Shown: piece after piece, positions 1 to 64,000 of the stretch
How the letters are laid out: every line of letters begins with the position of its first letter
Position numbering within the stretch: the stretch's first letter is position 1
Assembly (NCBI GenBank): GCA_019695295.1
Contig: JAIBAH010000009.1
Location: 1 to 64,000 of the forward strand
DNA length: 64,000 bases
Source: Bacteroidia bacterium
GTDB lineage: Bacteria > Bacteroidota > Bacteroidia > J057
Reading direction: 5' to 3'
Made by a program: the position numbers and the translations under genes
Notes under the pieces: model-generated
Databases searched by the model: none
Seen by the model: only the letters and a program-made list of their open reading frames with translations
What the model was told of the DNA's origin: nothing

Positions 1-1053
1 TCACCCCCTGCAAATATCCACCACTTCCCATTGCACCACATAATACTGAGCGCAGAGCAGATTGAGGAGAAGCATCAGGCTCATGATTTCACATAAGATT
101 GTGGGGGGGAGTTTATCTTTCATGTAAAAGAAGCTCAGGATTAAGGCGGGGAAGGCGAGGTTCATCAGTCGTCCTGTGTCGTATGCGATGAGTAATTGAA
201 GGAAAGTGCAGAGGAGGATACTGATTACGCAGGTAAGCCAAAGGTAATCTTTGTTTTTGAAAGAAAGGTAAAGGGCATAAAATACCCCAAGCCATGCGAA
301 TTTGAAACTGTAAAATATACCCAAAGGAGCCATTTGGCGGGTTGCTTTTAGGGTGTTTTGGATATTTTCCCAATTTAGATAAAAATCACTGCTGTAAGCT
401 ACTTCTGCATGTTGCGTTACCCATAGCCGATATGAAAATAAAAGACATATCCCCAGTCCAAGTCCTCCGGTAATACGAACAAGCGTTGCCAGGTTCCTTG
501 TGTCAGATTCGTAGAGTGAATACAAAATCAGCGGAATCAAAAGAAAAAGGCTGGATTCGTGGGTAAAAATAGCCAAAGTAAAACACAAATTTCGGATAAG
601 CGCATTTTGTACAAATGCAAACGCAAGGAACAGCCAGAAAAGATATACTGAATCCACATAGTAAGGCGCAAAAATGGGTATAAACCGTAACGTAGTTAAA
701 CCGAGTAAAGAAGTAAAAATGACAGCCATTTTAACGGAAGTCGCTTTTTTTCGTGCATAAAGATAGAGAAAAGTAAAAAACAACAAAGAAAAAATCAGAG
801 GAATACCCATAAAAAAATTACCCCTCAAGCCTGTAAAATAACCCAGCAGAGGAGCCAGAATCCGAAACCTGCACTCATTTTTCAGATTAAAATCCCAGGG
901 ATTTAAAGATAACTGAGCGTATAACCTTCCATGAGGGCCGGTATACCATTCCGTTTGAGTATAAAGTACGGCTATGCCATACAAAAATCCTGACAGCAAT
1001 ACAGCCATCGGTATCTTCCCTGTTTTTTGTTCTATTTTATCCCAGATATTCAT
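1..1053 (-). CDS. Polytopic inner-membrane protein, GT-C glycosyltransferase-like
   Basis: A 350-residue protein with about eight to ten hydrophobic segments, starting with one at residues 16-31 and spread to the C-terminus. Short polar motifs lie between the segments: RILAPLLGY near residue 64, THESSLFLL near 165 and YDTGRLMNLAFPAL near 295. This pattern of conserved R/P, H-E and D-x-x-R motifs in extracytoplasmic loops resembles GT-C membrane glycosyltransferases and EpsG-like polymer proteins, but no family signature is certain. A Bacteroidota promoter (positions 1084-1117) lies just upstream, so it probably heads its own transcript. The stop codon is the first three bases of the window, so the gene is complete. 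The role is inferred, not shown. Confidence 0.6.
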   Translation of the reverse strand: MNIWDKIEQKTGKIPMAVLLSGFLYGIAVLYTQTEWYTGPHGRLYAQLSLNPWDFNLKNECRFRILAPLLGYFTGLRGNFFMGIPLIFSLLFFTFLYLYARKKATSVKMAVIFTSLLGLTTLRFIPIFAPYYVDSVYLFWLFLAFAFVQNALIRNLCFTLAIFTHESSLFLLIPLILYSLYESDTRNLATLVRITGGLGLGICLLFSYRLWVTQHAEVAYSSDFYLNWENIQNTLKATRQMAPLGIFYSFKFAWLGVFYALYLSFKNKDYLWLTCVISILLCTFLQLLIAYDTGRLMNLAFPALILSFFYMKDKLPPTILCEIMSLMLLLNLLCAQYYVVQWEVVDICRG

Positions 1054-1083
1054 TTATGTAAAATCAGAAGCAACATTAAAGCC

Positions 1084-1117
1084 CAAAAGTAAAGATTTTT
1101 TTGGAAGAAAGACCAAA
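1084..1117 (-). promoter_or_regulatory. Promoter of the GT-C-like membrane protein gene
   Basis: On the minus strand there is a TACTTTTG -7 element (1091-1084) and a TTTG -33 element (1117-1114) separated by 22 bp. This matches the Bacteroidota primary-sigma pattern and lies about 30 bp upstream of the start codon. Confidence 0.55.
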
Positions 1118-1235
1118 CAATGCCCACTTTCTTTTGATGAGAGAGCAGAATCAATCCTCTGAAAGGATCTCCAGACAAAAACAGAAGTCAAAACCCGTCG
1201 TTATTTTCAGGAATACGCCCGGCTAAAAAATAAAA

Positions 1236-1268
1236 AAAACCGGTACCTCACACAGAAGTACCGGTTTT
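1236..1268 (-). terminator. Intrinsic terminator after the first S8 protease gene
   Basis: Perfect 11-bp stem (1236-1246 with 1258-1268) and an 11-nt loop. On the minus strand it is followed by a run of T (the A-run from 1232). It lies 25 bp after the stop codon at 1293. Confidence 0.8.
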
Positions 1269-1292
1269 ACCTATCATAAACCTGCCGGAAGC

Positions 1293-3674
1293 TTATTCAA
1301 AACTCACCTTTTGGGTAAGTCTTTCTCCGTTGAATTCCCATACAGCGAGGTAAATTCCTGAGGAAAGCTGGTTACGGAGAAGATTTTTTTCGAAAGATTT
1401 ATCAGCAATATAACCATCGTACAAAGTTTCCACGAGGTTTCCGGTCATATTAAAGAGACGGAGGCTCAGGTTTCCGCTTTGAGACAGGTTTGCCTTAAAG
1501 GTAACGTCGGAGGAAGCCGGATTCGGGAATGCAGGGGAAATAGAGAAAAACGCTCCATTTAATTCTTCAAGACCTGTGGTTCCGGGTACGGTGACCAAAA
1601 CAGCATCGGATTTGGAACAGCCTGCGGCATTCGTTCCGAATACAGTATAAATACGGGTAACCTGAGTAGTAGAAACCGGATTTTTGATATTCGGGTCACT
1701 GAGGTCGGTAGCGGGATCCCAGCTGAAAGTCTGGCAGGTACTGCACAAAGCGTCAAGCTGAACCGAAGCACCAGGGCCTGCACTGGTTTGGTCTGCGCCG
1801 GCATAGATAGTAGGATTCAGGCTAACCCCTACAAAAAGCGTATCCGTGGACTGGCAACCGTTAGCGTCAGTAACCGTAAGATAATAATTACGGCTGCTTG
1901 TGAGAGAGAATGTAGGATTTGCAGAAGTAGTAGAACTGATACCGATATTCGGAGTCCAGAGATAGCTCACTCCCGGAGAAGCGTTAGCGGTTACCTGAAC
2001 CTGAGTTCCGTTACATCCACTGATATCTGCCCCTGCGTCCACCATTGGAAGCGGATTCACCGTTACGTTTACCGACTGATTGGTTACATTTGTACCCATA
2101 GAATTATTTACAGCAAGTACAACAGTATAGCTACCGCTTGCAGGATAAGTAACCGTAGGATTAGGTCCAAAAGCAGTAGCAGGTGTTCCACCGATAAACG
2201 TCCAGTTGTAATTTACAGGACAAGCAGAAAGAGACGCATTCGTATAATTATATTGAACCTGTCCTCCACAAGACTGAACATTATAAGTAAAAGCCGCAGT
2301 AGGAGCCGCAGTAGGAGCTACCGCTTTCAACGCCTCAAACGCATTGACACGACCTGCTCCCAGTTTGCCGATATAAGGAGCCACAGTCATTTGTGCCATA
2401 GAATCGCAGGTGCTCTCTAAATAATACTCTACCTCCTGAGGTGTAAGACAAGGATTGGCAGAAAGCATAAGACCACACAATCCTGCTACAATCGGAGCAG
2501 AGAAAGAAGTACCATCCGTATTAAAATAACTGCTTGTACCATCCGCTCTTGCCATTCTCACATTAGAACCCGGAGCCATTACGTCCACACTGTCCATATA
2601 GTTGGAGAAAGACGATTTATTATCATTCGCATCACTGGAGCCTACGCTGATTACATATTTGTAATTGGAAGGATAATGAGGCGTAGTTACGTTATCATTT
2701 CCGGCAGAAGCAACAATTACAACCCCTGCATTATGTGCAGCAGTAATAATATTCTGAGCGGTTTGAGAAGAACCTGTTCCTCCCCATGAAAGGTTCATTA
2801 CTCTTGCTTTGGCAGCGGTAGCATACGCAATTCCTTCATATCCTGCGTCAATTCCACCGGTTGTATTGCTATTCTCCTGACACTTTATCGGAATCATTCT
2901 GCAATTAAAGCCGATAGAAGGAGTCCCTTTTGCATTATTCGTTACCCCAGCAGCACAATGTGCCACTCCAGTACCGTGACAGAATAAAAACGCCTGTGAC
3001 TGACAGTCAATCATGGGAGTATTCGTCATTGGGTCATTATCGTTATCGGCGGCGTCCCATCCTCTCCAGTCGTCAATGTATCCGTTGCCATCATCATCAA
3101 TATTATTCCCCGGAATTTCGCCGCGGTTTCTCCAGATATTGGCAGCGATATCCTCATGATCAAGGCGCATTGCATCATCAATGATAGCAATCGTGATATT
3201 CGTATCCCCTCTTGAAAAATCCCAGGCCTGAGTAGCCTTAATTTTAGCGAGGTGCCATTGCTGAAGCGCATTATAATCATTGGGCGTATAGTCCGGATAA
3301 GCCATAGGCGCTTGTTCAGCATACTCAACGTAAGGCAATTCCGCCATTTTACGTACAAACAAAGCCGTATTGTCAAAATCACTGATACGGAACGTATAAA
3401 TATCATTAATCAGCGGGTCATTTAACTGAAAAGCCTTGTACAATCTCTGAAGACCAAACTCTTTTCCCAATGCTTCGATTTCCGGAAAACCGAAAGCAGA
3501 AAGCCGCTCTACTTCAGAAGCGTTTTGAACTGCAGGTAAAGTTAAATGGAGGGCAGGCTTGACTTTTACCCATACCTTACCATCCACAAATTGTTTTCTT
3601 TGGGTGGTTTGGGCAGATACGGAAAGGACAAATGCCGAAACCAAAATAAATAATGAGAAGATTTTTAGCTTCAT
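1293..3674 (-). CDS. Secreted S8 (subtilisin) peptidase with PKD domain and T9SS sorting domain
   Basis: A 793-residue exported serine protease with a signal peptide (residues 1-21, cut near VSAQ). The propeptide-like region covers about residues 22-140. The subtilase domain carries the triad Asp166 (IIDDAM), His233 (CHGTG) and Ser390 (GTSFSAP), with the oxyanion-site motif ASAGND between them. An Asp-rich loop (DDDGNGYIDDW) is typical of Bacteroidota subtilases. A PKD domain follows (about 455-545), then Ig/PKD-like repeats. The last 80 residues form a Por-type sorting domain (AFPNPASSDVTF to the end) that directs type IX secretion. The second histidine of the usual HGTHVAG motif is displaced (HGTGVAH), but the catalytic one is kept. 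It is a paralogue of its upstream neighbour, and its own promoter overlaps the 3' end of that gene. Substrate unknown. Confidence 0.92.
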   Translation of the reverse strand: MKLKIFSLFILVSAFVLSVSAQTTQRKQFVDGKVWVKVKPALHLTLPAVQNASEVERLSAFGFPEIEALGKEFGLQRLYKAFQLNDPLINDIYTFRISDFDNTALFVRKMAELPYVEYAEQAPMAYPDYTPNDYNALQQWHLAKIKATQAWDFSRGDTNITIAIIDDAMRLDHEDIAANIWRNRGEIPGNNIDDDGNGYIDDWRGWDAADNDNDPMTNTPMIDCQSQAFLFCHGTGVAHCAAGVTNNAKGTPSIGFNCRMIPIKCQENSNTTGGIDAGYEGIAYATAAKARVMNLSWGGTGSSQTAQNIITAAHNAGVVIVASAGNDNVTTPHYPSNYKYVISVGSSDANDNKSSFSNYMDSVDVMAPGSNVRMARADGTSSYFNTDGTSFSAPIVAGLCGLMLSANPCLTPQEVEYYLESTCDSMAQMTVAPYIGKLGAGRVNAFEALKAVAPTAAPTAAFTYNVQSCGGQVQYNYTNASLSACPVNYNWTFIGGTPATAFGPNPTVTYPASGSYTVVLAVNNSMGTNVTNQSVNVTVNPLPMVDAGADISGCNGTQVQVTANASPGVSYLWTPNIGISSTTSANPTFSLTSSRNYYLTVTDANGCQSTDTLFVGVSLNPTIYAGADQTSAGPGASVQLDALCSTCQTFSWDPATDLSDPNIKNPVSTTQVTRIYTVFGTNAAGCSKSDAVLVTVPGTTGLEELNGAFFSISPAFPNPASSDVTFKANLSQSGNLSLRLFNMTGNLVETLYDGYIADKSFEKNLLRNQLSSGIYLAVWEFNGERLTQKVSFE

Positions 3675-3714
3675 TTTATTGAAATAATTAAAAAAATAAT
3701 GAAAAAAAGATATG

Positions 3715-3746
3715 CAAATTTAATATTTAACTAATTTCTGTACAAA
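3715..3746 (-). promoter_or_regulatory. Promoter of the first S8 protease gene, overlapping the upstream stop codon
   Basis: Minus-strand TAAATTTG (3722-3715) and TTTG (3746-3743) are separated by exactly 20 bp. The element sits over the last codons of the neighbouring protease gene, so the two proteases need not depend on one transcript. Confidence 0.6.
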
Positions 3747-6107
3747 TGTTCCCGAAAGCGTCTGCCATTTTACAAAATACACTCCGGAACTTAATGCCGA
3801 TGGATTCCATTTCTTTTCGAAGTCTCCACTTTCCGCTTTTCCCTCAAACAAAACCGCGAGTTGTTTTCCCGTTACATCGAAGATTTCAAGTTTCAGGTTG
3901 TCTGAGTGTTTAAAAACAGCATGAAAAATCACACTTTCCTCAAAAGGATTTGGATAAGATTCCAGCAAAGAAAAAGGAGAATCCTGCGAATCAATATCAA
4001 TCGTTCCATTGACCGTAACGAGCACATCATCTGATTTACTACACCCGAACGAATTTGTAACGGTAAGCGTATATAAAGTCGTAACCAGCGGTTTTGCCGT
4101 AGGATTTTTGAGAGTAGCGTCATTCAGGCCGGTAGAAGGAGTCCATAAAAAAGACAGATTATTACTTGCAACCGCTGCGAGCGTAACGCTGTCACCCGGA
4201 TTCATCGTCAAATCTGCGCCGGCATAAAGCGTAGGGTTCGGGTTTACGGTTATCTGTACGGTATCCGTTCCGATACAACCATTGGCATGCGTAACAGTGA
4301 GGCTGTAGGTTTTACTTTGAGTAGGAGTCAGTACCGGGTTCAGGGTGCCATTACCGCTCAGGCCTGCATTCGGGCTCCAGAAAATAGTACCGGGAAGAGA
4401 AGTACTTCCATTTAGCTGAATCGCCTCGCCATAGCATACTTCTACCGAAGTACCAGCATCCACAACCGGAACCACAAGTGCATTTACCGTTACCTGCTGG
4501 GTAATCGTGTCACTTCCTACCGGGTTACTCACAATCAGGGAAACATTGTAAGTGCCTGAATTTCCGAAAGCCACGGATGGATTTGCCATAGAGGAGGACT
4601 GACCATTGCCAAAATCCCATTGCCATCCGGTAACGAGATTGGTGGACTGACTCGTAAAGGAAACTACCCCATCACATACCGTTACAGGGGTGTAGGTAAA
4701 TCCGGCAACCGGTGCAACAGAAGGAATCACGCAACTTACTGCCTGAAAGGCATTGACTCTTCCTGCTCCCATTTGTCCGATATAACCGGAATTTTGAGCA
4801 TTGATATTTTCACAACTCTGCTTCAGGCAGTTTTCCAAAGCGTCAGGAGATAATCCCGGATTGGCAGACAACATAAGAGCCGCTACGCCCGCCACAATGG
4901 GGGCAGCCATAGAAGTGCCGTCCCAGCTTGCATATCCCCCTGCGGGAGGATTGATTCCCCATAGCGTAGTACTTTTTATACTACTTCCGGGAGCCATTAC
5001 ATCAATTGTTGCACCATAGTTGGAGAACCATGATTTCTGGTCATTGGCGTTGGTTGCCCCCACACAAATAACGTGATTATAACTTGCCGGATAGTAAGTA
5101 TCGGCGAGCGTATTGTCATTTCCGGCGGCAGCGATTACAATCATCCCTTTTTGATAAGCCAGGTCGAGCAGATTTTGCCAGGTATTGCTATAACCTCCGG
5201 CACCGCCGAAAGACATATTAACGATGTCCACATTCCGGCTTGCTACTGCATAATCCATTCCCGCAAGGGTAGCATCCAGGCCTGATCCGGAAATGCTTTG
5301 GTCTGACTTTGCTTTAATGGGAGAAATTTTGCATTTAAATCCGATTCCTGCTACCCCAACATTGTTGTCAGCAACAGCAGAAGCACAGCCTGCCACATGC
5401 GTTCCATGGTCAAAATTATTTACCTGCAGAGGGTTTGTATTATTATCTCCGTTTCCGGCATCCCAGCCCATAATATCATCCACGTAGCCGTTTCCATCGT
5501 CATCTACTCCTTGAGTGCCATTGATTTCTATCCAGTTACGGAACATATTGGCTGCAAGGTCCTGATGACCGGTCATAAACGCTACATCAATTACCCCTAT
5601 CACCACATTCGTATCCCCTTTGGTTAAGTCCCATGCCTGAGGCACATCCATCAGACCGATATAATATTGCTGACCTGCGTTATAGTCATTGGGAATATAA
5701 CTGGGATAAAATACGGGTTCTTTTTCTGCATACTCTATAAAAGAAAGATTACTCATTGCTTTTATAAGGACTTCAATCTGTTCTTTTTCAGAAAAAGTAA
5801 ACTGAAAAGTGCGGTCCATGGCTTCGGAGCGCGAGCGAAAAGGGTGAGTTACTGTATGCACACCGTAGGCCTTTGCTATTTTTTGCAGAGAATTCCATTC
5901 CGCATGAAGAGGAGCCGTTTTGTCCCATTCTGTGACAGATTGAATTTCAGGGAATTTCCAGGGGATTTCATTTTTTAGTTTTACTAAAATCCGGTCAGGA
6001 ACAAATCCGGTTTTATGAATAGTGGACTGAGCACTAAGCATAGTTCCGGAGAATATCAGGCTTGATAAAAGGAAAACGGTAAGAAAGAACGCGTAAATTT
6101 TTTTCAT
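3720..6107 (-). CDS. Secreted S8 (subtilisin) peptidase with PKD domain and T9SS sorting domain, second copy
   Basis: A 795-residue paralogue of the protease immediately downstream, with the same architecture. It has a signal peptide (about residues 1-26), a pro-region, and a subtilase domain with Asp174 (VIDVAF), His234 (DHGTHVAG) and Ser399 (GTSMAAP). The motif AAAGND lies between His and Ser. A PKD domain starts near residue 465 (FDF-type W-x-FGNG core), followed by two Ig-like repeats. The C-terminal Por sorting domain starts near SYPNPFEESVIF. The catalytic motifs are closer to consensus than in the sister copy. The pair is a tandem duplication, 45 bp apart. It is probably secreted through the T9SS and processed by PorU encoded 7 kb away. 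Physiological substrates cannot be told from sequence. Confidence 0.92.
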   Translation of the reverse strand: MKKIYAFFLTVFLLSSLIFSGTMLSAQSTIHKTGFVPDRILVKLKNEIPWKFPEIQSVTEWDKTAPLHAEWNSLQKIAKAYGVHTVTHPFRSRSEAMDRTFQFTFSEKEQIEVLIKAMSNLSFIEYAEKEPVFYPSYIPNDYNAGQQYYIGLMDVPQAWDLTKGDTNVVIGVIDVAFMTGHQDLAANMFRNWIEINGTQGVDDDGNGYVDDIMGWDAGNGDNNTNPLQVNNFDHGTHVAGCASAVADNNVGVAGIGFKCKISPIKAKSDQSISGSGLDATLAGMDYAVASRNVDIVNMSFGGAGGYSNTWQNLLDLAYQKGMIVIAAAGNDNTLADTYYPASYNHVICVGATNANDQKSWFSNYGATIDVMAPGSSIKSTTLWGINPPAGGYASWDGTSMAAPIVAGVAALMLSANPGLSPDALENCLKQSCENINAQNSGYIGQMGAGRVNAFQAVSCVIPSVAPVAGFTYTPVTVCDGVVSFTSQSTNLVTGWQWDFGNGQSSSMANPSVAFGNSGTYNVSLIVSNPVGSDTITQQVTVNALVVPVVDAGTSVEVCYGEAIQLNGSTSLPGTIFWSPNAGLSGNGTLNPVLTPTQSKTYSLTVTHANGCIGTDTVQITVNPNPTLYAGADLTMNPGDSVTLAAVASNNLSFLWTPSTGLNDATLKNPTAKPLVTTLYTLTVTNSFGCSKSDDVLVTVNGTIDIDSQDSPFSLLESYPNPFEESVIFHAVFKHSDNLKLEIFDVTGKQLAVLFEGKAESGDFEKKWNPSALSSGVYFVKWQTLSGTFVQKLVKY

Positions 6108-6551
6108 TCAGGTACTTATTTAAAAAACGTTCAAAATTATGGTTTTTTATTCATAATACAGAACGTATAATAAATGTTTTTGGTGGTTTAGCCCAAAAAC
6201 TACATTTATATTTTTCTGAAAACGGGAAAATACTGTTTTGGGAAAGAGGAAAAAGAAAATCCGGAGAGGAAGGGCGAAAGAGAGGAGCGAAAAACAAAAA
6301 ACCCTTCTCCTTGAAAAAGAAAGGCTTTTTGCTAACCATTAACACAGAATATTCAGGGAAATAACCCGGTAAGGCTATAAAAAGTTTGAATATTTTTGTA
6401 AATCTTTTTGATTCTGTGGCAATTTTTGTGGAAAGCGGAGTCTTGTGTTTTATTTTTCTCTATAAAGCAGAGGTTAAACCTCTGCTTTATAGAGAAAATC
6501 CACAAAAATTGTCAGATAACCCTCTGTTTTTTAAAATATACGAACCTTAAG
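6108..6551. other. 444-bp intergenic region holding a nested palindrome
   Basis: This gap lies between the second protease gene and the LVIVD lipoprotein gene. It contains a probable -7 element for the protease (minus strand TAATTTTG, 6139-6132) and a nested inverted repeat at 6412-6516. A 64-codon open frame on the minus strand (6151-6345) is Phe/Lys-rich and looks fortuitous. Nothing else was recognised. Confidence 0.6.
6412..6516. repeat. Nested inverted repeat, REP/MITE-like
   Basis: The core is a perfect 20-bp inverted repeat (6454-6473 with 6479-6498) around a 5-nt loop. A second perfect 13-bp inverted repeat (6420-6432 with 6499-6511) flanks it. Neither strand has a T-run after the core, so it is not a standard intrinsic terminator, although it lies 54 bp past the LVIVD gene stop. 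The two nested arms and their size suit a small non-autonomous palindromic element or a strong RNA 3'-end structure. Confidence 0.65.
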
Positions 6552-7841
6552 TTACTGTACAACAGGGATTTTACTTACTAATTTAATGTTTCCGATATTG
6601 CTGTAATCATACTGAGCAATACCATCACGGCCCACGAAAATCAGGTTTTTATTATCCGGAATTACGTCATATCCTTTCATTCCGTTAAATTCAGCGAGCT
6701 TGTGTTCACTCAGGTTTTCCGGGAAATTTGCGTCGTAGATTTTCAGACCGTCTTTTCCGTCGGTAACGAAGAAAAGATTTTCATCCAGTCCGATTCCTTT
6801 GGGCAAAGACATAGGATAAACCCTTGTGGTAAACGGATTAGCCGGATTTTGGATATTCACGATTTCAACCTGATTAGAGTATCCTTCACAAGGGTTATCA
6901 ATATCATTATTCAAAGATACGAAAGCGTAATTGTCATTGGCCACAACAGGGTCACAGCTTGCCACATGAGAGATTTCGGAGAGATAAGACGGTCTTCCGG
7001 GTTGGTCGTTGTTGAAAATCATCATCCCATTATTACAGCCAACGAAGAGCAGGTTTTTATAGGGAAAAATGGTCTGAGCTTCCCTTCCCATAATTTCAAG
7101 GGGAACGGAGCCGGTTTGAGTGGCAGAGTTTCCGGAAAGTGTGAGTACTTTGAGTTCCTGAGGTAAAATGACATAAAGAATATCGTCTTTGATGGCAAAT
7201 CTTTGCATAGAGCCTCCTTTATTGGAACCGGAAGGTACTGCATTGGCTGTTCTCTGAGAATTATCGAAAGTGATACCGGCGGGTACCTGATTCATTTCCC
7301 AAAGCATGGGAATTGCGCCATCGCACTCATTAATTTCATCGGTCACCTGTTCTTTTACCCAATCCACGACCACGCCCTGATTGGGGTCAGCGAAATAACC
7401 GTTAAAGGAAGTCATGTGCGGGAAGGTATTTTCCACTCTGCTTACCATCAACGGAGCCGCAGGATTGCTGATGTCAAATACAACGAGGTCAATGCTGTTG
7501 TCACAATACAGAAGATTATCCTTCACAGCCATATCATAGTTTCCGGGTATGCTTATGAAAGACAGGTTTACCGGATTGGCAGGATTCACATTGTTGAAAA
7601 TGTGTACTCCTTTGGCTACCTCATTTACAATCAGTAAATTATTGGAGGTGTAGATTTTCCCCGGGTTTTTTAAATCCGACGGTCCCTCAATTTTTACAGA
7701 ATTTCTGAAGGTTTCCAGAGACATATACACCGGAGTATAACGCAGATAAGTGTATTTCATTTTACATTTATCCTTAAAGCATCCCGTAAAACTCAGACTT
7801 AATACAACGATAAAGGAGAGAAATAAAAAATTCTTTTTCAT
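6552..7841 (-). CDS. LVIVD-repeat lipoprotein
   Basis: A 429-residue lipoprotein. The signal peptide ends in the lipobox FTGC, placing the lipidated cysteine near residue 21. The mature part is built of repeats of about 40 residues with motifs such as YCDNSIDLVVFDISNPAAPLM, NQVEIVNIQNPANPF and FFVTDGKDGLKIYDANFP. These are typical of the LVIVD family, which forms beta-propeller-like folds on the cell surface of Bacteroidota. Several cysteines are present near the N-terminus (CFKDKCK). The molecular role of the family is unknown; it may bind surface polymers or partners. Upstream and downstream genes are separated by more than 200 bp, so it is probably monocistronic. Confidence 0.82.
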   Translation of the reverse strand: MKKNFLFLSFIVVLSLSFTGCFKDKCKMKYTYLRYTPVYMSLETFRNSVKIEGPSDLKNPGKIYTSNNLLIVNEVAKGVHIFNNVNPANPVNLSFISIPGNYDMAVKDNLLYCDNSIDLVVFDISNPAAPLMVSRVENTFPHMTSFNGYFADPNQGVVVDWVKEQVTDEINECDGAIPMLWEMNQVPAGITFDNSQRTANAVPSGSNKGGSMQRFAIKDDILYVILPQELKVLTLSGNSATQTGSVPLEIMGREAQTIFPYKNLLFVGCNNGMMIFNNDQPGRPSYLSEISHVASCDPVVANDNYAFVSLNNDIDNPCEGYSNQVEIVNIQNPANPFTTRVYPMSLPKGIGLDENLFFVTDGKDGLKIYDANFPENLSEHKLAEFNGMKGYDVIPDNKNLIFVGRDGIAQYDYSNIGNIKLVSKIPVVQ

Positions 7842-7986
7842 AATTTTATGATGATTAACATTAAAAAAGTAAAGATAAACAATTTATAATAAACAAGACG
7901 ATATTTCTGAAGAAAAGGCGGCTTTTTAAGGAAATTTTAATTTTTGAGAATAAGTAAAAGGCATTTTGGGATAAATATTAGAAAAA

Positions 7987-8025
7987 ATCGCCGGAATTTA
8001 CTTTTTTTGTGTAAACCCCGGCGAT
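7987..8025 (-). terminator. Terminator after the 1633-residue protein gene
   Basis: An 8-bp perfect stem (7987-7994 with 8018-8025) with further pairing inside (TTAC/GTAA). On the minus strand a T-run (A-run 7982-7987) follows. It lies 24 bp past the stop at 8050. Confidence 0.7.
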
Positions 8026-8049
8026 ACCGAATAAAGAGATTAAGGAAAA

Positions 8050-11000
8050 TTATTTTTTCTCTTCTGTTACGAAATTATCTTTAAAAGCCTGACGGAACCC
8101 TTTCACGTCATCAGGAGTAGCCATTTCTGAGTGGAATTCCCCTGCTTTTTGTTTCAATTTCAGGATTGCGGCTTCGAGCGGCACATTTACATCATCCATA
8201 TAAGAAGTATGAATCTTGACTGTATATTCAAAAAACTCCAGATACAGATAATTGTAATTGTCGATTTCGAGCAGGATTGTGAGTCTGTCCGGCTCTTTTA
8301 CGCCCAGGTCATTTTCCCTTCCGAGTTGCCATACGATTTTGGAGCCTACCATTTTATTGATAGTCATTCCGTTCAGTGCGAGGAAACCTACTTCCGAAGA
8401 AGAGTAGAGCGCGTGTTTGGTTTCGCTGAAATTGAAGTTGACATTGGAAAGCAGCAGGCTGGAGGGCACCACTTTTCCGATATCAATATCATGAGAAACG
8501 ATGGCATTTTTCACCTCTTCTTCTTCAAACTTCCGGGTATTGGCGTCTCCACCGTTGTCTGCGTCTATAAATTCGGAAAGATTTTCTATCAGCTGCCTGT
8601 TTCCGTAGTTTACATCTTTTTTAGCGACCGACATATAGAGGAACATCTCTACGAATTTTTTCAAGGGCTCAGCCGGAACCGGATAATTTAATCCCATTAC
8701 AAGGTCGGTAGAGGTGTTGTATTTCGTTAAATCGCTCGTCCATGACCCTGCGATTTTGGGAGAAAGCGTACCTTTGTAGAAGTCAGCGAAGCGATTGTTA
8801 AAGTTTCCGGAGGAAGTAATGATGTTTTTGGTATCATTAAAGTCCACTGTGGTTCCTTTATAGGTTTTTCCTTTAAGTTTTTCTTCCGGACCGATACGGA
8901 ATACCTTGGTTTTACGGTCAATTGTAAGTCCGCCTTTGGCCCTTAATACAACGAGGTCTCCGGAGAAACGTTTGGGCTGAAGGAAGTTGGAGTAGAAATA
9001 CTGATTGGCCTTGTCGAAGTTTAAGCCCACCATCAGTTCCTCTCCGGCGGAGTTAGACAAATCCTCGGAAATCGGGATGAAGATAGAGTCCGGATTTACG
9101 ATGGTTTTGGGGAAAGAGAACCAGGCTCCTTTGAACACTTCATTTTCAGACTCGATTTTTACTTCCCCTTTGAATGCAAGTAACTTGCGGGAGCCATCCA
9201 GTTCGGCTTCTCCCCGGAAGCGGATACGGTCGGTCAGATAAAAGCCCTGTTCATCGGGGATATTTCCGGTTGCAACGGTAACGAGCCGGCTTTTGTCCAC
9301 AACAATACTGTCAAATTTGACGTACTGAGGTTTCCCGGCAACGGTAATATAATCATACATCCCGCGTCCGGTATATTTTTTGGAGGAATAAATATTGACT
9401 TTTGCTCCATAGATTTTATGGAATTTGGTTTCTTTATCCACTTCTACGATTGCATTTTCGATTTTACGGATAAATCCATCGGGGTAAATTGTTACATTTC
9501 CTTCAGGAGGGGTAATTAATGCGTCAGCAACGATGATTACCGGTACGCCATGTACTTCAATATTCCGGATATCCAGACCGTAGGAAGCGTCTTTGGCAGT
9601 AAACTTCAGGCTGTCCTGATCGGGATTTACCGATACGAAGTAGTTATCCAGAGGGTAAACACTGACTGCATCCATTTTCAATCTTTTTTCCCTGCGACTG
9701 TAAGAGCCTTTGTTCAGGGATGCCCTGTAGCGGTGAATCGGGAAAAATGCCCGGGCTACTCCGTTTTCTTTGGATTCAAAGAGGGTTTCGTGCCGGGTAA
9801 CGTCATAGGTTATATTTACTTTCTCGGCGATAAAGTGCTTTAAGTCCAGGGTGTCGTCATCGGTAATAGCAAAAATCCCGTCGAAGGTATGGAACTCCAT
9901 CTCATCAAATACGACACTATCGCTGGAAATTTTTACCTGATCTACCGTTACAGTACCATTTCCGTAGATGCTTTTCGGTGTGATATACATCGTTCCTTCA
10001 AATGTCGCCTCCCCTCCGAATACCTTGAGCGGTTCTTCTTTGGTAGTAATCGCAAGGACATCCTGTTTTACTAACCATTTGAAATCCGTTACATTTCCTG
10101 ATACTTCCGGCACATGATAAGAACGGCGCATATCAAACTTCTTGGTTACTGCCATACAGGAGTCAAAATGAAAAACAAAGGTATCACTTTCCGTAGTAGT
10201 TTCCAGATATTCGATTTTGCCATTACCATGCAAACCGACATTGTCCATATTGATTTCGTTGAAGTACTTTCCTTTTCCTTTGTAGAGGTCCATTCCGTAT
10301 GCTTCGGTATAATTTCTCATCCCCAGAGAGTTGTCGGGCATTACGACCAGTGCCTGCCGGAATTCAGGGAAAATGTCGGAGGAGAAGAAGCTTCCTTCAA
10401 AGCGAAGGGAACGTTCGTCGAACCCGCTGAGACTGTCCAGAACAAAGGGGTCAAGTGCGAAGTAAAGCAAGTCTTTTTTATAGATTCCCTGCTGAACCCG
10501 GTCTTTTTCCCAGTAAACATAGGACTTTTCGTAGGTATCCAGAATCGGATAGTATTTAGTTCGCTGCTTGCCGTCGTCGTCTCTTTGTCCGCTTTTATTA
10601 TTATATTCGTCAATATGGATTTTTCCGGTAATTTTTTCAAAGGTGGTATTCCGAAGGGCTTTCTGAAGGGGAGAAAACTCAAAATTTTCAGCCGGATTTC
10701 TTACCAGAATAAACCGCATGGAGTCGATACTGTCGCAAAAAATATTAAAACTCTCGTAGTCAAATTTGAATTTTTCGTGCTCATCTGCATAAAAATTCAT
10801 TTTTCCGACGGCCATCGTTCCTCCAAAATTCAGGTTTCGGTTCTGACCGATTACCACTTCCCCGTCTTTGGGAACAATCCTTACAAACTGAGAATCACAC
10901 AGTACGAAATTCTGCACCCCGTTCATCGTTACAGAGAGTTTATCCAGGCTCATATCCATCACGGCGTTGTCTTTGTCCTCCACACTTCCGACTAATTGAA

Positions 11001-12951
11001 TTACGTCAAAGTCTTTTTTCTTTCTGGCGGCTTTCATCCATACAAAGAGTTTGGATTCCGGAAATATCTCATAATTTTTGGGATTATACTTGATGTAACC
11101 CTCGCTTGCAAGTCTGGGAAGTGCCTGTTTGAAGGCATTCAGGTCTGTTTTGGGATTTCCGTAGGCTTTGATGATACTTTCTGCCAGAACGGATTCTCCT
11201 TCATGTTCAACGGTAAAGCGGTAAATCAGTCCCAACGGATGAAAACTGAGAATTCCCTTATAGGAATCAAATCGCTGCTGACTGTAAAAATCAAAGGATT
11301 CTACAATAGAGAGTTTGTTTGCCTGGTCAATAAAAGCAGTAAAACGCACATCATCCGAGCCGATTTCCCAAAGGATAGATTCGAAATAAAAATAAAAATC
11401 GTGATAAGTACTCAAAAACGGCTGACGGGAATAAAGTCCTTTTGTGGGGCGTTTTATCATCAGCTCTTCCATTCCGGTATTAAATACAAGGTCGGTACCG
11501 GGATGAACCAGAGAGTCAGTATCATTGAGGAAAATATAGGTAAGCATACGCGTGCCGGTAATGGATTTCTGGTCAAGAATTACCTCATCTCCTGCAAACT
11601 CTACTGCTCTTTTATCTTTTCGCATAAAGGTAACCTTGGCTGGAATCTTTTTTACCACCATATCCCAGGGGTTATGATATACGGCCTTTGTTTCGGGTAT
11701 ATAAGTCGTGGTATCATTGAAGTTTTCTTCACTGAAGGTTTCTTTTACCACTACTTCTTCCTTGGCAAACCAGTCTATATCTTCGGCGTGTGACTCTTCC
11801 TCGGCATAGGTATCAAATCCAAATTCGCTGAAGTCCCCCAAAAGAGCAGCATCAATTTCGGCCTCTGCTTCAGGCGAAGTGCCGTTTTTTACAATTTCTA
11901 CCTTTTTCTTTTTCTTTGGCGGGGGAGGAGGAGCAACGTATTTTACGAGAGTGTCATAGGAAGAACCTACGGCTTTGATACCTTTGAGCGAAAATCCTCC
12001 CTGATAATGCACGCCCTGTACAATATCCCTGATGATAACACCTCCGCCATAACTTTTGAAATAAGGGAAAATAGCTTTGTTGATGTCTTTGTATCCGATA
12101 TTTTTGTCTTCAAAGTGTCCGATAATGGGCTTTCCGGATACCATTTTATTATAATAGAAGGTTACACTGTCAGCTGTAACGACACCGATATTAAAGTTCA
12201 GTCTGTATTTTCTGAACTGACAGTATGCACCCGGCTCTCCCATTTTTGCCCAGTCCACAATCCCGCCAACTCCTACAAAGGTACGGGTCATCAGATTGAA
12301 TTCACCGCTTGTCTGTTTGATGAGGGTACTGTCATATTCGCCCCTGAAATTAAGGTCCGTTTTCCGGAACTGAATAACGGGTGCTTTATAGGTTTCTTTT
12401 TCATCTTTGACTTCGAGATAATACAGTTTTGGCTGAATCTGAGAGGAATGCCATGAAAACTTGTTTCTGCTGCAGGTATTTCCGACAGGGACATAATCAC
12501 AAAGGGTTTTGAGATAAATCCTAAGCCGGCGGGCTTCCATATCCTTAATCGCCTGCTCTGTAACATCAAAAAAAGATTTTGGGTCAAGCTGTACATAGGA
12601 GTTCAGGTTCTTGATGGAAGAGATGGCTTTTACATAATAGGTTACTTCCGGGAAAAACTGACTTTTTTTATTAATCATCGCGTTAAGCTGCGCAATAATC
12701 CGGAATTTTTCTTCTTCCGAAAAAGTTGTTTCGTTCCACTGTTTCTGAAACACAGGAGCAATTGCCTTTGCCTCGTCTGTTTTGGTCGCATTGAGTCTTG
12801 CTACAAGTGCAGTGATAAACTCCGTTGGGTTTTCAGGTAGCTTTTCAACCGGTTGGGCGCATACTTTTCCACTCAGCCCGAGTAAAGTCAGCAGGAGAGT
12901 AAATGCTCCCCAAATGCGTATTTCCCTGATTTTTTTTTGATACTGACGCAT
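8050..12951 (-). CDS. 1633-residue exported protein of unknown function
   Basis: A very large protein with an N-terminal signal segment (hydrophobic residues about 14-32, ending KVCAQ). A helical N-terminal part covers about residues 35-190. After that nearly the whole length looks beta-rich, with recurring short blocks of the type G-x-x-V/I-x-I-D-x-x-F. A low-complexity linker of five Pro followed by five Lys lies near residue 340, with an acidic stretch to about 400. Repeated short strands such as GRGMYDYITVAGKP and FRGEAELDGSRKLLAFKGEV are reminiscent of periplasmic beta-jellyroll or OstA-like stacks. I cannot assign a family. It is transcribed alone, since a terminator closes the upstream porU gene and another closes this one. 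Its size and position next to porU make a cell-envelope role likely, but this is inference. Confidence 0.8.
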   Translation of the reverse strand: MRQYQKKIREIRIWGAFTLLLTLLGLSGKVCAQPVEKLPENPTEFITALVARLNATKTDEAKAIAPVFQKQWNETTFSEEEKFRIIAQLNAMINKKSQFFPEVTYYVKAISSIKNLNSYVQLDPKSFFDVTEQAIKDMEARRLRIYLKTLCDYVPVGNTCSRNKFSWHSSQIQPKLYYLEVKDEKETYKAPVIQFRKTDLNFRGEYDSTLIKQTSGEFNLMTRTFVGVGGIVDWAKMGEPGAYCQFRKYRLNFNIGVVTADSVTFYYNKMVSGKPIIGHFEDKNIGYKDINKAIFPYFKSYGGGVIIRDIVQGVHYQGGFSLKGIKAVGSSYDTLVKYVAPPPPPKKKKKVEIVKNGTSPEAEAEIDAALLGDFSEFGFDTYAEEESHAEDIDWFAKEEVVVKETFSEENFNDTTTYIPETKAVYHNPWDMVVKKIPAKVTFMRKDKRAVEFAGDEVILDQKSITGTRMLTYIFLNDTDSLVHPGTDLVFNTGMEELMIKRPTKGLYSRQPFLSTYHDFYFYFESILWEIGSDDVRFTAFIDQANKLSIVESFDFYSQQRFDSYKGILSFHPLGLIYRFTVEHEGESVLAESIIKAYGNPKTDLNAFKQALPRLASEGYIKYNPKNYEIFPESKLFVWMKAARKKKDFDVIQLVGSVEDKDNAVMDMSLDKLSVTMNGVQNFVLCDSQFVRIVPKDGEVVIGQNRNLNFGGTMAVGKMNFYADEHEKFKFDYESFNIFCDSIDSMRFILVRNPAENFEFSPLQKALRNTTFEKITGKIHIDEYNNKSGQRDDDGKQRTKYYPILDTYEKSYVYWEKDRVQQGIYKKDLLYFALDPFVLDSLSGFDERSLRFEGSFFSSDIFPEFRQALVVMPDNSLGMRNYTEAYGMDLYKGKGKYFNEINMDNVGLHGNGKIEYLETTTESDTFVFHFDSCMAVTKKFDMRRSYHVPEVSGNVTDFKWLVKQDVLAITTKEEPLKVFGGEATFEGTMYITPKSIYGNGTVTVDQVKISSDSVVFDEMEFHTFDGIFAITDDDTLDLKHFIAEKVNITYDVTRHETLFESKENGVARAFFPIHRYRASLNKGSYSRREKRLKMDAVSVYPLDNYFVSVNPDQDSLKFTAKDASYGLDIRNIEVHGVPVIIVADALITPPEGNVTIYPDGFIRKIENAIVEVDKETKFHKIYGAKVNIYSSKKYTGRGMYDYITVAGKPQYVKFDSIVVDKSRLVTVATGNIPDEQGFYLTDRIRFRGEAELDGSRKLLAFKGEVKIESENEVFKGAWFSFPKTIVNPDSIFIPISEDLSNSAGEELMVGLNFDKANQYFYSNFLQPKRFSGDLVVLRAKGGLTIDRKTKVFRIGPEEKLKGKTYKGTTVDFNDTKNIITSSGNFNNRFADFYKGTLSPKIAGSWTSDLTKYNTSTDLVMGLNYPVPAEPLKKFVEMFLYMSVAKKDVNYGNRQLIENLSEFIDADNGGDANTRKFEEEEVKNAIVSHDIDIGKVVPSSLLLSNVNFNFSETKHALYSSSEVGFLALNGMTINKMVGSKIVWQLGRENDLGVKEPDRLTILLEIDNYNYLYLEFFEYTVKIHTSYMDDVNVPLEAAILKLKQKAGEFHSEMATPDDVKGFRQAFKDNFVTEEKK

Positions 12952-13015
12952 AAATAAAGTTAGATAATTAACAAATTAATTAAATCTGAAGTTTTTTACG
13001 AAAAATAAACTACTG

Positions 13016-13023
13016 CAAATATA
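13016..13023 (-). promoter_or_regulatory. Putative -7 element of the 1633-residue protein gene
   Basis: Minus-strand TATATTTG about 65 bp upstream of the start codon. No convincing -33 element was seen at the expected distance. Confidence 0.35.
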
Positions 13024-13180
13024 GGAGAATTACTTTAATAAACGTATAATTAACGTATTTCCTGAAGAAATGGTATAAATTTTATAAATATCATAGCATA
13101 TCACTAATCCTTCGGGGATTTTTACCAGCCTAAAGGGAGCTTTACCCCATTGAAGTCATTGTAATCAGGAATTTAAAAAA

Positions 13181-13207
13181 CCGGGGCATTTTATGAAAAC
13201 ACCCCGG
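13181..13207 (-). terminator. Terminator after porU
   Basis: GC-rich stem CCGGGG/CCCCGG (13181-13186 with 13202-13207). The minus strand then reads into six T (13180-13175). It lies 33 bp past the porU stop. Confidence 0.75.
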
Positions 13208-13239
13208 CAATATGAAAGTTGTTCTGTAACCGGATTGAA

Positions 13240-16200
13240 TTACCGGATTAATACCAGTTTTTCAAATTTGCTAACGGACTTGCTGGAAGACAGTTCTTTG
13301 AGCGTAACCTGATATACATAAGTACCTCTCCCGATTTTATCGCCGTATTCATCGAGTCCGTCCCAGGTAATCCCCCGGAAGTAGTTTCCTTCTCCATAAA
13401 AATCCGCCTCGAGGGTTTTGACGAGTTTTCCGGTAATCGAGAAAATTTTGATTTGTGCGTAAAGGTCTTTCCCTACCTGATTATGCCCGATGAAGAACTC
13501 TGTATTAGTTGAAAACGGATTGGGATAATTCAGAATCTGGGTCAGTGCCATATCTGCATTTTCTGCAAGAATAAACCGTGTCTGTGCTTCAGAGGAATTG
13601 TTGGCTACGTCCCACACCCGGATATTGAGGGTGTATTCTCCCGGGGTGAGTTCCCGCATTTTATAGCGAATGCTTCCGTCTTTGTAGTTATCTTTCTGAG
13701 CGGTATAATACTCATTGAGCAAAATCGGATTTTGTTTATCACCGTTGAGGGTAGCCGTAATTTCGTGCCCGATACCGGTATTGGTAATATTAATCCCGCT
13801 TTCATCACTTACTTCGGCATATAAATCCGGGTCAGGGAAAGTAGTACCTCCGCTAATCCATTCGTTGTCATTGATATACAAACTGATGTCCGGCCCGATT
13901 TTGTCATTGATGGAGTTGGAGTCTGTACCGGCAATAAATAATTTGGTAAAACATCCTGCGCCATCCGTATTTTCATCATTAAAATAAAGACTGATTTTGC
14001 CAAATCCTTCATCATAGGAAACGTCGATTGGCACTACAAATTTAAAGGAGAAAAGTCCGTTTTTTACAGAAACCTGACCATTGAAAATCCGGTTTTTTTG
14101 CCAGTTAAAAGCGTATTGTGCTTGTTTTGTGATGAAAAGATTGGCTTTGTCAAAAATGGTAGCGTCCATATCTCCATTAAACTGAGACTGAAAAACGCCA
14201 TCTGCATTTTCGACCCGGCCTTTTATCTCTACTTCCTTCAGAATCGGAATGGTATCGGATTCAGTACTCACTACGGGACTGCCGTTGATTTCTGTAATTA
14301 CTGCGCTCAGTCTGGGGTAAGCAAGGGTCAGTCCGGGGTCTCCGAGCAAAGTAAAGTTCCGGGAGTTGGTATTTCCGGCGTCTGCATTTTTATACATTCT
14401 GTTTTTGGTGCGTTGCAGGATTTCACCAAGTGTAGGCATACGGTTCGTGAGGGTATCAAATACAAATGCTTCGCGGTAAATATTCCGGTTTAACTCTGCA
14501 TTGGGGTCTGCGTACACTAAACGAACGGTGGTAAACATAGCAATTGCTCCGCCGTCAGGGTTGAGCGCAAACAACTCGGCTCCGGTACGGAGGTCGGGGT
14601 TGTCATACCGGCCAAACTCACAGGTTGCAGTAATAATTGCCGGGTTTCTTCCGTGATTTTCAATATTCAGGATATCATTATTCTGAATGGTAAAGGAGTT
14701 GGACCATGCGGTTTCACTACCGTGTCCTGTCCAGTTCAGGAATAAGGCTCCCTCATCAAACTTCTGAAGGACTTCCTGTCTTGCTCCGGGAAAAGACATG
14801 GTTGAGCCTGTAATGGAAGCGGTATAATTGTCAAAATAGATTTTATCCAGATTGATACAAGGGTTGGCGGCAGAGATAATGGCAGCATGAGAATCCGCCT
14901 GACTCATATGAAATTCTTCATTTTGTTTATAGTCCGCGACCAGCACAACCTTATTTTTCCATTGTCCCAGATTTTTGTTTTCGGCGTATTCAATGGTTTT
15001 ATCTACCATTCCTTTGGCTTCTTCGAGGGTTTCCACAGGGAATCTGCCGATTCCGGCGTCCGTTTGTCCCTTATCTACTTTGGTATCTCCTTCAAGGTAG
15101 GATTGCTCACCAAAAAAGCCCTCGTCGTCGGACAGAAATACAAAGAAATCATCACTGGTATAAGAGCCTGTCTGCTGAGTATAATTCCGGCTTTGATAAG
15201 TAGGGATGAAATTTCGTCCTGTCCCTTTGATATTTTTATAGTCATAAGAGCCATCACCAAATAGCAAAACGTATTTGGGATATGCTCCCCCTGAACGGTC
15301 ATGAAACATTTTGAGGAAATCCCGGATTCCTGATACATCCTGCTTTCCGCCGGAGTATTCATTATAAATATCTCCCGGATTTACTACATGTACGCTGTGT
15401 CCGAGATTGGTTCGGTGAAAGTCTGCGAGCCTTTCGGCTTCTGATTCAAAATCCGGAGGCACAATCATGATATAATCGGCAACTTCCAGAGCGTGTAAAT
15501 CCTGATTGGAGATTTTACGGGAAGAGACGGGGGATTTATACTGAGACGAAAAAGTAATAAATCTGCGGGTAGTATCGGCCGTTATAGTGCCGGAAAGGGT
15601 GTTTCCGCTGAAGGTAACCGGAATATTAACCGGTGATACGGGGTTGGTGATATCCCATACACGGGCACCTGAAGGCGCGTTCTGTATAGAAAAAGAAGCA
15701 ATCTGATTGCCAGGAGTCATTTCCTTTACGGATAAAAACCGGGTGGCGAGATTTTTCATATCCATATCCTGAGTATATTCTACTTCAATCCAGTCCAGAT
15801 ATCCGTCGGAGGCTCCGGAGTTGTTTTTATTGTAGTTCAGCAGCAATCTGAGAGAGTCTCCCTGCACAGCATCAGCAGAAAAAGTAAACGTAGCCTGATT
15901 TACATTATAATAATTGGGTGTAGGGCTATTGAGGTTTGCATCGAGGCCTAGTATTTTATTGGTATTAGCCGGGGCAGAAATCGTGAAATACGTATTTACA
16001 TCTGACCTTGCGGCGGCCCGGATTGTAACTTTGATTTCGCTTCCTGCCAATATATCCTGTACAGGGAAGGAAATGGTGCGTTCTGTAATACCGCTGAAAA
16101 GTTCTCCTACCCAATACCGGCCACTTTTTCCGAAGTTTTCCTTCTCGGTTTCATAGTATCCGTAATTCTGGGTTTGGGTGAGTGGAGTAGCCGGTGGCAT

Positions 16201-17190
16201 TGGCACTGTAATATCCTGAATTCTAAGCCCGTTTTGAGTTCCGATGTTTAGGAAATAGAATGCGGTATCTGAATACAGGTTCAGTTTATGTACAAACCGG
16301 TTTTCGGTTTCGCTATACGACCAAGTATGAGGAGATTGACCATAAAAAAGAATATAGTCGTTGGGACCAAAAGTAGTACCCTGAGCGGAAACAAAAACCG
16401 GATTTTCGGTGAGGTCGTCGAAGCGGTCTTCGGCATTTGCCTGAGGAATCATTTTACCGCCATTTCCAAAAACTCTGATTTTTGCAGGGTTAATGGAAGC
16501 AGGGTTAATTCCCAGTGCATTGAGGTAATTATAATCCAATTTGTAAATGCCATCTTGTTTTACAGCGAGTTTATACCAGTCTCCTTCTTTAAGTACTGAG
16601 TGAGGGGCATAATTCCGGAAGGTTTGCGGAGGGTTTTCCGGCGCAGGCGCAGGAGTCAGCAGGTAGGAGATTCTTTTTATTTTACGGATTTGTTTTCCGT
16701 CAGCGTGTACAAGAATAGGGTATATCCTGACCTCCTGAAGCGTTTCTGCACCTCGGTGTAAAATTTCGCCGGTTACTATATGGGAGGAGGGATACCATTC
16801 TCCTCTTTTTTCGGAGGGTAACTGCCCGATGCTTTCCTGAAAATACGGGGTTGAAGCCGGAGTCTCTTCATACTCTGTATTAATCACCGTAGCATTGATT
16901 TTATTGTAAGCATTTACCGGTACCCAAAAGCTGTGTACGGGAAGGTTAGGCAGGATATCGCTCAATTCACAGTCGGCACAAGCGGGTGCTTTCCACTTTT
17001 TTTGCCCCTGACCCGGTGCCGTAACCTCAAAATCAGCAATCCATTTCGGACTATACGAGCGAACGGATTCTTTTTGTATTGGAGCATGCGTTTTTACTCC
17101 GCCTTTTTTATTCTGAGCGAAAAGAACAGCAGGGAAGAACAAAGCCGGTAAAATGCCGAAAAGAAGTATAAGACGAGGAAAGGAATTCAT
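13240..17190 (-). CDS. porU: Type IX secretion system sortase PorU (C25-family, gingipain-like)
   Basis: A 1316-residue protein with a signal peptide ending near residue 25 (VLFAQ). PorU is the outer-membrane sortase of the T9SS. It removes the C-terminal sorting domain of cargo proteins and joins them to a surface lipopolysaccharide anchor. The C25 peptidase domain occupies about residues 560-930. It carries the expected catalytic dyad, His823 in the motif WTGHGSE and Cys857 in ATCEFGRYDN. The C-terminal part is Ig-like and ends in a Por-type domain (NYPNPFSTNTEF onward), as in known PorU proteins. Length agrees with the family (about 1100-1350). No porV or other T9SS gene is in the window. 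The preceding von Willebrand A-like gene ends 85 bp upstream with no clear terminator, so co-transcription is possible. Confidence 0.95.
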   Translation of the reverse strand: MNSFPRLILLFGILPALFFPAVLFAQNKKGGVKTHAPIQKESVRSYSPKWIADFEVTAPGQGQKKWKAPACADCELSDILPNLPVHSFWVPVNAYNKINATVINTEYEETPASTPYFQESIGQLPSEKRGEWYPSSHIVTGEILHRGAETLQEVRIYPILVHADGKQIRKIKRISYLLTPAPAPENPPQTFRNYAPHSVLKEGDWYKLAVKQDGIYKLDYNYLNALGINPASINPAKIRVFGNGGKMIPQANAEDRFDDLTENPVFVSAQGTTFGPNDYILFYGQSPHTWSYSETENRFVHKLNLYSDTAFYFLNIGTQNGLRIQDITVPMPPATPLTQTQNYGYYETEKENFGKSGRYWVGELFSGITERTISFPVQDILAGSEIKVTIRAAARSDVNTYFTISAPANTNKILGLDANLNSPTPNYYNVNQATFTFSADAVQGDSLRLLLNYNKNNSGASDGYLDWIEVEYTQDMDMKNLATRFLSVKEMTPGNQIASFSIQNAPSGARVWDITNPVSPVNIPVTFSGNTLSGTITADTTRRFITFSSQYKSPVSSRKISNQDLHALEVADYIMIVPPDFESEAERLADFHRTNLGHSVHVVNPGDIYNEYSGGKQDVSGIRDFLKMFHDRSGGAYPKYVLLFGDGSYDYKNIKGTGRNFIPTYQSRNYTQQTGSYTSDDFFVFLSDDEGFFGEQSYLEGDTKVDKGQTDAGIGRFPVETLEEAKGMVDKTIEYAENKNLGQWKNKVVLVADYKQNEEFHMSQADSHAAIISAANPCINLDKIYFDNYTASITGSTMSFPGARQEVLQKFDEGALFLNWTGHGSETAWSNSFTIQNNDILNIENHGRNPAIITATCEFGRYDNPDLRTGAELFALNPDGGAIAMFTTVRLVYADPNAELNRNIYREAFVFDTLTNRMPTLGEILQRTKNRMYKNADAGNTNSRNFTLLGDPGLTLAYPRLSAVITEINGSPVVSTESDTIPILKEVEIKGRVENADGVFQSQFNGDMDATIFDKANLFITKQAQYAFNWQKNRIFNGQVSVKNGLFSFKFVVPIDVSYDEGFGKISLYFNDENTDGAGCFTKLFIAGTDSNSINDKIGPDISLYINDNEWISGGTTFPDPDLYAEVSDESGINITNTGIGHEITATLNGDKQNPILLNEYYTAQKDNYKDGSIRYKMRELTPGEYTLNIRVWDVANNSSEAQTRFILAENADMALTQILNYPNPFSTNTEFFIGHNQVGKDLYAQIKIFSITGKLVKTLEADFYGEGNYFRGITWDGLDEYGDKIGRGTYVYQVTLKELSSSKSVSKFEKLVLIR

Positions 17191-17275
17191 AAAAAATTCA
17201 GGTTATTTTATTTACTTAGACTAATAAACAAAATAACGAAAAAAAAGCGGAAACGTTTATACCAAAAAAAAGGAA

Positions 17276-18517
17276 CTATTTTATTCTGACTACTTTTCCT
17301 TCTTTCATCGTGAACTTGCCTACATTCAGTTTGGTTTTTCCTTCTGAAATTTGTTCAAGCTGCAGGATATCGTCGTCCAGAGTATGCAAACTTCCGCCGG
17401 TTTCAAAGGCGATTTTGATATATTCCGGGTTTACCCACTGTTTTTCCGGGTCGCAGATAATGACCCTTACCGGGCGGTTAATCCGGGATAAAAGCGACAT
17501 ATCCCTTACCGGAGAGTTATCTGCAATCAGAATTACCTCATCAAAGTTTTTTAATTTGGTAATTCCCATTAAAACGGCTTCAAGGTCATTTTCTTCCAGT
17601 TCACCTCCGCTACCGTTGGACATGGTTTTATTCATGATTTTAATTACATCTTCGATTTTATTGGTAGCCGCTTTGTAAATTCCTCCTGTATTTCCTACTT
17701 TTTTCTGCCCGTAAGGCTTCATATTTCCATCATTAAAAAAGATAAAGTAGCTTACCTGAGAAATTTTATTTTCCAGATTGAGCCTGTGCCATAGCAAAAG
17801 CTGGGCTCCATACTCATACATACTGGCAGTCCAGTCCATTACGATAAGGCTGTTTTTCCATTCAGGATGTCTTTCCAGTACTTTAAAAACGGTAGAATCT
17901 TTAAGCCGGAGTTCTCCTCTTAAGACATCTTCCAGTTCCTCTATTCCATAAATTGTTTGTACAGGTTTGGGCTTTTTTACTTTAGAAGCGGCTTCTGATG
18001 AAAATTCGTATGGTACGGGAGGAATGGGAGCCGGTACAGAGGCAGTTGAGGCATTTGTTTGGGGTGGATTATCAGCCCGGTATTTTATAACAAATCCATG
18101 AAACATTTTTTTGGCTTCCGGGCCGCTGCTACAATTCGTCTGAAGTACGAGGTACCAGTCTATTTCGGCGGTTTTGAATAGGCTGTCCAGTGCAATCAGG
18201 TTTTCAATCCTTTTTTTGAGCAATCCGCCATACGTCAATACCCATTTATTGTAGTCCAGCGGATATTTGGTATATACGAGTTCTACTTCGTAGGGGACAT
18301 ATCCTTTTGGGATTTTTTTCCAGTCTTCGGGATTACCGATTACGGGGTCGGCGTAGGCGAGGGTAAGCACAATCTGATTGGAATCGCTTTCCAGTTCATA
18401 AACCGGAATCTGAATAATATCCCTGATGGCAACCGGGATACTATCTGACTGAGTAAAGGCTGTGCCGCAGATAAGCCATAAGACTAAAACAAGCAAAAAA
18501 CTTATATTTTTCATCAT
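17276..18517 (-). CDS. Exported protein with von Willebrand A-like domain
   Basis: About 413 residues from the ATG at 18517 (an ATG at 18514 is equally possible). Longer readings to 18589 would cross a transcription terminator and add a segment before an obvious signal peptide (MKNISFLLVLVLWLICGTAF), so they are rejected. The C-terminal half resembles a von Willebrand A fold. A hydrophobic strand is followed by the metal-site-like motif MDWTASM (D-x-T-x-S), and later strands read EVILIADNS and VRVIICD. The N-terminal half has no recognised domain. The protein is presumably periplasmic or outer-membrane associated. It lies immediately upstream of porU and may share its transcript, but a role in T9SS is only a suggestion. 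Confidence 0.7.
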   Translation of the reverse strand: MMKNISFLLVLVLWLICGTAFTQSDSIPVAIRDIIQIPVYELESDSNQIVLTLAYADPVIGNPEDWKKIPKGYVPYEVELVYTKYPLDYNKWVLTYGGLLKKRIENLIALDSLFKTAEIDWYLVLQTNCSSGPEAKKMFHGFVIKYRADNPPQTNASTASVPAPIPPVPYEFSSEAASKVKKPKPVQTIYGIEELEDVLRGELRLKDSTVFKVLERHPEWKNSLIVMDWTASMYEYGAQLLLWHRLNLENKISQVSYFIFFNDGNMKPYGQKKVGNTGGIYKAATNKIEDVIKIMNKTMSNGSGGELEENDLEAVLMGITKLKNFDEVILIADNSPVRDMSLLSRINRPVRVIICDPEKQWVNPEYIKIAFETGGSLHTLDDDILQLEQISEGKTKLNVGKFTMKEGKVVRIK

Positions 18518-18572
18518 CTCGTCAGTATATTCAGGGATACAAGGAAAGGATTTACAGTACCGGATAAATTCT

Positions 18573-18594
18573 CTCTTTTGATAAAGCAAAAGAG
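18573..18594 (-). terminator. Terminator after the wecA-like/SDR/Sm-like operon
   Basis: Perfect 8-bp stem CTCTTTTG/CAAAAGAG with a 6-nt loop. On the minus strand it is followed by AGAATTTATCC. It separates the 82-residue gene from the von Willebrand A-like gene and supports the start of the latter at 18517. Confidence 0.6.
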
Positions 18595-18672
18595 AATCAC
18601 CGGTTCATACTCATAATACGAATGAAACCGTTTTTTAGTTTTATCTATAGCCCTGAATCTTAGGAAAAAACG

Positions 18673-18921
18673 TTACCAGTCTGCTTCATACTCTCTGATG
18701 ATTTCCCTGATCTGAGCAAAGGTAAAGGTGTGCGTATTTCTTTTGAGATTATACCAGAATGCTCCTTTTGAAACGAGGGATATCGTATTGTTTTCTGATT
18801 CAGAGACTTTCCCTGCAAAGGTTTCTCCTGTCCATAAAATTATCTGAACTTCTTTACCTGCAAGGGATTTTGATTTTTGAGCGAGAGTGTCGCCCTGAAT
18901 TCTTTCTTGTCTTTTACCCAT
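18673..18921 (-). CDS. 82-residue protein with an Sm/LSm-like sequence pattern
   Basis: A small, charged protein of unknown function. After a short basic N-terminus, residues 23-75 read as five predicted beta strands. The first strands (GKEVQIILWTGETFAGKV) match the Sm1 style: hydrophobic alternation, then D/T-G, then F-x-G. A later segment (NTHTFTFAQIREI) could be the short Sm2 strands. This is a fold guess by eye, not a family match. The gene starts 12 bp after the short-chain dehydrogenase stop and ends before a terminator, so it is the last gene of a three-gene operon with the wecA-like transferase. If it is Sm-like it could bind RNA or assemble as a ring, but no evidence goes beyond the pattern. 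Confidence 0.6.
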   Translation of the reverse strand: MGKRQERIQGDTLAQKSKSLAGKEVQIILWTGETFAGKVSESENNTISLVSKGAFWYNLKRNTHTFTFAQIREIIREYEADW

Positions 18922-18933
18922 ATAGTTGTGTGT

Positions 18934-19629
18934 TTAAATATCTCCTTCGAGAGGTCTTATAATAATATCTTCTACTACGGTTCTGTTGCTCACAGTACAA
19001 CTGTTCCATACGATGCTGCTGATGTCCTCTGGTGCAATAAACCGGGATTCGGGCAAATCGGTACCTGCCCAGGAATCGGTGAGCACTGCTCCGGGCAAAA
19101 TATTCACTACCCGGATTCCATGCGGTTTCATTTCCTCCCTTAATACCTTTCCAAAACCGAGCATTGCAAATTTTGAGATGCTGTAGCTTCCGCCGTTGGC
19201 GTAGGGGGTAATACTTGCAATACTGCAAATGTTTACGACTGTACCGGATTTTTTCTGAATCATAGGCGGGAGAAGGGTTTTGGTAAAATAATAAGCGCTG
19301 CTCAGGTTGGTTTTCATCAGGCTTTCAAATACTTCGTCTGCTTCGGAGTGTATCTGACCGGGCTGAAAAGTTCCGCCGTTATTGATGAGAATGTCTAAGG
19401 CTCCGTATTTTTGATTGATTTTTTCGGCAAGTGCTTTTACCTCTTCCTTCACCGCGATATCGCACTGATAGGCATCTATGCCCGGCATGACTGTTTCCGC
19501 TTCTGTCAGTTTAAGGAGGTTACGCCCGCAAATGATTACCTGATAATGGTTCTGATAAAATATTTTTGCGATAGCGAGCCCGATTCCACGGGAAGCTCCG
19601 GATATGAAAACAACAGGTTTTTGATTCAT
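18934..19629 (-). CDS. Short-chain dehydrogenase/reductase
   Basis: A 231-residue classical SDR. The cofactor-binding motif GASRGIG lies near residue 11 and the structural motif NNGG near 85. The catalytic Ser is in VNICSIAS, with Tyr149 and Lys153 in YSISK. It should be an NAD(P)-dependent oxidoreductase; the closest subgroups by eye are FabG-like and sepiapterin-reductase-like enzymes, so the substrate is open. It begins 23 bp after the wecA-like gene stop and is followed after 12 bp by the 82-residue gene, all in one operon. Confidence 0.88.
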   Translation of the reverse strand: MNQKPVVFISGASRGIGLAIAKIFYQNHYQVIICGRNLLKLTEAETVMPGIDAYQCDIAVKEEVKALAEKINQKYGALDILINNGGTFQPGQIHSEADEVFESLMKTNLSSAYYFTKTLLPPMIQKKSGTVVNICSIASITPYANGGSYSISKFAMLGFGKVLREEMKPHGIRVVNILPGAVLTDSWAGTDLPESRFIAPEDISSIVWNSCTVSNRTVVEDIIIRPLEGDI

Positions 19630-19652
19630 AGAAGTCTCAGCAGTTAAAGGTA

Positions 19653-20786
19653 TTATTTAGGTGGTTGTAAATTATGTTTTTCAGCGATTCTCTGGAGCCT
19701 CATTTTTTCCCGTGAAGCCAGCAGGTCTTTTATTTTTCCTATTTTCAGTCCTTTTTGATAAAGGTAGATAAATACAGAAAATACAATTACCGGATACAAT
19801 GTAAAAATCACAGTATAAGCCGTTGTCCAGTTAGGAATCAGATTATAAGCCAGAAGTGCCATGCCGCCGGAAACGAGGGATAAGGTACCCAAAACTACCG
19901 GTACCATATTTTCCGGAACGCCGATATGGACTAAATGATGAGTAGTGTGGTCCCGGCCTCCCTGAAATGGAGAAACGCCTCTTCTGAGTCTTGCTACGGT
20001 TACAAAAGAGGTGTCGAGGATAGGTACCATAAAGGTCATGAATGGAATGAGTCCTTTTCTTACAAAGTCCACATTATCCGGAGTCGTTTTGATATTCCAG
20101 AAAAAGACGATACCAGTATATGCCAGCACGAGCCCTACAAACATACTGCCTGTGTCTCCCATATACACTTTGGACGGACGCCAGTTCAGATACAGAAATC
20201 CAATAAAGCTACCGGCAATAATAATGAGGATATAATAAATATTAAAAGGACAGATTACGGTAACGGACATTCCGAGGGTAATGCAGATAATGGACAAAGA
20301 AACGGTGGTCGTTACCGCATCCATATTGTCAAGCATATTCAGGCTGTTCATCATCGCTACTACCCAGAAGATTGTAAGTCCCCAATCCAGAATCTGAATA
20401 TCAAAATACCGTATCTGTATCCCGAATGCTATGAGAATTATCCCGCAAATGACCTGGCCGATAAACTTCATTCCGGGCCTTGTATTAAATGCGTCATCTG
20501 CCAGACCAATAAAAAAAGCCAGTGTTCCGCTTGCAAAGAGTGCAAGATAGTTTTTGGTGGTTTCCTGATTGAGTACACTTGTGTTGATAAGGAGCAGAAT
20601 TATCGTTCCCAGCAGGAAGGTAATATAAAAAGCAATTCCCCCCGTCGTGGGTTTTGATGTACTTCCCCATCTCACTCCGGTATTTACCTGTCGGCTTGCC
20701 ACACCAAAATTTTTGGTCAGACGAAGTAGTATCACGTTTAAAAAAAACGAGAACATAATCGCCGATATCAGAAAAATAATACTCAC
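19653..20786 (-). CDS. MraY/WecA-family undecaprenyl-phosphate sugar-1-phosphate transferase
   Basis: A polytopic membrane enzyme of about 377 residues with ten or more hydrophobic segments. It transfers a hexosamine-1-phosphate from a UDP-sugar to undecaprenyl phosphate, the first step of surface glycan assembly. Family motifs are present: LADDAFN (metal-site Asp pair), NMLDNMDAV, MGDTGSM and the cytoplasmic histidine motif DHTTHHL. I place the start at the GTG at 20786. The in-frame TTG at 20825 lies inside the -7 box of the promoter and cannot be translated from that transcript. It heads an operon with an SDR and the 82-residue protein. It resembles WecA/TagO/GT4 proteins more than MraY. 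Confidence 0.88.
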   Translation of the reverse strand: MSIIFLISAIMFSFFLNVILLRLTKNFGVASRQVNTGVRWGSTSKPTTGGIAFYITFLLGTIILLLINTSVLNQETTKNYLALFASGTLAFFIGLADDAFNTRPGMKFIGQVICGIILIAFGIQIRYFDIQILDWGLTIFWVVAMMNSLNMLDNMDAVTTTVSLSIICITLGMSVTVICPFNIYYILIIIAGSFIGFLYLNWRPSKVYMGDTGSMFVGLVLAYTGIVFFWNIKTTPDNVDFVRKGLIPFMTFMVPILDTSFVTVARLRRGVSPFQGGRDHTTHHLVHIGVPENMVPVVLGTLSLVSGGMALLAYNLIPNWTTAYTVIFTLYPVIVFSVFIYLYQKGLKIGKIKDLLASREKMRLQRIAEKHNLQPPK

Positions 20787-20822
20787 TTTTGTAGTTAATT
20801 TATAATTTAGCTGTTTTCGCTG

Positions 20823-20853
20823 CAAAGGTAATATTTTAAGAGATAAATTCCAA
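20823..20853 (-). promoter_or_regulatory. Promoter of the wecA-like operon
   Basis: Minus-strand TACCTTTG (20830-20823) and TTG (20853-20851) are separated by exactly 20 bp, the same arrangement as at both tRNA genes. It fixes the transcript start and thereby the GTG start at 20786. Confidence 0.75.
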
Positions 20854-21039
20854 TTCTGGGTAATCTGTTTAGCAGATATTCTTTTTTTGTTTAGCGGGTT
20901 TCAGGGGATTGTAATTCCATTATAGAGAACGGTTTTAGAGGTATGTCTCTGTTGACTGTACCTTCAGACGCATTCAAACCGGATATCAATATCTTTTTCT
21001 GGCTTGCTGAGGTTAAGTCAGAATGAGCTAACATCCCAA

Positions 21040-21510
21040 TCATTGTGTTCTCTCATTTTCATTTTTCTTTTTGACATACACCTCTTTCTCTACCTCAGCC
21101 ACTATATTTCCGTCCAGGTCTGTGACCGTAGTTTTGAAATGATAGGTTTTTTTCTGTACAGTATCAATTTCGGTTTTGATGGCTGCAAGCGTTTCCTCCG
21201 TAAGGTGAAACTCTGCTTTGACATGGGTTTTTCCCGGACGAACAAACCGGATTTTTGCTCCTTTGTCCCATACGATATAATTCTCTCCCAGATAGTTCAG
21301 TACAATGAATACGAAAAACGGGTCGCACATTGCATACAATGAACCTCCGAAATGTGTACCAAAAAGGTTACGGTTATACCATCTCAGTTTCATTCCTACT
21401 GTAAAATGGGTCATCTCCGGATTGCTCCTTTCCACATAAATACCTGCACCGAGATAAGGCGGATAGATACCTACATTTCGGATGAGAAATTTTTTAAAGG
21501 AAAAGGTCAT
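21040..21510 (-). CDS. DUF4442-type hotdog-fold protein (thioesterase-like)
   Basis: A 156-residue soluble protein. The central segment WYNRNLFGTHFGGSLYAMCD and the following helix, then strands with VWDKGAKIRFVRPGKT, fit the DUF4442 group of hotdog proteins, which relate to acyl-CoA thioesterases. Characteristic are the N-R-N-x-x-G-T-x-F-G-G turn and the Asp at the end of the helix. It would act on an acyl thioester in the cytoplasm, with substrate unknown. It lies 76 bp downstream of the iron-sulfur protein gene on the same strand, possibly as a second gene of that transcript. Confidence 0.75.
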   Translation of the reverse strand: MTFSFKKFLIRNVGIYPPYLGAGIYVERSNPEMTHFTVGMKLRWYNRNLFGTHFGGSLYAMCDPFFVFIVLNYLGENYIVWDKGAKIRFVRPGKTHVKAEFHLTEETLAAIKTEIDTVQKKTYHFKTTVTDLDGNIVAEVEKEVYVKKKNENERTQ

Positions 21511-21586
21511 CGTTTCTATCTGTCACTGACAGGGTAAGATATTGTAATGCGTTGATATTCAAGTTTAAAAAAAGACATTTTAGGGA

Positions 21587-22384
21587 TTATCCTTTTTTCA
21601 TATCTTTGACCACAATTTCGGCGAGGTCAAGCACTGCAATTTCCTGCTCTTTTTCAAAATGTTTTACACCGTCACTCATCATCGTCATACAAAACGGACA
21701 AGCGACGGCAAGTACTTTCGCATTGGTTGCCAGTAAATCTTCTGTTCTTTCGATATTTACTTCTTTGTTTCCTTTTTCTGCATCTTTGAACATCTGAGCC
21801 CCTCCTGCTCCGCAGCAAAGGCCGGTAGTACGGCAACGCTTCATCTCGACGAGGTCAGCGTCAAGGGCTTCAAGTATGGCACGGGGGGCTTCATACACAT
21901 TATTGGCACGTCCGAGATAGCAGGAATCGTGGTAAGTGATTTTTTTGCCTTTAAAATCCCCGTTTTCTTTCATTTTGATTTTGCCTTCATTGATTAACTG
22001 CTGCAAAAACTGACTGTGATGAATCACATCATAATTCCCGCCTGAGTCGGGGTACTCATTTTTGAGGGTATTAAAACAATGCGGACAGGCCGTAATGATT
22101 TTTTTTACTTTGTACATGTCCAGAGTGGCGATATTCTGCTGTGCCTGCATCTGAAACAGAAATTCATTTCCGGCTCTTTTGGCGGGGTCTCCCGTACACG
22201 TTTCTTCAGGGCCCAAAACAGCGTAGTCTATTTTCAGGATTGTAAGAATCTGAATCATGGCTTTAGTAACTCTCTGATAACGAGAATCAAAAGCTCCTGC
22301 ACATCCTACCCAAAATAAATACTCCGGAGTTTTCCCCTGAGCAGAAAGGTCCGCCATCAAAGGCACTTGAATCGGTTCAGCCAT
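21587..22384 (-). CDS. CCG-domain (Fe-S)-binding protein, heterodisulfide reductase/LutA-like
   Basis: A 265-residue protein with two cysteine-rich CCG domains. The first has WVGCAGAF, then TCTGDPA and ACPHCF; the second has HDSCYLG, LCCGAGG and ACPFCM. Such domains bind a non-cubane or cubane iron-sulfur cluster in HdrB, GlpC, LutA and related electron-transfer subunits. In the first domain the CCG motif is altered to C-T-G, as is common in this subgroup. Bacteroidota often pair it with a separate ferredoxin-type iron-sulfur protein, which is absent here. Its redox partner and substrate are unknown. A promoter with 19-bp spacing lies upstream (22416-22445). Confidence 0.85.
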   Translation of the reverse strand: MAEPIQVPLMADLSAQGKTPEYLFWVGCAGAFDSRYQRVTKAMIQILTILKIDYAVLGPEETCTGDPAKRAGNEFLFQMQAQQNIATLDMYKVKKIITACPHCFNTLKNEYPDSGGNYDVIHHSQFLQQLINEGKIKMKENGDFKGKKITYHDSCYLGRANNVYEAPRAILEALDADLVEMKRCRTTGLCCGAGGAQMFKDAEKGNKEVNIERTEDLLATNAKVLAVACPFCMTMMSDGVKHFEKEQEIAVLDLAEIVVKDMKKG

Positions 22385-22415
22385 ATTTTTTTAAAACGTT
22401 AGATGAATTTGTATG

Positions 22416-22445
22416 CAAAAATAGGAATTTCTCCTGTTTCTCCAA
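22416..22445 (-). promoter_or_regulatory. Promoter of the CCG-domain protein gene
   Basis: Minus-strand TATTTTTG (22423-22416) and TTG (22445-22443) with a 19-bp spacer, 32 bp upstream of the start codon. Confidence 0.5.
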
Positions 22446-22507
22446 TATTTTCCCTGAAATACTTTGCCCACAGGCTAAAAAATCTTTTTATTTTCTCCTG
22501 TTTTTAG

Positions 22508-22515
22508 TATGTTTG
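22508..22515 (+). promoter_or_regulatory. Putative -7 element of the NYN/cold-shock gene
   Basis: TATGTTTG, 19 bp before the start codon at 22535. No clear -33 element was found. The divergent promoter of the iron-sulfur protein gene lies about 70 bp away. Confidence 0.4.
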
Positions 22516-22534
22516 TGGCATTAAACCAAAAAAG

Positions 22535-23443
22535 ATGAATCAATTATTAAAAATCGGATTGTATTATGATGGAAATTATTTATCCAACGTAAGTAATTAT
22601 TATTATTTCCAGCATGCATTCAAGACAAGAATCAACATTGAGGGATTGCATGAATTTCTGATTCAAAAAATATCAGAACTGGAAGAAACAAAAAAACAAT
22701 ATTGTAAAATCACGGATGCTCACTATTTCAGAGGGAGGCTCAATGCTGCTGACGCCAAAGAAATGAACAAACTGTATCCTGACCGGGTGATTGATGATAT
22801 GCTCATGATGGAAAATGTGGTGGCTCATTATATGCCGCTTGTACCCAAAAAAGATGGACAAAAGGAAGAAAAAGGAATAGACGTACTTCTGGCGCTGGAG
22901 TGCCTCGAAAATGCACTTGCCCGTAAGTTTGATGTCCTGATACTTGTAGTTTGTGACAGTGACTATCTGCATCTTGTGCGCAAAATCAGTGCGCTGGGTA
23001 TCAGGGTAATGCTGCTGAGCTGGAATTTTCACTATGTGGACGATTTCGGGATAGAAAGAGGGACTTTTGCTTCCTGGGAACTGACCCGGGCCTGTAATTA
23101 TCCGATGATGATGCAGGAAATGATTGAAGAAGGAATTCTGAACGGGGATACACTGGTAAACAATATTTTTCGTCAGTACGAAACCAAACCCACGATTAAA
23201 CCCTCATTTGACCAGAATCCGAAAACCAGCATTATTGTCAATCTGAATAAAGAAAAAGGGTACGGATTCATTCAGTATCACCCTGACAATATCTTTTTTC
23301 ATTTTTCCCAGATAGCAGAAAGCGAAAGCGCAGAATTTCTTTTTGAGGGAGATACAATCGAGTTTTGTATAGGAACCAATGAAAGGGACGGGAAAAAAAT
23401 GGCCAAGAATATCCGGAAAATTCAACCGGCAGAGGATAATTAG
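22535..23443 (+). CDS. NYN (PIN-like) ribonuclease domain fused to a cold-shock domain
   Basis: A 302-residue cytoplasmic protein in two parts. Residues 1-200 form a NYN/LabA-like domain. The acidic metal-binding residues Asp12 (YYDGNY), Asp116 (KGIDVLLALE) and Asp141/Asp143 (CDSDYLHLV) stand at the places used by PIN-type nucleases. Residues 231-300 form a cold-shock domain with RNP1-like KGYGFI (241-246) and RNP2-like FFHFS (254-258), which bind single-stranded nucleic acid. The fusion suggests an RNA-degrading or RNA-processing enzyme that carries its own RNA-binding module. It is transcribed alone and divergently from the iron-sulfur protein gene. The target RNA is unknown. Confidence 0.88.
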   Translation: MNQLLKIGLYYDGNYLSNVSNYYYFQHAFKTRINIEGLHEFLIQKISELEETKKQYCKITDAHYFRGRLNAADAKEMNKLYPDRVIDDMLMMENVVAHYMPLVPKKDGQKEEKGIDVLLALECLENALARKFDVLILVVCDSDYLHLVRKISALGIRVMLLSWNFHYVDDFGIERGTFASWELTRACNYPMMMQEMIEEGILNGDTLVNNIFRQYETKPTIKPSFDQNPKTSIIVNLNKEKGYGFIQYHPDNIFFHFSQIAESESAEFLFEGDTIEFCIGTNERDGKKMAKNIRKIQPAEDN

Positions 23444-23627
23444 ACTGGGGCGTAAACGGATTTGCAACGAAAAGAAACGTTTTACCGTATGATTTTCCTG
23501 CAACTGTTTGTATCCGGGAAAAAGAAGAAGGGGAAATCAATCCTTTTAATCCGGAGAATAGTTTTTAGGAAATTCGTAATTAGTTTTTAATAAAAAAATA
23601 ATCAAATACAGAATATTAATGGGAATA

Positions 23628-25571
23628 ATGAAAAGAGCCACTTTTTTTGCAGGAGCTATGTTTCTTTTTCTGCAAGGGTTTTCTCAGTTTGCGTGGGAAA
23701 AATATTATGGGGGAAGCGAATTTGATGTGGCTAAAAAAGTAATACAGACTTCCGATGGAAATCTGGTTATCCTGGCAGAAGAGAGCTCTCCGGACGGCGT
23801 GGCGGGGTATAATTCAGGCGGGAGAGATGTTGTAATCTTTAAATGTACTCAGGAAGGGGATATCCTCTGGAGCAACCGCCTGGGTGGTACCGGAAATGAA
23901 GACGCAGGAGATGTCATTATAACCTCAGACGGAGGGTTTGCAGTGGTGGGCACTACCGATTCCCCGGAAGGAGATGTCAGGACAAGAGGAGGCGAAATGG
24001 ATTTGTTTCTGGCAAAACTGACGAAGGACGGTGTACTCGAATGGACAAAATCCTACGGAGGAGGAAATAACGACAGGGGATTTTGTGTACTGGAATTGTA
24101 TGACAAAGGGTTTTTGCTGGGAGGAGAAACAGGCTCACGCGACGGTACCATGCAAATGCCGCCTTTGGGAGGAATTGACGGGTGGATTGCGCGGCTCGAC
24201 AATAAGGGAAAACTCATCTGGGAAAGACGGTACGGAGGAGCTGCGATAGACAAAGTCAATAAAATCATGGAACTCAGCCCGAATGAAATCCGGCATGATT
24301 ACCGGATTCTGGCTACTTCTATGTCTAAGGACAATCATGTACCCGACAATTCCGGAAAGCAGGATATCTGGGTTTTTAATATAGACGAATATGGCCGCCT
24401 GGTAGGCTGGAACAGAACCTACGGAGGAGAAGAGGATGAAGAAGCCCAAAACTGTTTTTTCAATACTCAGGATTCGAGTCTGACGATGGCAGGAACAAGT
24501 TTCTCTCAGACCGGAGGCTTCTCCGCTCAGCAGGGATTAGGGGATATCTGGCTGTTTCAGATTGATAAGGTGGGCGATCAGGCTTTCGGGTATTTGTACG
24601 GAGGTACGAAGCAGGAAGGCGCAACCGGCTTGATTAAAACCATGGATGGAGGGTTTCTGCTTACGGGGATGACGCAGTCCAAAGACGGGGATATAGGCCC
24701 CACCAAAGGTGGATACGACGGATATCTGCTCAAAACGGACAATCAGGGCAAAAAGAAATGGCTGAAAACGAAAGGCTATGAAAAAAAGGACTTTTTGTAT
24801 GCTTCCATTGAATCTGCAAACGGGGGATATCTGAGTCTCGGAACATCGGAGCTCACCAATAACGCCGCTCAGTTGATGGAGCATAACGGGAAATATGATA
24901 TATGGCTGACGTGTTATAAGGATTCTGCAAAACAAGAATCTACTATACCGGTACTGGCGGGAAACGTGATTGATAAAACGACCCGTAAACCCATGAAGGT
25001 GTATATCAAACTCATCAACAGTGAAAACCTTGATTCCCTGCAATCGGTTTCTACTAATCCTGATAACGGAGAATACCTGATGGTACTTCCGAAAAAAGGA
25101 AATGTCAGCTTTGTTACCCTCAAGCCGGGGTATTTGTTTTACGGAGGAGATTTAAGTCTTGAAATTCTGGCCTCAAAACCCAATCCGGTAGTCAGAAGAA
25201 ATATCGAGATGGAGCCGATTACACAAGGAATGACAGTCAATCTTCATAAGGTATATTTCAATAGTGCCGATTCCCGGCCAACGGCAGAATCCTATTCTGA
25301 GCTGGAGCGGTTTGCTACTTTTCTGAAGTTAAATCCCAAAGTGAAAATTACACTCTACGGATATGCAAGTTTTCAGGACGACGGAACCGACAAAGGCAAT
25401 CTTTCCCTTAACCGGGCTCTTTCGGTGAAGTCTTACCTTACAAAGAGAGGAATCCGGGAGGATAGAGTTCAGGCTGCCGCAGGAGATATCAACAAACAGC
25501 TTTTTATGGATACAGGAGCCGAAGCACAGCGTAAAAACAGAAGAGTGGAGTTTACGATTACTTCCATCTGA
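23628..25571 (+). CDS. Exported beta-propeller-like repeat protein with C-terminal OmpA domain
   Basis: About 647 residues from the ATG at 23628, which gives a clean signal peptide (MKRATFFAGAMFLFLQGFSQ); an ATG nine bases earlier is possible. Residues 20-440 contain about seven repeats of W-x-K/R-x-YGG, then D-G-G-F/Y, then D-x-W-L/I-x-K-L, a propeller-like series common in Bacteroidota. A carboxypeptidase-regulatory-like domain lies at about 450-535 (AGNVIDKTTRKPMKVYIKL). The C-terminus (about 540-647) is an OmpA/MotB-type peptidoglycan-binding domain ending in NRRVEF. The protein would be attached to the cell wall from the outer membrane or periplasm; similar proteins accompany T9SS or gliding functions. 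It is monocistronic. Confidence 0.82.
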   Translation: MKRATFFAGAMFLFLQGFSQFAWEKYYGGSEFDVAKKVIQTSDGNLVILAEESSPDGVAGYNSGGRDVVIFKCTQEGDILWSNRLGGTGNEDAGDVIITSDGGFAVVGTTDSPEGDVRTRGGEMDLFLAKLTKDGVLEWTKSYGGGNNDRGFCVLELYDKGFLLGGETGSRDGTMQMPPLGGIDGWIARLDNKGKLIWERRYGGAAIDKVNKIMELSPNEIRHDYRILATSMSKDNHVPDNSGKQDIWVFNIDEYGRLVGWNRTYGGEEDEEAQNCFFNTQDSSLTMAGTSFSQTGGFSAQQGLGDIWLFQIDKVGDQAFGYLYGGTKQEGATGLIKTMDGGFLLTGMTQSKDGDIGPTKGGYDGYLLKTDNQGKKKWLKTKGYEKKDFLYASIESANGGYLSLGTSELTNNAAQLMEHNGKYDIWLTCYKDSAKQESTIPVLAGNVIDKTTRKPMKVYIKLINSENLDSLQSVSTNPDNGEYLMVLPKKGNVSFVTLKPGYLFYGGDLSLEILASKPNPVVRRNIEMEPITQGMTVNLHKVYFNSADSRPTAESYSELERFATFLKLNPKVKITLYGYASFQDDGTDKGNLSLNRALSVKSYLTKRGIREDRVQAAAGDINKQLFMDTGAEAQRKNRRVEFTITSI

Positions 25572-25588
25572 TACCTGGGAGAAGCAGT

Positions 25589-25615
25589 TTCTCGCAGAGT
25601 CGCAAAGACGCTAAG
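25589..25615. repeat. Short dispersed repeat of the CGCAAAG type
   Basis: The segment TTCTCGCAGAGTCGCAAAG and the following bases match the style of the repeated units at 57896-58017. Such GCG/AAAG-rich units recur in intergenic DNA of many bacterial genomes. Confidence 0.4.
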
Positions 25616-25647
25616 CCTGTTGAGTGGAATGTATTCTCCTTTACATG

Positions 25648-25687
25648 AAAAAAACGGGCAATGAACTGAATCATTTCCCGTTTTTTT
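25648..25687. terminator. Bidirectional terminator between convergent genes
   Basis: Stem of seven A plus CGGG (25648-25658) paired with CCCG plus seven T (25677-25687), with further ATGA/TCAT pairing inside. It serves the OmpA-domain gene (plus) and the T9SS cargo gene (minus). Confidence 0.8.
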
Positions 25688-25716
25688 GTGGTATAAAAAA
25701 CAGATAAATCCGGTCT

Positions 25717-26799
25717 TTAGTCTCTGACGACGGAAAGGCTACCGGTAAATACCTGATTCGAGCCGGATAATTTCACGAAATACAGCCCGGGCTGAAGTCC
25801 TTCCACATTAAGAGAAGTCTGCTGCTGATTGCTGAGAGACTGTGTCATCAGGCATTTTCCCTCTGTGCTCCATACTTCCAGCACTGCATTTTTACCCAAA
25901 GCGGCTTCCCAGTTAATCTCTACTTTATTCTGTGCGGGGTTTGGATATACATTAGCTGCAATTTGTTGATATTGTGGTGTAATACCCACGTATGGGACAT
26001 TTCTTACGGTATCTCTGTAGGTGATGCTCTGAACGTTTTCCTGCCCGAAAAACTGAACTACGTTAATCTGCATTACCGGTACTTTTTCTCCGTTTGCAAG
26101 CCATTTGTAGTTGGTACTGGGGTTTCTGGGCTGGGCAAAATTCATTCCGTTGTAGGAAATGGAATCATAGCCGGTGATATCAGTTTTTACCCTGAGTGCC
26201 TGAAATTGTTTGTAGGGAGTAACGATTGTACCCCATCCGTCGGCATGATTAATCCGGGTCTGATGCTGCTCAATATAGGCAAAACCTGTGATATTCAGGA
26301 TAGCAGTTGAAACGGAAGTATCTTTATCGTTGAAATTCAGCGGGAAATTATATACTACGTCTTTGGGGTTATTTACCAGAGACAACGGAAAAGGGCTGCC
26401 GCTGACAGTTCCTCCGTATCCGAGTCTTTCGTACTTTGTGGAAGAATTTTTGAAAAACTCATATCCGGCATCAATCGTAACTCCACCCGGTCCGCCGCCG
26501 CCCGGTCCGCCTACAGGCAAAGGTCGTGCAACCGTAGCACCGGTAAAGGACAACTGATACTGGAAAGGCACTGTAGTAAAAGTATCCACTCGCTGAAATC
26601 GCGGCTGAAGATAGGAGTAATCCCAGCTTGCATTGGCACCCGTAGTGATATAATCAATTCCGATTGCAGATACAGAGTCGGGTAGGGTAAATCGAGGCAA
26701 TAATCCCGGAACGGGCATATCCGCAGAGGTAATCGTTACCTGAGCATTTGCACCTAAAACGCAGATTGCCAGTAATAAAAACAAGTAAATTTTTTTCAT
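25717..26799 (-). CDS. Secreted protein with T9SS type A sorting domain
   Basis: A 360-residue exported protein of unknown function. It has a signal peptide (MKKIYLFLLLAICVLGANAQ), a beta-rich body without recognised domain, and a Gly/Pro-rich stretch near residue 95 (GGPGGGGPGG). A C-terminal sorting domain of about 75 residues begins near NVYPNPAQNKVEINW and ends FTGSLSVV. This is the standard cargo layout of the type IX secretion system, so the protein should be secreted or surface-anchored after cleavage by PorU. Many related Bacteroidota proteins are known only as T9SS-sorted hypothetical proteins. It is monocistronic and convergent with the OmpA-domain gene. Confidence 0.82.
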   Translation of the reverse strand: MKKIYLFLLLAICVLGANAQVTITSADMPVPGLLPRFTLPDSVSAIGIDYITTGANASWDYSYLQPRFQRVDTFTTVPFQYQLSFTGATVARPLPVGGPGGGGPGGVTIDAGYEFFKNSSTKYERLGYGGTVSGSPFPLSLVNNPKDVVYNFPLNFNDKDTSVSTAILNITGFAYIEQHQTRINHADGWGTIVTPYKQFQALRVKTDITGYDSISYNGMNFAQPRNPSTNYKWLANGEKVPVMQINVVQFFGQENVQSITYRDTVRNVPYVGITPQYQQIAANVYPNPAQNKVEINWEAALGKNAVLEVWSTEGKCLMTQSLSNQQQTSLNVEGLQPGLYFVKLSGSNQVFTGSLSVVRD

Positions 26800-26893
26800 A
26801 CAAATAGAATGAGATATTTAAAGATTATGTTTAACTAAACGAAGAAGAACGGATAAAAGTAGTTTTTGTTTCCGTTTATAAAATGAAATGCTT

Positions 26894-27676
26894 TTATTCG
26901 CCTGTGAACAGGGGTTTTCTTTTTTCGAGAAAAGCCTGAACTCCTTCGTGATAATCCCGGGTTTGACCGGACTTTACCTGAAAGTCTCTTTCCAGCAATA
27001 ACTGAGCGTCCAGCGTATTCTGAAAAGACTGATTGAGGAGATGCTTTGTATAGGCAAGGCCTGTTGTAGGCATTTGGGCAAGCGTAACGGCAAGGGCTAA
27101 TGACTCCGTTTCAAATGATTCATCCGGATAGGTTTTGTAAATCATATTCATATCAGCAGCATCTTTTGCCCCTACTTTTTCACCCAGCATCATGAGTGCA
27201 GCGGCTTTCTGGATTCCAATCAGGCGGGGCAGAAAAAACGTGCCTCCACTATCCGGGATTAAACCGATTTTGCTGAAAGCCTGAATAAATGCAGCACTTT
27301 CGGCCGCAACACAAATATCACAAGCTAAGGCAATATTGGCACCTGCGCCGGCTGCAATTCCATTTACCGCTGCCACGACGGGTTTTTTCAGATTACGAAG
27401 CCGCAGAATAATCGGATTGTAGGTTTCTTCCACGATTTTCTGCATGCCCGGCCCCTCAGGGTCAATCGCTTCGTTCAGGTCCTCTCCGGCACAAAAAGCT
27501 TTGCCCGCTCCGGTCAGATAAACAGACCTCACATCCTGACTCTCGTTACAATAATCTAATGCATGCTGTACTTCCTTCGCCATCGGAATAATAAAGCTGT
27601 TAAAAGACCGGGGTCTGTTCAGGGTGATTTTACCAACCTGATTTTCTACAGAGAATAAAATGTGTTCATATTGCAT
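26894..27676 (-). CDS. paaG: Enoyl-CoA hydratase/isomerase, PaaG-like (ring-1,2-epoxyphenylacetyl-CoA isomerase)
   Basis: A 260-residue crotonase-fold enzyme. Crotonase motifs are seen: GKAFCAGEDL near residue 60 and NGIAAGAGANIALACD near 105 (oxyanion hole). In the second motif, GLIPDSGGT, an Asp replaces the hydratase Glu. This is the PaaG arrangement: Asp as the single acid for isomerising ring-epoxide phenylacetyl-CoA to the oxepin in aerobic phenylacetate breakdown. The C-terminal part (DYHEGVQAFLEKRKPLF) is shared by the subfamily. It is 3.5 kb from paaE, with pyrG between. Other phenylacetate genes (paaABCD, K, Z) are not in the window. A general enoyl-CoA isomerase is the alternative. 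Confidence 0.85.
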   Translation of the reverse strand: MQYEHILFSVENQVGKITLNRPRSFNSFIIPMAKEVQHALDYCNESQDVRSVYLTGAGKAFCAGEDLNEAIDPEGPGMQKIVEETYNPIILRLRNLKKPVVAAVNGIAAGAGANIALACDICVAAESAAFIQAFSKIGLIPDSGGTFFLPRLIGIQKAAALMMLGEKVGAKDAADMNMIYKTYPDESFETESLALAVTLAQMPTTGLAYTKHLLNQSFQNTLDAQLLLERDFQVKSGQTRDYHEGVQAFLEKRKPLFTGE

Positions 27677-28260
27677 AATCGGATTATGTTTTGAAATTTT
27701 TTTACAAAAGTAGAGAAATTTCTTAGACTACTTTCTGTTTCAGGGGATTATTTATAAATTCTTTGGGGGAAATAAGGGATAAAAATTCCTGGTTTTACGG
27801 GTTTGGGGCTATTCTAAAAAAATTGAACAGGGGTAAGCGTCGCGCCCCCCCCGTCCGTCAACCTAATCAACCTCTAACCTTTAAAAATCTTTTATAGCTA
27901 AATCCGAAATCGGACAAAATTTTTTATATTACGAAAAAATAAAAAATAATGAAAGGATTAAATTTTATTTTATTGAAGCCTCAGATTTGTTTTCTTTCTG
28001 GTTTTTTATTAATTTAATGTTTAAATATATGTTTATCAGTTTTATATGATAAATTTTTATCCTGAAAAATATTTTAATTATATTTCATATATTTTGCATT
28101 ATCGAATAAAGTACAAATTAAAATAAATTTTATGATATAGTATATAAAACTTTTCGTAAAATACCCATTCATGTAGTGATGGCAGAAGAACTGAAGATTT
28201 TCAAAAAACATCATCGGGGTTTAAACTGAAAATCGTACTTTTGCAAAACTTTTAATCAGG
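27677..28260. other. 584-bp AT-rich intergenic region upstream of pyrG
   Basis: This divergent gap lies between paaG and pyrG. It includes a possible -7 element for paaG (minus TACTTTTG, 27712-27705) next to the 10-bp palindrome AGAAATTTCT (27714-27723), and the pyrG -7 element TACTTTTG at 28236-28243. A short C-rich island with eight C in a row lies at about 27842-27860, followed by roughly 300 bp of very high A+T. A 22-codon frame from 27949 has no supporting signal and is not called. No RNA gene or mobile element was recognised. Confidence 0.5.
28236..28243 (+). promoter_or_regulatory. Putative -7 element of pyrG
   Basis: TACTTTTG, 17 bp before the start codon. The -33 element is not clear. 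Confidence 0.45.
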
Positions 28261-29895
28261 ATGAAAAAAACGACAAAATACATCTTCGTTACCGGCGGGG
28301 TAACTTCTTCTTTAGGGAAAGGAATTCTCGCTGCTTCTTTGGCAAGGTTATTACAGGCAAGAGGATATCGGGTTACGATTCAGAAATTTGACCCGTATAT
28401 AAATATTGACCCCGGTACGCTGAATCCGTATGAGCACGGAGAATGCTATGTCACCCGTGACGGAGCAGAAACAGACCTGGATTTGGGCCATTATGAGCGT
28501 TTTCTGAATGTGTCATGCTCTCAGGCAAATAATGTCACAACAGGCAGAATTTACGAAACGGTAATCCGTAGGGAAAGAATGGGGGAGTATCTTGGAAAAA
28601 CGGTTCAGGTTATTCCTCATATCACGGATGAAATTAAACGTTGCTTTACGCTGCTGAATGAAAGCAATGAGTATGATATTATTATTACGGAAATCGGCGG
28701 GACCGTTGGCGATATTGAATCGCTTCCCTATATTGAAGCTTTGAGACAGTTTCGCTATGATTATGGTGCACAGCATTGTCTTGTGATTCATCTTACGCTT
28801 GTTCCTTATCTTTCTGCTGTGGGAGAATTAAAAACGAAACCTACTCAGCATTCGGTAAAAGAGTTGCTCTCTTCCGGGATTCAGCCGGATATTCTCGTTT
28901 GCAGAACGGAGCACAGACTTGGGGAGGAACTGAAAAATAAATTAGCCCGTTTTTGCAATGTAAAGGAGGAGGCTGTAATTGAGAATATCAATGCTTCCAC
29001 GATTTATGATGTTCCTTTTTTACTGATTAAGGAGAAGTTGGATAAAATTGTACTGGAACATCTTAAACTTCCCGTCAATCCTTTGGAGGGATTGAATACA
29101 TGGAAGTCTTTTTTGAACAGGCTTAAAAATCCTTCTGATGAAATTACGATTGGAATCGTAGGGAAATATGTTGAACTGAAGGATGCGTATCTTTCTATTC
29201 ATGAATCCCTGAAAATAGCCGGAACGGAAATGGAGCTTGCTGTAAATATTAAATGGATTCATTCTGAGGATATTAATCTGGAAAATGCAGGGAGAATTCT
29301 TGCCGGTTTGGATGGGATTCTGGTAGGTCCGGGTTTTGGAGAGAGAGGAGTGGATGGAAAAGTGGTTGCGGTGAAATATGCACGCGAAGCCAAAGTTCCC
29401 TTCTTTGGGATTTGTCTGGGTATGCAGGTGGCCGTTATAGAGTTTGGGCGAAATGTATTGAAACTTCCGGATTGTAATAGTTCTGAATTTAGACCGGATG
29501 CCGAAAATCCCGTAATTTCTATGATGGAGGAGCAGAAAAAATCCCGTCAGGTAGGAGGAACGATGCGGTTAGGGGAATATGAGTGTGTAGTTAGCAAGGG
29601 TTCCCTCGCGCAAAAAGCATACGAAAAAACGACTATCCGCGAAAGACACAGGCATCGTTTTGAGTTTAATAATAAATATACTGAAATATACGAAAAAGCC
29701 GGAATGGTCATGAGTGGAATCAATCCGCAAACGGGTTTGGTGGAAATCGTCGAACTGAAACCCGCTCAGCATCCTTACTTTCTGGCTTCTCAGTTCCACC
29801 CGGAATATGCCTCTACGGTTGAAAATCCGCATCCGCTGTTTACGGCTTTTGTCGCAGCGGCATACAAAGTAAAAACGTCTAAAAAGAAGGCGTAA
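28261..29895 (+). CDS. pyrG: CTP synthase
   Basis: A 544-residue cytoplasmic enzyme that converts UTP to CTP with ATP and glutamine, the last step of pyrimidine nucleotide synthesis. The N-terminal synthetase domain begins FVTGGVTSSLGKG, with the P-loop GGVTSSLGKG and the UTP-binding region TIQKFDPYINIDPGT. The C-terminal class I glutamine amidotransferase domain shows GFGERG, the nucleophile motif GICLGMQ and the final HPEY. Length and motifs agree fully with the family. It is transcribed alone, ends in a strong terminator and is convergent with paaE. Confidence 0.98.
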   Translation: MKKTTKYIFVTGGVTSSLGKGILAASLARLLQARGYRVTIQKFDPYINIDPGTLNPYEHGECYVTRDGAETDLDLGHYERFLNVSCSQANNVTTGRIYETVIRRERMGEYLGKTVQVIPHITDEIKRCFTLLNESNEYDIIITEIGGTVGDIESLPYIEALRQFRYDYGAQHCLVIHLTLVPYLSAVGELKTKPTQHSVKELLSSGIQPDILVCRTEHRLGEELKNKLARFCNVKEEAVIENINASTIYDVPFLLIKEKLDKIVLEHLKLPVNPLEGLNTWKSFLNRLKNPSDEITIGIVGKYVELKDAYLSIHESLKIAGTEMELAVNIKWIHSEDINLENAGRILAGLDGILVGPGFGERGVDGKVVAVKYAREAKVPFFGICLGMQVAVIEFGRNVLKLPDCNSSEFRPDAENPVISMMEEQKKSRQVGGTMRLGEYECVVSKGSLAQKAYEKTTIRERHRHRFEFNNKYTEIYEKAGMVMSGINPQTGLVEIVELKPAQHPYFLASQFHPEYASTVENPHPLFTAFVAAAYKVKTSKKKA

Positions 29896-29961
29896 CGGGG
29901 TAAATCAAAAAGGCTACTGTTTCGCACGAGTGAAATGTATCCCGTTTATAAATAGAAATAG

Positions 29962-29994
29962 AATGCCCGTTCCTGAATCGTAGGAACGGGCATT
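29962..29994. terminator. Terminator of pyrG (shared with paaE)
   Basis: Perfect 13-bp stem (29962-29974 with 29982-29994), 7-nt loop, followed by GTTTTA on the plus strand. It lies 67 bp past the pyrG stop and 56 bp past the convergent paaE stop. Confidence 0.8.
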
Positions 29995-30049
29995 GTTTTA
30001 TTTGGATTTCAGGGCATCCCCGAATTGTTTCACTTTGAGTCTGAATTTT

Positions 30050-31123
30050 TTATTTTGCGTCGAAATCTACTACGATTTTTTCGGAAACAGGATGTGCCTG
30101 ACAGGTAAGAATATAGCCTCTTTCTATTTCTTCGTGCTCTAAGGCATAATTTACATCCATCGTTACTTCTCCTTCGGTTAGTTTTGCCCGACAAGTACAG
30201 CAAACGCCTCCTTTACAGGCAAAGGGTAAATCGGCTCCCTGTTTCAATGCGGTGTCTAATATGCTTTCGCCAACGTAAGGCATCGTCATTTCAAAGGAGC
30301 GACCGTCTAATTTTACGGTAACGTGACATTGTTTGCCGTTGTCTTCCTGTTTTTGTGTGACTTTTTGCTGGGTAACGGGAGTGGAAGCGGTAAATAATTC
30401 AAAGTGAATATTTTTTTTGTCCATTCCGTTGGTTTCGAGTGTTTTTCTCACGGATTGTATCATCTCTTCGGGTCCACAAATAAAGCAGTCGTCTATTGTG
30501 CTAATCGGGGTAATATATTTGAGAAAGGTTTCGCATTTTTTCTCATCTATCCTTCCATTTAAAAAGGGGGCATCCAAAAATTCTCTGCTTAGGATATGAT
30601 AGATGCTCAAGCGGTTCATGTATTTGTTTTTCAGGGCTTCAAGTTCTTCTTTGAAAATAATACTGCTTTTGTTTTTATTTCCGAAAACGAGGGTAAAGGT
30701 GCTTTTGGGCTCTGATTGCAATACGGTTTTCAAAATCGAAAGCACGGGGGTAATTCCGCTTCCGGCTGCAAAGGCTACGTAGTTTTTCTGATTTTCGGGA
30801 TGTAGTTCGGTAAAAAAACGACCCATCGGAGTCATTACCTCAAGGGTGTCTCCCGACTTTAACTGCTGATTGGCAAAGGTAGAGAATAAACCATCCGGAA
30901 TATGTTTGATTGCTACTCTTAATTCTCCTTCATTCGGGCTGGAGCAGATTGAATAAGAACGTCGTACTTCTTCTCCGTTTAGGCCGGTTTTTAGGGTAAG
31001 GTGTTGCCCTTGTTTAAATTGGTATTCGGCCTTGAGGGAGTCCGGTACTTCAAATGAAAGGGATACACACTCGGGTGTTTCTCTGCGAATCTCTTTTACG
31101 GTTAAGGAATAAAATTTTGCCAT
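30050..31123 (-). CDS. paaE: Phenylacetyl-CoA epoxidase reductase subunit PaaE-like
   Basis: A 357-residue flavin/iron-sulfur reductase. Residues 1-105 form a ferredoxin-reductase FAD domain (RRSYSICSSP). Residues about 110-235 form the NAD(P)-binding domain (FAAGSGITPVLSI and FICGPEEMI). The last 90 residues are a plant-type 2Fe-2S domain with ligands in CKGGVCCTCRAKL and a final Cys in ILTCQAHP. PaaE passes electrons from NADPH to the di-iron epoxidase PaaABC, which is not in this window. The gene follows the tetR gene by 28 bp on the same strand and shares its operator. A reductase for another oxygenase is possible, but the domain order and motifs fit PaaE best. Confidence 0.85.
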   Translation of the reverse strand: MAKFYSLTVKEIRRETPECVSLSFEVPDSLKAEYQFKQGQHLTLKTGLNGEEVRRSYSICSSPNEGELRVAIKHIPDGLFSTFANQQLKSGDTLEVMTPMGRFFTELHPENQKNYVAFAAGSGITPVLSILKTVLQSEPKSTFTLVFGNKNKSSIIFKEELEALKNKYMNRLSIYHILSREFLDAPFLNGRIDEKKCETFLKYITPISTIDDCFICGPEEMIQSVRKTLETNGMDKKNIHFELFTASTPVTQQKVTQKQEDNGKQCHVTVKLDGRSFEMTMPYVGESILDTALKQGADLPFACKGGVCCTCRAKLTEGEVTMDVNYALEHEEIERGYILTCQAHPVSEKIVVDFDAK

Positions 31124-31151
31124 TTTCTGTATTTTCTTGAATGTAAATATC

Positions 31152-31727
31152 TTAAGTACTTAATCCATTGAGGATGAAGTGTTCTATGTTTTTTTCCAGC
31201 TCCTGAACGGAGATATTCCGGTTTTCCTTGTACCAGACTTCTACCCACCTCAGGGAAGAAAGCAGGGTGTAAAGGGTAATTGAGGGATCCATTTTGCGAA
31301 AATCGCCGGAATCCATTCCTTTTATAAGGATGTTTTTTACGCCGGCTTCGTAGGTTTTCCGCATTTCTAAAAAAGTTTTCAGGTTTTCTTCTTTCAGGTG
31401 TTTCCACTCATGATTTGCCACCGATACAAAGGCGATATTCTGAATCGTAATCGCAAGATGAAGGTGTATAAAACGGGCAATTTTTTCCCGGAATCCCGCC
31501 TGCATTTGATTTACTTCGGTTAAGTGCAAAAGATAGGATTCCCCTACCTGAAAACAAATGCTTTTCAACATCTCTTCTTTTGAAGAAATGTGGTTATACA
31601 AACTCGCAGCCTCCATGCCTACTTGCTCGGCAAGTTCCCGCATAGAGGTTGCTGCATATCCCTTCTGCCGGAAAAGTATTGCCGCAGTAGATAAAATGCT
31701 CTCTCTTTTTGTAATAACCGATATCAT
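31152..31727 (-). CDS. TetR-family transcriptional regulator, probably of paa genes
   Basis: A 191-residue DNA-binding repressor. The helix-turn-helix lies at about residues 8-52, with the typical segments ILSTAAILFRQKGYAATSMR and EAASLYNHISSKEEML. The C-terminal part is the variable ligand domain. It is the first gene of an operon with paaE. A perfect 18-bp palindrome lies between the -7 element and the expected -33 element of this operon, so negative autoregulation is likely. By analogy with PaaR-type TetR proteins the inducer may be phenylacetyl-CoA or another acyl-CoA; this is inference. Divergently, the Kazal lipoprotein genes begin 160 bp away and could also be affected. Confidence 0.88.
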   Translation of the reverse strand: MISVITKRESILSTAAILFRQKGYAATSMRELAEQVGMEAASLYNHISSKEEMLKSICFQVGESYLLHLTEVNQMQAGFREKIARFIHLHLAITIQNIAFVSVANHEWKHLKEENLKTFLEMRKTYEAGVKNILIKGMDSGDFRKMDPSITLYTLLSSLRWVEVWYKENRNISVQELEKNIEHFILNGLST

Positions 31728-31744
31728 CCGTTTTGATTTTGGGG

Positions 31745-31782
31745 CAAAGATAAGAAAAAAAACTAACGGTCGTTAGTTTTTT
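31745..31782 (-). promoter_or_regulatory. tetR-paaE promoter and TetR-type operator
   Basis: The operator is AACTAACG-GT-CGTTAGTT (31761-31778), a perfect 8-bp inverted repeat with a 2-bp centre, extended by A/T to 31757-31782. It lies next to the minus-strand -7 element TATCTTTG (31752-31745), covering the -33 region. This is the usual TetR operator size and position, 34 bp upstream of the tetR start codon. Confidence 0.78.
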
Positions 31783-31886
31783 GCATTTTAGGATAATTTT
31801 TTTTCATAACCAACGGTTGAGTAGTATCTTGCGTCCTTTGTATATTGAATTATAAACTCACTTTTATAAACAGCGAATCATCTGAT

Positions 31887-32102
31887 ATGAAAAATACAGT
31901 ATTAATCGGGATTTTGATAATGCTATTGTCCGGTTGTAAAACAACGGATTTTGGGTGTATTGATAAAGAGAAAGTCTGCCCGGAATGCCCCTGCACCAAA
32001 GAATATAATCCTGTATGCGGATGCGACGGGCTGACTTATGGCAATCCCTGTATGGCAGAAAAAGCCGGGGTGGTTTTTTTTAAGGAAGGAGAATGTAAAT
32101 AA
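31887..32102 (+). CDS. Kazal-domain lipoprotein, first of a tandem pair
   Basis: A 71-residue protein from the ATG at 31887. Earlier in-frame starts are rejected because they precede the lipoprotein signal. The signal peptide ends in the lipobox LLSGC (Cys near 12). The mature part is a single Kazal-type module with the spacing [21 protein letters not shown] and a final GEC, including six cysteines. Kazal modules inhibit serine proteases. Anchored at the outer membrane, it could protect the cell from external or its own subtilases (two are encoded in this window). The target is unknown. The second copy follows after 22 bp. Confidence 0.82.
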
Positions 32103-32124
32103 TCATTTATAAAATATAAGAATC

Positions 32125-32358
32125 ATGAAATCTTCAAAAACACTATTGTTTTTTGTTTTGAGTATTACGGGCTTTTTGTTTGCGTCCGGCTGCTCCCGGA
32201 ATATTGACGGATGTATAGATAAATCCGAAGTCTGCGAGTCCTGCTATTGTACGATGGAGTATGATCCGGTTTGCGGCTGCGATGAAAAAACCTATGACAA
32301 TCCCTGTCTTGCAAAAATTGCAGGGGTGATGTGGCACACAAAGGGAAAATGTAAGTAA
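32125..32358 (+). CDS. Kazal-domain lipoprotein, second of a tandem pair
   Basis: A 77-residue protein with signal peptide and lipobox FASGC (Cys near 23). One Kazal module carries the pattern CYCTMEYDPVCGCDEKTYDNP and a final GKC. It is similar to the upstream copy in length, cysteine spacing and N-terminal signal, so the two arose by tandem duplication. The residues expected to form the protease-binding loop differ (YNPVCG against YDPVCG, and the residues before them). The inhibitory specificity may therefore differ. Same operon as the first copy. Confidence 0.82.
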   Translation: MKSSKTLLFFVLSITGFLFASGCSRNIDGCIDKSEVCESCYCTMEYDPVCGCDEKTYDNPCLAKIAGVMWHTKGKCK

Positions 32359-32535
32359 GAAAGAATACCGCTTCCGGGATTAAAGCAAGGCAAAATCTTT
32401 TCCTTATTGGGGTTTATCCGGGATATAAAGTAAAATGATTCTCCCTTTTTGCTTTGATTTTTAATTTTTAAGGAACTAATAGTCAGTTATTTGGTGTTTT
32501 TTCAAAAAAAAGTCGCAAATTTTTTTTGAAAAAAC

Positions 32536-32566
32536 TTGCACAGAATAAATTTTCACCCTACCTTTG
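32536..32566 (+). promoter_or_regulatory. Promoter of tRNA-Val
   Basis: TTG (32536-32538), a 20-bp spacer, then TACCTTTG (32559-32566), 15 bp before the tRNA. Together with tRNA-Asn it gives the clearest example of the primary promoter form in this genome. Confidence 0.8.
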
Positions 32567-32581
32567 CACCACAATTCTAAA

Positions 32582-32656
32582 GGGAGTTTAGCTCAGCCGG
32601 TTCAGAGCATCTGCCTTACAAGCAGAGGGTCGGGGGTTCGAATCCCTCAACTCCCA
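32582..32656 (+). tRNA. tRNA-Val (anticodon UAC)
   Basis: A 75-nt cloverleaf. The acceptor stem is GGGAGTT paired with AACTCCC, the D arm is GCTC...GAGC, the anticodon loop is CTTACAA (anticodon UAC) and the T arm contains GGTTCGAATCC. The 3' CCA is not encoded. A promoter and a terminator flank it, so it is a single-gene unit. Confidence 0.95.
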
Positions 32657-32662
32657 CTTCAG

Positions 32663-32693
32663 AAAAGTCTTCGTTTATTCAACGGAGACTTTT
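32663..32693 (+). terminator. Terminator of tRNA-Val
   Basis: A 13-bp stem with one G-T pair (32663-32675 with 32681-32693) followed by T residues, starting 7 bp after the tRNA. Confidence 0.8.
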
Positions 32694-32825
32694 TTTATTG
32701 TCCCTCTTCTGTTTTATTCACCACAACCAATGCGTTTTTAGGCTTAATTTAAAGTATATCAGTTGAAAATTTTCCATTACGGACTGAATATCCTCTGGAA
32801 TCAAGGCAAAGGAATGTTTTATCAA

Positions 32826-32858
32826 TTTGCAGTCAAAACCGGATTTTTACTATCTTTG
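32826..32858 (+). promoter_or_regulatory. Promoter of the ECF sigma factor operon
   Basis: TTTG (32826-32829), a 21-bp spacer and TATCTTTG (32851-32858), 23 bp before the sigma start codon. This is a primary-sigma promoter, so a basal level of the sigma/anti-sigma pair should be made without auto-activation. Confidence 0.6.
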
Positions 32859-32881
32859 TACCACTATTTTAATGTTTATAA

Positions 32882-33439
32882 ATGGAATCTACATTGAATC
32901 GGGTACAGGAAGTAGGGGACTGGGTAAGGTTGTACTCAGACCGGCTATATACCTGGGCTTACCTCAAGACCGCTAACCGGTTGCTTGCGGAGGATTTGGT
33001 GCAGGATACATTTACTGTTGCTTATCAGACATACGACCAGTTTGAGCGAAAAAGTCAGCCGATGACCTGGCTATCCGGGATACTGAAGCGTAAAATTGCG
33101 GAGCATTACCGTCTCAAAAGCCGGGAAAATATAATTTCATTCTCCCTTTTTTTTGATGAAAACGGAGACTGGAAAACAGAGCAACTACCTCAGGATTGGA
33201 CAAAAGAAGAAACAGATTCGTTGCTTGATGATATTGCCTTTCGGGATATGCTGTACCAATGCCTTTACAAGTTGCCTGAACCGTGGCTCAATTGTATAAC
33301 CGCTAAATATCTGGAAGGAAAAGAAAGTAATCAAATTTGCCTGGAATTGAATATAAAAGCGGCCAACTTCTGGCAGATTATGCACAGAGCAAAACTTCAG
33401 TTACGAAAATGTATTGAAATTAACGGATTTACACCATGA
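32882..33439 (+). CDS. ECF-type RNA polymerase sigma factor
   Basis: A 185-residue group 4 sigma factor. Region 2 shows DLVQDTFTVAYQTYDQF (core binding and -10 recognition) and MTWLSGILKRKIAEHYR. Region 4 shows LPEPWLNCI and the helix-turn-helix NIKAANFWQIMHRAKLQLRKC. The ending with W near the HTH and CIEINGF is typical of ECF factors partnered by small zinc-binding anti-sigma proteins. The stop overlaps the start of that anti-sigma gene (ATGA), showing translational coupling. Downstream genes (YHS, DoxX, MsrB-MsrA) on the same strand suggest an oxidative-stress regulon. Confidence 0.92.
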   Translation: MESTLNRVQEVGDWVRLYSDRLYTWAYLKTANRLLAEDLVQDTFTVAYQTYDQFERKSQPMTWLSGILKRKIAEHYRLKSRENIISFSLFFDENGDWKTEQLPQDWTKEETDSLLDDIAFRDMLYQCLYKLPEPWLNCITAKYLEGKESNQICLELNIKAANFWQIMHRAKLQLRKCIEINGFTP

Positions 33440-33699
33440 ATACTTTGCTTCATACACTTATTTTTACCTGTAGAGAGGCCGGACTTCTGATTGAGAAGAA
33501 ACGGGAAATACAACTGTCTGCGATGACGGGCATCCGGCTGAAATTGCATTTGTCGGCATGCAAGTCGTGCCGCATTTATGCTACTCAAAGCGAACAGATT
33601 CATCAGGCATTGAAAAAAAATCTTATAATAGATGATTTGAAAGTTATTGAAAATGAGCTACTAAAAGCAAAGATTTTAAATAATTTAAAAAAAGAGTAA
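33436..33699 (+). CDS. Zinc-finger anti-sigma factor with RsrA-like ligand spacing
   Basis: An 87-residue soluble protein without a transmembrane segment. The zinc-associated anti-sigma signature H-x3-C-x2-C is present as HLSACKSC. With the upstream cysteine the putative ligands are Cys12, His38, Cys42 and Cys45. The spacing equals that of Streptomyces RsrA (Cys11, His37, Cys41, Cys44), in which oxidation forms a disulfide, releases zinc and frees the sigma factor. The start overlaps the sigma stop by 4 bp. A redox-sensing role is inferred from the spacing, the lack of a membrane anchor and the msr gene downstream. Confidence 0.85.
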   Translation: MNTLLHTLIFTCREAGLLIEKKREIQLSAMTGIRLKLHLSACKSCRIYATQSEQIHQALKKNLIIDDLKVIENELLKAKILNNLKKE

Positions 33700-33777
33700 T
33701 TTTTTTGTCAGGTTTTAGTCAGTAATGCAACTATAAGGAAAAAGATTCTCTTTGTTTTTCTAAATAGTTAAAATTAT

Positions 33778-34233
33778 ATGAAATCACTCTTTTGGATTAT
33801 AATGATTTTTTTCTCTGGATTTTATCCGGTTTTGGGTCAGGCCGGACATCAAAATGTAGATAGTAAAAAAGTAGCGATTCAGGGTTATGACCCGGTTTCG
33901 TATTTTACGGCCAATAAGGCTGTAAAAGGGCTTTCTAAATACAACATTACATTTCAGGATGCGGTTTATTGTTTTAGCACCCCTCAAAATCTGGAAAAGT
34001 TCAGCGCAAAACCGGAAATGTATGCCCCTGAATATGGCGGCTGGTGCGCTTTTGCGATGGGGAATTATGGGAAAAAAGTGGAAATAGACCCGGCAACTTT
34101 TAAAATTTTAAACGGAAAACTATACTTATTCTATAACAAAGGGCTAGTAAATACGCTGAATCTTTGGAATAAAAATGAAAGTACCCTTTTATTCAAGGCG
34201 GATAGTAACTGGAAGACCCTGACCACTCAATAA
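33778..34233 (+). CDS. Exported YHS-domain protein
   Basis: A 151-residue protein with a signal peptide (about residues 1-21, FYPVLGQ). The YHS domain follows, with the motif GYDPVSYFT near residue 37, the conserved block YCFSTPQNLEKFSAKPEMYAP and then GGWCAFAMG. The C-terminal half (NGKLYLFYNKGLV) is shared by the common YHS-domain family proteins of Bacteroidota and Proteobacteria. YHS modules are often linked to metals; the single conserved Cys in GGWC is a candidate ligand or redox residue. The gene is third in the sigma/anti-sigma cluster, 78 bp after the anti-sigma gene, and probably under the control of that sigma factor. Confidence 0.85.
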   Translation: MKSLFWIIMIFFSGFYPVLGQAGHQNVDSKKVAIQGYDPVSYFTANKAVKGLSKYNITFQDAVYCFSTPQNLEKFSAKPEMYAPEYGGWCAFAMGNYGKKVEIDPATFKILNGKLYLFYNKGLVNTLNLWNKNESTLLFKADSNWKTLTTQ

Positions 34234-34294
34234 ATTTAACAATCTTATACAAAGATTTCTCAATCGATATTTTCATTAATCAATAAACAATATT

Positions 34295-34678
34295 ATGTTA
34301 AAATGGATTTTGCGGCTTGCCGCAGCAATTATTTTGTTTCAGACTTTATTTTTTAAGTTTACCGGTGCACCGGAGTCTGTGTATATTTTTACTACTCTGG
34401 GTATAGAGCCTTATGGAAGAATCGGTTCGGGTATAGGGGAACTGATTGCGGGTATTCTTCTGTTAATCCCGAGATTTACCTGGCTTGGAGCACTGATGGG
34501 GCTTGCAGTAATGAGTGGAGCCATTTTTTCTCATCTGACGAAGCTCGGAATAGTAGTAATGGACGACGGAGGACAACTTTTTGTAATGGCATTGATTGTT
34601 TTCCTTGTCTGTGCTGTTTTATTGTGGATGGACAGAAAAGAAATCCCTTTTATTCAAAGATGGATTCAGGGGGAATGA
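34295..34678 (+). CDS. DoxX-family membrane protein
   Basis: A 127-residue protein with four predicted transmembrane segments (about residues 4-21, 45-62, 65-82 and 95-115). Features of the DoxX/DoxD-like family are the FKFTGAPESV segment after the first helix and GSGIGELIAGILLLIPR in the second. The family is membrane-bound and has been tied to quinone-linked oxidation and redox stress. Here it stands between a YHS protein and a methionine sulfoxide reductase, consistent with a part in delivering electrons at the membrane, but the actual reaction is unknown. Confidence 0.82.
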   Translation: MLKWILRLAAAIILFQTLFFKFTGAPESVYIFTTLGIEPYGRIGSGIGELIAGILLLIPRFTWLGALMGLAVMSGAIFSHLTKLGIVVMDDGGQLFVMALIVFLVCAVLLWMDRKEIPFIQRWIQGE

Positions 34679-34777
34679 AAAAAGCCTTACGGCTAATTTA
34701 AAAACAAAACCTCTGTTTTTTTATTTATCTTAAAAAAAATAATCGATTATTAATAATTTCTAAATCGTATCAAAAAA

Positions 34778-35842
34778 ATGAAACAAATCCTATTTCTGAT
34801 TGTGATAGCAAGTACACTAATCAGTTGTGCGCAGTCTTCAAAGCAGCAAAAAAAGCAGGAGGGAAATTCCGGGAAGTCCGGCTTCATTGCGGTGGATACT
34901 GCCTGGACCACAAAGGTGGTGAAAACCGCAGCTGAATGGAAAAAAATACTGACTCCGGAGCAATTTTATATTACCCGTCAGCAGGGTACGGAAAGCCCGT
35001 TTTCCAGTCCTTTGTATGAAAATCATGAGGAAGGGATTTATTTTTGCGTTTGTTGTCAGAATCCGCTGTTTAGTTCGGCTACGAAATTTGAGTCCGGAAC
35101 GGGATGGCCCAGTTATTTTGCGCCGTTTTCCTCCAAGAGTGTGAGTGTGTCCAAGGACGATTCTCACGGGATGTCGAGAGATGAGGTGGTTTGTCAGCGG
35201 TGTAATGCACATTTAGGTCACGTTTTCAATGACGGACCCAAGCCCACGGGGTTACGGTATTGTATGGACGGGATAGCACTTACTTTTCAGAAGCAGTCAC
35301 TGAATGCAAAAATGAGTAAGGCTTATTTTGCCATGGGTTGCTTTTGGTGTATGGAAACCATTTTTGAAAGTATCAAAGGCGTGAGTGAGGTGGTTTCGGG
35401 ATATTCAGGCGGAGACAAAGCGAATCCAACCTACGAGGAAGTAGGCAGAAAAACGACCGGGCATGCCGAAGCTATCGAAATTTTGTATGATTCTACTCAA
35501 ATCACCTGGCCGGAGTTACTGCGGGTGTATTTTGCAGCGGGTGACCCTACTCAGGTAAACGGACAGGGGCCGGATAAAGGTACGCCTTACCGCTCGGTTC
35601 TTTTTTATCGGAATGAAACGGAAAAACAACAGATTGAGGCGTATATGACGGAGCTTTCGAAATCCGGAAAATATGACAAGCCGTTTGCGGTAGCAGTGGA
35701 ACCGTTTAAGGTTTTCTGGAAAGCGGAGGAGTATCATCAGGATTTTGTAAAACTAAACCCTCAAAATTCGTATGTGCAGTATGAGTCTCTGCCTCGTCTG
35801 GCAAGAACGAAAGAACAGGTGCCGGATTTGCTGAAAAAATAG
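34778..35842 (+). CDS. msrBA: Lipoprotein MsrB-MsrA fusion (peptide methionine sulfoxide reductase)
   Basis: A 354-residue two-domain repair enzyme in the order MsrB then MsrA. The N-terminus is a lipoprotein signal with lipobox LISC (Cys17), so the enzyme acts outside the cytoplasm. MsrB (about residues 50-172) has a zinc site of two CxxC pairs (Cys90/Cys93, Cys139/Cys142), HLGHVF and the catalytic Cys162 in RYCMDG. The usual Asn-Ser after this Cys is replaced by Asp-Gly. MsrA (about 180-340) has catalytic Cys188 in MGCFWCME, with a second Cys at 191, and the blocks GYSGGDKANPTYEEV and GTPYRSV. Together they reduce both sulfoxide epimers of oxidised methionine in envelope proteins. Last gene of the ECF sigma cluster. 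Confidence 0.93.
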   Translation: MKQILFLIVIASTLISCAQSSKQQKKQEGNSGKSGFIAVDTAWTTKVVKTAAEWKKILTPEQFYITRQQGTESPFSSPLYENHEEGIYFCVCCQNPLFSSATKFESGTGWPSYFAPFSSKSVSVSKDDSHGMSRDEVVCQRCNAHLGHVFNDGPKPTGLRYCMDGIALTFQKQSLNAKMSKAYFAMGCFWCMETIFESIKGVSEVVSGYSGGDKANPTYEEVGRKTTGHAEAIEILYDSTQITWPELLRVYFAAGDPTQVNGQGPDKGTPYRSVLFYRNETEKQQIEAYMTELSKSGKYDKPFAVAVEPFKVFWKAEEYHQDFVKLNPQNSYVQYESLPRLARTKEQVPDLLKK

Positions 35843-35855
35843 AATGGGATATACT

Positions 35856-35886
35856 GAAAGTGGCTTACAACGGGTTTGCCACTTTC
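35856..35886 (+). terminator. Terminator after msrBA
   Basis: Perfect 9-bp stem GAAAGTGGC/GCCACTTTC with a 13-nt loop, then a T-rich run. It lies 13 bp past the msrBA stop, in the gap before the convergent lipoprotein gene. Confidence 0.75.
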
Positions 35887-35911
35887 TTTTTTTCTGTCAC
35901 TTTCCGTCAGA

Positions 35912-36529
35912 TTAGTTGGTTCTTTCCCATGAACGGTTTTGAGTATAAAGAATTTTCACAATTCCTTTTCCCGGAGCAAAGTAAAATTCTCTTGTTTGTA
36001 AGCCCGGATAATACAATGCACTATCCATTACAAAATGATACGCCTTAGGGTAATTTTGTCCTTTGATGAGCATATTGGTAATGGAGTCTTGCACACCCAC
36101 TGATTTTTTTACACCATTGATTTCTACATCAGTAATCCATGTTTTGCCGGCACCTGTATAGATTGTTGTCATGGGAGTATGGATTTTGACGGCTTCTCCT
36201 GAGTAGGTAAAGTCAATACTGCCTTTGATGAGGTATTCTGTGCAGCTGTTACATCCGCTTTCGGTATTAGGAACCGTAATTTTTTCGGAAATCAAAGTCT
36301 GAAAAGCAGCCGCAGAATCCCCGGCTTCGCTCATAAACTGATTAACGAGGGAGAGACTGTAAGTGCTTCCCGTAGGCGCAGTGGATTGATTGGGGAGGTC
36401 ATACCCATAGCTACCCCACTCCTGCTCGCTCAGTGCGTGATTTTCGTTGCATTGTTCACATATAGGGCGACACCCTGAGAGTAGTATAACCGATAAAAAT
36501 ATTCCCCGGATTTGATTTTTGTTTAGCAT
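35912..36529 (-). CDS. Lipoprotein of unknown function
   Basis: A 205-residue lipoprotein with lipobox LLSGC (Cys near 20). The mature N-terminus has a cluster of cysteines (CRPICEQC), and a second pair lies at ESGCNSCTEY near residue 98. The rest is beta-rich with no recognised domain. The Cys pairs could bind metal or form disulfides. It is convergent with msrBA, and a REP-like palindrome lies between its start and the DUF4143 gene. No function can be given. Confidence 0.7.
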   Translation of the reverse strand: MLNKNQIRGIFLSVILLSGCRPICEQCNENHALSEQEWGSYGYDLPNQSTAPTGSTYSLSLVNQFMSEAGDSAAAFQTLISEKITVPNTESGCNSCTEYLIKGSIDFTYSGEAVKIHTPMTTIYTGAGKTWITDVEINGVKKSVGVQDSITNMLIKGQNYPKAYHFVMDSALYYPGLQTREFYFAPGKGIVKILYTQNRSWERTN

Positions 36530-36628
36530 AGTGGTTCGAATTTTGAAATGAGTTTTTTTATATAAAACTCAAAGAATTGGAAAAGGGTTGCTTTTGGACT
36601 TTAGAAGGCGACTGCTCTCTGCTGTAGG

Positions 36629-36693
36629 AAGCATCCGCTTGCTTTCAACTATCAAGCGGGACGCTTGAGCAGGATTACCACAAGCGGATGCTT
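36629..36693. repeat. REP-like composite palindrome
   Basis: Perfect 13-bp inverted arms AAGCATCCGCTTG (36629-36641) and its complement (36681-36693). They enclose a second perfect palindrome, TCAAGCG-GGA-CGCTTGA (36652-36668). All arms share the AAGCG/CGCTT core. It lies 15 bp downstream of the DUF4143 gene stop. The layout resembles REP/BIME units that scatter through genomes. Confidence 0.65.
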
Positions 36694-36708
36694 GCGGTAG
36701 CGTGGGGT

Positions 36709-37881
36709 TTAAGGATTAGAAAAAATATCCGTTAAATTTTTCCAGGAAAGGAGTTTTCCATCGGAAGTATCAAAATTTTGAGTGCCTCCATAAATTACAT
36801 ATTTTTTATCGGGTAGAAAGCCTAATATTGGGGATAAATGATGAATGGTTTTAAAATAATCTTTGGAAAAAGTTTCCCCTGATTTGATTTCAATTGGAAT
36901 GAGATTGCCCTCATTTTCCCACAAGAGGTCTATTTCCTTGTCGTTGCTATCTCTCCAAAAATAAAATTGAGGCACTCGTCCTTGATGAATTTCATGCTTG
37001 TGTAGTTCTGTAATCACATAATTTTCAAATAGTTCGCCACGCATATAGTGAAAAGGCACTTGCGCTTCATTGGTAATGCCCAACAAAGAACACAGTACGC
37101 CTGTGTCCCAAAAATACAATTTTGGCATCTTGACAATTCTTTTATTAAAGTTACGAAAATAAGGTTGCAAAGGATACAAAATATAGCTTGTTTCCAAAAT
37201 AGAAAGCCAGGATTTCGCCGTATTCACGCTAATCCCTGCGTCATTTGCAAGAGATTGCAGGTTCAGTAATTGCCCTACTCGCCCCGCACAGAGTTTGAGA
37301 AAACGGGTAAAATCATTCAAGTTCCCAACGTTTTTGATCTGGCGCACATCTCTTTCTATATAGGTCTGAATATAAGACGGATAAAAATCTGTGGGTGCAA
37401 TTTCCTGCGCATATAAACGAGGATAACCCCCTTTGAAAACAGGAGTATCAAAGGTATTAAAGTTTTGATTACCAGCGATTAATTCACTTTGGCTAAACGG
37501 TAGCAATTTCAAAATAGCCGTTCTCCCTGCAAGCGATTGCCCTATTTTTTCCAACAAAGAAAAATTCTGAGAACCAGACAAAATATATTTCAACCCGCTA
37601 TCGTTGTCGCTCAGTGTTTGCAAATAAGAAAACAAAGACGGCGCACGTTGCACCTCATCAAAAATTGCCCCATTAGGGTAATTTCGCAGAAAACCACGCG
37701 GATCCTCCAAAGCAAAACTCCGAAGATCAATATCCTCCAAAGAAACATAAGGCAACTTCTCCGCAAATAGATATTTGAGTAAAGTCGTCTTGCCCGACTG
37801 CCTCGGCCCCGTAAGCGTTAAGATAGGATATTGCACGAAAAGTGCCTGTATTTTATCGGAAATCGTACGCTGTATGTACAT
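36709..37881 (-). CDS. DUF4143-type AAA ATPase
   Basis: A 390-residue protein of the widespread ATP-binding family with a C-terminal DUF4143 domain. Walker A is GPRQSGKT (residues 25-32) and Walker B is AIFDEVQRA (about 72-80). The SGSQNFSL sensor segment is near 110. The C-terminal part (ENYVITELHKHE, then FYFWRDSNDKEIDLLWE and IPIEIKSG) looks like a restriction-endonuclease-type fold with the pattern D-x-E-x-K. The function of these proteins is not settled; they are common in accessory DNA. Two observations suggest transfer: I see no CCGG in the whole gene, although neighbouring genes have several each, and palindromes flank it on both sides. Its promoter overlaps a 41-bp palindrome. Confidence 0.88.
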   Translation of the reverse strand: MYIQRTISDKIQALFVQYPILTLTGPRQSGKTTLLKYLFAEKLPYVSLEDIDLRSFALEDPRGFLRNYPNGAIFDEVQRAPSLFSYLQTLSDNDSGLKYILSGSQNFSLLEKIGQSLAGRTAILKLLPFSQSELIAGNQNFNTFDTPVFKGGYPRLYAQEIAPTDFYPSYIQTYIERDVRQIKNVGNLNDFTRFLKLCAGRVGQLLNLQSLANDAGISVNTAKSWLSILETSYILYPLQPYFRNFNKRIVKMPKLYFWDTGVLCSLLGITNEAQVPFHYMRGELFENYVITELHKHEIHQGRVPQFYFWRDSNDKEIDLLWENEGNLIPIEIKSGETFSKDYFKTIHHLSPILGFLPDKKYVIYGGTQNFDTSDGKLLSWKNLTDIFSNP

Positions 37882-37882
37882 G

Positions 37883-37923
37883 TTTTATGTAATTTTGCAG
37901 TGAGAATGCAAAATTACATAAAA
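37883..37923. promoter_or_regulatory. Large palindrome over the DUF4143 promoter and leader
   Basis: A perfect 17-bp inverted repeat (37883-37899 with 37907-37923) around a 7-nt centre. The right arm carries the minus-strand -7 element TAATTTTG (37916-37909), and the expected transcript start falls inside the palindrome. The start codon is only 2 bp from its left edge. It is either an operator for self-control or a hairpin covering the ribosome entry site. Confidence 0.65.
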
Positions 37924-37940
37924 AGTAGGTTTTTTTCAAA
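37909..37940 (-). promoter_or_regulatory. Promoter of the DUF4143 ATPase gene
   Basis: Minus-strand TTTG (37940-37937), a spacer of exactly 20 bp, and TAATTTTG (37916-37909). The left arm of the palindrome contains the same -7 element on the plus strand, giving a symmetrical arrangement. Confidence 0.65.
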
Positions 37941-38102
37941 AAGATTAATCCTCTTTTTCGGGAAATGATACTATTAAGACCTATGTGGGCTTTGAGCGGG
38001 ATACTCTTACGGGATAGGGATTCAGGTCTATTTGCAAAAAAAAACGATTTACCCCGTTTTTATGTATAATGCATCCTCTCTTGCAAAGGTCAGTAAATCA
38101 AA

Positions 38103-38132
38103 AAACACTTACATAAAACTATGTAAGTGTTT
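38103..38132 (-). terminator. Terminator of tRNA-Asn
   Basis: Perfect 12-bp stem AAACACTTACAT/ATGTAAGTGTTT with a 6-nt loop. On the minus strand it ends in a T-run. It lies 11 bp past the tRNA. Confidence 0.85.
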
Positions 38133-38142
38133 GAACTTTTTG

Positions 38143-38216
38143 CTCCCTGGGCTGGACTTGAACCAGCGACCCTCTGATTAACAGTCAGATGCTCTAACCG
38201 ACTGAGCTACCAAGGA
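38143..38216 (-). tRNA. tRNA-Asn (anticodon GUU)
   Basis: A 74-nt cloverleaf on the minus strand. The acceptor stem is TCCTTGG paired with CCAGGGA (one G-T pair), discriminator G. The D arm is GCTC/GAGC, the anticodon loop is CTGTTAA (anticodon GUU) and the T arm contains GGTTCAAGTCC. The 3' CCA is not encoded. It has its own promoter and terminator. Confidence 0.95.
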
Positions 38217-38241
38217 GTATTATTTTTTTCAAAAGCGAGTG

Positions 38242-38272
38242 CAAAGGTAAGAACTCTATTTGATTTGTGCAA
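38242..38272 (-). promoter_or_regulatory. Promoter of tRNA-Asn
   Basis: Minus-strand TTG (38272-38270), a 20-bp spacer and TACCTTTG (38249-38242), identical in -7 sequence and spacing to the tRNA-Val promoter. Confidence 0.8.
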
Positions 38273-38381
38273 ATTTTTTGTCAAAAAAATCCAAAAAAAA
38301 TTTTAAATTTTTGAGTAAAACCACCCTTGAATTATCAATAGAATTGGTTTACAGCAAGTTTGCTCAAATCAGTAGTCCTGA

Positions 38382-38915
38382 TTACCCAAGCGGAGTCTGA
38401 TCATTGAGGGGGATAGCCTCAAACGAAAGCACTTCTCCTCTTCTAAGTCTTTCAATAGTCTCTCTGAGTTTTTCATCCGTAAGATTATGGACAAAGCGGC
38501 GGTTGGAGATTTGGCCTACCGGAGCGGTATCACATGCGCCAAGGCATTCCGCTTCGCGAATCCAAAATTGACCGTCTGCGCTTCTCCCTTTTTCATTGGT
38601 TTGGAGATAGTCTTTCAGGAAAGCCATTCTTTCTTTTCCGCCGCACTCTCCGCAGGTAAAACAAGTACACACCTCAATTAAATTGGGGGGGCAGTCCTGC
38701 TTGAGATACATCGTATAGAAAGTAGCCACACCATATACCCTTGCATAAGGTACATCAAGGGTATCCGCCACTAATTTAATGGCATCGGCAGAAAGCCACC
38801 CGAATTTTTCCTGAGCAATCCATAATGCCGGCATAATAGCCGAATGACGATCCGGATACTTAGCTACATGCTTTTGTATTTCCTGTACCTCCGCTTGTGT
38901 GAATGTATATTCCAT
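38382..38915 (-). CDS. nuoE: NADH-quinone oxidoreductase subunit NuoE-like (2Fe-2S)
   Basis: A 177-residue thioredoxin-like ferredoxin of the 24-kDa complex I subunit family. It holds the N1a-type 2Fe-2S cluster with ligands Cys83 and Cys88 (VCTCFTC) and Cys124 and Cys128 (ECLGACDTAPV). The helix LWIAQEKFGWLS and the segment VYGVATFYTMYL are family hallmarks. NuoE normally works with NuoF and NuoG to pass electrons from NADH. In this window it stands alone: no other nuo gene is adjacent, and it has its own promoter. It may be part of a scattered complex I set, or serve a NADH-dependent hydrogenase or formate dehydrogenase. Its end is followed by the tRNA-Asn promoter region. Confidence 0.9.
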   Translation of the reverse strand: MEYTFTQAEVQEIQKHVAKYPDRHSAIMPALWIAQEKFGWLSADAIKLVADTLDVPYARVYGVATFYTMYLKQDCPPNLIEVCTCFTCGECGGKERMAFLKDYLQTNEKGRSADGQFWIREAECLGACDTAPVGQISNRRFVHNLTDEKLRETIERLRRGEVLSFEAIPLNDQTPLG

Positions 38916-38993
38916 ATACGTTTGGAAGAATTATTGTTCAAAAATGAATCTTACAATTTTTACAATCAAATTTCTGTATTAAAACAGAGAGTG

Positions 38994-39026
38994 CAAAGGT
39001 AATATATTTTAATAATCCGATACAAA
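38994..39026 (-). promoter_or_regulatory. Promoter of nuoE
   Basis: Minus-strand TTTG (39026-39023), a 21-bp spacer and TACCTTTG (39001-38994). It lies 79 bp upstream of the start codon. Confidence 0.65.
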
Positions 39027-39128
39027 TTTTTTCTGTTCTTTCTGCTTTTTTTCATTATAAATCCATTTTTATGTTGGAAATCTGGTAAAATATCCGGGGA
39101 TATTTCCCCGTAAAAAGCAAAAAACAGA

Positions 39129-41648
39129 CTACTCCTCAAAATCCAGACAATTACTGCTGAGAATTTCATACGTCCGGGTTCCGGAAAATCTCTTTTTCAG
39201 CTGATATTTCAGGAGTTTCGTTCTTGCGGGTACGTCCGGCACAGGCGCATCATAATCAACGCTGGCAGCCACTAAATTCTGATAAGACTCCATCGCACAC
39301 ACAAACATCATAACGTTTGCTTTTGCTGCCAGTTCAGGATTGTTCTGTGCAAAAGTATATGCCTTCTGAAAGGCGTCCGACGCTTTTTTTCCGCCATAAT
39401 ATTCCTCTCTGTACCGGGTAGCATTGGGTTCAAAATCATAAAAAGCAAAACGACAATCATCGCTCCAGTAGTCGTCCCCCAGTTCCCGTGAAGATTTCCC
39501 ATAACTGAACATCATCCACGCATTTCCGTCATACGTGATATTATACAAAGCCAGTCCGAAATCATACCACGCTTTGGCGATGTCGGGATTATCCGGTTTT
39601 TTTACCGCTTCTGACAATTCCCGGAGTTCTTTGGCGATACGGGCTTTGGAAACCTTCATTTTCTTTCCGGACTCTTCCTCATTATAGGGTAAAATCGGGG
39701 AGTAACGGATAGAAGTAGCCGGAAGATAGTGTTTGAATTCATACGTTTTTTCCCAGAAATCCTCCGGAAGGCGGGCAAACGTATTACAGGCCTCCTCATA
39801 CCGGCCCAAACGAATCAGAATCGTCCCTTTCAGATCCAGCAGCATTTCGTCGCTCGTCCATTTTTCAGGGCTGATATATTTTTCAAAAGCCGTCTTCTGC
39901 GGGGAATGTTTCAGTTTCATCCACTCATCTATCTGTTCGGGGGAAGCGTACCGGTCCGGATAAGCAATCGAATAATACAGATTTGCCATTACAGTATCAC
40001 CGTCCTCTTCATAATAATTCATGGAATAATACCCTCCGCCATCATATTCATTCACCAGAATTTTGGCTTTCATGTACAGGAGTCCGGCCGTAACGGTTTC
40101 GCCTTTTTCCTGATACAACCGGCAGAGCCATACATACAACTCGTCCATATCATCCTTCCATTCATCCCGTCCTTCGTCTTGATAATACCGCATTTCATAT
40201 TCATTTTTCGGTTTAATCTCCGGATACAGAGCCTTGTAGCTTTTCTCCAGTGCTTTGAGGTCTTTTGCCAGTATCTCTTTCGTTTCCGGGGAGGTAATAT
40301 CCGCAAGGTGAGCCGTACAAATGATTTTCTCAATATTTTTCTGAATGAGAAACTCCGGTGCCGATTGAGGGGAAATTTCGTTAAGCGCCTTTTTTGCCTT
40401 TTCAAAATTCCCTTCGAGAATATATAAATGCGCAATTGCATTCTGAAGATAAGGCCCGGGTAAAGCAGCAGAAGGGCGCAGGGTCTCCAGAAAACTCCGG
40501 AACATTCTCAGGTATTCTAAGTCTTTTTCCCTGTTTTTTTCATATACTGCTTCATATTGATCCGTTTCATAATTATACTGCTCTTGCCACAAAAAAGAAT
40601 CAAAATTTAATACAGAAGGGGAGAGTAGCCAATCCTCCAGTTTATTAATTTCTCTTGTAATCAACAAAGGGAGATAAGACAATTGAGGGTCAAGTTTACT
40701 GGCAGATTTCAATTCGTGCAGGGCTTTTCCCGGGTTTCTCAGGCTCATAAGGGTATAGACCACCGCTTTCTCGTGAGGAGTAGGGACAAAAGTCAGCAAA
40801 TCCGGCAGCCATTTTTTATACATACGGGTATAGGCAGCCACTTTTTTTTCTTCTGTTTTATCAAATGCATTCAGGAGGGCATAATGATAGCGAAGAGTAT
40901 CGCAATTTTCAAGATAAAAAGGAGCGATGTAAATATTGGCCCAGTCCGCGACGATAGTATTCTTCCCTTTCAGGTATTGATTGTAGATACTTCTGACATC
41001 TTTGCCGGCTTTAATGACATCGGATGAATATTTCTGACTGTCATCCCAGGAAGCGCGGATAAGCAAAAAAGCATATCGTTGTTTCAGAAAAGCGTCAGTG
41101 GTTTTTTCCATCAGGGCTTCCGTTTTTTGCTGATAATTTTCCACTAAATTCAGGTCTTTACCGGCGAGGTCACCCCAGGCATATTCATCCGTCCAGCGTT
41201 GCTGAATAAACTCATTTTGCTTCGCATTCAGCATATAGGTCATCACCGCCTGATTTTCGGGCTTTCTCAAAAACTGCACAAACGTATTGGTTTCCAGCTT
41301 CTCCCAGTTTCCGGTTTCGTGTGCATACAAAAAATCGTCCGGGTCAGTGAGGTACAACAGCTCATATACATCCGATTCCTCTACGGGAGTATTCAGGTAA
41401 GTCAGCCATTCGCGGATATTTCTTCTGTAATCGGTATCTTCCGGGTCAGCGGTATAGGAATTCAGCCATTCCTCAGAATAAAAGAAGGGAGTCCATGCTG
41501 CTTTTTGGCCCATTTCAGGACGAAATACACAGAAGCGGCCTTCGTTGGGCATGATATCCGGCCCGCAGCTTTGAGAAGGAGTAAAAGGAGAAAGGAGCAG
41601 CAAAATACTACTCAAAGATTTTATAAGTTTCCTGTATGCAATTTTCAT
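39129..41648 (-). CDS. Large exported protein of unknown function, second gene of an overlapping pair
   Basis: About 839 residues from the ATG at 41648. A longer reading is possible, but the residues before this Met are not signal-like, whereas the Met is followed directly by one (IAYRKLIKSLSSILLLL). The mature protein begins SCGPDIMPNEGRFCVFRPEM. The body is helical, with many paired-helix segments (for example KGTILIRLGRYEEACNTFAR and AIAHLYILEGNFEKAKKAL), suggesting TPR-like repeats. No enzyme motif is seen. The gene overlaps the end of the upstream gene by 41 bp in another frame, so the two are translationally linked and probably work together, perhaps as a surface complex. Confidence 0.75.
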   Translation of the reverse strand: MKIAYRKLIKSLSSILLLLSPFTPSQSCGPDIMPNEGRFCVFRPEMGQKAAWTPFFYSEEWLNSYTADPEDTDYRRNIREWLTYLNTPVEESDVYELLYLTDPDDFLYAHETGNWEKLETNTFVQFLRKPENQAVMTYMLNAKQNEFIQQRWTDEYAWGDLAGKDLNLVENYQQKTEALMEKTTDAFLKQRYAFLLIRASWDDSQKYSSDVIKAGKDVRSIYNQYLKGKNTIVADWANIYIAPFYLENCDTLRYHYALLNAFDKTEEKKVAAYTRMYKKWLPDLLTFVPTPHEKAVVYTLMSLRNPGKALHELKSASKLDPQLSYLPLLITREINKLEDWLLSPSVLNFDSFLWQEQYNYETDQYEAVYEKNREKDLEYLRMFRSFLETLRPSAALPGPYLQNAIAHLYILEGNFEKAKKALNEISPQSAPEFLIQKNIEKIICTAHLADITSPETKEILAKDLKALEKSYKALYPEIKPKNEYEMRYYQDEGRDEWKDDMDELYVWLCRLYQEKGETVTAGLLYMKAKILVNEYDGGGYYSMNYYEEDGDTVMANLYYSIAYPDRYASPEQIDEWMKLKHSPQKTAFEKYISPEKWTSDEMLLDLKGTILIRLGRYEEACNTFARLPEDFWEKTYEFKHYLPATSIRYSPILPYNEEESGKKMKVSKARIAKELRELSEAVKKPDNPDIAKAWYDFGLALYNITYDGNAWMMFSYGKSSRELGDDYWSDDCRFAFYDFEPNATRYREEYYGGKKASDAFQKAYTFAQNNPELAAKANVMMFVCAMESYQNLVAASVDYDAPVPDVPARTKLLKYQLKKRFSGTRTYEILSSNCLDFEE

Positions 41649-42750
41649 ATTCCCGAATGTAAGATGATTCCCAATGATAAAATGAAATGACTCTGTTTTT
41701 AAGCCCCAGAGAGCGGCGAACAATTTTTGCAGTAGATACAATCTCAGCGGGGGCGGGTTTTTCGTACCGGATTTCGTCCCCTTCCCGGTAATAATTCTCT
41801 CCGATGACTTTGTCGGTTTTAATCCGGAAGTGATTATTATCAAATGAAGCAAAGGCCGTGTCCCTTAGCCATTCCTCTTCTGACAGATTGTGGACAATGC
41901 CTTTATACTGACCGTACCGGAACCAGACGCCCCACCGAAACAAAGGCAGCGCCACGTCTAAAGGCAGCGGATACTCCTTCATACCGGATAAATAGGATTT
42001 TACCTCGTTGGTATCAAGAATGGCATTCCGGGTGTTTTTTTCTTTTATAGCCCCCGTATTATAACACATCAGCATCCCTTTATCTGCCGGAGGAACTCCC
42101 ATCACTTCACTGAATTTGTAGGGATAAAGCCGGACTGTTACAGACAAAGTTTTGTTTGGGATTTTCTTTTTGAAGATTTTGAGAAAAGAAAAATACTTAT
42201 CTTTTGATTTTTCATTCCAGTCGCAGTCAATCTGAATTTCAGGCATCATGAGGAAGAAGGAATCCGCAAACTGTGAAATTCTTTTTTCATAAGCGGCATA
42301 AGCATAAGAGTCGTAATCAGATTCAGAAGGATATGAAAAGCGGTTATACCCCACCGACCTCCCAATCGAATGGGAATATTCCTTAGTCTCTTTCAGTATT
42401 TTATCTGCAAGTGCATCTAATTTGTCCTCCTGAATTCTTTCAAAAGTACGGGGAGTAATAAAAATCACAGGGCAGACCTCCTGAAAATCAGGCATTGAGT
42501 AATTCCAGTTATCCAGTTTTCCTCTGGGTACCGGCACTTGTCCTCCTTCGCTCCAGTCCACATCGAATAAACGCAGATACAGCCGGGAAACCCCCGTTTT
42601 TTCTACGAAAGGCAGAATATTTTTCTTATCCGTAGTCGTTTTCCAGTAATAAAAAGCCCGGGTAATATTAGGTGCTGGATGAAGGCACATCAGCGAAATG
42701 GTAATCACTGAAGCACTGACAAAGAATAGGAGAATTGGTTTTTGATACAT
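41608..42750 (-). CDS. Exported TIM-barrel-like protein, first gene of an overlapping pair
   Basis: About 380 residues from the ATG at 42750. The only earlier in-frame start is a TTG at the expected transcript start. A hydrophobic N-terminus (KPILLFFVSASVITISLMC) may be a lipoprotein signal. The body has the look of a (beta/alpha)8 barrel. Key segments are RLYLRLFDVDWSEGG near residue 55, EIQIDCDWNEKSKDKYFSFL near 170, TLSVTVRLYPYK and GMLMCYNTG. The pattern hydrophobic-IQIDCDW followed by LSVT strands resembles DUF3142-type proteins, but I am not certain of the family. If it is a glycosidase-like barrel, the Asp residues in DCDW are candidates for catalysis. Confidence 0.72.
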   Translation of the reverse strand: MYQKPILLFFVSASVITISLMCLHPAPNITRAFYYWKTTTDKKNILPFVEKTGVSRLYLRLFDVDWSEGGQVPVPRGKLDNWNYSMPDFQEVCPVIFITPRTFERIQEDKLDALADKILKETKEYSHSIGRSVGYNRFSYPSESDYDSYAYAAYEKRISQFADSFFLMMPEIQIDCDWNEKSKDKYFSFLKIFKKKIPNKTLSVTVRLYPYKFSEVMGVPPADKGMLMCYNTGAIKEKNTRNAILDTNEVKSYLSGMKEYPLPLDVALPLFRWGVWFRYGQYKGIVHNLSEEEWLRDTAFASFDNNHFRIKTDKVIGENYYREGDEIRYEKPAPAEIVSTAKIVRRSLGLKNRVISFYHWESSYIREYENCIQETYKIFE

Positions 42751-42776
42751 AAATGCAGAATGAAGATACAAGGATA

Positions 42777-42784
42777 CAAATATA
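42777..42784 (-). promoter_or_regulatory. Putative -7 element of the overlapping pair
   Basis: Minus-strand TATATTTG, 27 bp upstream of the ATG at 42750. It supports that start over the TTG at 42771, which would sit at the transcript start. Confidence 0.45.
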
Positions 42785-42819
42785 AAATTAAATAAGGGTA
42801 ATTTTTTTTGAGGAAAATA

Positions 42820-42848
42820 AAAATGCAGGCGTTAATGACCTGCATTTT
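42820..42848 (-). terminator. Terminator of the EGF-like lipoprotein gene
   Basis: Perfect 10-bp stem AAAATGCAGG/CCTGCATTTT with a 9-nt loop, then T-rich sequence on the minus strand. It lies 26 bp past the stop at 42874. Confidence 0.75.
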
Positions 42849-42873
42849 ATGAGGATGATATATTGAAATAAAC

Positions 42874-43398
42874 TTATTTATTGAGGGTGCCGGTAACACT
42901 TCCGGAGCCTAAAGAAGTACCTGCAGAAGTTGCATTATAATTAAGAGAACAAGTCATTACACTACCGTTGACCACAACATTAATTGCAGAAAACGTAAGC
43001 ACGATAGTTGAGCCTGTACCGTCATCACAGGTAACTGTATTCATACTTGCAATCGAATTAGCACTTACTGTAGCAGTGATAGGCATAGAAACGCCTCCGC
43101 ACGTAAACAGATTATTGATGACTACCTGTTCAATATTTCCACCCTGAGTAAAGTTAAGTGTTGCGCTGCCTGAAGCCGTAATAGGTCCGCTATAATTTAA
43201 TACTCCTGACCAGTTTCCCAAAAATTTTGCCCTTTGCTCTACAGCGCATTTTCCGGTAGCATCTTTTTCATACCCTGTATTGCAAGTGCAGTCCCCATCA
43301 TTACAAACTCCGTTACCACAGTCCACATTCCGGCAGGGGTTACAGGCTGAAGTACCTAAAAAAACAAGAATTGTTAAAAAATAAAATAGATTTTTCAT
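42874..43398 (-). CDS. Lipoprotein with EGF-like cysteine-rich head
   Basis: A 174-residue lipoprotein. The signal ends in GTSAC, placing the lipidated Cys at 19. Residues 19-52 form a compact Cys-rich module (CNPCRNVDCGNGVCNDGDC, then CNTGYEKDATGKC) of the EGF-like type, common at the start of Bacteroidota lipoproteins. The rest is a Ser/Thr/Gly-rich beta domain (NFTQGGNIEQVVINNLFTC), with further paired cysteines that may be disulfides. It would sit on the outer membrane. Function unknown; it is monocistronic and ends in a good terminator. Confidence 0.8.
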   Translation of the reverse strand: MKNLFYFLTILVFLGTSACNPCRNVDCGNGVCNDGDCTCNTGYEKDATGKCAVEQRAKFLGNWSGVLNYSGPITASGSATLNFTQGGNIEQVVINNLFTCGGVSMPITATVSANSIASMNTVTCDDGTGSTIVLTFSAINVVVNGSVMTCSLNYNATSAGTSLGSGSVTGTLNK

Positions 43399-43613
43399 AC
43401 TTTAATTGGTTTTAGATTTAAAAATTAATATAAAAAATAGTCAATAAAATTAATTTGGTTTGAAAGAGTTGCAGATAGATTTGATATGCCTTCTCAATAA
43501 TTGATTGCTTCTCTCTTTCGTTTTAGCGACAAGGTATTCTGCAACACAAAAGTACAAAATTATTTCAATACAAAAAAACAAAAAAATAATTCCGCTTTTA
43601 TACTGGAAAAAGT

Positions 43614-44582
43614 CTACAGAATAATCAGTTCTTCCACTTTTCCTCCCGCTTCAAGGCCCATATTAATGGCATCTCCTTGATAAAGTATCTTCCCGTTTAC
43701 CTCCGAAAAAGTAATCTTGGCGTGCGCAATAATAGACTCATTGAGTTTTCCTTCCATTTTTCCATTAACGGGAGAGATGAGTTCTGCTCCTTCGGTACGA
43801 TGTCCCATGATTTCCAGCCGGTGGTGTTTATCGCTGATGGTATAATGAATATTTTCCTTGCTGAGCGTAACGTGTTCGAGTTTTGCGCCGGTATAAGTGG
43901 TGAATTTGTATAGCTTTTTTTCCCACCAGAACCCCACAATAAATCCGATAAAGGAAATACCCATATAAGGAATTTTTGCAACGGAAGCAGTCAGGCTCAT
44001 TTCCGGCTGATCAAAATGATTGGATTGCATCCATATCCATGAAGAAGGGAAAGACCTCCCCCAGTCTTTTTCGATGTACCCTGTACCCTGATTGAAGTTC
44101 ATCGGCTCATGATTATAACGAAGGGTTCCGGAGATGGAATGATGCAGGCTCACGATTCCGTGGTAGCACTCCATGAAAGGCAGGAATGAAAACGGCCCCA
44201 TAATACCCGGTGCATACCAGGGCGACTCCCATCTTACGAGGTCATCAAAGTGCAATTCTCCCTGAATTTCCGGGAGGTTTACTGAGAGGTAATTTTCCCG
44301 GAAAGTATTATTTCCGATTGTGACAGAAAAATTTTCCCGGGAAGCATGAAAATCTGAAACCGGAAACCGGTGATACTCTGAAGTACATGCAGTTGCGTTC
44401 ATTACCTGAATAAAGGCATGAGGCTCACCTTCTTTTGGAAAGGAAATGCCCGGAATGATTGCAAAACGGTGTTTTTCAGTAGGGTCAATTATTTTGAAAT
44501 ACCAGCCTTCAAAGTAATTGCTGGATTTGCCGTGTCCCTGAAAAATTTCAGGATTCCAGATTTTGGTTAAAAAATATCGCAT
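43614..44582 (-). CDS. Tocopherol-cyclase-like protein
   Basis: About 322 residues, using the ATG at 44582; an upstream TTG is less likely. The sequence shows the tocopherol cyclase pattern: WNPEIFQGHGKSSNYFEGWY at the start, then FAIIPGISF, WESPWYAPGIMGPFSFLPFM, GTGYIEKDWGRSFP and WIWMQSNHF. In plants and cyanobacteria this fold cyclises the tocopherol precursor. Bacterial relatives without tocopherol pathways are known only by homology. A Bacteroidota host is not expected to make tocopherol, so it probably acts on another prenylated quinol or lipid. No pathway partner is nearby. A putative -7 element (minus TATCTTTG, 44681-44674) lies upstream. Confidence 0.82.
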   Translation of the reverse strand: MRYFLTKIWNPEIFQGHGKSSNYFEGWYFKIIDPTEKHRFAIIPGISFPKEGEPHAFIQVMNATACTSEYHRFPVSDFHASRENFSVTIGNNTFRENYLSVNLPEIQGELHFDDLVRWESPWYAPGIMGPFSFLPFMECYHGIVSLHHSISGTLRYNHEPMNFNQGTGYIEKDWGRSFPSSWIWMQSNHFDQPEMSLTASVAKIPYMGISFIGFIVGFWWEKKLYKFTTYTGAKLEHVTLSKENIHYTISDKHHRLEIMGHRTEGAELISPVNGKMEGKLNESIIAHAKITFSEVNGKILYQGDAINMGLEAGGKVEELIIL

Positions 44583-44692
44583 ATTCAAATGAAGTTACGG
44601 AGGAATTCTTTTTTGTTTTCTGTAAAAATGTCCTGCTTTACCTAAGCCGGCTGAAAAAAAAGGAATAAAAAAACAAAGATAGTTAAAAATGA

Positions 44693-44723
44693 TTGGTAGT
44701 TCGGTAATAACCCATTAAATTTG
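44693..44723 (+). promoter_or_regulatory. Promoter of the phosphohexomutase gene
   Basis: TTG (44693-44695), a 20-bp spacer and TAAATTTG (44716-44723), 46 bp upstream of the start codon. Confidence 0.65.
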
Positions 44724-44769
44724 TGGCCTAATCTCAAAAAGGGCGTTTTAAAAAATTAATGAAATAAAT

Positions 44770-46170
44770 ATGAGCGTAATTAAGTTTGGAACTGATGGCT
44801 GGAGAGCAATTATTGGTAAAGACTTTACCTTTGATAATCTTAGCCGGGTAACGATAGCTACCGCTGAATGGCTGAAGGCAGAATTTGAGAACCCCAGCGT
44901 TGTATTAGGATACGACTGCCGGTTTAACGGGAAAATTTTTGCGCAGCATGTGGCCAATGTGTTTGCCCATAATGGGGTGAAAGTATTTCTTTCTCAATCG
45001 TTTGTAAGTACACCTATGATTTCTCTTGCCGCTTTTAAGAGACAGACGAGTGCGGGGATTATTCTAACGGCCTCTCATAATCCTGCGGAATATTCAGGCT
45101 ATAAAATTAAGGGAAATTACGGCGGACCGGCCTATCCTTCTATCATTGATGCCGTAGAATCCCGTATTCCGGATACCGCGCCTGAGTATGCCGATAAGTT
45201 TGATTCGTTTTCCGCCAAAAAAATGATTGAATATTACGATATGGAAGCATTGTATATCAATCATATCAAGGAAAGTTTTGATATAAAACTCATCAGGGAA
45301 TCAGGGATAAAAATCGGACATGACGCAATGTACGGTGCAGGACAGAGAGTGATGAGAAAAATATTACCGGATACGGTTATGCTTCATGCAGACTTCAACC
45401 CATCCTTTAAGGGAACTGCTCCGGAACCCATCGAAAAAAATCTTCAGGAATTTGAAGACCTCATTCGTCAGGATGGAATTCAGGTGGGACTCGCTACTGA
45501 CGGTGACGCTGACCGTATCGGGCTGTATGATGAAAATGCCAACTTTGTAGATTCTCATCATATTCTTTTACTCCTTATAAATTATATGGTGAATTATAAG
45601 GGGATGAAAGGGAAAGTGGTAACTACTTTTTCCTGTACCCAAAAAATTGCCCGCCTTTGCAATCACTATGGTTTACCGCATCAGATTACTAAAATCGGAT
45701 TTAAGTACATCTGCGAAATTATGCTCAACGAAAACGTAATTGTTGGAGGAGAAGAGTCCGGCGGACTGGCTGTAGCAGGACATATTCCTGAAAGAGACGG
45801 AATCTATATTGGTTTGGTGGTAATGGAACTGATGGCCAGAACCGGAAAAAAACTCACTGAACTGATTCAGGAAATTTATGATATCGTGGGTACTTTCTCT
45901 ACAGGAAGGAATGACCTTCATCTGACAGAAACCCAGAAGCAGGAAATCATTGCAAACTGTAAAGCCGGAAAATACACCCAGTTTGGTGATTTTTCAGTGG
46001 AAAGAACCGAAGACCTTGATGGCTTCAAGTTTCATTTCGCCAACGATGCATGGATGATGATTCGTCCTTCCGGAACGGAGCCTATTCTGAGGGTATATGC
46101 CGAGGCGGCAGACAAAGACAAAGTAAAAGATATTCTGACTCAGGGCGTGGCAACGATTCTGGGAAAATAA
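44770..46170 (+). CDS. Phosphoglucomutase/phosphomannomutase-family enzyme
   Basis: A 466-residue alpha-D-phosphohexomutase. The N-terminal FGTDGWR motif is followed by the catalytic phosphoserine Ser102 in TASHNP, the metal-binding loop DGDADR near residue 238, the sugar-binding loop GGEESGG and the phosphate-binding RPSGTEP near the end. All four functional motifs are complete. It interconverts hexose 1- and 6-phosphates; glucose, mannose or glucosamine cannot be told apart by eye. The overall length and the GEESGG loop are closer to PGM/PMM than to GlmM. It is monocistronic with its own promoter and shares a terminator with the convergent DUF937 gene. Confidence 0.92.
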   Translation: MSVIKFGTDGWRAIIGKDFTFDNLSRVTIATAEWLKAEFENPSVVLGYDCRFNGKIFAQHVANVFAHNGVKVFLSQSFVSTPMISLAAFKRQTSAGIILTASHNPAEYSGYKIKGNYGGPAYPSIIDAVESRIPDTAPEYADKFDSFSAKKMIEYYDMEALYINHIKESFDIKLIRESGIKIGHDAMYGAGQRVMRKILPDTVMLHADFNPSFKGTAPEPIEKNLQEFEDLIRQDGIQVGLATDGDADRIGLYDENANFVDSHHILLLLINYMVNYKGMKGKVVTTFSCTQKIARLCNHYGLPHQITKIGFKYICEIMLNENVIVGGEESGGLAVAGHIPERDGIYIGLVVMELMARTGKKLTELIQEIYDIVGTFSTGRNDLHLTETQKQEIIANCKAGKYTQFGDFSVERTEDLDGFKFHFANDAWMMIRPSGTEPILRVYAEAADKDKVKDILTQGVATILGK

Positions 46171-46188
46171 ACTGGAAGTTATAAATGA

Positions 46189-46230
46189 AAAAACTCCTTC
46201 TTACGGATAAAACCGAAGTAAGGAGTTTTT
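46189..46230. terminator. Bidirectional terminator between the phosphohexomutase and DUF937 genes
   Basis: Stem of five A plus CTCCTT (46189-46199) with AAGGAG plus T (46220-46230), flanked by A- and T-runs on the two sides. Confidence 0.75.
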
Positions 46231-46248
46231 TTATTTCGAAGGAGAATC

Positions 46249-46827
46249 TTATTTGATAAATCTTCCGAGCATTCCCAATACATCATCTACCGGACTTCCG
46301 TCATTATCCATATCCAGCAGATTCGCGAGCATTCCCAATCCACCCGGAGCCTGACTCTGAGCCGCAGGTGCTTCGCCGGTAAGGATATTGGACAAAGCAG
46401 AAGCGTCTAAGCCACCTTGTTGTTTTTGTTTGCCAAGATAACCCATGATGATAGGAGCAAGCGTAATAAGCAACTGACCCACCTGACCAGAATTTAATCC
46501 GGTTGCCTGACTGATTCCCTGCTGAGCCAAAGGAGTCTTGTCTCCTAAAAGATGACGAAGAATACCGGCACCGGGTCCCTGAGTTGCATTCGGGATGAAG
46601 TCTCCAAGCATACTTAAAATGCTGCCGTCGTGGTCATTGTCCAGTGCACCTGCAAGAGAAGCAGCCCCTTCAGGAGAAGCAGCATTTTTGGATAAAGCCG
46701 AAAATAAAAGAGGTAAAGCTGTTTGGATAGCGGTTTGTGTTGTACCTTCATTTGCACCAATTTGAGATGCAATAGCAGAAACTACCTGTCCGCTTAACTG
46801 CTGAGTAAGTCCGTCGAATAATCCCAT
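46249..46827 (-). CDS. DUF937-family protein
   Basis: A 192-residue soluble protein rich in Gly, Ala, Gln and Leu. Two similar halves contain the recurring motifs LSALSKNAASPEGAASL and GSILSMLGDFI, then LITLAPIIMGYLGKQKQQGG and DMDNDGSPVDDVLGMLGRFI. The D-N-D-x-D-G type loops could bind calcium. This corresponds to the DUF937 (YidB-like) family of unknown function. No export signal is visible. It is monocistronic and convergent with the phosphohexomutase gene. Confidence 0.82.
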   Translation of the reverse strand: MGLFDGLTQQLSGQVVSAIASQIGANEGTTQTAIQTALPLLFSALSKNAASPEGAASLAGALDNDHDGSILSMLGDFIPNATQGPGAGILRHLLGDKTPLAQQGISQATGLNSGQVGQLLITLAPIIMGYLGKQKQQGGLDASALSNILTGEAPAAQSQAPGGLGMLANLLDMDNDGSPVDDVLGMLGRFIK

Positions 46828-47010
46828 TGTCTGAATTTTATTAGAAGTAAAAATTAAAATACAATATAAACTTTTATAAAGAGTGATAAACTCTTAAAAA
46901 GTCACATCTTAAAATCATTTTTTATATCAAAAAAAAGAAAAGTGTTAAGATATCGGATCAAACGAAAGATTCCCTTACGAAATGGAAGAAGTCTGATTGC
47001 CTTTTTATGA

Positions 47011-47679
47011 TTACTCAATGACTGCCAGCACGCTTCTTCCCGCTTTTACTACTTCATCCAGCTGCACTTTTACCTTGCAGGAAACAGGAATAAGAATATC
47101 AATCCGCGAACCGAATTTAATAAAACCAAATTCTGCTCCCTGCGCTACTTTATCACCCTCTTTTATATAGCAGCAAATTCTTCTTGCTACGTATCCTGCA
47201 ATTTGTTTGTAAGCTACTGTGATTTTGTCATTTTTGGTAACCACATAAGTCCGCTCATTTCTTTCAGAAGACTTCGGGTCAAAAGCCACAAGGAACTCCC
47301 CTTTTATATACCGGTAATACTGAACCGTTCCGCCTATCGGATTCCGGTTTACGTGCACATTCAGCGGGGACATAAAAACGCTGATTTGCGTTACTTTTTC
47401 ATTAAAATAAACGGAATCCATCACTTCTTCTATGACCACAACCTTGCCGTCACAGGGTGAAAGGATATGATTGGAATCGAAGGGGATATCAAAGGAAGGG
47501 TTCCTGAAAAAGTTCAGAATCAGGCCGAAAAATACAATACCGGTGACGAGGAGAAGGTAGAAAAAATAAATTCCTGCGCTGTCTTTGGTTAAAAAATACA
47601 CGCCTGCAAGTATGCCTGCAATAATCAAAAACGAAACCGGAATAATTGTGCGCCCCTCTCGGTGTAATCTGAATGTCAT
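47011..47679 (-). CDS. psd: Phosphatidylserine decarboxylase (short, PSD-A type)
   Basis: A 222-residue membrane-linked enzyme that makes phosphatidylethanolamine from phosphatidylserine. Two hydrophobic segments lie at residues 14-30 and 38-57. The middle part has LSPCDGKVVVIEEV and the typical VFMSPLNVHVNRNP. The self-cleavage site for the pyruvoyl group is in KFGSRIDI (Gly-Ser), near residue 188. The length and GS-R-I/V-D motif are those of the short archaeal/Bacteroidota type. The usual partner pssA is not in the window. A putative -7 element (minus TATCTTTG, 47763-47756) lies about 75 bp upstream. Confidence 0.93.
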   Translation of the reverse strand: MTFRLHREGRTIIPVSFLIIAGILAGVYFLTKDSAGIYFFYLLLVTGIVFFGLILNFFRNPSFDIPFDSNHILSPCDGKVVVIEEVMDSVYFNEKVTQISVFMSPLNVHVNRNPIGGTVQYYRYIKGEFLVAFDPKSSERNERTYVVTKNDKITVAYKQIAGYVARRICCYIKEGDKVAQGAEFGFIKFGSRIDILIPVSCKVKVQLDEVVKAGRSVLAVIE

Positions 47680-47841
47680 GCTAAAAGTAATAAAGTAAAC
47701 GAAGGGCAGAATTTGTTTCTCCTCTCCGTTCCGGATTAAGAATGTAAATAAAGCGCAAAGATAGGGATTCTTATTTATCTATACATTATAATATTATCCC
47801 AAATCAAAAATATTTTAAGAAATCCGGGATTGTAAAAAGCC

Positions 47842-47879
47842 GAAAGCCCGTAACCCCGGTCAGGAGATTACAGGCTTTC
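47842..47879 (-). terminator. Terminator after the 247-residue exported protein gene
   Basis: Stem GAAAGCC/GGCTTTC (47842-47848 with 47873-47879) with further TAA/TTA pairing inside. A T-run follows on the minus strand. It is 18 bp past the stop. Confidence 0.65.
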
Positions 47880-47896
47880 TTTGGTTGAAAAAATAC

Positions 47897-48640
47897 TTAT
47901 TCTATCGTAAGTTTTTCCAGTACATACTGTACACGCTCTCCGCTGAAAGAGCCTACTCTCAGCACTCCTGCGTCACCCAGGTCAATTACTGCTACGACAT
48001 ATCCGTTTCTGCTTGTAGAGAATGCGTCTTTGCCGGCAATAGTCCCTTTCCATGCATCCTGAGGGGCTAGGTCGAAAAAGTCAGGGCGGCCCAGTGCTGT
48101 CTTACTAATCAGATTCAACTCTGTGAAGTCAGATTTTCCCCCTAATTTGGGGTCAGGACCTACGAGCAGCGTCGTAAACTTATCAAATCCAAGCTCTTCA
48201 TCTCCGACAGGGGGAACCGGGGGAGGGGGGATTCTTCCGCCACCCGTAACGCCACCGGTACAGGAAATGCAACCCAAAAATGCACTCAGATTGGAAACCG
48301 TTGGAACCCTTGGATCCAGAGAAGGGCCTCCTGAAGGTCCGAGCGGACTTAACTGCAAGGGGTCACTTTGGTTATTCTCAATGCCAAATGTGCGGGAAGA
48401 TACAGTCTCAAGAGAGTCTCCCGAAAACAAACAGCTACAATCTTTTGCAATGTCAATTGCTGCCTTTTGTTCGCTGGAACGGTACACCACTTTGATTGCC
48501 TTGCTTTTTTCAAAGCCGGTAAGTTGTTCTTTTACAGCACTTAGTTCATTGGGGTCAAGTTCACAATTACAGGACTCTGCCGTAGTTAGTAAGTACAGAA
48601 AAGGTAATGCAAGTAAAAACAAAAATCTTTTCATTTTCAT
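47897..48640 (-). CDS. Exported protein of unknown function
   Basis: A 247-residue protein with a signal peptide (KRFLFLLALPFLYLLTTAE) followed by SCNCE. The cysteine could be lipidated, although the preceding residues fit a lipobox poorly. The central region has a Gly/Pro-rich stretch (GGRIPPPPVPPVG near residue 140). Further Cys pairs occur (DCSCLF, GCISC). The C-terminal third (SRNGYVVAVIDLGDAGVLRVG) is beta-rich. I do not recognise a domain. A putative -7 element (minus TAAATTTG, 48700-48693) lies 53 bp upstream. The gene is isolated, with its own terminator. Confidence 0.7.
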   Translation of the reverse strand: MKMKRFLFLLALPFLYLLTTAESCNCELDPNELSAVKEQLTGFEKSKAIKVVYRSSEQKAAIDIAKDCSCLFSGDSLETVSSRTFGIENNQSDPLQLSPLGPSGGPSLDPRVPTVSNLSAFLGCISCTGGVTGGGRIPPPPVPPVGDEELGFDKFTTLLVGPDPKLGGKSDFTELNLISKTALGRPDFFDLAPQDAWKGTIAGKDAFSTSRNGYVVAVIDLGDAGVLRVGSFSGERVQYVLEKLTIE

Positions 48641-48879
48641 AAATAATTTAACTTAAAAAATGGAGGTTGAAATATGAAGCATATTCCTACCACAAATTTA
48701 TGAATAAATCAGATAAAAGGTAACTATTTATTGAAAAAAAAATCAAAAAGAGAGTAGTTTCCGGGAAAATACTCATTCTTTTTTCAAAAAACACAAAAAG
48801 TTATAAGTAGAAAGAAAAGAAAAAATAAACCATTGGCCCTGAAATGGGTTTTTAGGGAATCATCATCCATTTGAAATTT

Positions 48880-49494
48880 ATGTTTACAGGAATTATCGGG
48901 CAAATGGCTTCCATCGAGGCTATCCGGAAAGAGGGAGAAAATATTGTTTTTGTTTTTGAATCGGCTTTTCCCGCTCCCATAAAAGTGGACCAGAGTATCG
49001 CTCACAACGGAGTGTGTCTGACTGTGACCCGGGTGATAGTACAAACTCCGGAAGCGGTAATTTATGAAGTAGTAGCAGTAGAAGAAACCCTTTCCAAAAC
49101 GGATTTGAAATTCTGGAAGAATGGACAGTATGTAAACACCGAACTGTGCATGAAGGCAGGCGACCGGCTCGACGGGCATTTTGTTCAGGGGCATGTGGAT
49201 ACTACCGGGATTGTTTCTGAAATAACAGAGAGAGACGGATCCTGGCTTTTTCATTTTCAGTTTGACCGGAAATTTGCACATTTACTCGTGGACAGAGGCT
49301 CCGTTACTGTCAATGGTGTGAGTCTTACGGTAGTCGATGCCGGTGATACAGAATTTACCGTTACGATTATCCCTTATACATTCGAAAATACGGTATTCCG
49401 ATTTCTGGAAAAAGGAGATACAGTGAACCTGGAATTTGATATTTTGGGGAAATATATGCATCGTTTTTATCAGCTAAATCCGGAACGGGGATAA
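48880..49494 (+). CDS. ribE: Riboflavin synthase alpha subunit
   Basis: About 204 residues from the ATG at 48880; the family start MFTGII fixes this, and the earlier TTG is rejected. The protein has two lumazine-binding repeats. The first opens MFTGIIGQ and holds HNGVCLTV near residue 43. The second opens DGHFVQGHVDTTG near residue 96 and holds VNGVSLTV near 141. It dismutates two 6,7-dimethyl-8-ribityllumazine molecules to riboflavin in the cytoplasm. Length is normal (about 200). No other rib gene is adjacent and I see no FMN riboswitch upstream. Confidence 0.96.
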   Translation: MFTGIIGQMASIEAIRKEGENIVFVFESAFPAPIKVDQSIAHNGVCLTVTRVIVQTPEAVIYEVVAVEETLSKTDLKFWKNGQYVNTELCMKAGDRLDGHFVQGHVDTTGIVSEITERDGSWLFHFQFDRKFAHLLVDRGSVTVNGVSLTVVDAGDTEFTVTIIPYTFENTVFRFLEKGDTVNLEFDILGKYMHRFYQLNPERG

Positions 49495-49574
49495 TTTCCT
49501 GTAAAAGCCGGAGAAAAAAAGAGTAGAATACAGGAATTTTATAAATAAAATCGTGCGGAAATCAAAAATAATTG

Positions 49575-49582
49575 TAATTTTG
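49575..49582 (+). promoter_or_regulatory. Putative -7 element of atpG
   Basis: TAATTTTG, 34 bp before the start codon. The -33 region is not clear. Confidence 0.4.
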
Positions 49583-49616
49583 CGCCCGAAAAAAACGAAT
49601 TGCTAAATAGCATCTT

Positions 49617-50510
49617 ATGGCAAACTTAAAAGAAATCAGAGGACGTATCAAAACGGTACAAAATACGCAACAGGTAACCAAAGCAATGAAAATGGTGGCT
49701 GCTGCCAAATTGCGTAAGGCGACAGATCGTATGATTCAGCTGCGCCCTTATGCAGCAAAAATGAAAAATATCATCGGAAACGTGGTTTCTGCATTGAATA
49801 TAGACGAAATTCCCAGCAAACTTGTGGAACAGCGTCCCGTAAAAAATGTGTTGCTTGTGATTGTATCTTCCAACAGAGGTTTGTGCGGTCCTTTTAATGC
49901 CAATCTTTTCCGCTTTACCAATCAGTATATTCAGGAAAATCTTTCCTCATTCAAGCAATCCGGTAACCTCCACGCTATCTGCCTTGGAAAAAAAGGGTTT
50001 GATTATTTCTCCAAAAGAGGGATAAAAATGGTGGATGGCAAAAACTTCGATGTATTGACTCAGCTGAGTTTTGAAAGAGTAAACGAAGTAACCGAAAGGA
50101 TTTTTGATGGATTTATAAACGGAGAGTGGGATAAAGTGGTGGTGATGTACAATGAGTTCAAAAATGTAATGTCGCAGAACAGAATTGCAGAGCCTTTTCT
50201 TCCAATTACCATCGAGCAATCGGCTACTCCTGTTAAATCTGCCAATACAGATTATATCTTCGAACCCGGACGCGAAAAAATCCTGGTAGATTTGATTCCT
50301 AACTCCCTTAAAATCCGCTTATACCGTTCTGTACTGGAATCCAATGCTTCCGAGCAGGGCTCAAGAATGGTGGCAATGGATCAGGCTACTGAAAATGGAA
50401 ATGCCCTGCTTAAGGAGTTGAAATTGAAATACAATAAAGCCCGTCAGGCAGCAATTACCAAAGAAATTCTTGAAATTGCAGGGGGTGCAGACGCTTTGGC
50501 CAATGCATAG
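49617..50510 (+). CDS. atpG: ATP synthase F1 gamma subunit
   Basis: A 297-residue protein forming the central shaft of the F1 motor. The N-terminal helix (IRGRIKTVQNTQQVTKAMKM) and the conserved segment VIVSSNRGLCGPFN near residue 80 are seen. The C-terminal helix (ASEQGSRMVAMDQATENGNA, then LLKELKLKYNKARQAAITKE) completes the coiled coil. Length is typical. No other atp gene is in the window. In many Bacteroidota the F1 genes lie in more than one cluster, so this is not unusual. It is followed by a clear terminator. Confidence 0.97.
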   Translation: MANLKEIRGRIKTVQNTQQVTKAMKMVAAAKLRKATDRMIQLRPYAAKMKNIIGNVVSALNIDEIPSKLVEQRPVKNVLLVIVSSNRGLCGPFNANLFRFTNQYIQENLSSFKQSGNLHAICLGKKGFDYFSKRGIKMVDGKNFDVLTQLSFERVNEVTERIFDGFINGEWDKVVVMYNEFKNVMSQNRIAEPFLPITIEQSATPVKSANTDYIFEPGREKILVDLIPNSLKIRLYRSVLESNASEQGSRMVAMDQATENGNALLKELKLKYNKARQAAITKEILEIAGGADALANA

Positions 50511-50539
50511 GGATATTTTTTTAATAAAGACAAAAAGAG

Positions 50540-50565
50540 AAAAGCAGTTTTTAGGAGCTGCTTTT
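50540..50565 (+). terminator. Terminator of atpG
   Basis: Perfect 8-bp stem AAAAGCAG/CTGCTTTT with a 10-nt loop and a run of T after it, 30 bp past the stop. Confidence 0.75.
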
Positions 50566-50670
50566 TTTATTGTATGCAGGACAACACATTGCTTTCTTTC
50601 TGCGTCTTTATAAATAAGTACATCATTGTACTCCCTAAAGTAGGTTTCACCTTTTAATAATTCCCGTTTT

Positions 50671-51195
50671 ATGTCTAAAAAGTTATTGTTTATTTCCGTT
50701 TTTCTGGTACTTTTACTTGGCTGTCCCCGTAGTAACAAACTGAGTACAGATATGTGTATTTCCGGTATCACCGCTACTTTTGTTCCCCAACCGATAATGG
50801 ATTCAGCCTATTATCTTCAGATGGGAGTCTCCGGCGAAGTTGCGTATAACGGGTTTCCGGATTTTGGATTTGGAAATAGTGCGTATGCAATCATTTTACC
50901 GGTTGGTCAGCTATGCAGAAGTGTCAAAGATATTACCGTCACAAGTAATCGTGATTTTAACTCAATTCCGGCAGGGCAGGACCTTGGCGGAAAACTTGTC
51001 GTTTCCAGTAATGGTACAGAGGCCTTTGTGAATCTTCTGCCTTTTTCAATGCAAAAAGGGTCGGTTTTTCTGCCCGGCTACTACTTCCGGTTTACAGAGA
51101 CTCCACTGATAAAAAACCACGAATTTACCATCGTGCTAACCGATAGCAAAAATCAGCAGTTTACGGCAAGTACGGGGGAAATCATCTGGGAATAA
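50671..51195 (+). CDS. Lipoprotein of unknown function
   Basis: A 174-residue protein with signal peptide and lipobox LLLGC (Cys at 18), followed by PRSNKLSTDMC. The mature part is beta-rich with no recognised domain. Two further cysteines (MCISG and QLCRS) may pair. It stands alone between atpG and recQ. No function can be assigned. Confidence 0.7.
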   Translation: MSKKLLFISVFLVLLLGCPRSNKLSTDMCISGITATFVPQPIMDSAYYLQMGVSGEVAYNGFPDFGFGNSAYAIILPVGQLCRSVKDITVTSNRDFNSIPAGQDLGGKLVVSSNGTEAFVNLLPFSMQKGSVFLPGYYFRFTETPLIKNHEFTIVLTDSKNQQFTASTGEIIWE

Positions 51196-51519
51196 ATACA
51201 GTGATGGTCGGGATTGAAGGAATTCCGGACATAAAAACAGGCTGAATTTTTAGCTTGTTCTGTACATAAAAACCGAAAGAAACAGAAGGTTCGGTGTAAG
51301 TATAAGTGCGCCTGAAAAAAAATAGCAAAAAAATAGCAAAATTTTTATAAAAAATATTGCAGTTTCAGGAATTGATAGTATATTCAATGCCTGAATCACA
51401 AACCGATTGGATTTCCACAGAAATTCTTCAGGGTTTTTGAAGGTAAAAAATCAGGAGTTGGTTTGTAACTCAATGTAATACAGATTGTTATATTTTTTAA
51501 TATATAAAAAAACAAAAAA
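51196..51519. other. 324-bp gap upstream of recQ
   Basis: AT-rich with a short direct repeat AAAAAATAGC (twice, near 51321-51340). No matching -7 element, terminator or RNA was recognised, and the recQ promoter was not located. Confidence 0.4.
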
Positions 51520-53700
51520 GTGGTCACAGAAATTTCAATTCATAAAACCCTTAAGGAATATTTTGGGTATGATACATTCAGAGGGAAACAGGAAGAGGTC
51601 ATTAACAATTTGCTGGCGCAGAAGGATACCTTTGTGATTATGCCTACCGGGGCAGGGAAATCTTTGTGCTATCAGCTTCCCGCCCTTGTAATGGAAGGTA
51701 CAGCCCTCGTTATCTCTCCGCTGATTGCGTTGATGAAAAATCAGGTAGATCAAATGCAGGCACTGGGAATAGAAGCAGGTTTTCTGAATAGTAGTATGAG
51801 CAGGGGAGAGCAGGACGCTACCAAGCAAAAAGTGATGGAAGGAGTGATGAAACTGCTTTATGTAGCACCGGAATCCCTTGTAAGGGAGGAATTTGTGGAT
51901 TTTCTGAAATTATGTACAATTTCATTTGTGGCTGTTGACGAAGCGCATTGTATTTCTGAATGGGGACACGATTTCAGACCGGAATACCGCCGGATAAGAG
52001 AGATAATCAATCATCTGCCGCATATTCCTGTGATTACCCTCACCGCTACAGCTACCCCCAAAGTACGCCTCGATATTGTACAGAATCTACGGATAGAAGA
52101 AGCCAATATTTTTATCACAAGCTTTAACCGTCCCAATTTATATTATGAAATCCGCTATAAAATCAATGCAATTCCGGAAATCATTACCTTTATAAAAGGA
52201 CATATGAATAAATCCGGAATCATTTATTGTCTGAGCCGGAGAAAAGTGGAAGAAATAGCAGAGGTACTGAATGTAAACGGAATCAAAGCGGTGCCTTATC
52301 ATGCAGGGCTGGACGCAAGCACAAGAAGTAAGCATCAGGATATGTTTCTGAATGAGGATATTCATGTCGTTGTGGCTACGATAGCGTTTGGAATGGGGAT
52401 TGACAAGCCCGATGTCCGCTTTGTAATTCACTATGATGTACCCAAAAGTATAGAAGGATATTATCAGGAAACCGGACGCGCCGGAAGGGACGGACTCGAA
52501 GGAAACTGTATTCTGTTTTATGATTTCAATGACATACTGAAACTCGAAAAATTCATGAAGGATAAGTCTGTCAGTGAAAGGGAGGCCGGAAAACTGCTGC
52601 TTTACGAGATGGTTTCTTTTTGCGAATCAGGTACCTGCCGCCGCAGAACGATGCTTCATTATTTCGGGGAAACAGAAGAACTCAAAGAAGACCCCTGCCG
52701 GAAAATGTGCGATAATTGCCGCAGCCCGAAAGAGATGTTTGACGCTCAGGAAGCCGCTACTTTTGCGCTTCAGGCCGTAAAACAAACCGACGAACGTACA
52801 GGAGTAATTCATTTGATAAATATTCTTTTAGGTACTGCCAATCAGCAGGTTACGATTGCTGAACATGATAAACTCCCGGTATTCGGAAAAGGACTCGGAC
52901 TACTGGAAGAAAAAGCATGGAAAACGCTGTATAATCAGTTGATGGTGAATAATTTTCTGATTAAAGATATTCAGGACTACGGAATTATTAAACTCAGTGA
53001 TAAAGGAAAGGAATATCTGGAAAACCCTCAGCCCCTTCAGTTATACGTTCATAAAAATATGGATATCGGTCATCATGGTGACGACGGTGAATACGAAGAT
53101 TATACCTCGCATGATGAAATCCTCTTTGATAAACTCAAGACACTGGTCAGAAAAGTGGCTGCTGAAAAGAAAGTTCCGCCCTATGTCGTATTTTCTGAAC
53201 CTTCCCTTATTGATATGGCCACCAAATACCCTGTCTCCATGCAGGAATTGCAGAATATCTCAGGGGTTGGGCAGGGAAAAGCCGCCAAGTTCGGTGCGCC
53301 TTTTATCAAAATGATTAAGGATTATGTGGTAGAAAATGAAATTGAAAGAACGAGCGATATCGTGGTGCGTTCTACTGCAAAAAAATCTATGATCAAACTC
53401 TTTATCCTTCAGCATATTGACAGAAGAACCCCTCTCGATGAAATCGCTGAAATTAAAGGGATTACATTTGATGAAGTACTGGAAAACGTGGAGCAAATCG
53501 TACATTCCGGAACCAAAATCAATATAGATTATTTTATAGAGGAACTGATGGATGATGAAACCGTGGATGAAATCATGGATTACTTTATGGCCGCTCAAAG
53601 TGAATCACTCGAAGACGCAGAGAAAAAACTGGGAATGGCCTATACAATGGAGTTTATCCGCCTCGTAAGAATTAAGTTCTTCTCTGATTATGGAAACTAG
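51520..53700 (+). CDS. recQ: ATP-dependent DNA helicase RecQ
   Basis: A 726-residue 3'-5' DNA helicase. It starts at a GTG; there is no ATG near the conserved N-terminus (LKEYFGYDTFRGKQEE). Helicase motif I is MPTGAGKS with Lys47, motif II is VDEAHC, and the motif VI segment is YYQETGRAGRDG. The RQC zinc site has cysteines in GTCRRRTML and DPCRKMCDNC. The HRDC domain lies near residues 540-620 (KKVPPYVVFSEPSLIDMAT). The C-terminal part is about 100 residues longer than E. coli RecQ and contains an extra helix-turn-helix-like segment (KSMIKLFILQHIDRRTPLDE). It unwinds recombination and repair intermediates. It is monocistronic. Confidence 0.97.
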   Translation: MVTEISIHKTLKEYFGYDTFRGKQEEVINNLLAQKDTFVIMPTGAGKSLCYQLPALVMEGTALVISPLIALMKNQVDQMQALGIEAGFLNSSMSRGEQDATKQKVMEGVMKLLYVAPESLVREEFVDFLKLCTISFVAVDEAHCISEWGHDFRPEYRRIREIINHLPHIPVITLTATATPKVRLDIVQNLRIEEANIFITSFNRPNLYYEIRYKINAIPEIITFIKGHMNKSGIIYCLSRRKVEEIAEVLNVNGIKAVPYHAGLDASTRSKHQDMFLNEDIHVVVATIAFGMGIDKPDVRFVIHYDVPKSIEGYYQETGRAGRDGLEGNCILFYDFNDILKLEKFMKDKSVSEREAGKLLLYEMVSFCESGTCRRRTMLHYFGETEELKEDPCRKMCDNCRSPKEMFDAQEAATFALQAVKQTDERTGVIHLINILLGTANQQVTIAEHDKLPVFGKGLGLLEEKAWKTLYNQLMVNNFLIKDIQDYGIIKLSDKGKEYLENPQPLQLYVHKNMDIGHHGDDGEYEDYTSHDEILFDKLKTLVRKVAAEKKVPPYVVFSEPSLIDMATKYPVSMQELQNISGVGQGKAAKFGAPFIKMIKDYVVENEIERTSDIVVRSTAKKSMIKLFILQHIDRRTPLDEIAEIKGITFDEVLENVEQIVHSGTKINIDYFIEELMDDETVDEIMDYFMAAQSESLEDAEKKLGMAYTMEFIRLVRIKFFSDYGN

Positions 53701-53752
53701 TATAAAACCTGATTACTGAATTTAAAATGTATAAACTTAATCTTTAAACCTC

Positions 53753-54382
53753 ATGCAGTTTTTTTCTGAAATCACAAAACCGTTTGTGCTTTGTCTGCTT
53801 TTACTGGTTTCTGTCTGTCTGAACGCCCAGCTTTCCATGAAAAGTGTGGCTACGCTGGATCAGGGACAGTATCTTGAGATTAAAGTACCGGATTATAAAG
53901 TATTTTTGGGGGTAAAAGAACCCTCAAACTGGGTAGGAGACATGATAAAAGCCCCGGAATATTATTCGGTGGCGATGTTCTACCAAAACGAAAAATCCTT
54001 TAAGAGCGGAGGGGCTGTAATCAAGGTAACTGTTTACAAAAAAACAGACGAAAATACACTGGCTGACCTCGAATATGATTGGAAACGTTTCAAAAAAGAG
54101 AATTCAAAAGGAAAACAGAAGGATATTTTTATTCCCCATTCCGATTATGCTTCGTTTGGTAAAATGGCTTACGTAAACAAAAATATTTATGAATATATTA
54201 CTTACCTCAATCCCGGAAGAGAATTCGAAACAGGGGTACTTGTAAGAATGGAAATCCGGAACAGGGAAGCCACAAAGGCAGAATGGATGATTTATGAAGA
54301 AACGGTCCGCTCGATTCATCTGGCACCTGTGCTTGACTATGATGAAGCCCGTATTTATCCTGATATTCAGCCTGAAAATTAA
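53753..54382 (+). CDS. Exported protein of unknown function
   Basis: A 209-residue protein with a signal peptide (FVLCLLLLVSVCLNAQ). The mature part alternates beta strands and charged helices, with no recognised domain. It has only a few cysteines and no lipobox, so it may be a soluble periplasmic or surface protein. The gene begins 52 bp after the recQ stop on the same strand. There is no obvious terminator between them, so co-transcription is possible. Confidence 0.7.
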   Translation: MQFFSEITKPFVLCLLLLVSVCLNAQLSMKSVATLDQGQYLEIKVPDYKVFLGVKEPSNWVGDMIKAPEYYSVAMFYQNEKSFKSGGAVIKVTVYKKTDENTLADLEYDWKRFKKENSKGKQKDIFIPHSDYASFGKMAYVNKNIYEYITYLNPGREFETGVLVRMEIRNREATKAEWMIYEETVRSIHLAPVLDYDEARIYPDIQPEN

Positions 54383-54418
54383 TATCCTGAAAATATAGTT
54401 CTATATCAAAAAGAATCT

Positions 54419-54426
54419 TAACTTTG
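54419..54426 (+). promoter_or_regulatory. Putative -7 element of the acidic-tail protein gene
   Basis: TAACTTTG, 35 bp before the start codon. The -33 element is not clear. Confidence 0.4.
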
Positions 54427-54461
54427 TATCAAAATATTCCCAGCTAAAATAAATTAACATT

Positions 54462-54758
54462 ATGAGAACAAAATTCGTATTAAGAGCAAAAGACCTGAAT
54501 AAAAAGTGGCTTAAGGCTGTTCAGGCATTGTATGGAAAGCAGTCAATCGTTATTACCATTCAGACTGAGGAGGATTATGATATGGATTTTGAGTTTGGAG
54601 ATGACGATGAGTGGTGGGAGGAAGATGACCTTCTGGATGAGGAAGAAGAGGAGGGCGAAGAAGAAAAGGTTGAGGCTCCTGCTATGGAAGAGCCTGCCGT
54701 AAAAAAAACACGCGCTCCCAGAAAAAAAGCAACGGAAACTGATGAGAAACCGGAATAA
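54462..54758 (+). CDS. Small protein with antitoxin-like N-terminus, acidic middle and basic tail
   Basis: A 98-residue protein in three parts. Residues 1-40 (LRAKDLNKKWLKAVQALYGK) resemble small antitoxin-like proteins of Bacteroidota that begin with a beta-alpha-beta unit. Residues 41-75 are extremely acidic, including long runs of Asp/Glu and two Trp. The last 25 residues are Pro/Ala/Lys-rich (VKKTRAPRKKATE), like a histone-type tail. No toxin gene is adjacent, and the role is unknown; binding to a basic partner or DNA mimicry is conceivable. It has a strong terminator, so it is made from its own short transcript. Confidence 0.72.
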   Translation: MRTKFVLRAKDLNKKWLKAVQALYGKQSIVITIQTEEDYDMDFEFGDDDEWWEEDDLLDEEEEEGEEEKVEAPAMEEPAVKKTRAPRKKATETDEKPE

Positions 54759-54799
54759 TCTGTTCATCAGAAAAAATTTATTCAGATTAAAGTAAAATT

Positions 54800-54832
54800 A
54801 AAATAACCGAATCACTCCAGTTCGGTTATTTT
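54800..54832 (+). terminator. Terminator of the acidic-tail protein gene, overlapping the sucA promoter
   Basis: Perfect 12-bp stem AAAATAACCGAA/TTCGGTTATTTT with a 9-nt loop and a T-run. The sucA -7 element (54837-54844) starts 4 bp after it. Confidence 0.85.
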
Positions 54833-54836
54833 TTTG

Positions 54837-54844
54837 TAATTTTG
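54837..54844 (+). promoter_or_regulatory. Putative -7 element of sucA
   Basis: TAATTTTG, 112 bp before the start codon and directly after the terminator of the previous gene. The long leader shows no recognised riboswitch. Confidence 0.45.
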
Positions 54845-54955
54845 CGCCACTGAACATTCTGTCTTTTTTGGGGTTTATAGAGATATTTTCTCTCCTCAAG
54901 AAGAAAAGGATTTACCATTTTTGTAAAAAAAAAACAATCATAAAAACGCTGTAAT

Positions 54956-57727
54956 ATGCCGTCTTTCGATTATTTAAGCAACACAACACCGGAATTTATA
55001 GAACAGTTGTATCGCTCATACCGCGAAAATCCGGATTCTGTTACTCCTGACTGGAAAAGATTTTTTGAAGGATTTGAATTTGCCAGAACTTCCTTTGAAG
55101 GGGAAGAGGCAGAAACCCCCTCAACCGGAGTGTCAATGTCTTCCGGAGAGTTTAATGTAATCAATCTGATAAACGGATATCGTCAGAGAGGACATCTTTT
55201 TGCCGATACCAATCCGGTTATGCCCCGCAGAAAATATGCACCCGGCCTCGAAATTCAGCAATTTGGTCTTTCCGATGCCGACCTTGAGGTAAGTTTTTAT
55301 GCAGGAGAGGAACTGGGATTAGGCAAAGCCAAACTCAAAGATATCGTCACTATGCTCCAGGAAACCTATTGCGGTCATATTGGAGCTGAATATATGTATG
55401 TACGCGAGCCGGAAATGCTGAACTGGCTTAAGTCTATCATGGAAAAATCCCGGAATATTCCCCGTTTTGATGTCGAGAAAAGAAAAAGAATTCTGGGAAA
55501 ACTGATTCAGGGAGTGGCTTTTGAAGGATTTTTACATACAAAATTTGTAGGGCAGAAACGGTTTTCCCTTGAAGGAGCGGAGGCTTTGATTCCTGCCCTG
55601 GATGCCGTAATTGAAAAAGGGGCTTCTCTGGGAGTGGATGAATTCATCATCGGGATGGCACACCGGGGCCGCCTCAATGTATTGGCAAATATTCTTCATA
55701 AGGAATATGATGAAATTTTCGGAGAATTTGAAGGGCTCGAAAGCGGAGGCAAAGTAGTGATTGACGGGATGATGGTAACGGAATTTGCAGGAGATGTGAA
55801 GTATCATATGGGATACTCCAGCAATATTGCCACCGCAAACGGCAAAGAAGTACACCTGAGCCTTATGCCCAATCCTTCCCACCTCGAAACGGTAAGTGCA
55901 GTACTCGAAGGAGTAGCAAGAGCAAAAATAGACAGAAAATACAAAGATTTTTCTAAGCTTGCACCTATACTTATCCATGGAGATGCAGCCGTGGCAGGTC
56001 AGGGAATCGTCTATGAGGTAATTCAGATGTCTTTGCTTGAAGGATATAAAACAGGAGGAACAATTCACCTGATTATCAACAATCAGGTAGGGTTTACCAC
56101 CGGCTATCATGATGCCCGCTCCAGTACTTACTGTACGGATATCGCCAAGACAACTCTCTCTCCTGTGTTTCACGTAAACGGAGACGACTCCGAGGCTTTG
56201 GTATATGCGATTGAGCTTGCAGTGGAATTCCGTCAGAAATTTCAGCGCGATGTATTCATTGATATTTTATGCTACCGTCTCAGAGGGCATAATGAAGGGG
56301 ACGAGCCTTCTTTCACACAACCCCTCCTGTACAAAGCCATTAAAGGACATCCCAATCCGGCTCAGGTATATATCGAAAATCTGAAAAAATCCGGTGAGGC
56401 GGAAGTGGCGGAGATGGCAAAACAAATGGAAAAAGAATTTAAGTCTTTGCTTCAGTCTGAACTGGAAGAGGCTACCCATAAAAAATCAGTAGAAGGAATG
56501 CCTTATCTCAAAGGCGTCTGGGACGGAATCAGAAGGGTAAAACCGGAAGATTTTATGGGAGGAATAGTGCCCACTGGGGTAGAAAAGAAAAAGTTGCTGG
56601 AGCTTGTTGAAAAAATTCATCAGATTCCGGAAGGATTCAATGCCAATCCCAAACTCAGAAAGCTCTTCGATGAACGCATGAAGATGGCAAAAGAAAACCG
56701 GTTTGACTGGGCTCTGGGAGAATTGCTTGCCTACGCAACGCTGCTTACGGAAGGCTTCCCGATTCGCCTTAGCGGACAGGATGTGAAGCGCGGGACTTTC
56801 TCTCACCGTCACGCTGCGATTTTTGCCGAAGATACCGAACAGGAATATATCCCATTAAATCATATTCAGGATGAGCAGGCTAAATTTCAGGTATTTAACT
56901 CTCTGCTTTCCGAGTACGGAGTATTAGGGTTTGAATACGGATATTCTCTCGGACATCCGAACCAACTGGTAATATGGGAAGCTCAGTTTGGTGATTTTGC
57001 AAATGGTGCTCAGATTATCATGGACCAGTATATTTCCAGCGCTGAAACCAAATGGCAAAGAATGAGCGGACTCGTTCAGTTACTCCCCCACGGGTATGAA
57101 GGACAAGGTCCCGAACACAGCTCTGCCCGTATCGAAAGATATCTGGAATTGTGCGCAAGTAAAAATATGCAGATTTGTAATATCACTACTCCTGCCAACT
57201 ATTTCCATGTACTCCGCCGTCAGTTGCACAGAGAGTTCCGGATTCCGCTCGTAGTATTTTCTCCGAAAAAACTGCTCCGCTTCCCGGCCTGTGTAAGTCC
57301 TGTTGAGGATTTTGTACAGGGAGGGTTCATGGAAGTGATAGACGATTCTTTTGCCATTCCGGAAAAAGTAACCCGCATTCTTTTCTGCTCCGGTAAAATA
57401 TATTATGATTTGCTGGAACAGCAGCAGAAAGAGAACCGCACCGACGTGGCAATTGTAAGACTCGAGCAATTGTACCCGCTTCCTATCAATCAACTGCGTG
57501 AGGTAGTGGCAAAATACCCCAATGCCTCTTATCACTGGGTTCAGGAAGAACCCCGGAATATGGGCCCGTGGAGTTATATCCTCCGTATGCTGAGCGAAAT
57601 CAAAATCGAACCGATTTGTCGTAAGCCAAGTTCAAGCCCTGCAACCGGATTCCCCAAGCAGCATATTGCACAGCAACAGTATATCGTGAATTCTGCTTTT
57701 GGTTTGATTACCGAGAAAGTAAAATAA
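54956..57727 (+). CDS. sucA: 2-oxoglutarate dehydrogenase E1 component
   Basis: A 923-residue thiamine-diphosphate enzyme of the TCA cycle. It decarboxylates 2-oxoglutarate and passes succinyl groups to the E2 component. Family segments are the N-terminal E2-contact region (NTTPEFIEQLYRSYRENP), MAHRGRLNVL, the cofactor-binding GDAAVAGQGIVYE and INNQVGFTT, the catalytic-side segment RLSGQDVKRGTFSHRHA, and QLLPHGYEGQGPEHSSARIE. Length is typical. The E2 gene (sucB) is not adjacent in this window: a long hairpin ends the transcript and an unrelated glycosyltransferase gene follows. Confidence 0.97.
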   Translation: MPSFDYLSNTTPEFIEQLYRSYRENPDSVTPDWKRFFEGFEFARTSFEGEEAETPSTGVSMSSGEFNVINLINGYRQRGHLFADTNPVMPRRKYAPGLEIQQFGLSDADLEVSFYAGEELGLGKAKLKDIVTMLQETYCGHIGAEYMYVREPEMLNWLKSIMEKSRNIPRFDVEKRKRILGKLIQGVAFEGFLHTKFVGQKRFSLEGAEALIPALDAVIEKGASLGVDEFIIGMAHRGRLNVLANILHKEYDEIFGEFEGLESGGKVVIDGMMVTEFAGDVKYHMGYSSNIATANGKEVHLSLMPNPSHLETVSAVLEGVARAKIDRKYKDFSKLAPILIHGDAAVAGQGIVYEVIQMSLLEGYKTGGTIHLIINNQVGFTTGYHDARSSTYCTDIAKTTLSPVFHVNGDDSEALVYAIELAVEFRQKFQRDVFIDILCYRLRGHNEGDEPSFTQPLLYKAIKGHPNPAQVYIENLKKSGEAEVAEMAKQMEKEFKSLLQSELEEATHKKSVEGMPYLKGVWDGIRRVKPEDFMGGIVPTGVEKKKLLELVEKIHQIPEGFNANPKLRKLFDERMKMAKENRFDWALGELLAYATLLTEGFPIRLSGQDVKRGTFSHRHAAIFAEDTEQEYIPLNHIQDEQAKFQVFNSLLSEYGVLGFEYGYSLGHPNQLVIWEAQFGDFANGAQIIMDQYISSAETKWQRMSGLVQLLPHGYEGQGPEHSSARIERYLELCASKNMQICNITTPANYFHVLRRQLHREFRIPLVVFSPKKLLRFPACVSPVEDFVQGGFMEVIDDSFAIPEKVTRILFCSGKIYYDLLEQQQKENRTDVAIVRLEQLYPLPINQLREVVAKYPNASYHWVQEEPRNMGPWSYILRMLSEIKIEPICRKPSSSPATGFPKQHIAQQQYIVNSAFGLITEKVK

Positions 57728-57747
57728 ACACACACTATTATAATTAT

Positions 57748-57801
57748 AAGAGTATGTTTGTAAATCCCTCTTTTTTTACCGGGATTTGTAAACATACTCT
57801 T
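57748..57801 (+). terminator. Long hairpin after sucA
   Basis: A 21-bp inverted repeat with two mismatches (57748-57768 with 57781-57801) around a T-rich loop. It lies 20 bp past the sucA stop and most likely ends that transcript, although no long T-run follows. Confidence 0.6.
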
Positions 57802-57895
57802 ACCTTTTATTGCCTGAATCACGATAAAGTCATCACCAAACGGAGTTTTCAGGAATAAGTAATCGGACAAAAGTATCCTTATGCTAAAATGAGTT

Positions 57896-58017
57896 TTTTC
57901 ACGCAAAGCCACGGAGGCCGCAAAGAGAATATGTTTTACCCAACAAACTCAGCGCCTTTGCGCCTCTGCGAGAGATTATTTCACCTATTACCCAACAAAA
58001 CTCAGCGCCTTTGCGAA
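57896..58017. repeat. Cluster of CGCAAAG-type dispersed repeats
   Basis: The sequence includes CACGCAAAGCCACGGAGG and GCCGCAAAGAG. The unit ACCCAACAAACTCAGCGCC plus TTTGCG occurs twice (starting near 57948 and 58000, the second with one extra A). A related unit is at 25589-25615. Such units with CGCAAAG/CTTTGCG are widespread in non-coding DNA of several bacterial phyla. Confidence 0.5.
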
Positions 58018-58185
58018 AGACTAAATACAACCTTTGTCTGCGGTTTCTTTCAGAAATCGAAGATTCAGCGTAGCTAATGGTTTATTGTCCGTTTTTTTAT
58101 GGTCAGGTACTTAATAGTTTTATGCTTTGCGGAAAACAATGTATTTTTACAAAAACTTTATTGTTTTAATGCTTCATTCCTGAAT

Positions 58186-59727
58186 ATGCATAGAAAATTT
58201 CCGAATCTTACCCTTTTTCTGATGTTTGCTGTGCTGACGGGCATTGCCGGATGGGCCAGTTTATGGCAGGAGTGGTTATTTATGCCTCCCTGTTCCGTAC
58301 ACCAGTGGAGGCAGGCGGATGGGGCAGCACACGCCTGGAATTATTATATAAATCCTGATTTTTTCAGTCCTGAGATACAAAATCTTCAGACAAAAGGCGA
58401 CTCACATGCACTGGGGGAATTACCCCTTACCTACTGGATAGCAGGCTTAATCTCCCGGATAACAGGCTACAAAGTGTGGATACTGCGCTGGGTCAGTTTA
58501 TTTTTCTTCCTGAGTGGAGTGGGTTTATTCGGGAGAATGACACTAAAAATAACGAATTCTTTCTTTCGTGCCGGTATTGTCACGGGTGCCCTTCTCATTT
58601 CTCCTTTTCTCATGTATTATGCACCGGGTTATCTTCCTGATACTCCCGCTTTGGGTATGATACTGATAGCAGTGGCTTTGGGGTTTGAGGGAGTCGAAAA
58701 AGAAAATAAAATACTGATTTCCATTGCATTTGCCTTCGCTGCTGTTTCGGCAATGACCAAACTCACTTTTTTACTCGTTCCTTTTACTTTTTTAGGAGGA
58801 CTTATGGGATTGTATTTTTTCCCTGAATCAGGCAGAGATACGCCGAAACAGGACTTTCTGTACCGGAACAGACTTTTTTTTCTTTCAGGATTTTTCTTTT
58901 TAGTGCTTGCAGTTGTTGCTTTCCGGATTTGGGTGAGTCAATATAATCAGTCACACGGTTCCATTTATTATCTTGCAGGGACAAGGCCTGTATGGAACTA
59001 TACACTTCCGGAAATCAAAGGAATCCTGAGAGGAGTTTATTATATGACCAATAGTTACGCTTCGGCGGGGCTTTACGGATTATTTGTACTTTCCGTTTTG
59101 GCCATAATCAGGTTCAGGAAACAAATTCCGGGAATGCTGTCGGCTGTAATGCTAATTCATGCACTCGGCGTTTTGTGTATATTTTTATTGTGGTTCAGGA
59201 TGTTTCGGGAGCATGATTATTATGTAACCTGTATGATGACGTTTCCGTTACTCATTATCCTGATTGCAGCGATTTATACTCCTGAGGCCTTCCTGCAAAA
59301 AAACAGACTCATAAAAGGACTATTGCTTTTACTACTTGTTTTCGGATTGTATCAGACCCGAAGAGAAATCAGCAACCGGCTGAAAAACGAACCTGTATAT
59401 CACTCCTATCTCAAAGATACCCGGATACTGATGGAAATGCAAGAGGACTGGCTGACCCGAAAAGGATTTCCTGAAAATGCCCGTTTTTTATGTCCGGAGG
59501 ATATGTCTCCCAATACGCTTTTGCTCGGACTCAAAAGAAAAGGATATACCTTTAGTAATTTCGGGGACAGGATAAACCGCGACACGCTGGACAAATATCA
59601 GCATTATCATCAGATGAATTATCTTGTACTCACAGATAGTAGTTTGTATTCCCCGCTATACAGGGAGTATTTTCCCGTACAATTGCTGGAAATAAAAGGG
59701 CTTCTCCGGATTTACGGAAAAAACTAA
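58186..59727 (+). CDS. GT39-like membrane glycosyltransferase (ArnT/PMT type)
   Basis: About 513 residues from the ATG at 58186. A longer reading to 58099 would add 29 residues that do not look like part of the family. There are about ten to twelve hydrophobic segments. The first loop has the conserved VHQWRQADGAAHAWN, with Asp and Trp typical of polyprenyl-phosphate-sugar-using glycosyltransferases (family 39/83). A second loop has YAPGYLPDTPALG. It should move a sugar from a lipid carrier to a glycan, lipid or protein at the outer face of the inner membrane. The acceptor is unknown. The stop overlaps the convergent von Willebrand A gene by 4 bp. Confidence 0.85.
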   Translation: MHRKFPNLTLFLMFAVLTGIAGWASLWQEWLFMPPCSVHQWRQADGAAHAWNYYINPDFFSPEIQNLQTKGDSHALGELPLTYWIAGLISRITGYKVWILRWVSLFFFLSGVGLFGRMTLKITNSFFRAGIVTGALLISPFLMYYAPGYLPDTPALGMILIAVALGFEGVEKENKILISIAFAFAAVSAMTKLTFLLVPFTFLGGLMGLYFFPESGRDTPKQDFLYRNRLFFLSGFFFLVLAVVAFRIWVSQYNQSHGSIYYLAGTRPVWNYTLPEIKGILRGVYYMTNSYASAGLYGLFVLSVLAIIRFRKQIPGMLSAVMLIHALGVLCIFLLWFRMFREHDYYVTCMMTFPLLIILIAAIYTPEAFLQKNRLIKGLLLLLLVFGLYQTRREISNRLKNEPVYHSYLKDTRILMEMQEDWLTRKGFPENARFLCPEDMSPNTLLLGLKRKGYTFSNFGDRINRDTLDKYQHYHQMNYLVLTDSSLYSPLYREYFPVQLLEIKGLLRIYGKN

Positions 59728-61442
59728 GGCGTATTCACTATCTGCTGAGCCTCTTTCAGCAAAGAGGTACGGGCATTGGTACGGTTTACAGCGATAAGAT
59801 TCCCTTTCCCGGAAGTGGCGAGCTGAGTGAGTTTGGTTACATTGATGTTCGGGTCGGATACACTGCCAAAGAGCATTACGGAAAGCCTTATATCCGATTT
59901 GGCATATTCGGTGGCCAGCATCTGCAAATCATTGGTCAGGGTGATATATCCGTCTGTAACGACAATTATCCGGTTGTTTCCACCCTTAATCCGGTTTGAG
60001 TTCATCTGAAGATAGGCGTAATCCAGCCCCATTCTCAGATTGGAGCTCCCTTCCGAATTCAGTTTATCCAGTGCACCAAGGATTTTTTCCTTTTGAGAAG
60101 CGGGCGTGGGTTTTAATACTACCTGGGCATTACCCGAATAGGTAATGATTCCGATTTTATCTTCCGGACGCATTTCCCGGACGATATACCGCATCGCATT
60201 TTTCATGGAATCCAGCCTTCCGCCTGAGCGCATTGATCCGGATACATCCAGTAAAAAAATCAGATTATTAATGGCGTAGCCCTCCATCAGGGAAACCTTT
60301 TGGGTATCGGGCGGAGGGAGTTTCGGGCGCGGCATTGTCGCTATTTTGGGCTCATCTTTGGGTAAAGTCACGGTCATTTCCGATGGCTTAGTGGGTAAAA
60401 CCGGGTCAGTTTTTGGGTCTTTTATAATCACTGTCTGAGTGGGTATTTTGACCTCAGGGGGTTTGGGAGGGATGACAGCTACCGTTGGCGGACTGATTAC
60501 AGGCGCAATAGCATCATAAAAAGGCGGCTCCGTTTTACCTTTGATACAGAGTAATTTTTTTTCCGCAATAAACCGGTTAAACGCAGGGACAATATTGGAA
60601 TTTATATCCCTGACAAACTCCTGATTGTATTTTTTATAAAATGCGATAGTTCGTTTTTCCCCGTAGTTTGCAAAATAGGCAGTATCAAACCCTTTGGTAA
60701 AAATCTGAAAATCCGCAGAGTTTTTGGCAAGGGTATCGGTTTTACCCCTGCTTCTCAGGGTTTCCAGTAGTCCGTTTACTTCTTTTAAATGCCTGTTTAC
60801 ATCCACATATCCGGGGTCATACCCCAAATCCAGATACACCACATGCAGTTGGGAAAGTACCCGGTTCATCTGAACGGTAAGATAGTTGATATTTCTGCCT
60901 CTTTTTTTTACGTAAAAATCATACCACACATTGAGTAAAACAGAGTGTAAATCTTCGTGCCTGACCAGATAAGTACGGGAAAGAGCCCCTAAATTTTTAA
61001 GGTATTCAAACCCCAGATACATATTGTCTTTTTGATATGCTTTGGAGGAAAGATACTGAGAAAGCAAAGTCCCCTGTTTAGCGATAGCGGTGGTAACGGA
61101 TTTCAGGGAGTCCAGCCTTTTTACCAGATCATCTCTTGAGTCTTCGGGAAGGTTTAGTTTATTGTAGGTTGCCCGGCGGTAAAAATCTTCAGAAGGAGAA
61201 AAAGTAAAGGAAAAAGACAGGTTTACATCTGCTTTCCCTTCATAATACTGCCACATTTTATCATTGAGCTCAATTATTTTCAGGTATTCGGGGTATAAAA
61301 GCCGGTCGGTTTCGTTCAGATAATCTACTTGTTGATTCAGTGCATTCAGTACCTTGGTAATGCTATCCTGCTGCCCCCTTCCCTCATTCAGTGTGAGAGT
61401 CAGCAAAATTCCGGTTATGATGTATATGTAAAGGTTTCTCAT
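59724..61442 (-). CDS. Exported von Willebrand A-domain protein
   Basis: A 572-residue protein with a signal peptide (about residues 1-23, ending GRGQ). The N-terminal part (about 24-310) is helical. A Pro/Lys-rich linker follows (near residues 315-385). The von Willebrand A domain covers about 390-572 with a full metal site: DVSGSM near residue 400, then the Thr/Asp side (VVTDGY). Such domains bind proteins through the metal ion. The protein would act in the periplasm or at the surface. The combination with a helical N-terminus is common in Bacteroidota, but its partner is unknown. It ends inside the convergent glycosyltransferase gene. Confidence 0.85.
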   Translation of the reverse strand: MRNLYIYIITGILLTLTLNEGRGQQDSITKVLNALNQQVDYLNETDRLLYPEYLKIIELNDKMWQYYEGKADVNLSFSFTFSPSEDFYRRATYNKLNLPEDSRDDLVKRLDSLKSVTTAIAKQGTLLSQYLSSKAYQKDNMYLGFEYLKNLGALSRTYLVRHEDLHSVLLNVWYDFYVKKRGRNINYLTVQMNRVLSQLHVVYLDLGYDPGYVDVNRHLKEVNGLLETLRSRGKTDTLAKNSADFQIFTKGFDTAYFANYGEKRTIAFYKKYNQEFVRDINSNIVPAFNRFIAEKKLLCIKGKTEPPFYDAIAPVISPPTVAVIPPKPPEVKIPTQTVIIKDPKTDPVLPTKPSEMTVTLPKDEPKIATMPRPKLPPPDTQKVSLMEGYAINNLIFLLDVSGSMRSGGRLDSMKNAMRYIVREMRPEDKIGIITYSGNAQVVLKPTPASQKEKILGALDKLNSEGSSNLRMGLDYAYLQMNSNRIKGGNNRIIVVTDGYITLTNDLQMLATEYAKSDIRLSVMLFGSVSDPNINVTKLTQLATSGKGNLIAVNRTNARTSLLKEAQQIVNTP

Positions 61443-61554
61443 GATTAATTAAAAACACATTTAAGTAGTTTATAACGAAAGATAAGGGATTTGGATACAA
61501 ATATCTTATAAAAGTAAGAAAAAGAATGAAATACTACATTCTTCTCCCGGTATT

Positions 61555-62676
61555 TTATTTTTTCAGAAGCAGCGGATTTTTTCTAAAAGGTTTATTTTCA
61601 GGAAACTGAACGGCATAATCCGACCATTTTTTTCCTTTACGGTGTCTTTCATCCGGTTTATAGTAATCTGTAGAGAGGATTTGTGCCCCACTGGCAAAAG
61701 CTGCATCACGGGACGAAACATCCCCTTTTCTTGCTTCGTAAGTATCACTGTCACACCTGCTGCGAACCATATATCCTTCTTTAACCCACTGACGAATGCT
61801 ATCCTGTTGACCTTTGGCGTCATTGGCGATAATGAATACACATTCCGGACTTCGGGGAGGAGCGTAGGTAAACATCACTCTGCCGGATAAAGAAGGATGT
61901 CCCTGAGCATATACTTTTTCGCTTCCGTCAGCAATAAAAAAGATTTTGCCTTTGGCTTCCTGCAAATCCGGCAGCTTTCCTGCCCGGACAGCATCGTTCA
62001 GTACCGGAAAGGATTTCCTGACTTTATCCGGAGTGATTACCTGATTCAGTGTTTCTCCAAAAACAGAACAAATCTCCGCATCGAGTGCATCGGCCGCTTC
62101 CGGAGTAAAAGGGATTGCTTTGGGCAGTGCTTTCAGCGGAAGATAATCCCCCAGGGCAGAATTTTTTATTTCTACATTTACAAAAACAGGAATATGGCGG
62201 GGGTGTGAGTCAGACCATTTTTTGAGTTCAGTGAGGGCTTCCGTAAAGGTAGTATAATGAGAATTGTAGTCCACATCGGGTATATGAATCAGTTTGAATC
62301 CCGGTTTGAGTAAAGCGGGATTCCGGGATTTGGCCGACTGAAAAACGAGCCAGTTTCCTTTCCGTTTGAAATATCTGCCTCCTTGCGGGTCATAATAGAT
62401 ATCAAGCTCTATTCCTCTGACATTGTAATCGTCAAACTGCTCCGGTAAAAGGAGATGCTGATAATCCCAGGCCAAGGGGTCGTATTGTTTGGGAATCAGG
62501 GGTTTAAAGAATTTAACCCATTGAAAAACGGGCTTGTGCGTCATTTTTCTGTAGCTGTTGTGGCTGGCGATAACCTGTATTTCATTAATTCTCAGGGAGT
62601 CTTCGGAGGATTGCCCTGAGGTGATGATTGAATACGTAAAGAAAAATAAAATGGAAAGAGCCGTAAGAAGCCGCAT
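61555..62676 (-). CDS. Ca2+-dependent phosphoinositide phospholipase C-like protein
   Basis: A 373-residue exported protein with a signal peptide (about residues 1-21). It shows the PI-PLC fold of the Ca2+-dependent bacterial type. The first catalytic His39 is in IASHNSYR, the acidic residues are in GIELDIYYDP (near 89-97), and the segment VFVNVEIKNSA holds further active-site positions. It should cleave phosphoinositol or related phosphodiesters in a surface or external substrate, but the natural substrate in Bacteroidota is not known. The promoter -7 element TACCTTTG (minus, 62718-62711) lies 35 bp upstream. It is 92 bp from the BamA-like gene on the same strand. Confidence 0.87.
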   Translation of the reverse strand: MRLLTALSILFFFTYSIITSGQSSEDSLRINEIQVIASHNSYRKMTHKPVFQWVKFFKPLIPKQYDPLAWDYQHLLLPEQFDDYNVRGIELDIYYDPQGGRYFKRKGNWLVFQSAKSRNPALLKPGFKLIHIPDVDYNSHYTTFTEALTELKKWSDSHPRHIPVFVNVEIKNSALGDYLPLKALPKAIPFTPEAADALDAEICSVFGETLNQVITPDKVRKSFPVLNDAVRAGKLPDLQEAKGKIFFIADGSEKVYAQGHPSLSGRVMFTYAPPRSPECVFIIANDAKGQQDSIRQWVKEGYMVRSRCDSDTYEARKGDVSSRDAAFASGAQILSTDYYKPDERHRKGKKWSDYAVQFPENKPFRKNPLLLKK

Positions 62677-62710
62677 TTTACCAGGGGATTTGAGTGTGAA
62701 AAAACAGATT

Positions 62711-62718
62711 CAAAGGTA
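62711..62718 (-). promoter_or_regulatory. -7 element of the PI-PLC-like gene
   Basis: Minus-strand TACCTTTG, the same sequence as in the tRNA promoters. A TTG (62748-62746) lies 27 bp further upstream, which is longer than the usual spacing. Confidence 0.45.
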
Positions 62719-62768
62719 AATAATTTTCCGGAAATCCCCTAATTTCAATCTGCAATAAAAGAAATTTT

Positions 62769-64000
62769 CTAAAACTGACTGATAAGCCCAAGGTGTATCT
62801 TTCCTCTTCCCGGCTGAAAAGGGATATCGCCTGCCTGCCCGAAGGCATAGCTGAAGGTAACAAGCCCTGCGGGAGTATCATACGTAAGCCCCAGCCCGAG
62901 CCCTACCGGAAAATAATCGGTTTTCAATACATCGTCTTTGAGCCATCCGGCATCACAAAACGTAAAAAGGTAAGTATTCTGCTCCAGTAAAAGCCGGTAT
63001 TCCGCCGTAAAATAAGTATATCGGTTGCTGAAAAACTGATTTTCATTAAATCCCCGGATTGTACGGCTGCCGCCAAGCTGAATCTGATTATTCTGAAAGG
63101 TTTTTTTCTGTTGCAGGTAATAGGAACGGTTTGCCAGATGAATTACATTTCTTTTCCCGATTTTGTAGTACCACTTAATCCAGAAGTCAAGTTCCAGTAC
63201 CGGCTGAGACCAGCGGAGGGAATCCTGACGGGTAAGCGACAAACTATCATAGAGTGCAACAGGAAGCCGGATATTTCTCTTGATTACGGTTTTGCCCGCT
63301 CCGAGTTCAATATTCCCGGACCAACCATTTGTAGGGTTAAACCGGTTGTCGGTATGCTCGTAGCGGAAAGTAAGGCTATAGGACTGCGTATTTCCGTCCA
63401 GAATATCCGGCGGTCGCTGTCCCTTAAGGACTGCATTCACATAGGAAGTATCCAGTCCGGTAAAGCGGGCTTTGTATTGAAATTTAGCAGAGAAAAAAGG
63501 CGAAAAACCATATTCCACACCCGCTTTGGCCACACGGTTGAGGAAGTCACTTTTTTGTTTGAATAATTCGAATTCGCCGTTTACATGAAGCGGAAGGTGT
63601 ACTAAATAGGGAATCTGTAGTTTCAGATTCATTTTCCGGGTTCCCTCTGTAAGCTGATCGTATTTCAGCTGAAGGGATTCTCCGTATTTCAGCATACTCA
63701 CCAGAATGATATCCATCGAAGCAATCCACTGAAACCGCCGGTCTGCGTCAGGGGAACTTACTGTATTGGAGCGAGGTAAAATCCCCACTAATACATCAAA
63801 TTTATTGGCACGTCTGGGCTCTAATTGTATGATTACTTTGCTGTTTCCGATATAGGTAAATTCCGTTTTGGGAGGTTTGACGCTTTTGTAATAAATCGTG
63901 TTGTTCAGGATCCGCGGGATATTGTCAATCGCTTCCTGATTATAGACCTCCCCCGGCGACAATCCAATCATCGTATAAATCAGGCGGGGAGTTTCCTTAC
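62769..64000 (-). CDS. BamA/TamA-type outer-membrane protein, 5' end beyond the window
   Basis: The open frame runs to the right edge without a start, so the gene continues outside; a Met at 63971 is internal. About 410 residues are seen. The left-edge part (TMIGLSPGEVYNQEAIDNIP) looks like the last POTRA domain. The rest is a beta barrel of the Omp85 type: alternating strands, the motif GGSRTIRGF (R-G-F of the family) and a C-terminal strand ending HLGLISQF with a final Phe. Omp85 proteins insert or export outer-membrane proteins. The subgroup (BamA, TamA or other surface antigen) cannot be told without the N-terminus. Confidence 0.88.
   Translation of the reverse strand, partial: KETPRLIYTMIGLSPGEVYNQEAIDNIPRILNNTIYYKSVKPPKTEFTYIGNSKVIIQLEPRRANKFDVLVGILPRSNTVSSPDADRRFQWIASMDIILVSMLKYGESLQLKYDQLTEGTRKMNLKLQIPYLVHLPLHVNGEFELFKQKSDFLNRVAKAGVEYGFSPFFSAKFQYKARFTGLDTSYVNAVLKGQRPPDILDGNTQSYSLTFRYEHTDNRFNPTNGWSGNIELGAGKTVIKRNIRLPVALYDSLSLTRQDSLRWSQPVLELDFWIKWYYKIGKRNVIHLANRSYYLQQKKTFQNNQIQLGGSRTIRGFNENQFFSNRYTYFTAEYRLLLEQNTYLFTFCDAGWLKDDVLKTDYFPVGLGLGLTYDTPAGLVTFSYAFGQAGDIPFQPGRGKIHLGLISQF

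Follow-up and report, generated by a model that had tools for sequence, protein, structure and literature searches.

The 41-bp palindrome next to the AAA_14/DUF4143 gene probably (roughly 0.8 by our estimate) serves as an operator through which a single-gene, defence-like module regulates itself, with the winged helix of the module's own protein as the binder. No binding or expression data are available for this reading. Self-repression through an operator was the first of two options given in the initial annotation, and it is supported by palindromes at homologous genes and by co-variation between the palindrome and the protein's recognition helix and wing. The analyzed window was a stretch of 64,000 nucleotides from a Bacteroidia bacterium (contig JAIBAH010000009.1), and its features are listed in Table 1.

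The palindrome, the predicted promoter and the encoded protein

The palindrome had been described as a perfect 17-bp inverted repeat with a 7-nt centre and a motif shared by both arms in opposite directions. Both points were borne out. The arms at 37883-37899 (TTTTATGTAATTTTGCA) and 37907-37923 (TGCAAAATTACATAAAA) are 17 bp each and 100% complementary, and TAATTTTG is present in both of them in opposite orientation. The inner half-site motif TGC lies at 37907-37909 with its mirror at 37897-37899, and a single base separates the palindrome from the ATG of the gene (37881-37879, minus strand). Perfect inverted repeats with arms of at least 13 bp and a spacer of up to 15 nt occurred only 2 times in total over 20 dinucleotide shuffles of the full 64-kb window. 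Perfect repeats of such length are rare by chance. The 35-bp palindrome core had no other occurrence in the 4.9-Mb genome with up to 3 mismatches allowed, and a search of the genome for additional operator sites found none. The palindrome was rejected as a terminator for the gene strand, where the T run is absent; the terminator-like call was on the opposite strand only.

Two other inverted repeats were observed in the window. A perfect 22-bp repeat with a 1-nt centre (6454-6498) lies between two minus-strand genes and is nested in an outer repeat (caatttttgtgga / tccacaaaaattg). An A/T-rich 16-bp repeat (32496-32535) lies directly 5' of a motif that resembles a promoter (tacctttgcac) and of a sequence that resembles a tRNA.

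The Bacteroidota promoter consensus was used to read the -33 and -7 elements. On the gene strand, TTTG (37940-37937), a 20-bp distance and TAATTTTG (37916-37909) match a promoter of this type. From this reading, the transcript start is inferred near 37902-37904. The gene-near arm would then fall in a leader of about 20 nt, and the gene-distal arm would hold the -7 box. The earlier claim that the palindrome spans the -7 element and the leader agrees with the predicted promoter.

Table 1. Features of the palindrome locus in the window.
Feature	Position	Strand	Basis or remark
AAA_14 + DUF4143 protein, 390 aa, PADLOC PDC-S01	36709..37881	-	domain and PADLOC profiles
PD-(D/E)XK-like nuclease core, residues 317-332	36886..36933	-	invariant Asp317, Glu330, Lys332; motif assignment inferred
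Winged helix-turn-helix, residues 187-256	37114..37323	-	AlphaFold2 model
Residue 248 (Arg) codon, wing loop	37138..37140	-	strongest co-varying column; AlphaFold2 model
Recognition helix, residues 218-230 (SVNTAKSWLSILE)	37192..37230	-	AlphaFold2 model and co-variation of residue 220
Asn220 codon	37222-37224	-	co-varies with inner half-site bases
Walker A region, residues 24-32 (GPRQSGKTT)	37786..37812	-	invariant residues in alignment A1
Palindromic operator (putative)	37883..37923	.	unique in genome; homologs carry a palindrome at the equivalent place
-7 element TAATTTTG of predicted promoter, in gene-distal arm	37909..37916	-	box scored at -35, TTG at the -33 position
-33 element TTTG (CAAA on plus strand) of predicted promoter	37937..37940	-	sequence reading; Bacteroidota consensus
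Terminator-like hairpin after tRNA-Asn	38103-38132	-	13-bp, TATGTAA in stem; between tRNA and DUF4143 promoter
tRNA-Asn, upstream of DUF4143 gene	38142..38216	-	same strand

The AAA_14 and DUF4143 domain scores were over the curated cut-offs (99.1 bits vs 27 and 173.3 vs 28.1), and the PADLOC PDC-S01 profile matched with E 5.6e-97. This is the only DUF4143 gene in the genome. The Walker A/B and PD-(D/E)XK-like residues are intact, and G24, G29, K30, T31, D74, E75, D317, E330 and K332 are invariant in alignment A1. In a 2026 survey, PDC-S01, an ATPase fused to a PD-(D/E)XK domain, was described as the fourth most common defence across prokaryotes, and most PDC candidates still await validation (PMC12988326). 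Membership of PDC-S01 places the gene in a phage-defence candidate family that is very common yet still lacks validation, and its anti-phage activity is inferred.

The AlphaFold2 model (pLDDT 85.5, pTM 0.88, nine sequences) placed the ATPase domain first, then a winged helix, then a C-terminal domain with the invariant Asp317, Glu330 and Lys332. The winged helix consists of helices 187-199, 207-214 and 218-230, strands 234-237 and 253-256, and a wing loop at 238-252. The closest solved structures for the ATPase/winged-helix part were the archaeal ATPases 2qen and 2fna; the C-terminal nuclease domain was scarcely probed by the VIA alignment. For the NBD and winged-helix arrangement of STAND/NLR-type ATPases, VIA listed NLR chains with Z 12-13.5, which is structural similarity only. 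To our knowledge, NLR-type winged helices have not been described as operator readers. Foldseek matches to Can2/Cdn1-type CRISPR ancillary nucleases, with long and loose alignments, and a weak PADLOC listing of CARF-PDDEXK models were not taken as membership.

Homologous palindromes and their co-variation with the protein

The homolog set consisted of 102 distinct proteins with 24-56% identity, drawn from approximately 400 genomes of Bacteroidota plus related contigs. A strong palindrome, defined as an inverted-repeat score of at least 12 within 86 bases around the start, was present at 51 of the 102 homologs, compared to 5 of 218 neighbouring control genes and 0 of 510 shuffles. At least one of the five positive control genes apparently carried the downstream copy of a DUF4143 palindrome. 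In an additional set, 40 of 69 homologs had a palindrome at the equivalent place. Absence of the palindrome from all homologous genes was part of the refuting outcome named in the initial annotation, and this was not the case in either set. By the strict score, about 40-50% of the homologs lacked a palindrome, and several of these resemble degenerate dyads.

The palindrome arms were up to 32 bp long among the homologs. Their letters vary and the symmetry is retained. The common half-site layout has an inner triplet 4-6 bp from the dyad, an A/T-rich middle and a TTTGT-like outer part. Plasmid-borne homologs of Treponema, Moraxella, Roseovarius and Granulicella also carried a palindrome, with arms matched 19/19 in Treponema and 21/21 in Moraxella. 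The plasmid homologs of Agrobacterium, Sinorhizobium, Neorhizobium and Novosphingobium had none by score, and no relative was found in the viral contigs searched. In the same-genus genome, the contig ends inside the tRNA, so the site could not be compared in close relatives.

In several homologs, including L044, L065 and L089, an in-frame stop interrupts or closes the aligned region, which may mark either a broken gene or an early end. The Wolbachia plasmid pWALBA2 (L205) encodes, beside an Rpn-family nuclease gene, a homolog that shares 52% identity with the protein of the window; its presence there suggests transfer between phyla.

Half-site similarity was compared to protein similarity for 68 homologs with correction for overall protein distance (partial Mantel). 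Across the whole protein, a scan with a 15-residue window peaked at residues 211-225, the recognition helix, with a modest window-wise permutation P of 0.036. Among 333 variable columns, residue 248 in the wing ranked first (family-wise P 0.006) and residue 220 in the recognition helix second (P 0.028). The domain borders were fixed by structure prediction after the scan, and the winged helix had already been expected from the sequence. A coarse three-segment comparison was run in the same script as the scan.

The two residues were associated with particular half-site letters. TCC accompanied Lys220 in 36 of 38 homologs, compared to 3 of the 30 lacking Lys220. Asn220 occurred with TGC in 9/11, against 0/57 for the others, and Thr248 with an outer TTCC in 8/10, against 1/58. 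Pro220 was paired with T-rich triplets. The triplets and the outer motif were chosen from the same list, so the Fisher P values are descriptive only. Furthermore, these counts are sequences and not evolutionary events, and the homologs are related by descent. On a tree lacking the winged helix, the residue class switched about 18 times. The operator class differed in 7 of 8 independent pairs that differed in residue class, compared to 11.6% of same-class pairs. For at least one homolog (L047), the automatic procedure put the dyad centre in the wrong place; this case was retained and counts against the code.

The additional set comprised 69 homologs that were not used in pattern discovery, including phage and plasmid records. 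Many of these are close relatives of each other, and both sets were drawn from a single phylum by overlapping sampling. Asn220 occurred with TGC in 6/6, Asp218-x-Lys220 with TCC in 5/5, and the outer TTCC was found with Thr248 in 2/2 and with Arg248 in 0/37. For Lys220 alone, TCC was present in 5/10; the remaining five, all Ser218-x-Lys220, read CGC. Therefore, the code is not confined to residue 220, and residue 218 matters too. This refinement was made on the additional set and had not been predicted. In the window, where the protein carries Asn220 and Arg248, the TGC of the palindrome agrees with the code. This co-variation lends good support to recognition of the palindrome by the DUF4143 protein, as evidence from sequences and not from binding.

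Proposed autoregulation and the alternative explanations

In the proposed mechanism, the winged helix sits between the ATPase and the PD-(D/E)XK-like nuclease domain in one chain, and two winged helices of a symmetric protein assembly would occupy the two half-sites. Residue 220, in the N-terminal part of each recognition helix, would contact the inner triplet at a distance of about 4-6 bp from the dyad, and residue 248 in the wing would read the A/T-rich outer part. The bound protein would sit over the -7 box itself or, as in many homologs, immediately 5' of it. RNA polymerase would thereby be excluded and a potentially harmful nuclease kept low. Displacement or titration of the protein, for example when the ATPase engages an invader signal, would raise expression. 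Physical binding, stoichiometry, repression instead of activation, the inducing signal and the defence role are all inferred without direct data. The sign of regulation rests solely on the overlap of the palindrome with the predicted promoter.

The locus has three of the properties expected of an autoregulatory operator: a two-fold symmetric site overlaps the predicted promoter of the gene, the site is conserved at homologs, and its specificity tracks the DNA-binding domain of the product. A Thermus DUF4143 gene was up 6.6-fold with a plasmid in an Argonaute-positive strain (PMC4406477), which is evidence of variable expression in one family member and nothing more.

The second option of the initial annotation was a leader hairpin hiding the ribosome site. 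Such a hairpin, whether it masks the start codon or acts as a translational attenuator, is given hardly any credence. The palindrome adjoins the start codon, and transcription from further upstream would give a strong RNA fold (-20.2 kcal/mol, z -7.1). However, such a hairpin needs both arms in the transcript, and the predicted promoter leaves the distal arm upstream of the start; an RNA beginning near 37903 has no stable fold. A TAnnTTTG box was found upstream in 38 of 64 palindrome-bearing homologs, compared to 7% of shuffles, and in 20 of these 38 the -7 box is 3' of the palindrome, commonly at -12. A box at this place puts the start at or near the ATG and leaves the palindrome untranscribed in these 20 homologs, as far as predicted promoters with unmapped 5' ends allow. 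Moreover, a hairpin has no place for co-variation with protein residues. The same co-variation bears on whether the site serves a separate host regulator instead of the DUF4143 protein. Proximity by itself does not identify the binder, and separate repressors are reported for other defence systems, namely BrxR (PMC9122589), RptR (PMC12255303) and CapK/CapS (PMC13373217). However, the site is unique in the genome, its letters vary by homolog and track the recognition helix and wing of the adjoining gene, and the palindrome accompanies the gene in other phyla, so a separate regulator is very unlikely.

Of the 79 loci whose downstream sequence was long enough, 13 had a second copy of the upstream palindrome, in most cases 0-26 nt past the stop codon, and none was found in the genome of the window. 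These loci include L134 (7174-7214), L135, L136, L137, L138 and L139. At L199 (808-5815; G406 contig C312), compared to L168 of G409, about 5 kb of unrelated sequence starts at the outer edge of the downstream palindrome. We have no explanation for the second copy, and one guess is that the two operators are joined by looping. The palindromes may instead bound a one-gene mobile element, moved by or with the ATPase/nuclease, with promoter control being secondary. The downstream recurrence speaks for this, as do the patchy distribution of the gene and its several copies per genome. In one genus, the palindrome-gene-palindrome unit occupies several sites, and the palindromes mark the limits of homology between them (e.g., L134 vs L168 5944-7213). 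However, this boundary is explicable by conserved function alone. The window and most loci have the upstream copy only, so the two ends expected of an element are not present in the window's genome, and solo palindromes were absent from the search results for these genomes. In one genome (G411), gene and upstream palindrome persist at the same site but the downstream copy is missing. The search for empty sites in one genus gave no clean empty site or target duplication, with divergence, rearrangements and contig ends obscuring the comparison. We consider a mobile unit unlikely.

An extended form of the autoregulation reading is speculative and rather improbable. Here the palindrome would go beyond repression and be the specific target that licenses the ATPase/nuclease. 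As long as the protein occupies its operator, together with the downstream copy at loci that have one, the enzyme would stay inactive and counted. Displacement upon invasion would both raise expression and free the nuclease, so that a single protein would be sensor, repressor and effector, and the evolving helix/wing code would insulate paralogs.

Comparison with known systems

PDC-S01 is reported to be one of the most common defence candidates of bacteria and archaea, and it acts by unknown means. With the autoregulation reading, it gains a probable DNA target that is largely predictable from sequence, and the reading residues are named. A 41-bp probe makes binding, regulation and induction directly testable, and the palindrome provides an annotation mark for family members. 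The window gene matches PDC-S01 by profile and in its fusion of an ATPase to a PD-(D/E)XK-type nuclease. The literature searched gave no account of PDC-S01 having an operator, recognising DNA through a winged helix or regulating itself.

The ATPase and winged-helix core aligns with the archaeal Walker-type ATPases Sso1545 (2fna) and PABY2304 (2qen), with VIA Z values of 15.7 and 14.8, respectively, and an rmsd of 3.1-3.2 over about 245 residues, although sequence identity is only 17-18%. BrxR/CapW-type WYL proteins, RptR and CapK/CapS are similar in that a promoter-bound protein controls a defence locus. However, they are described as dedicated regulators beside effectors, whereas the DUF4143 candidate effector itself seems to read DNA. 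Autoregulated toxin-antitoxin operons and ParA-type partition operons are similar in that their promoters are bound by one of their own products. In contrast, the window locus has no partner gene, and the reader, the ATPase and the nuclease are combined in one chain.
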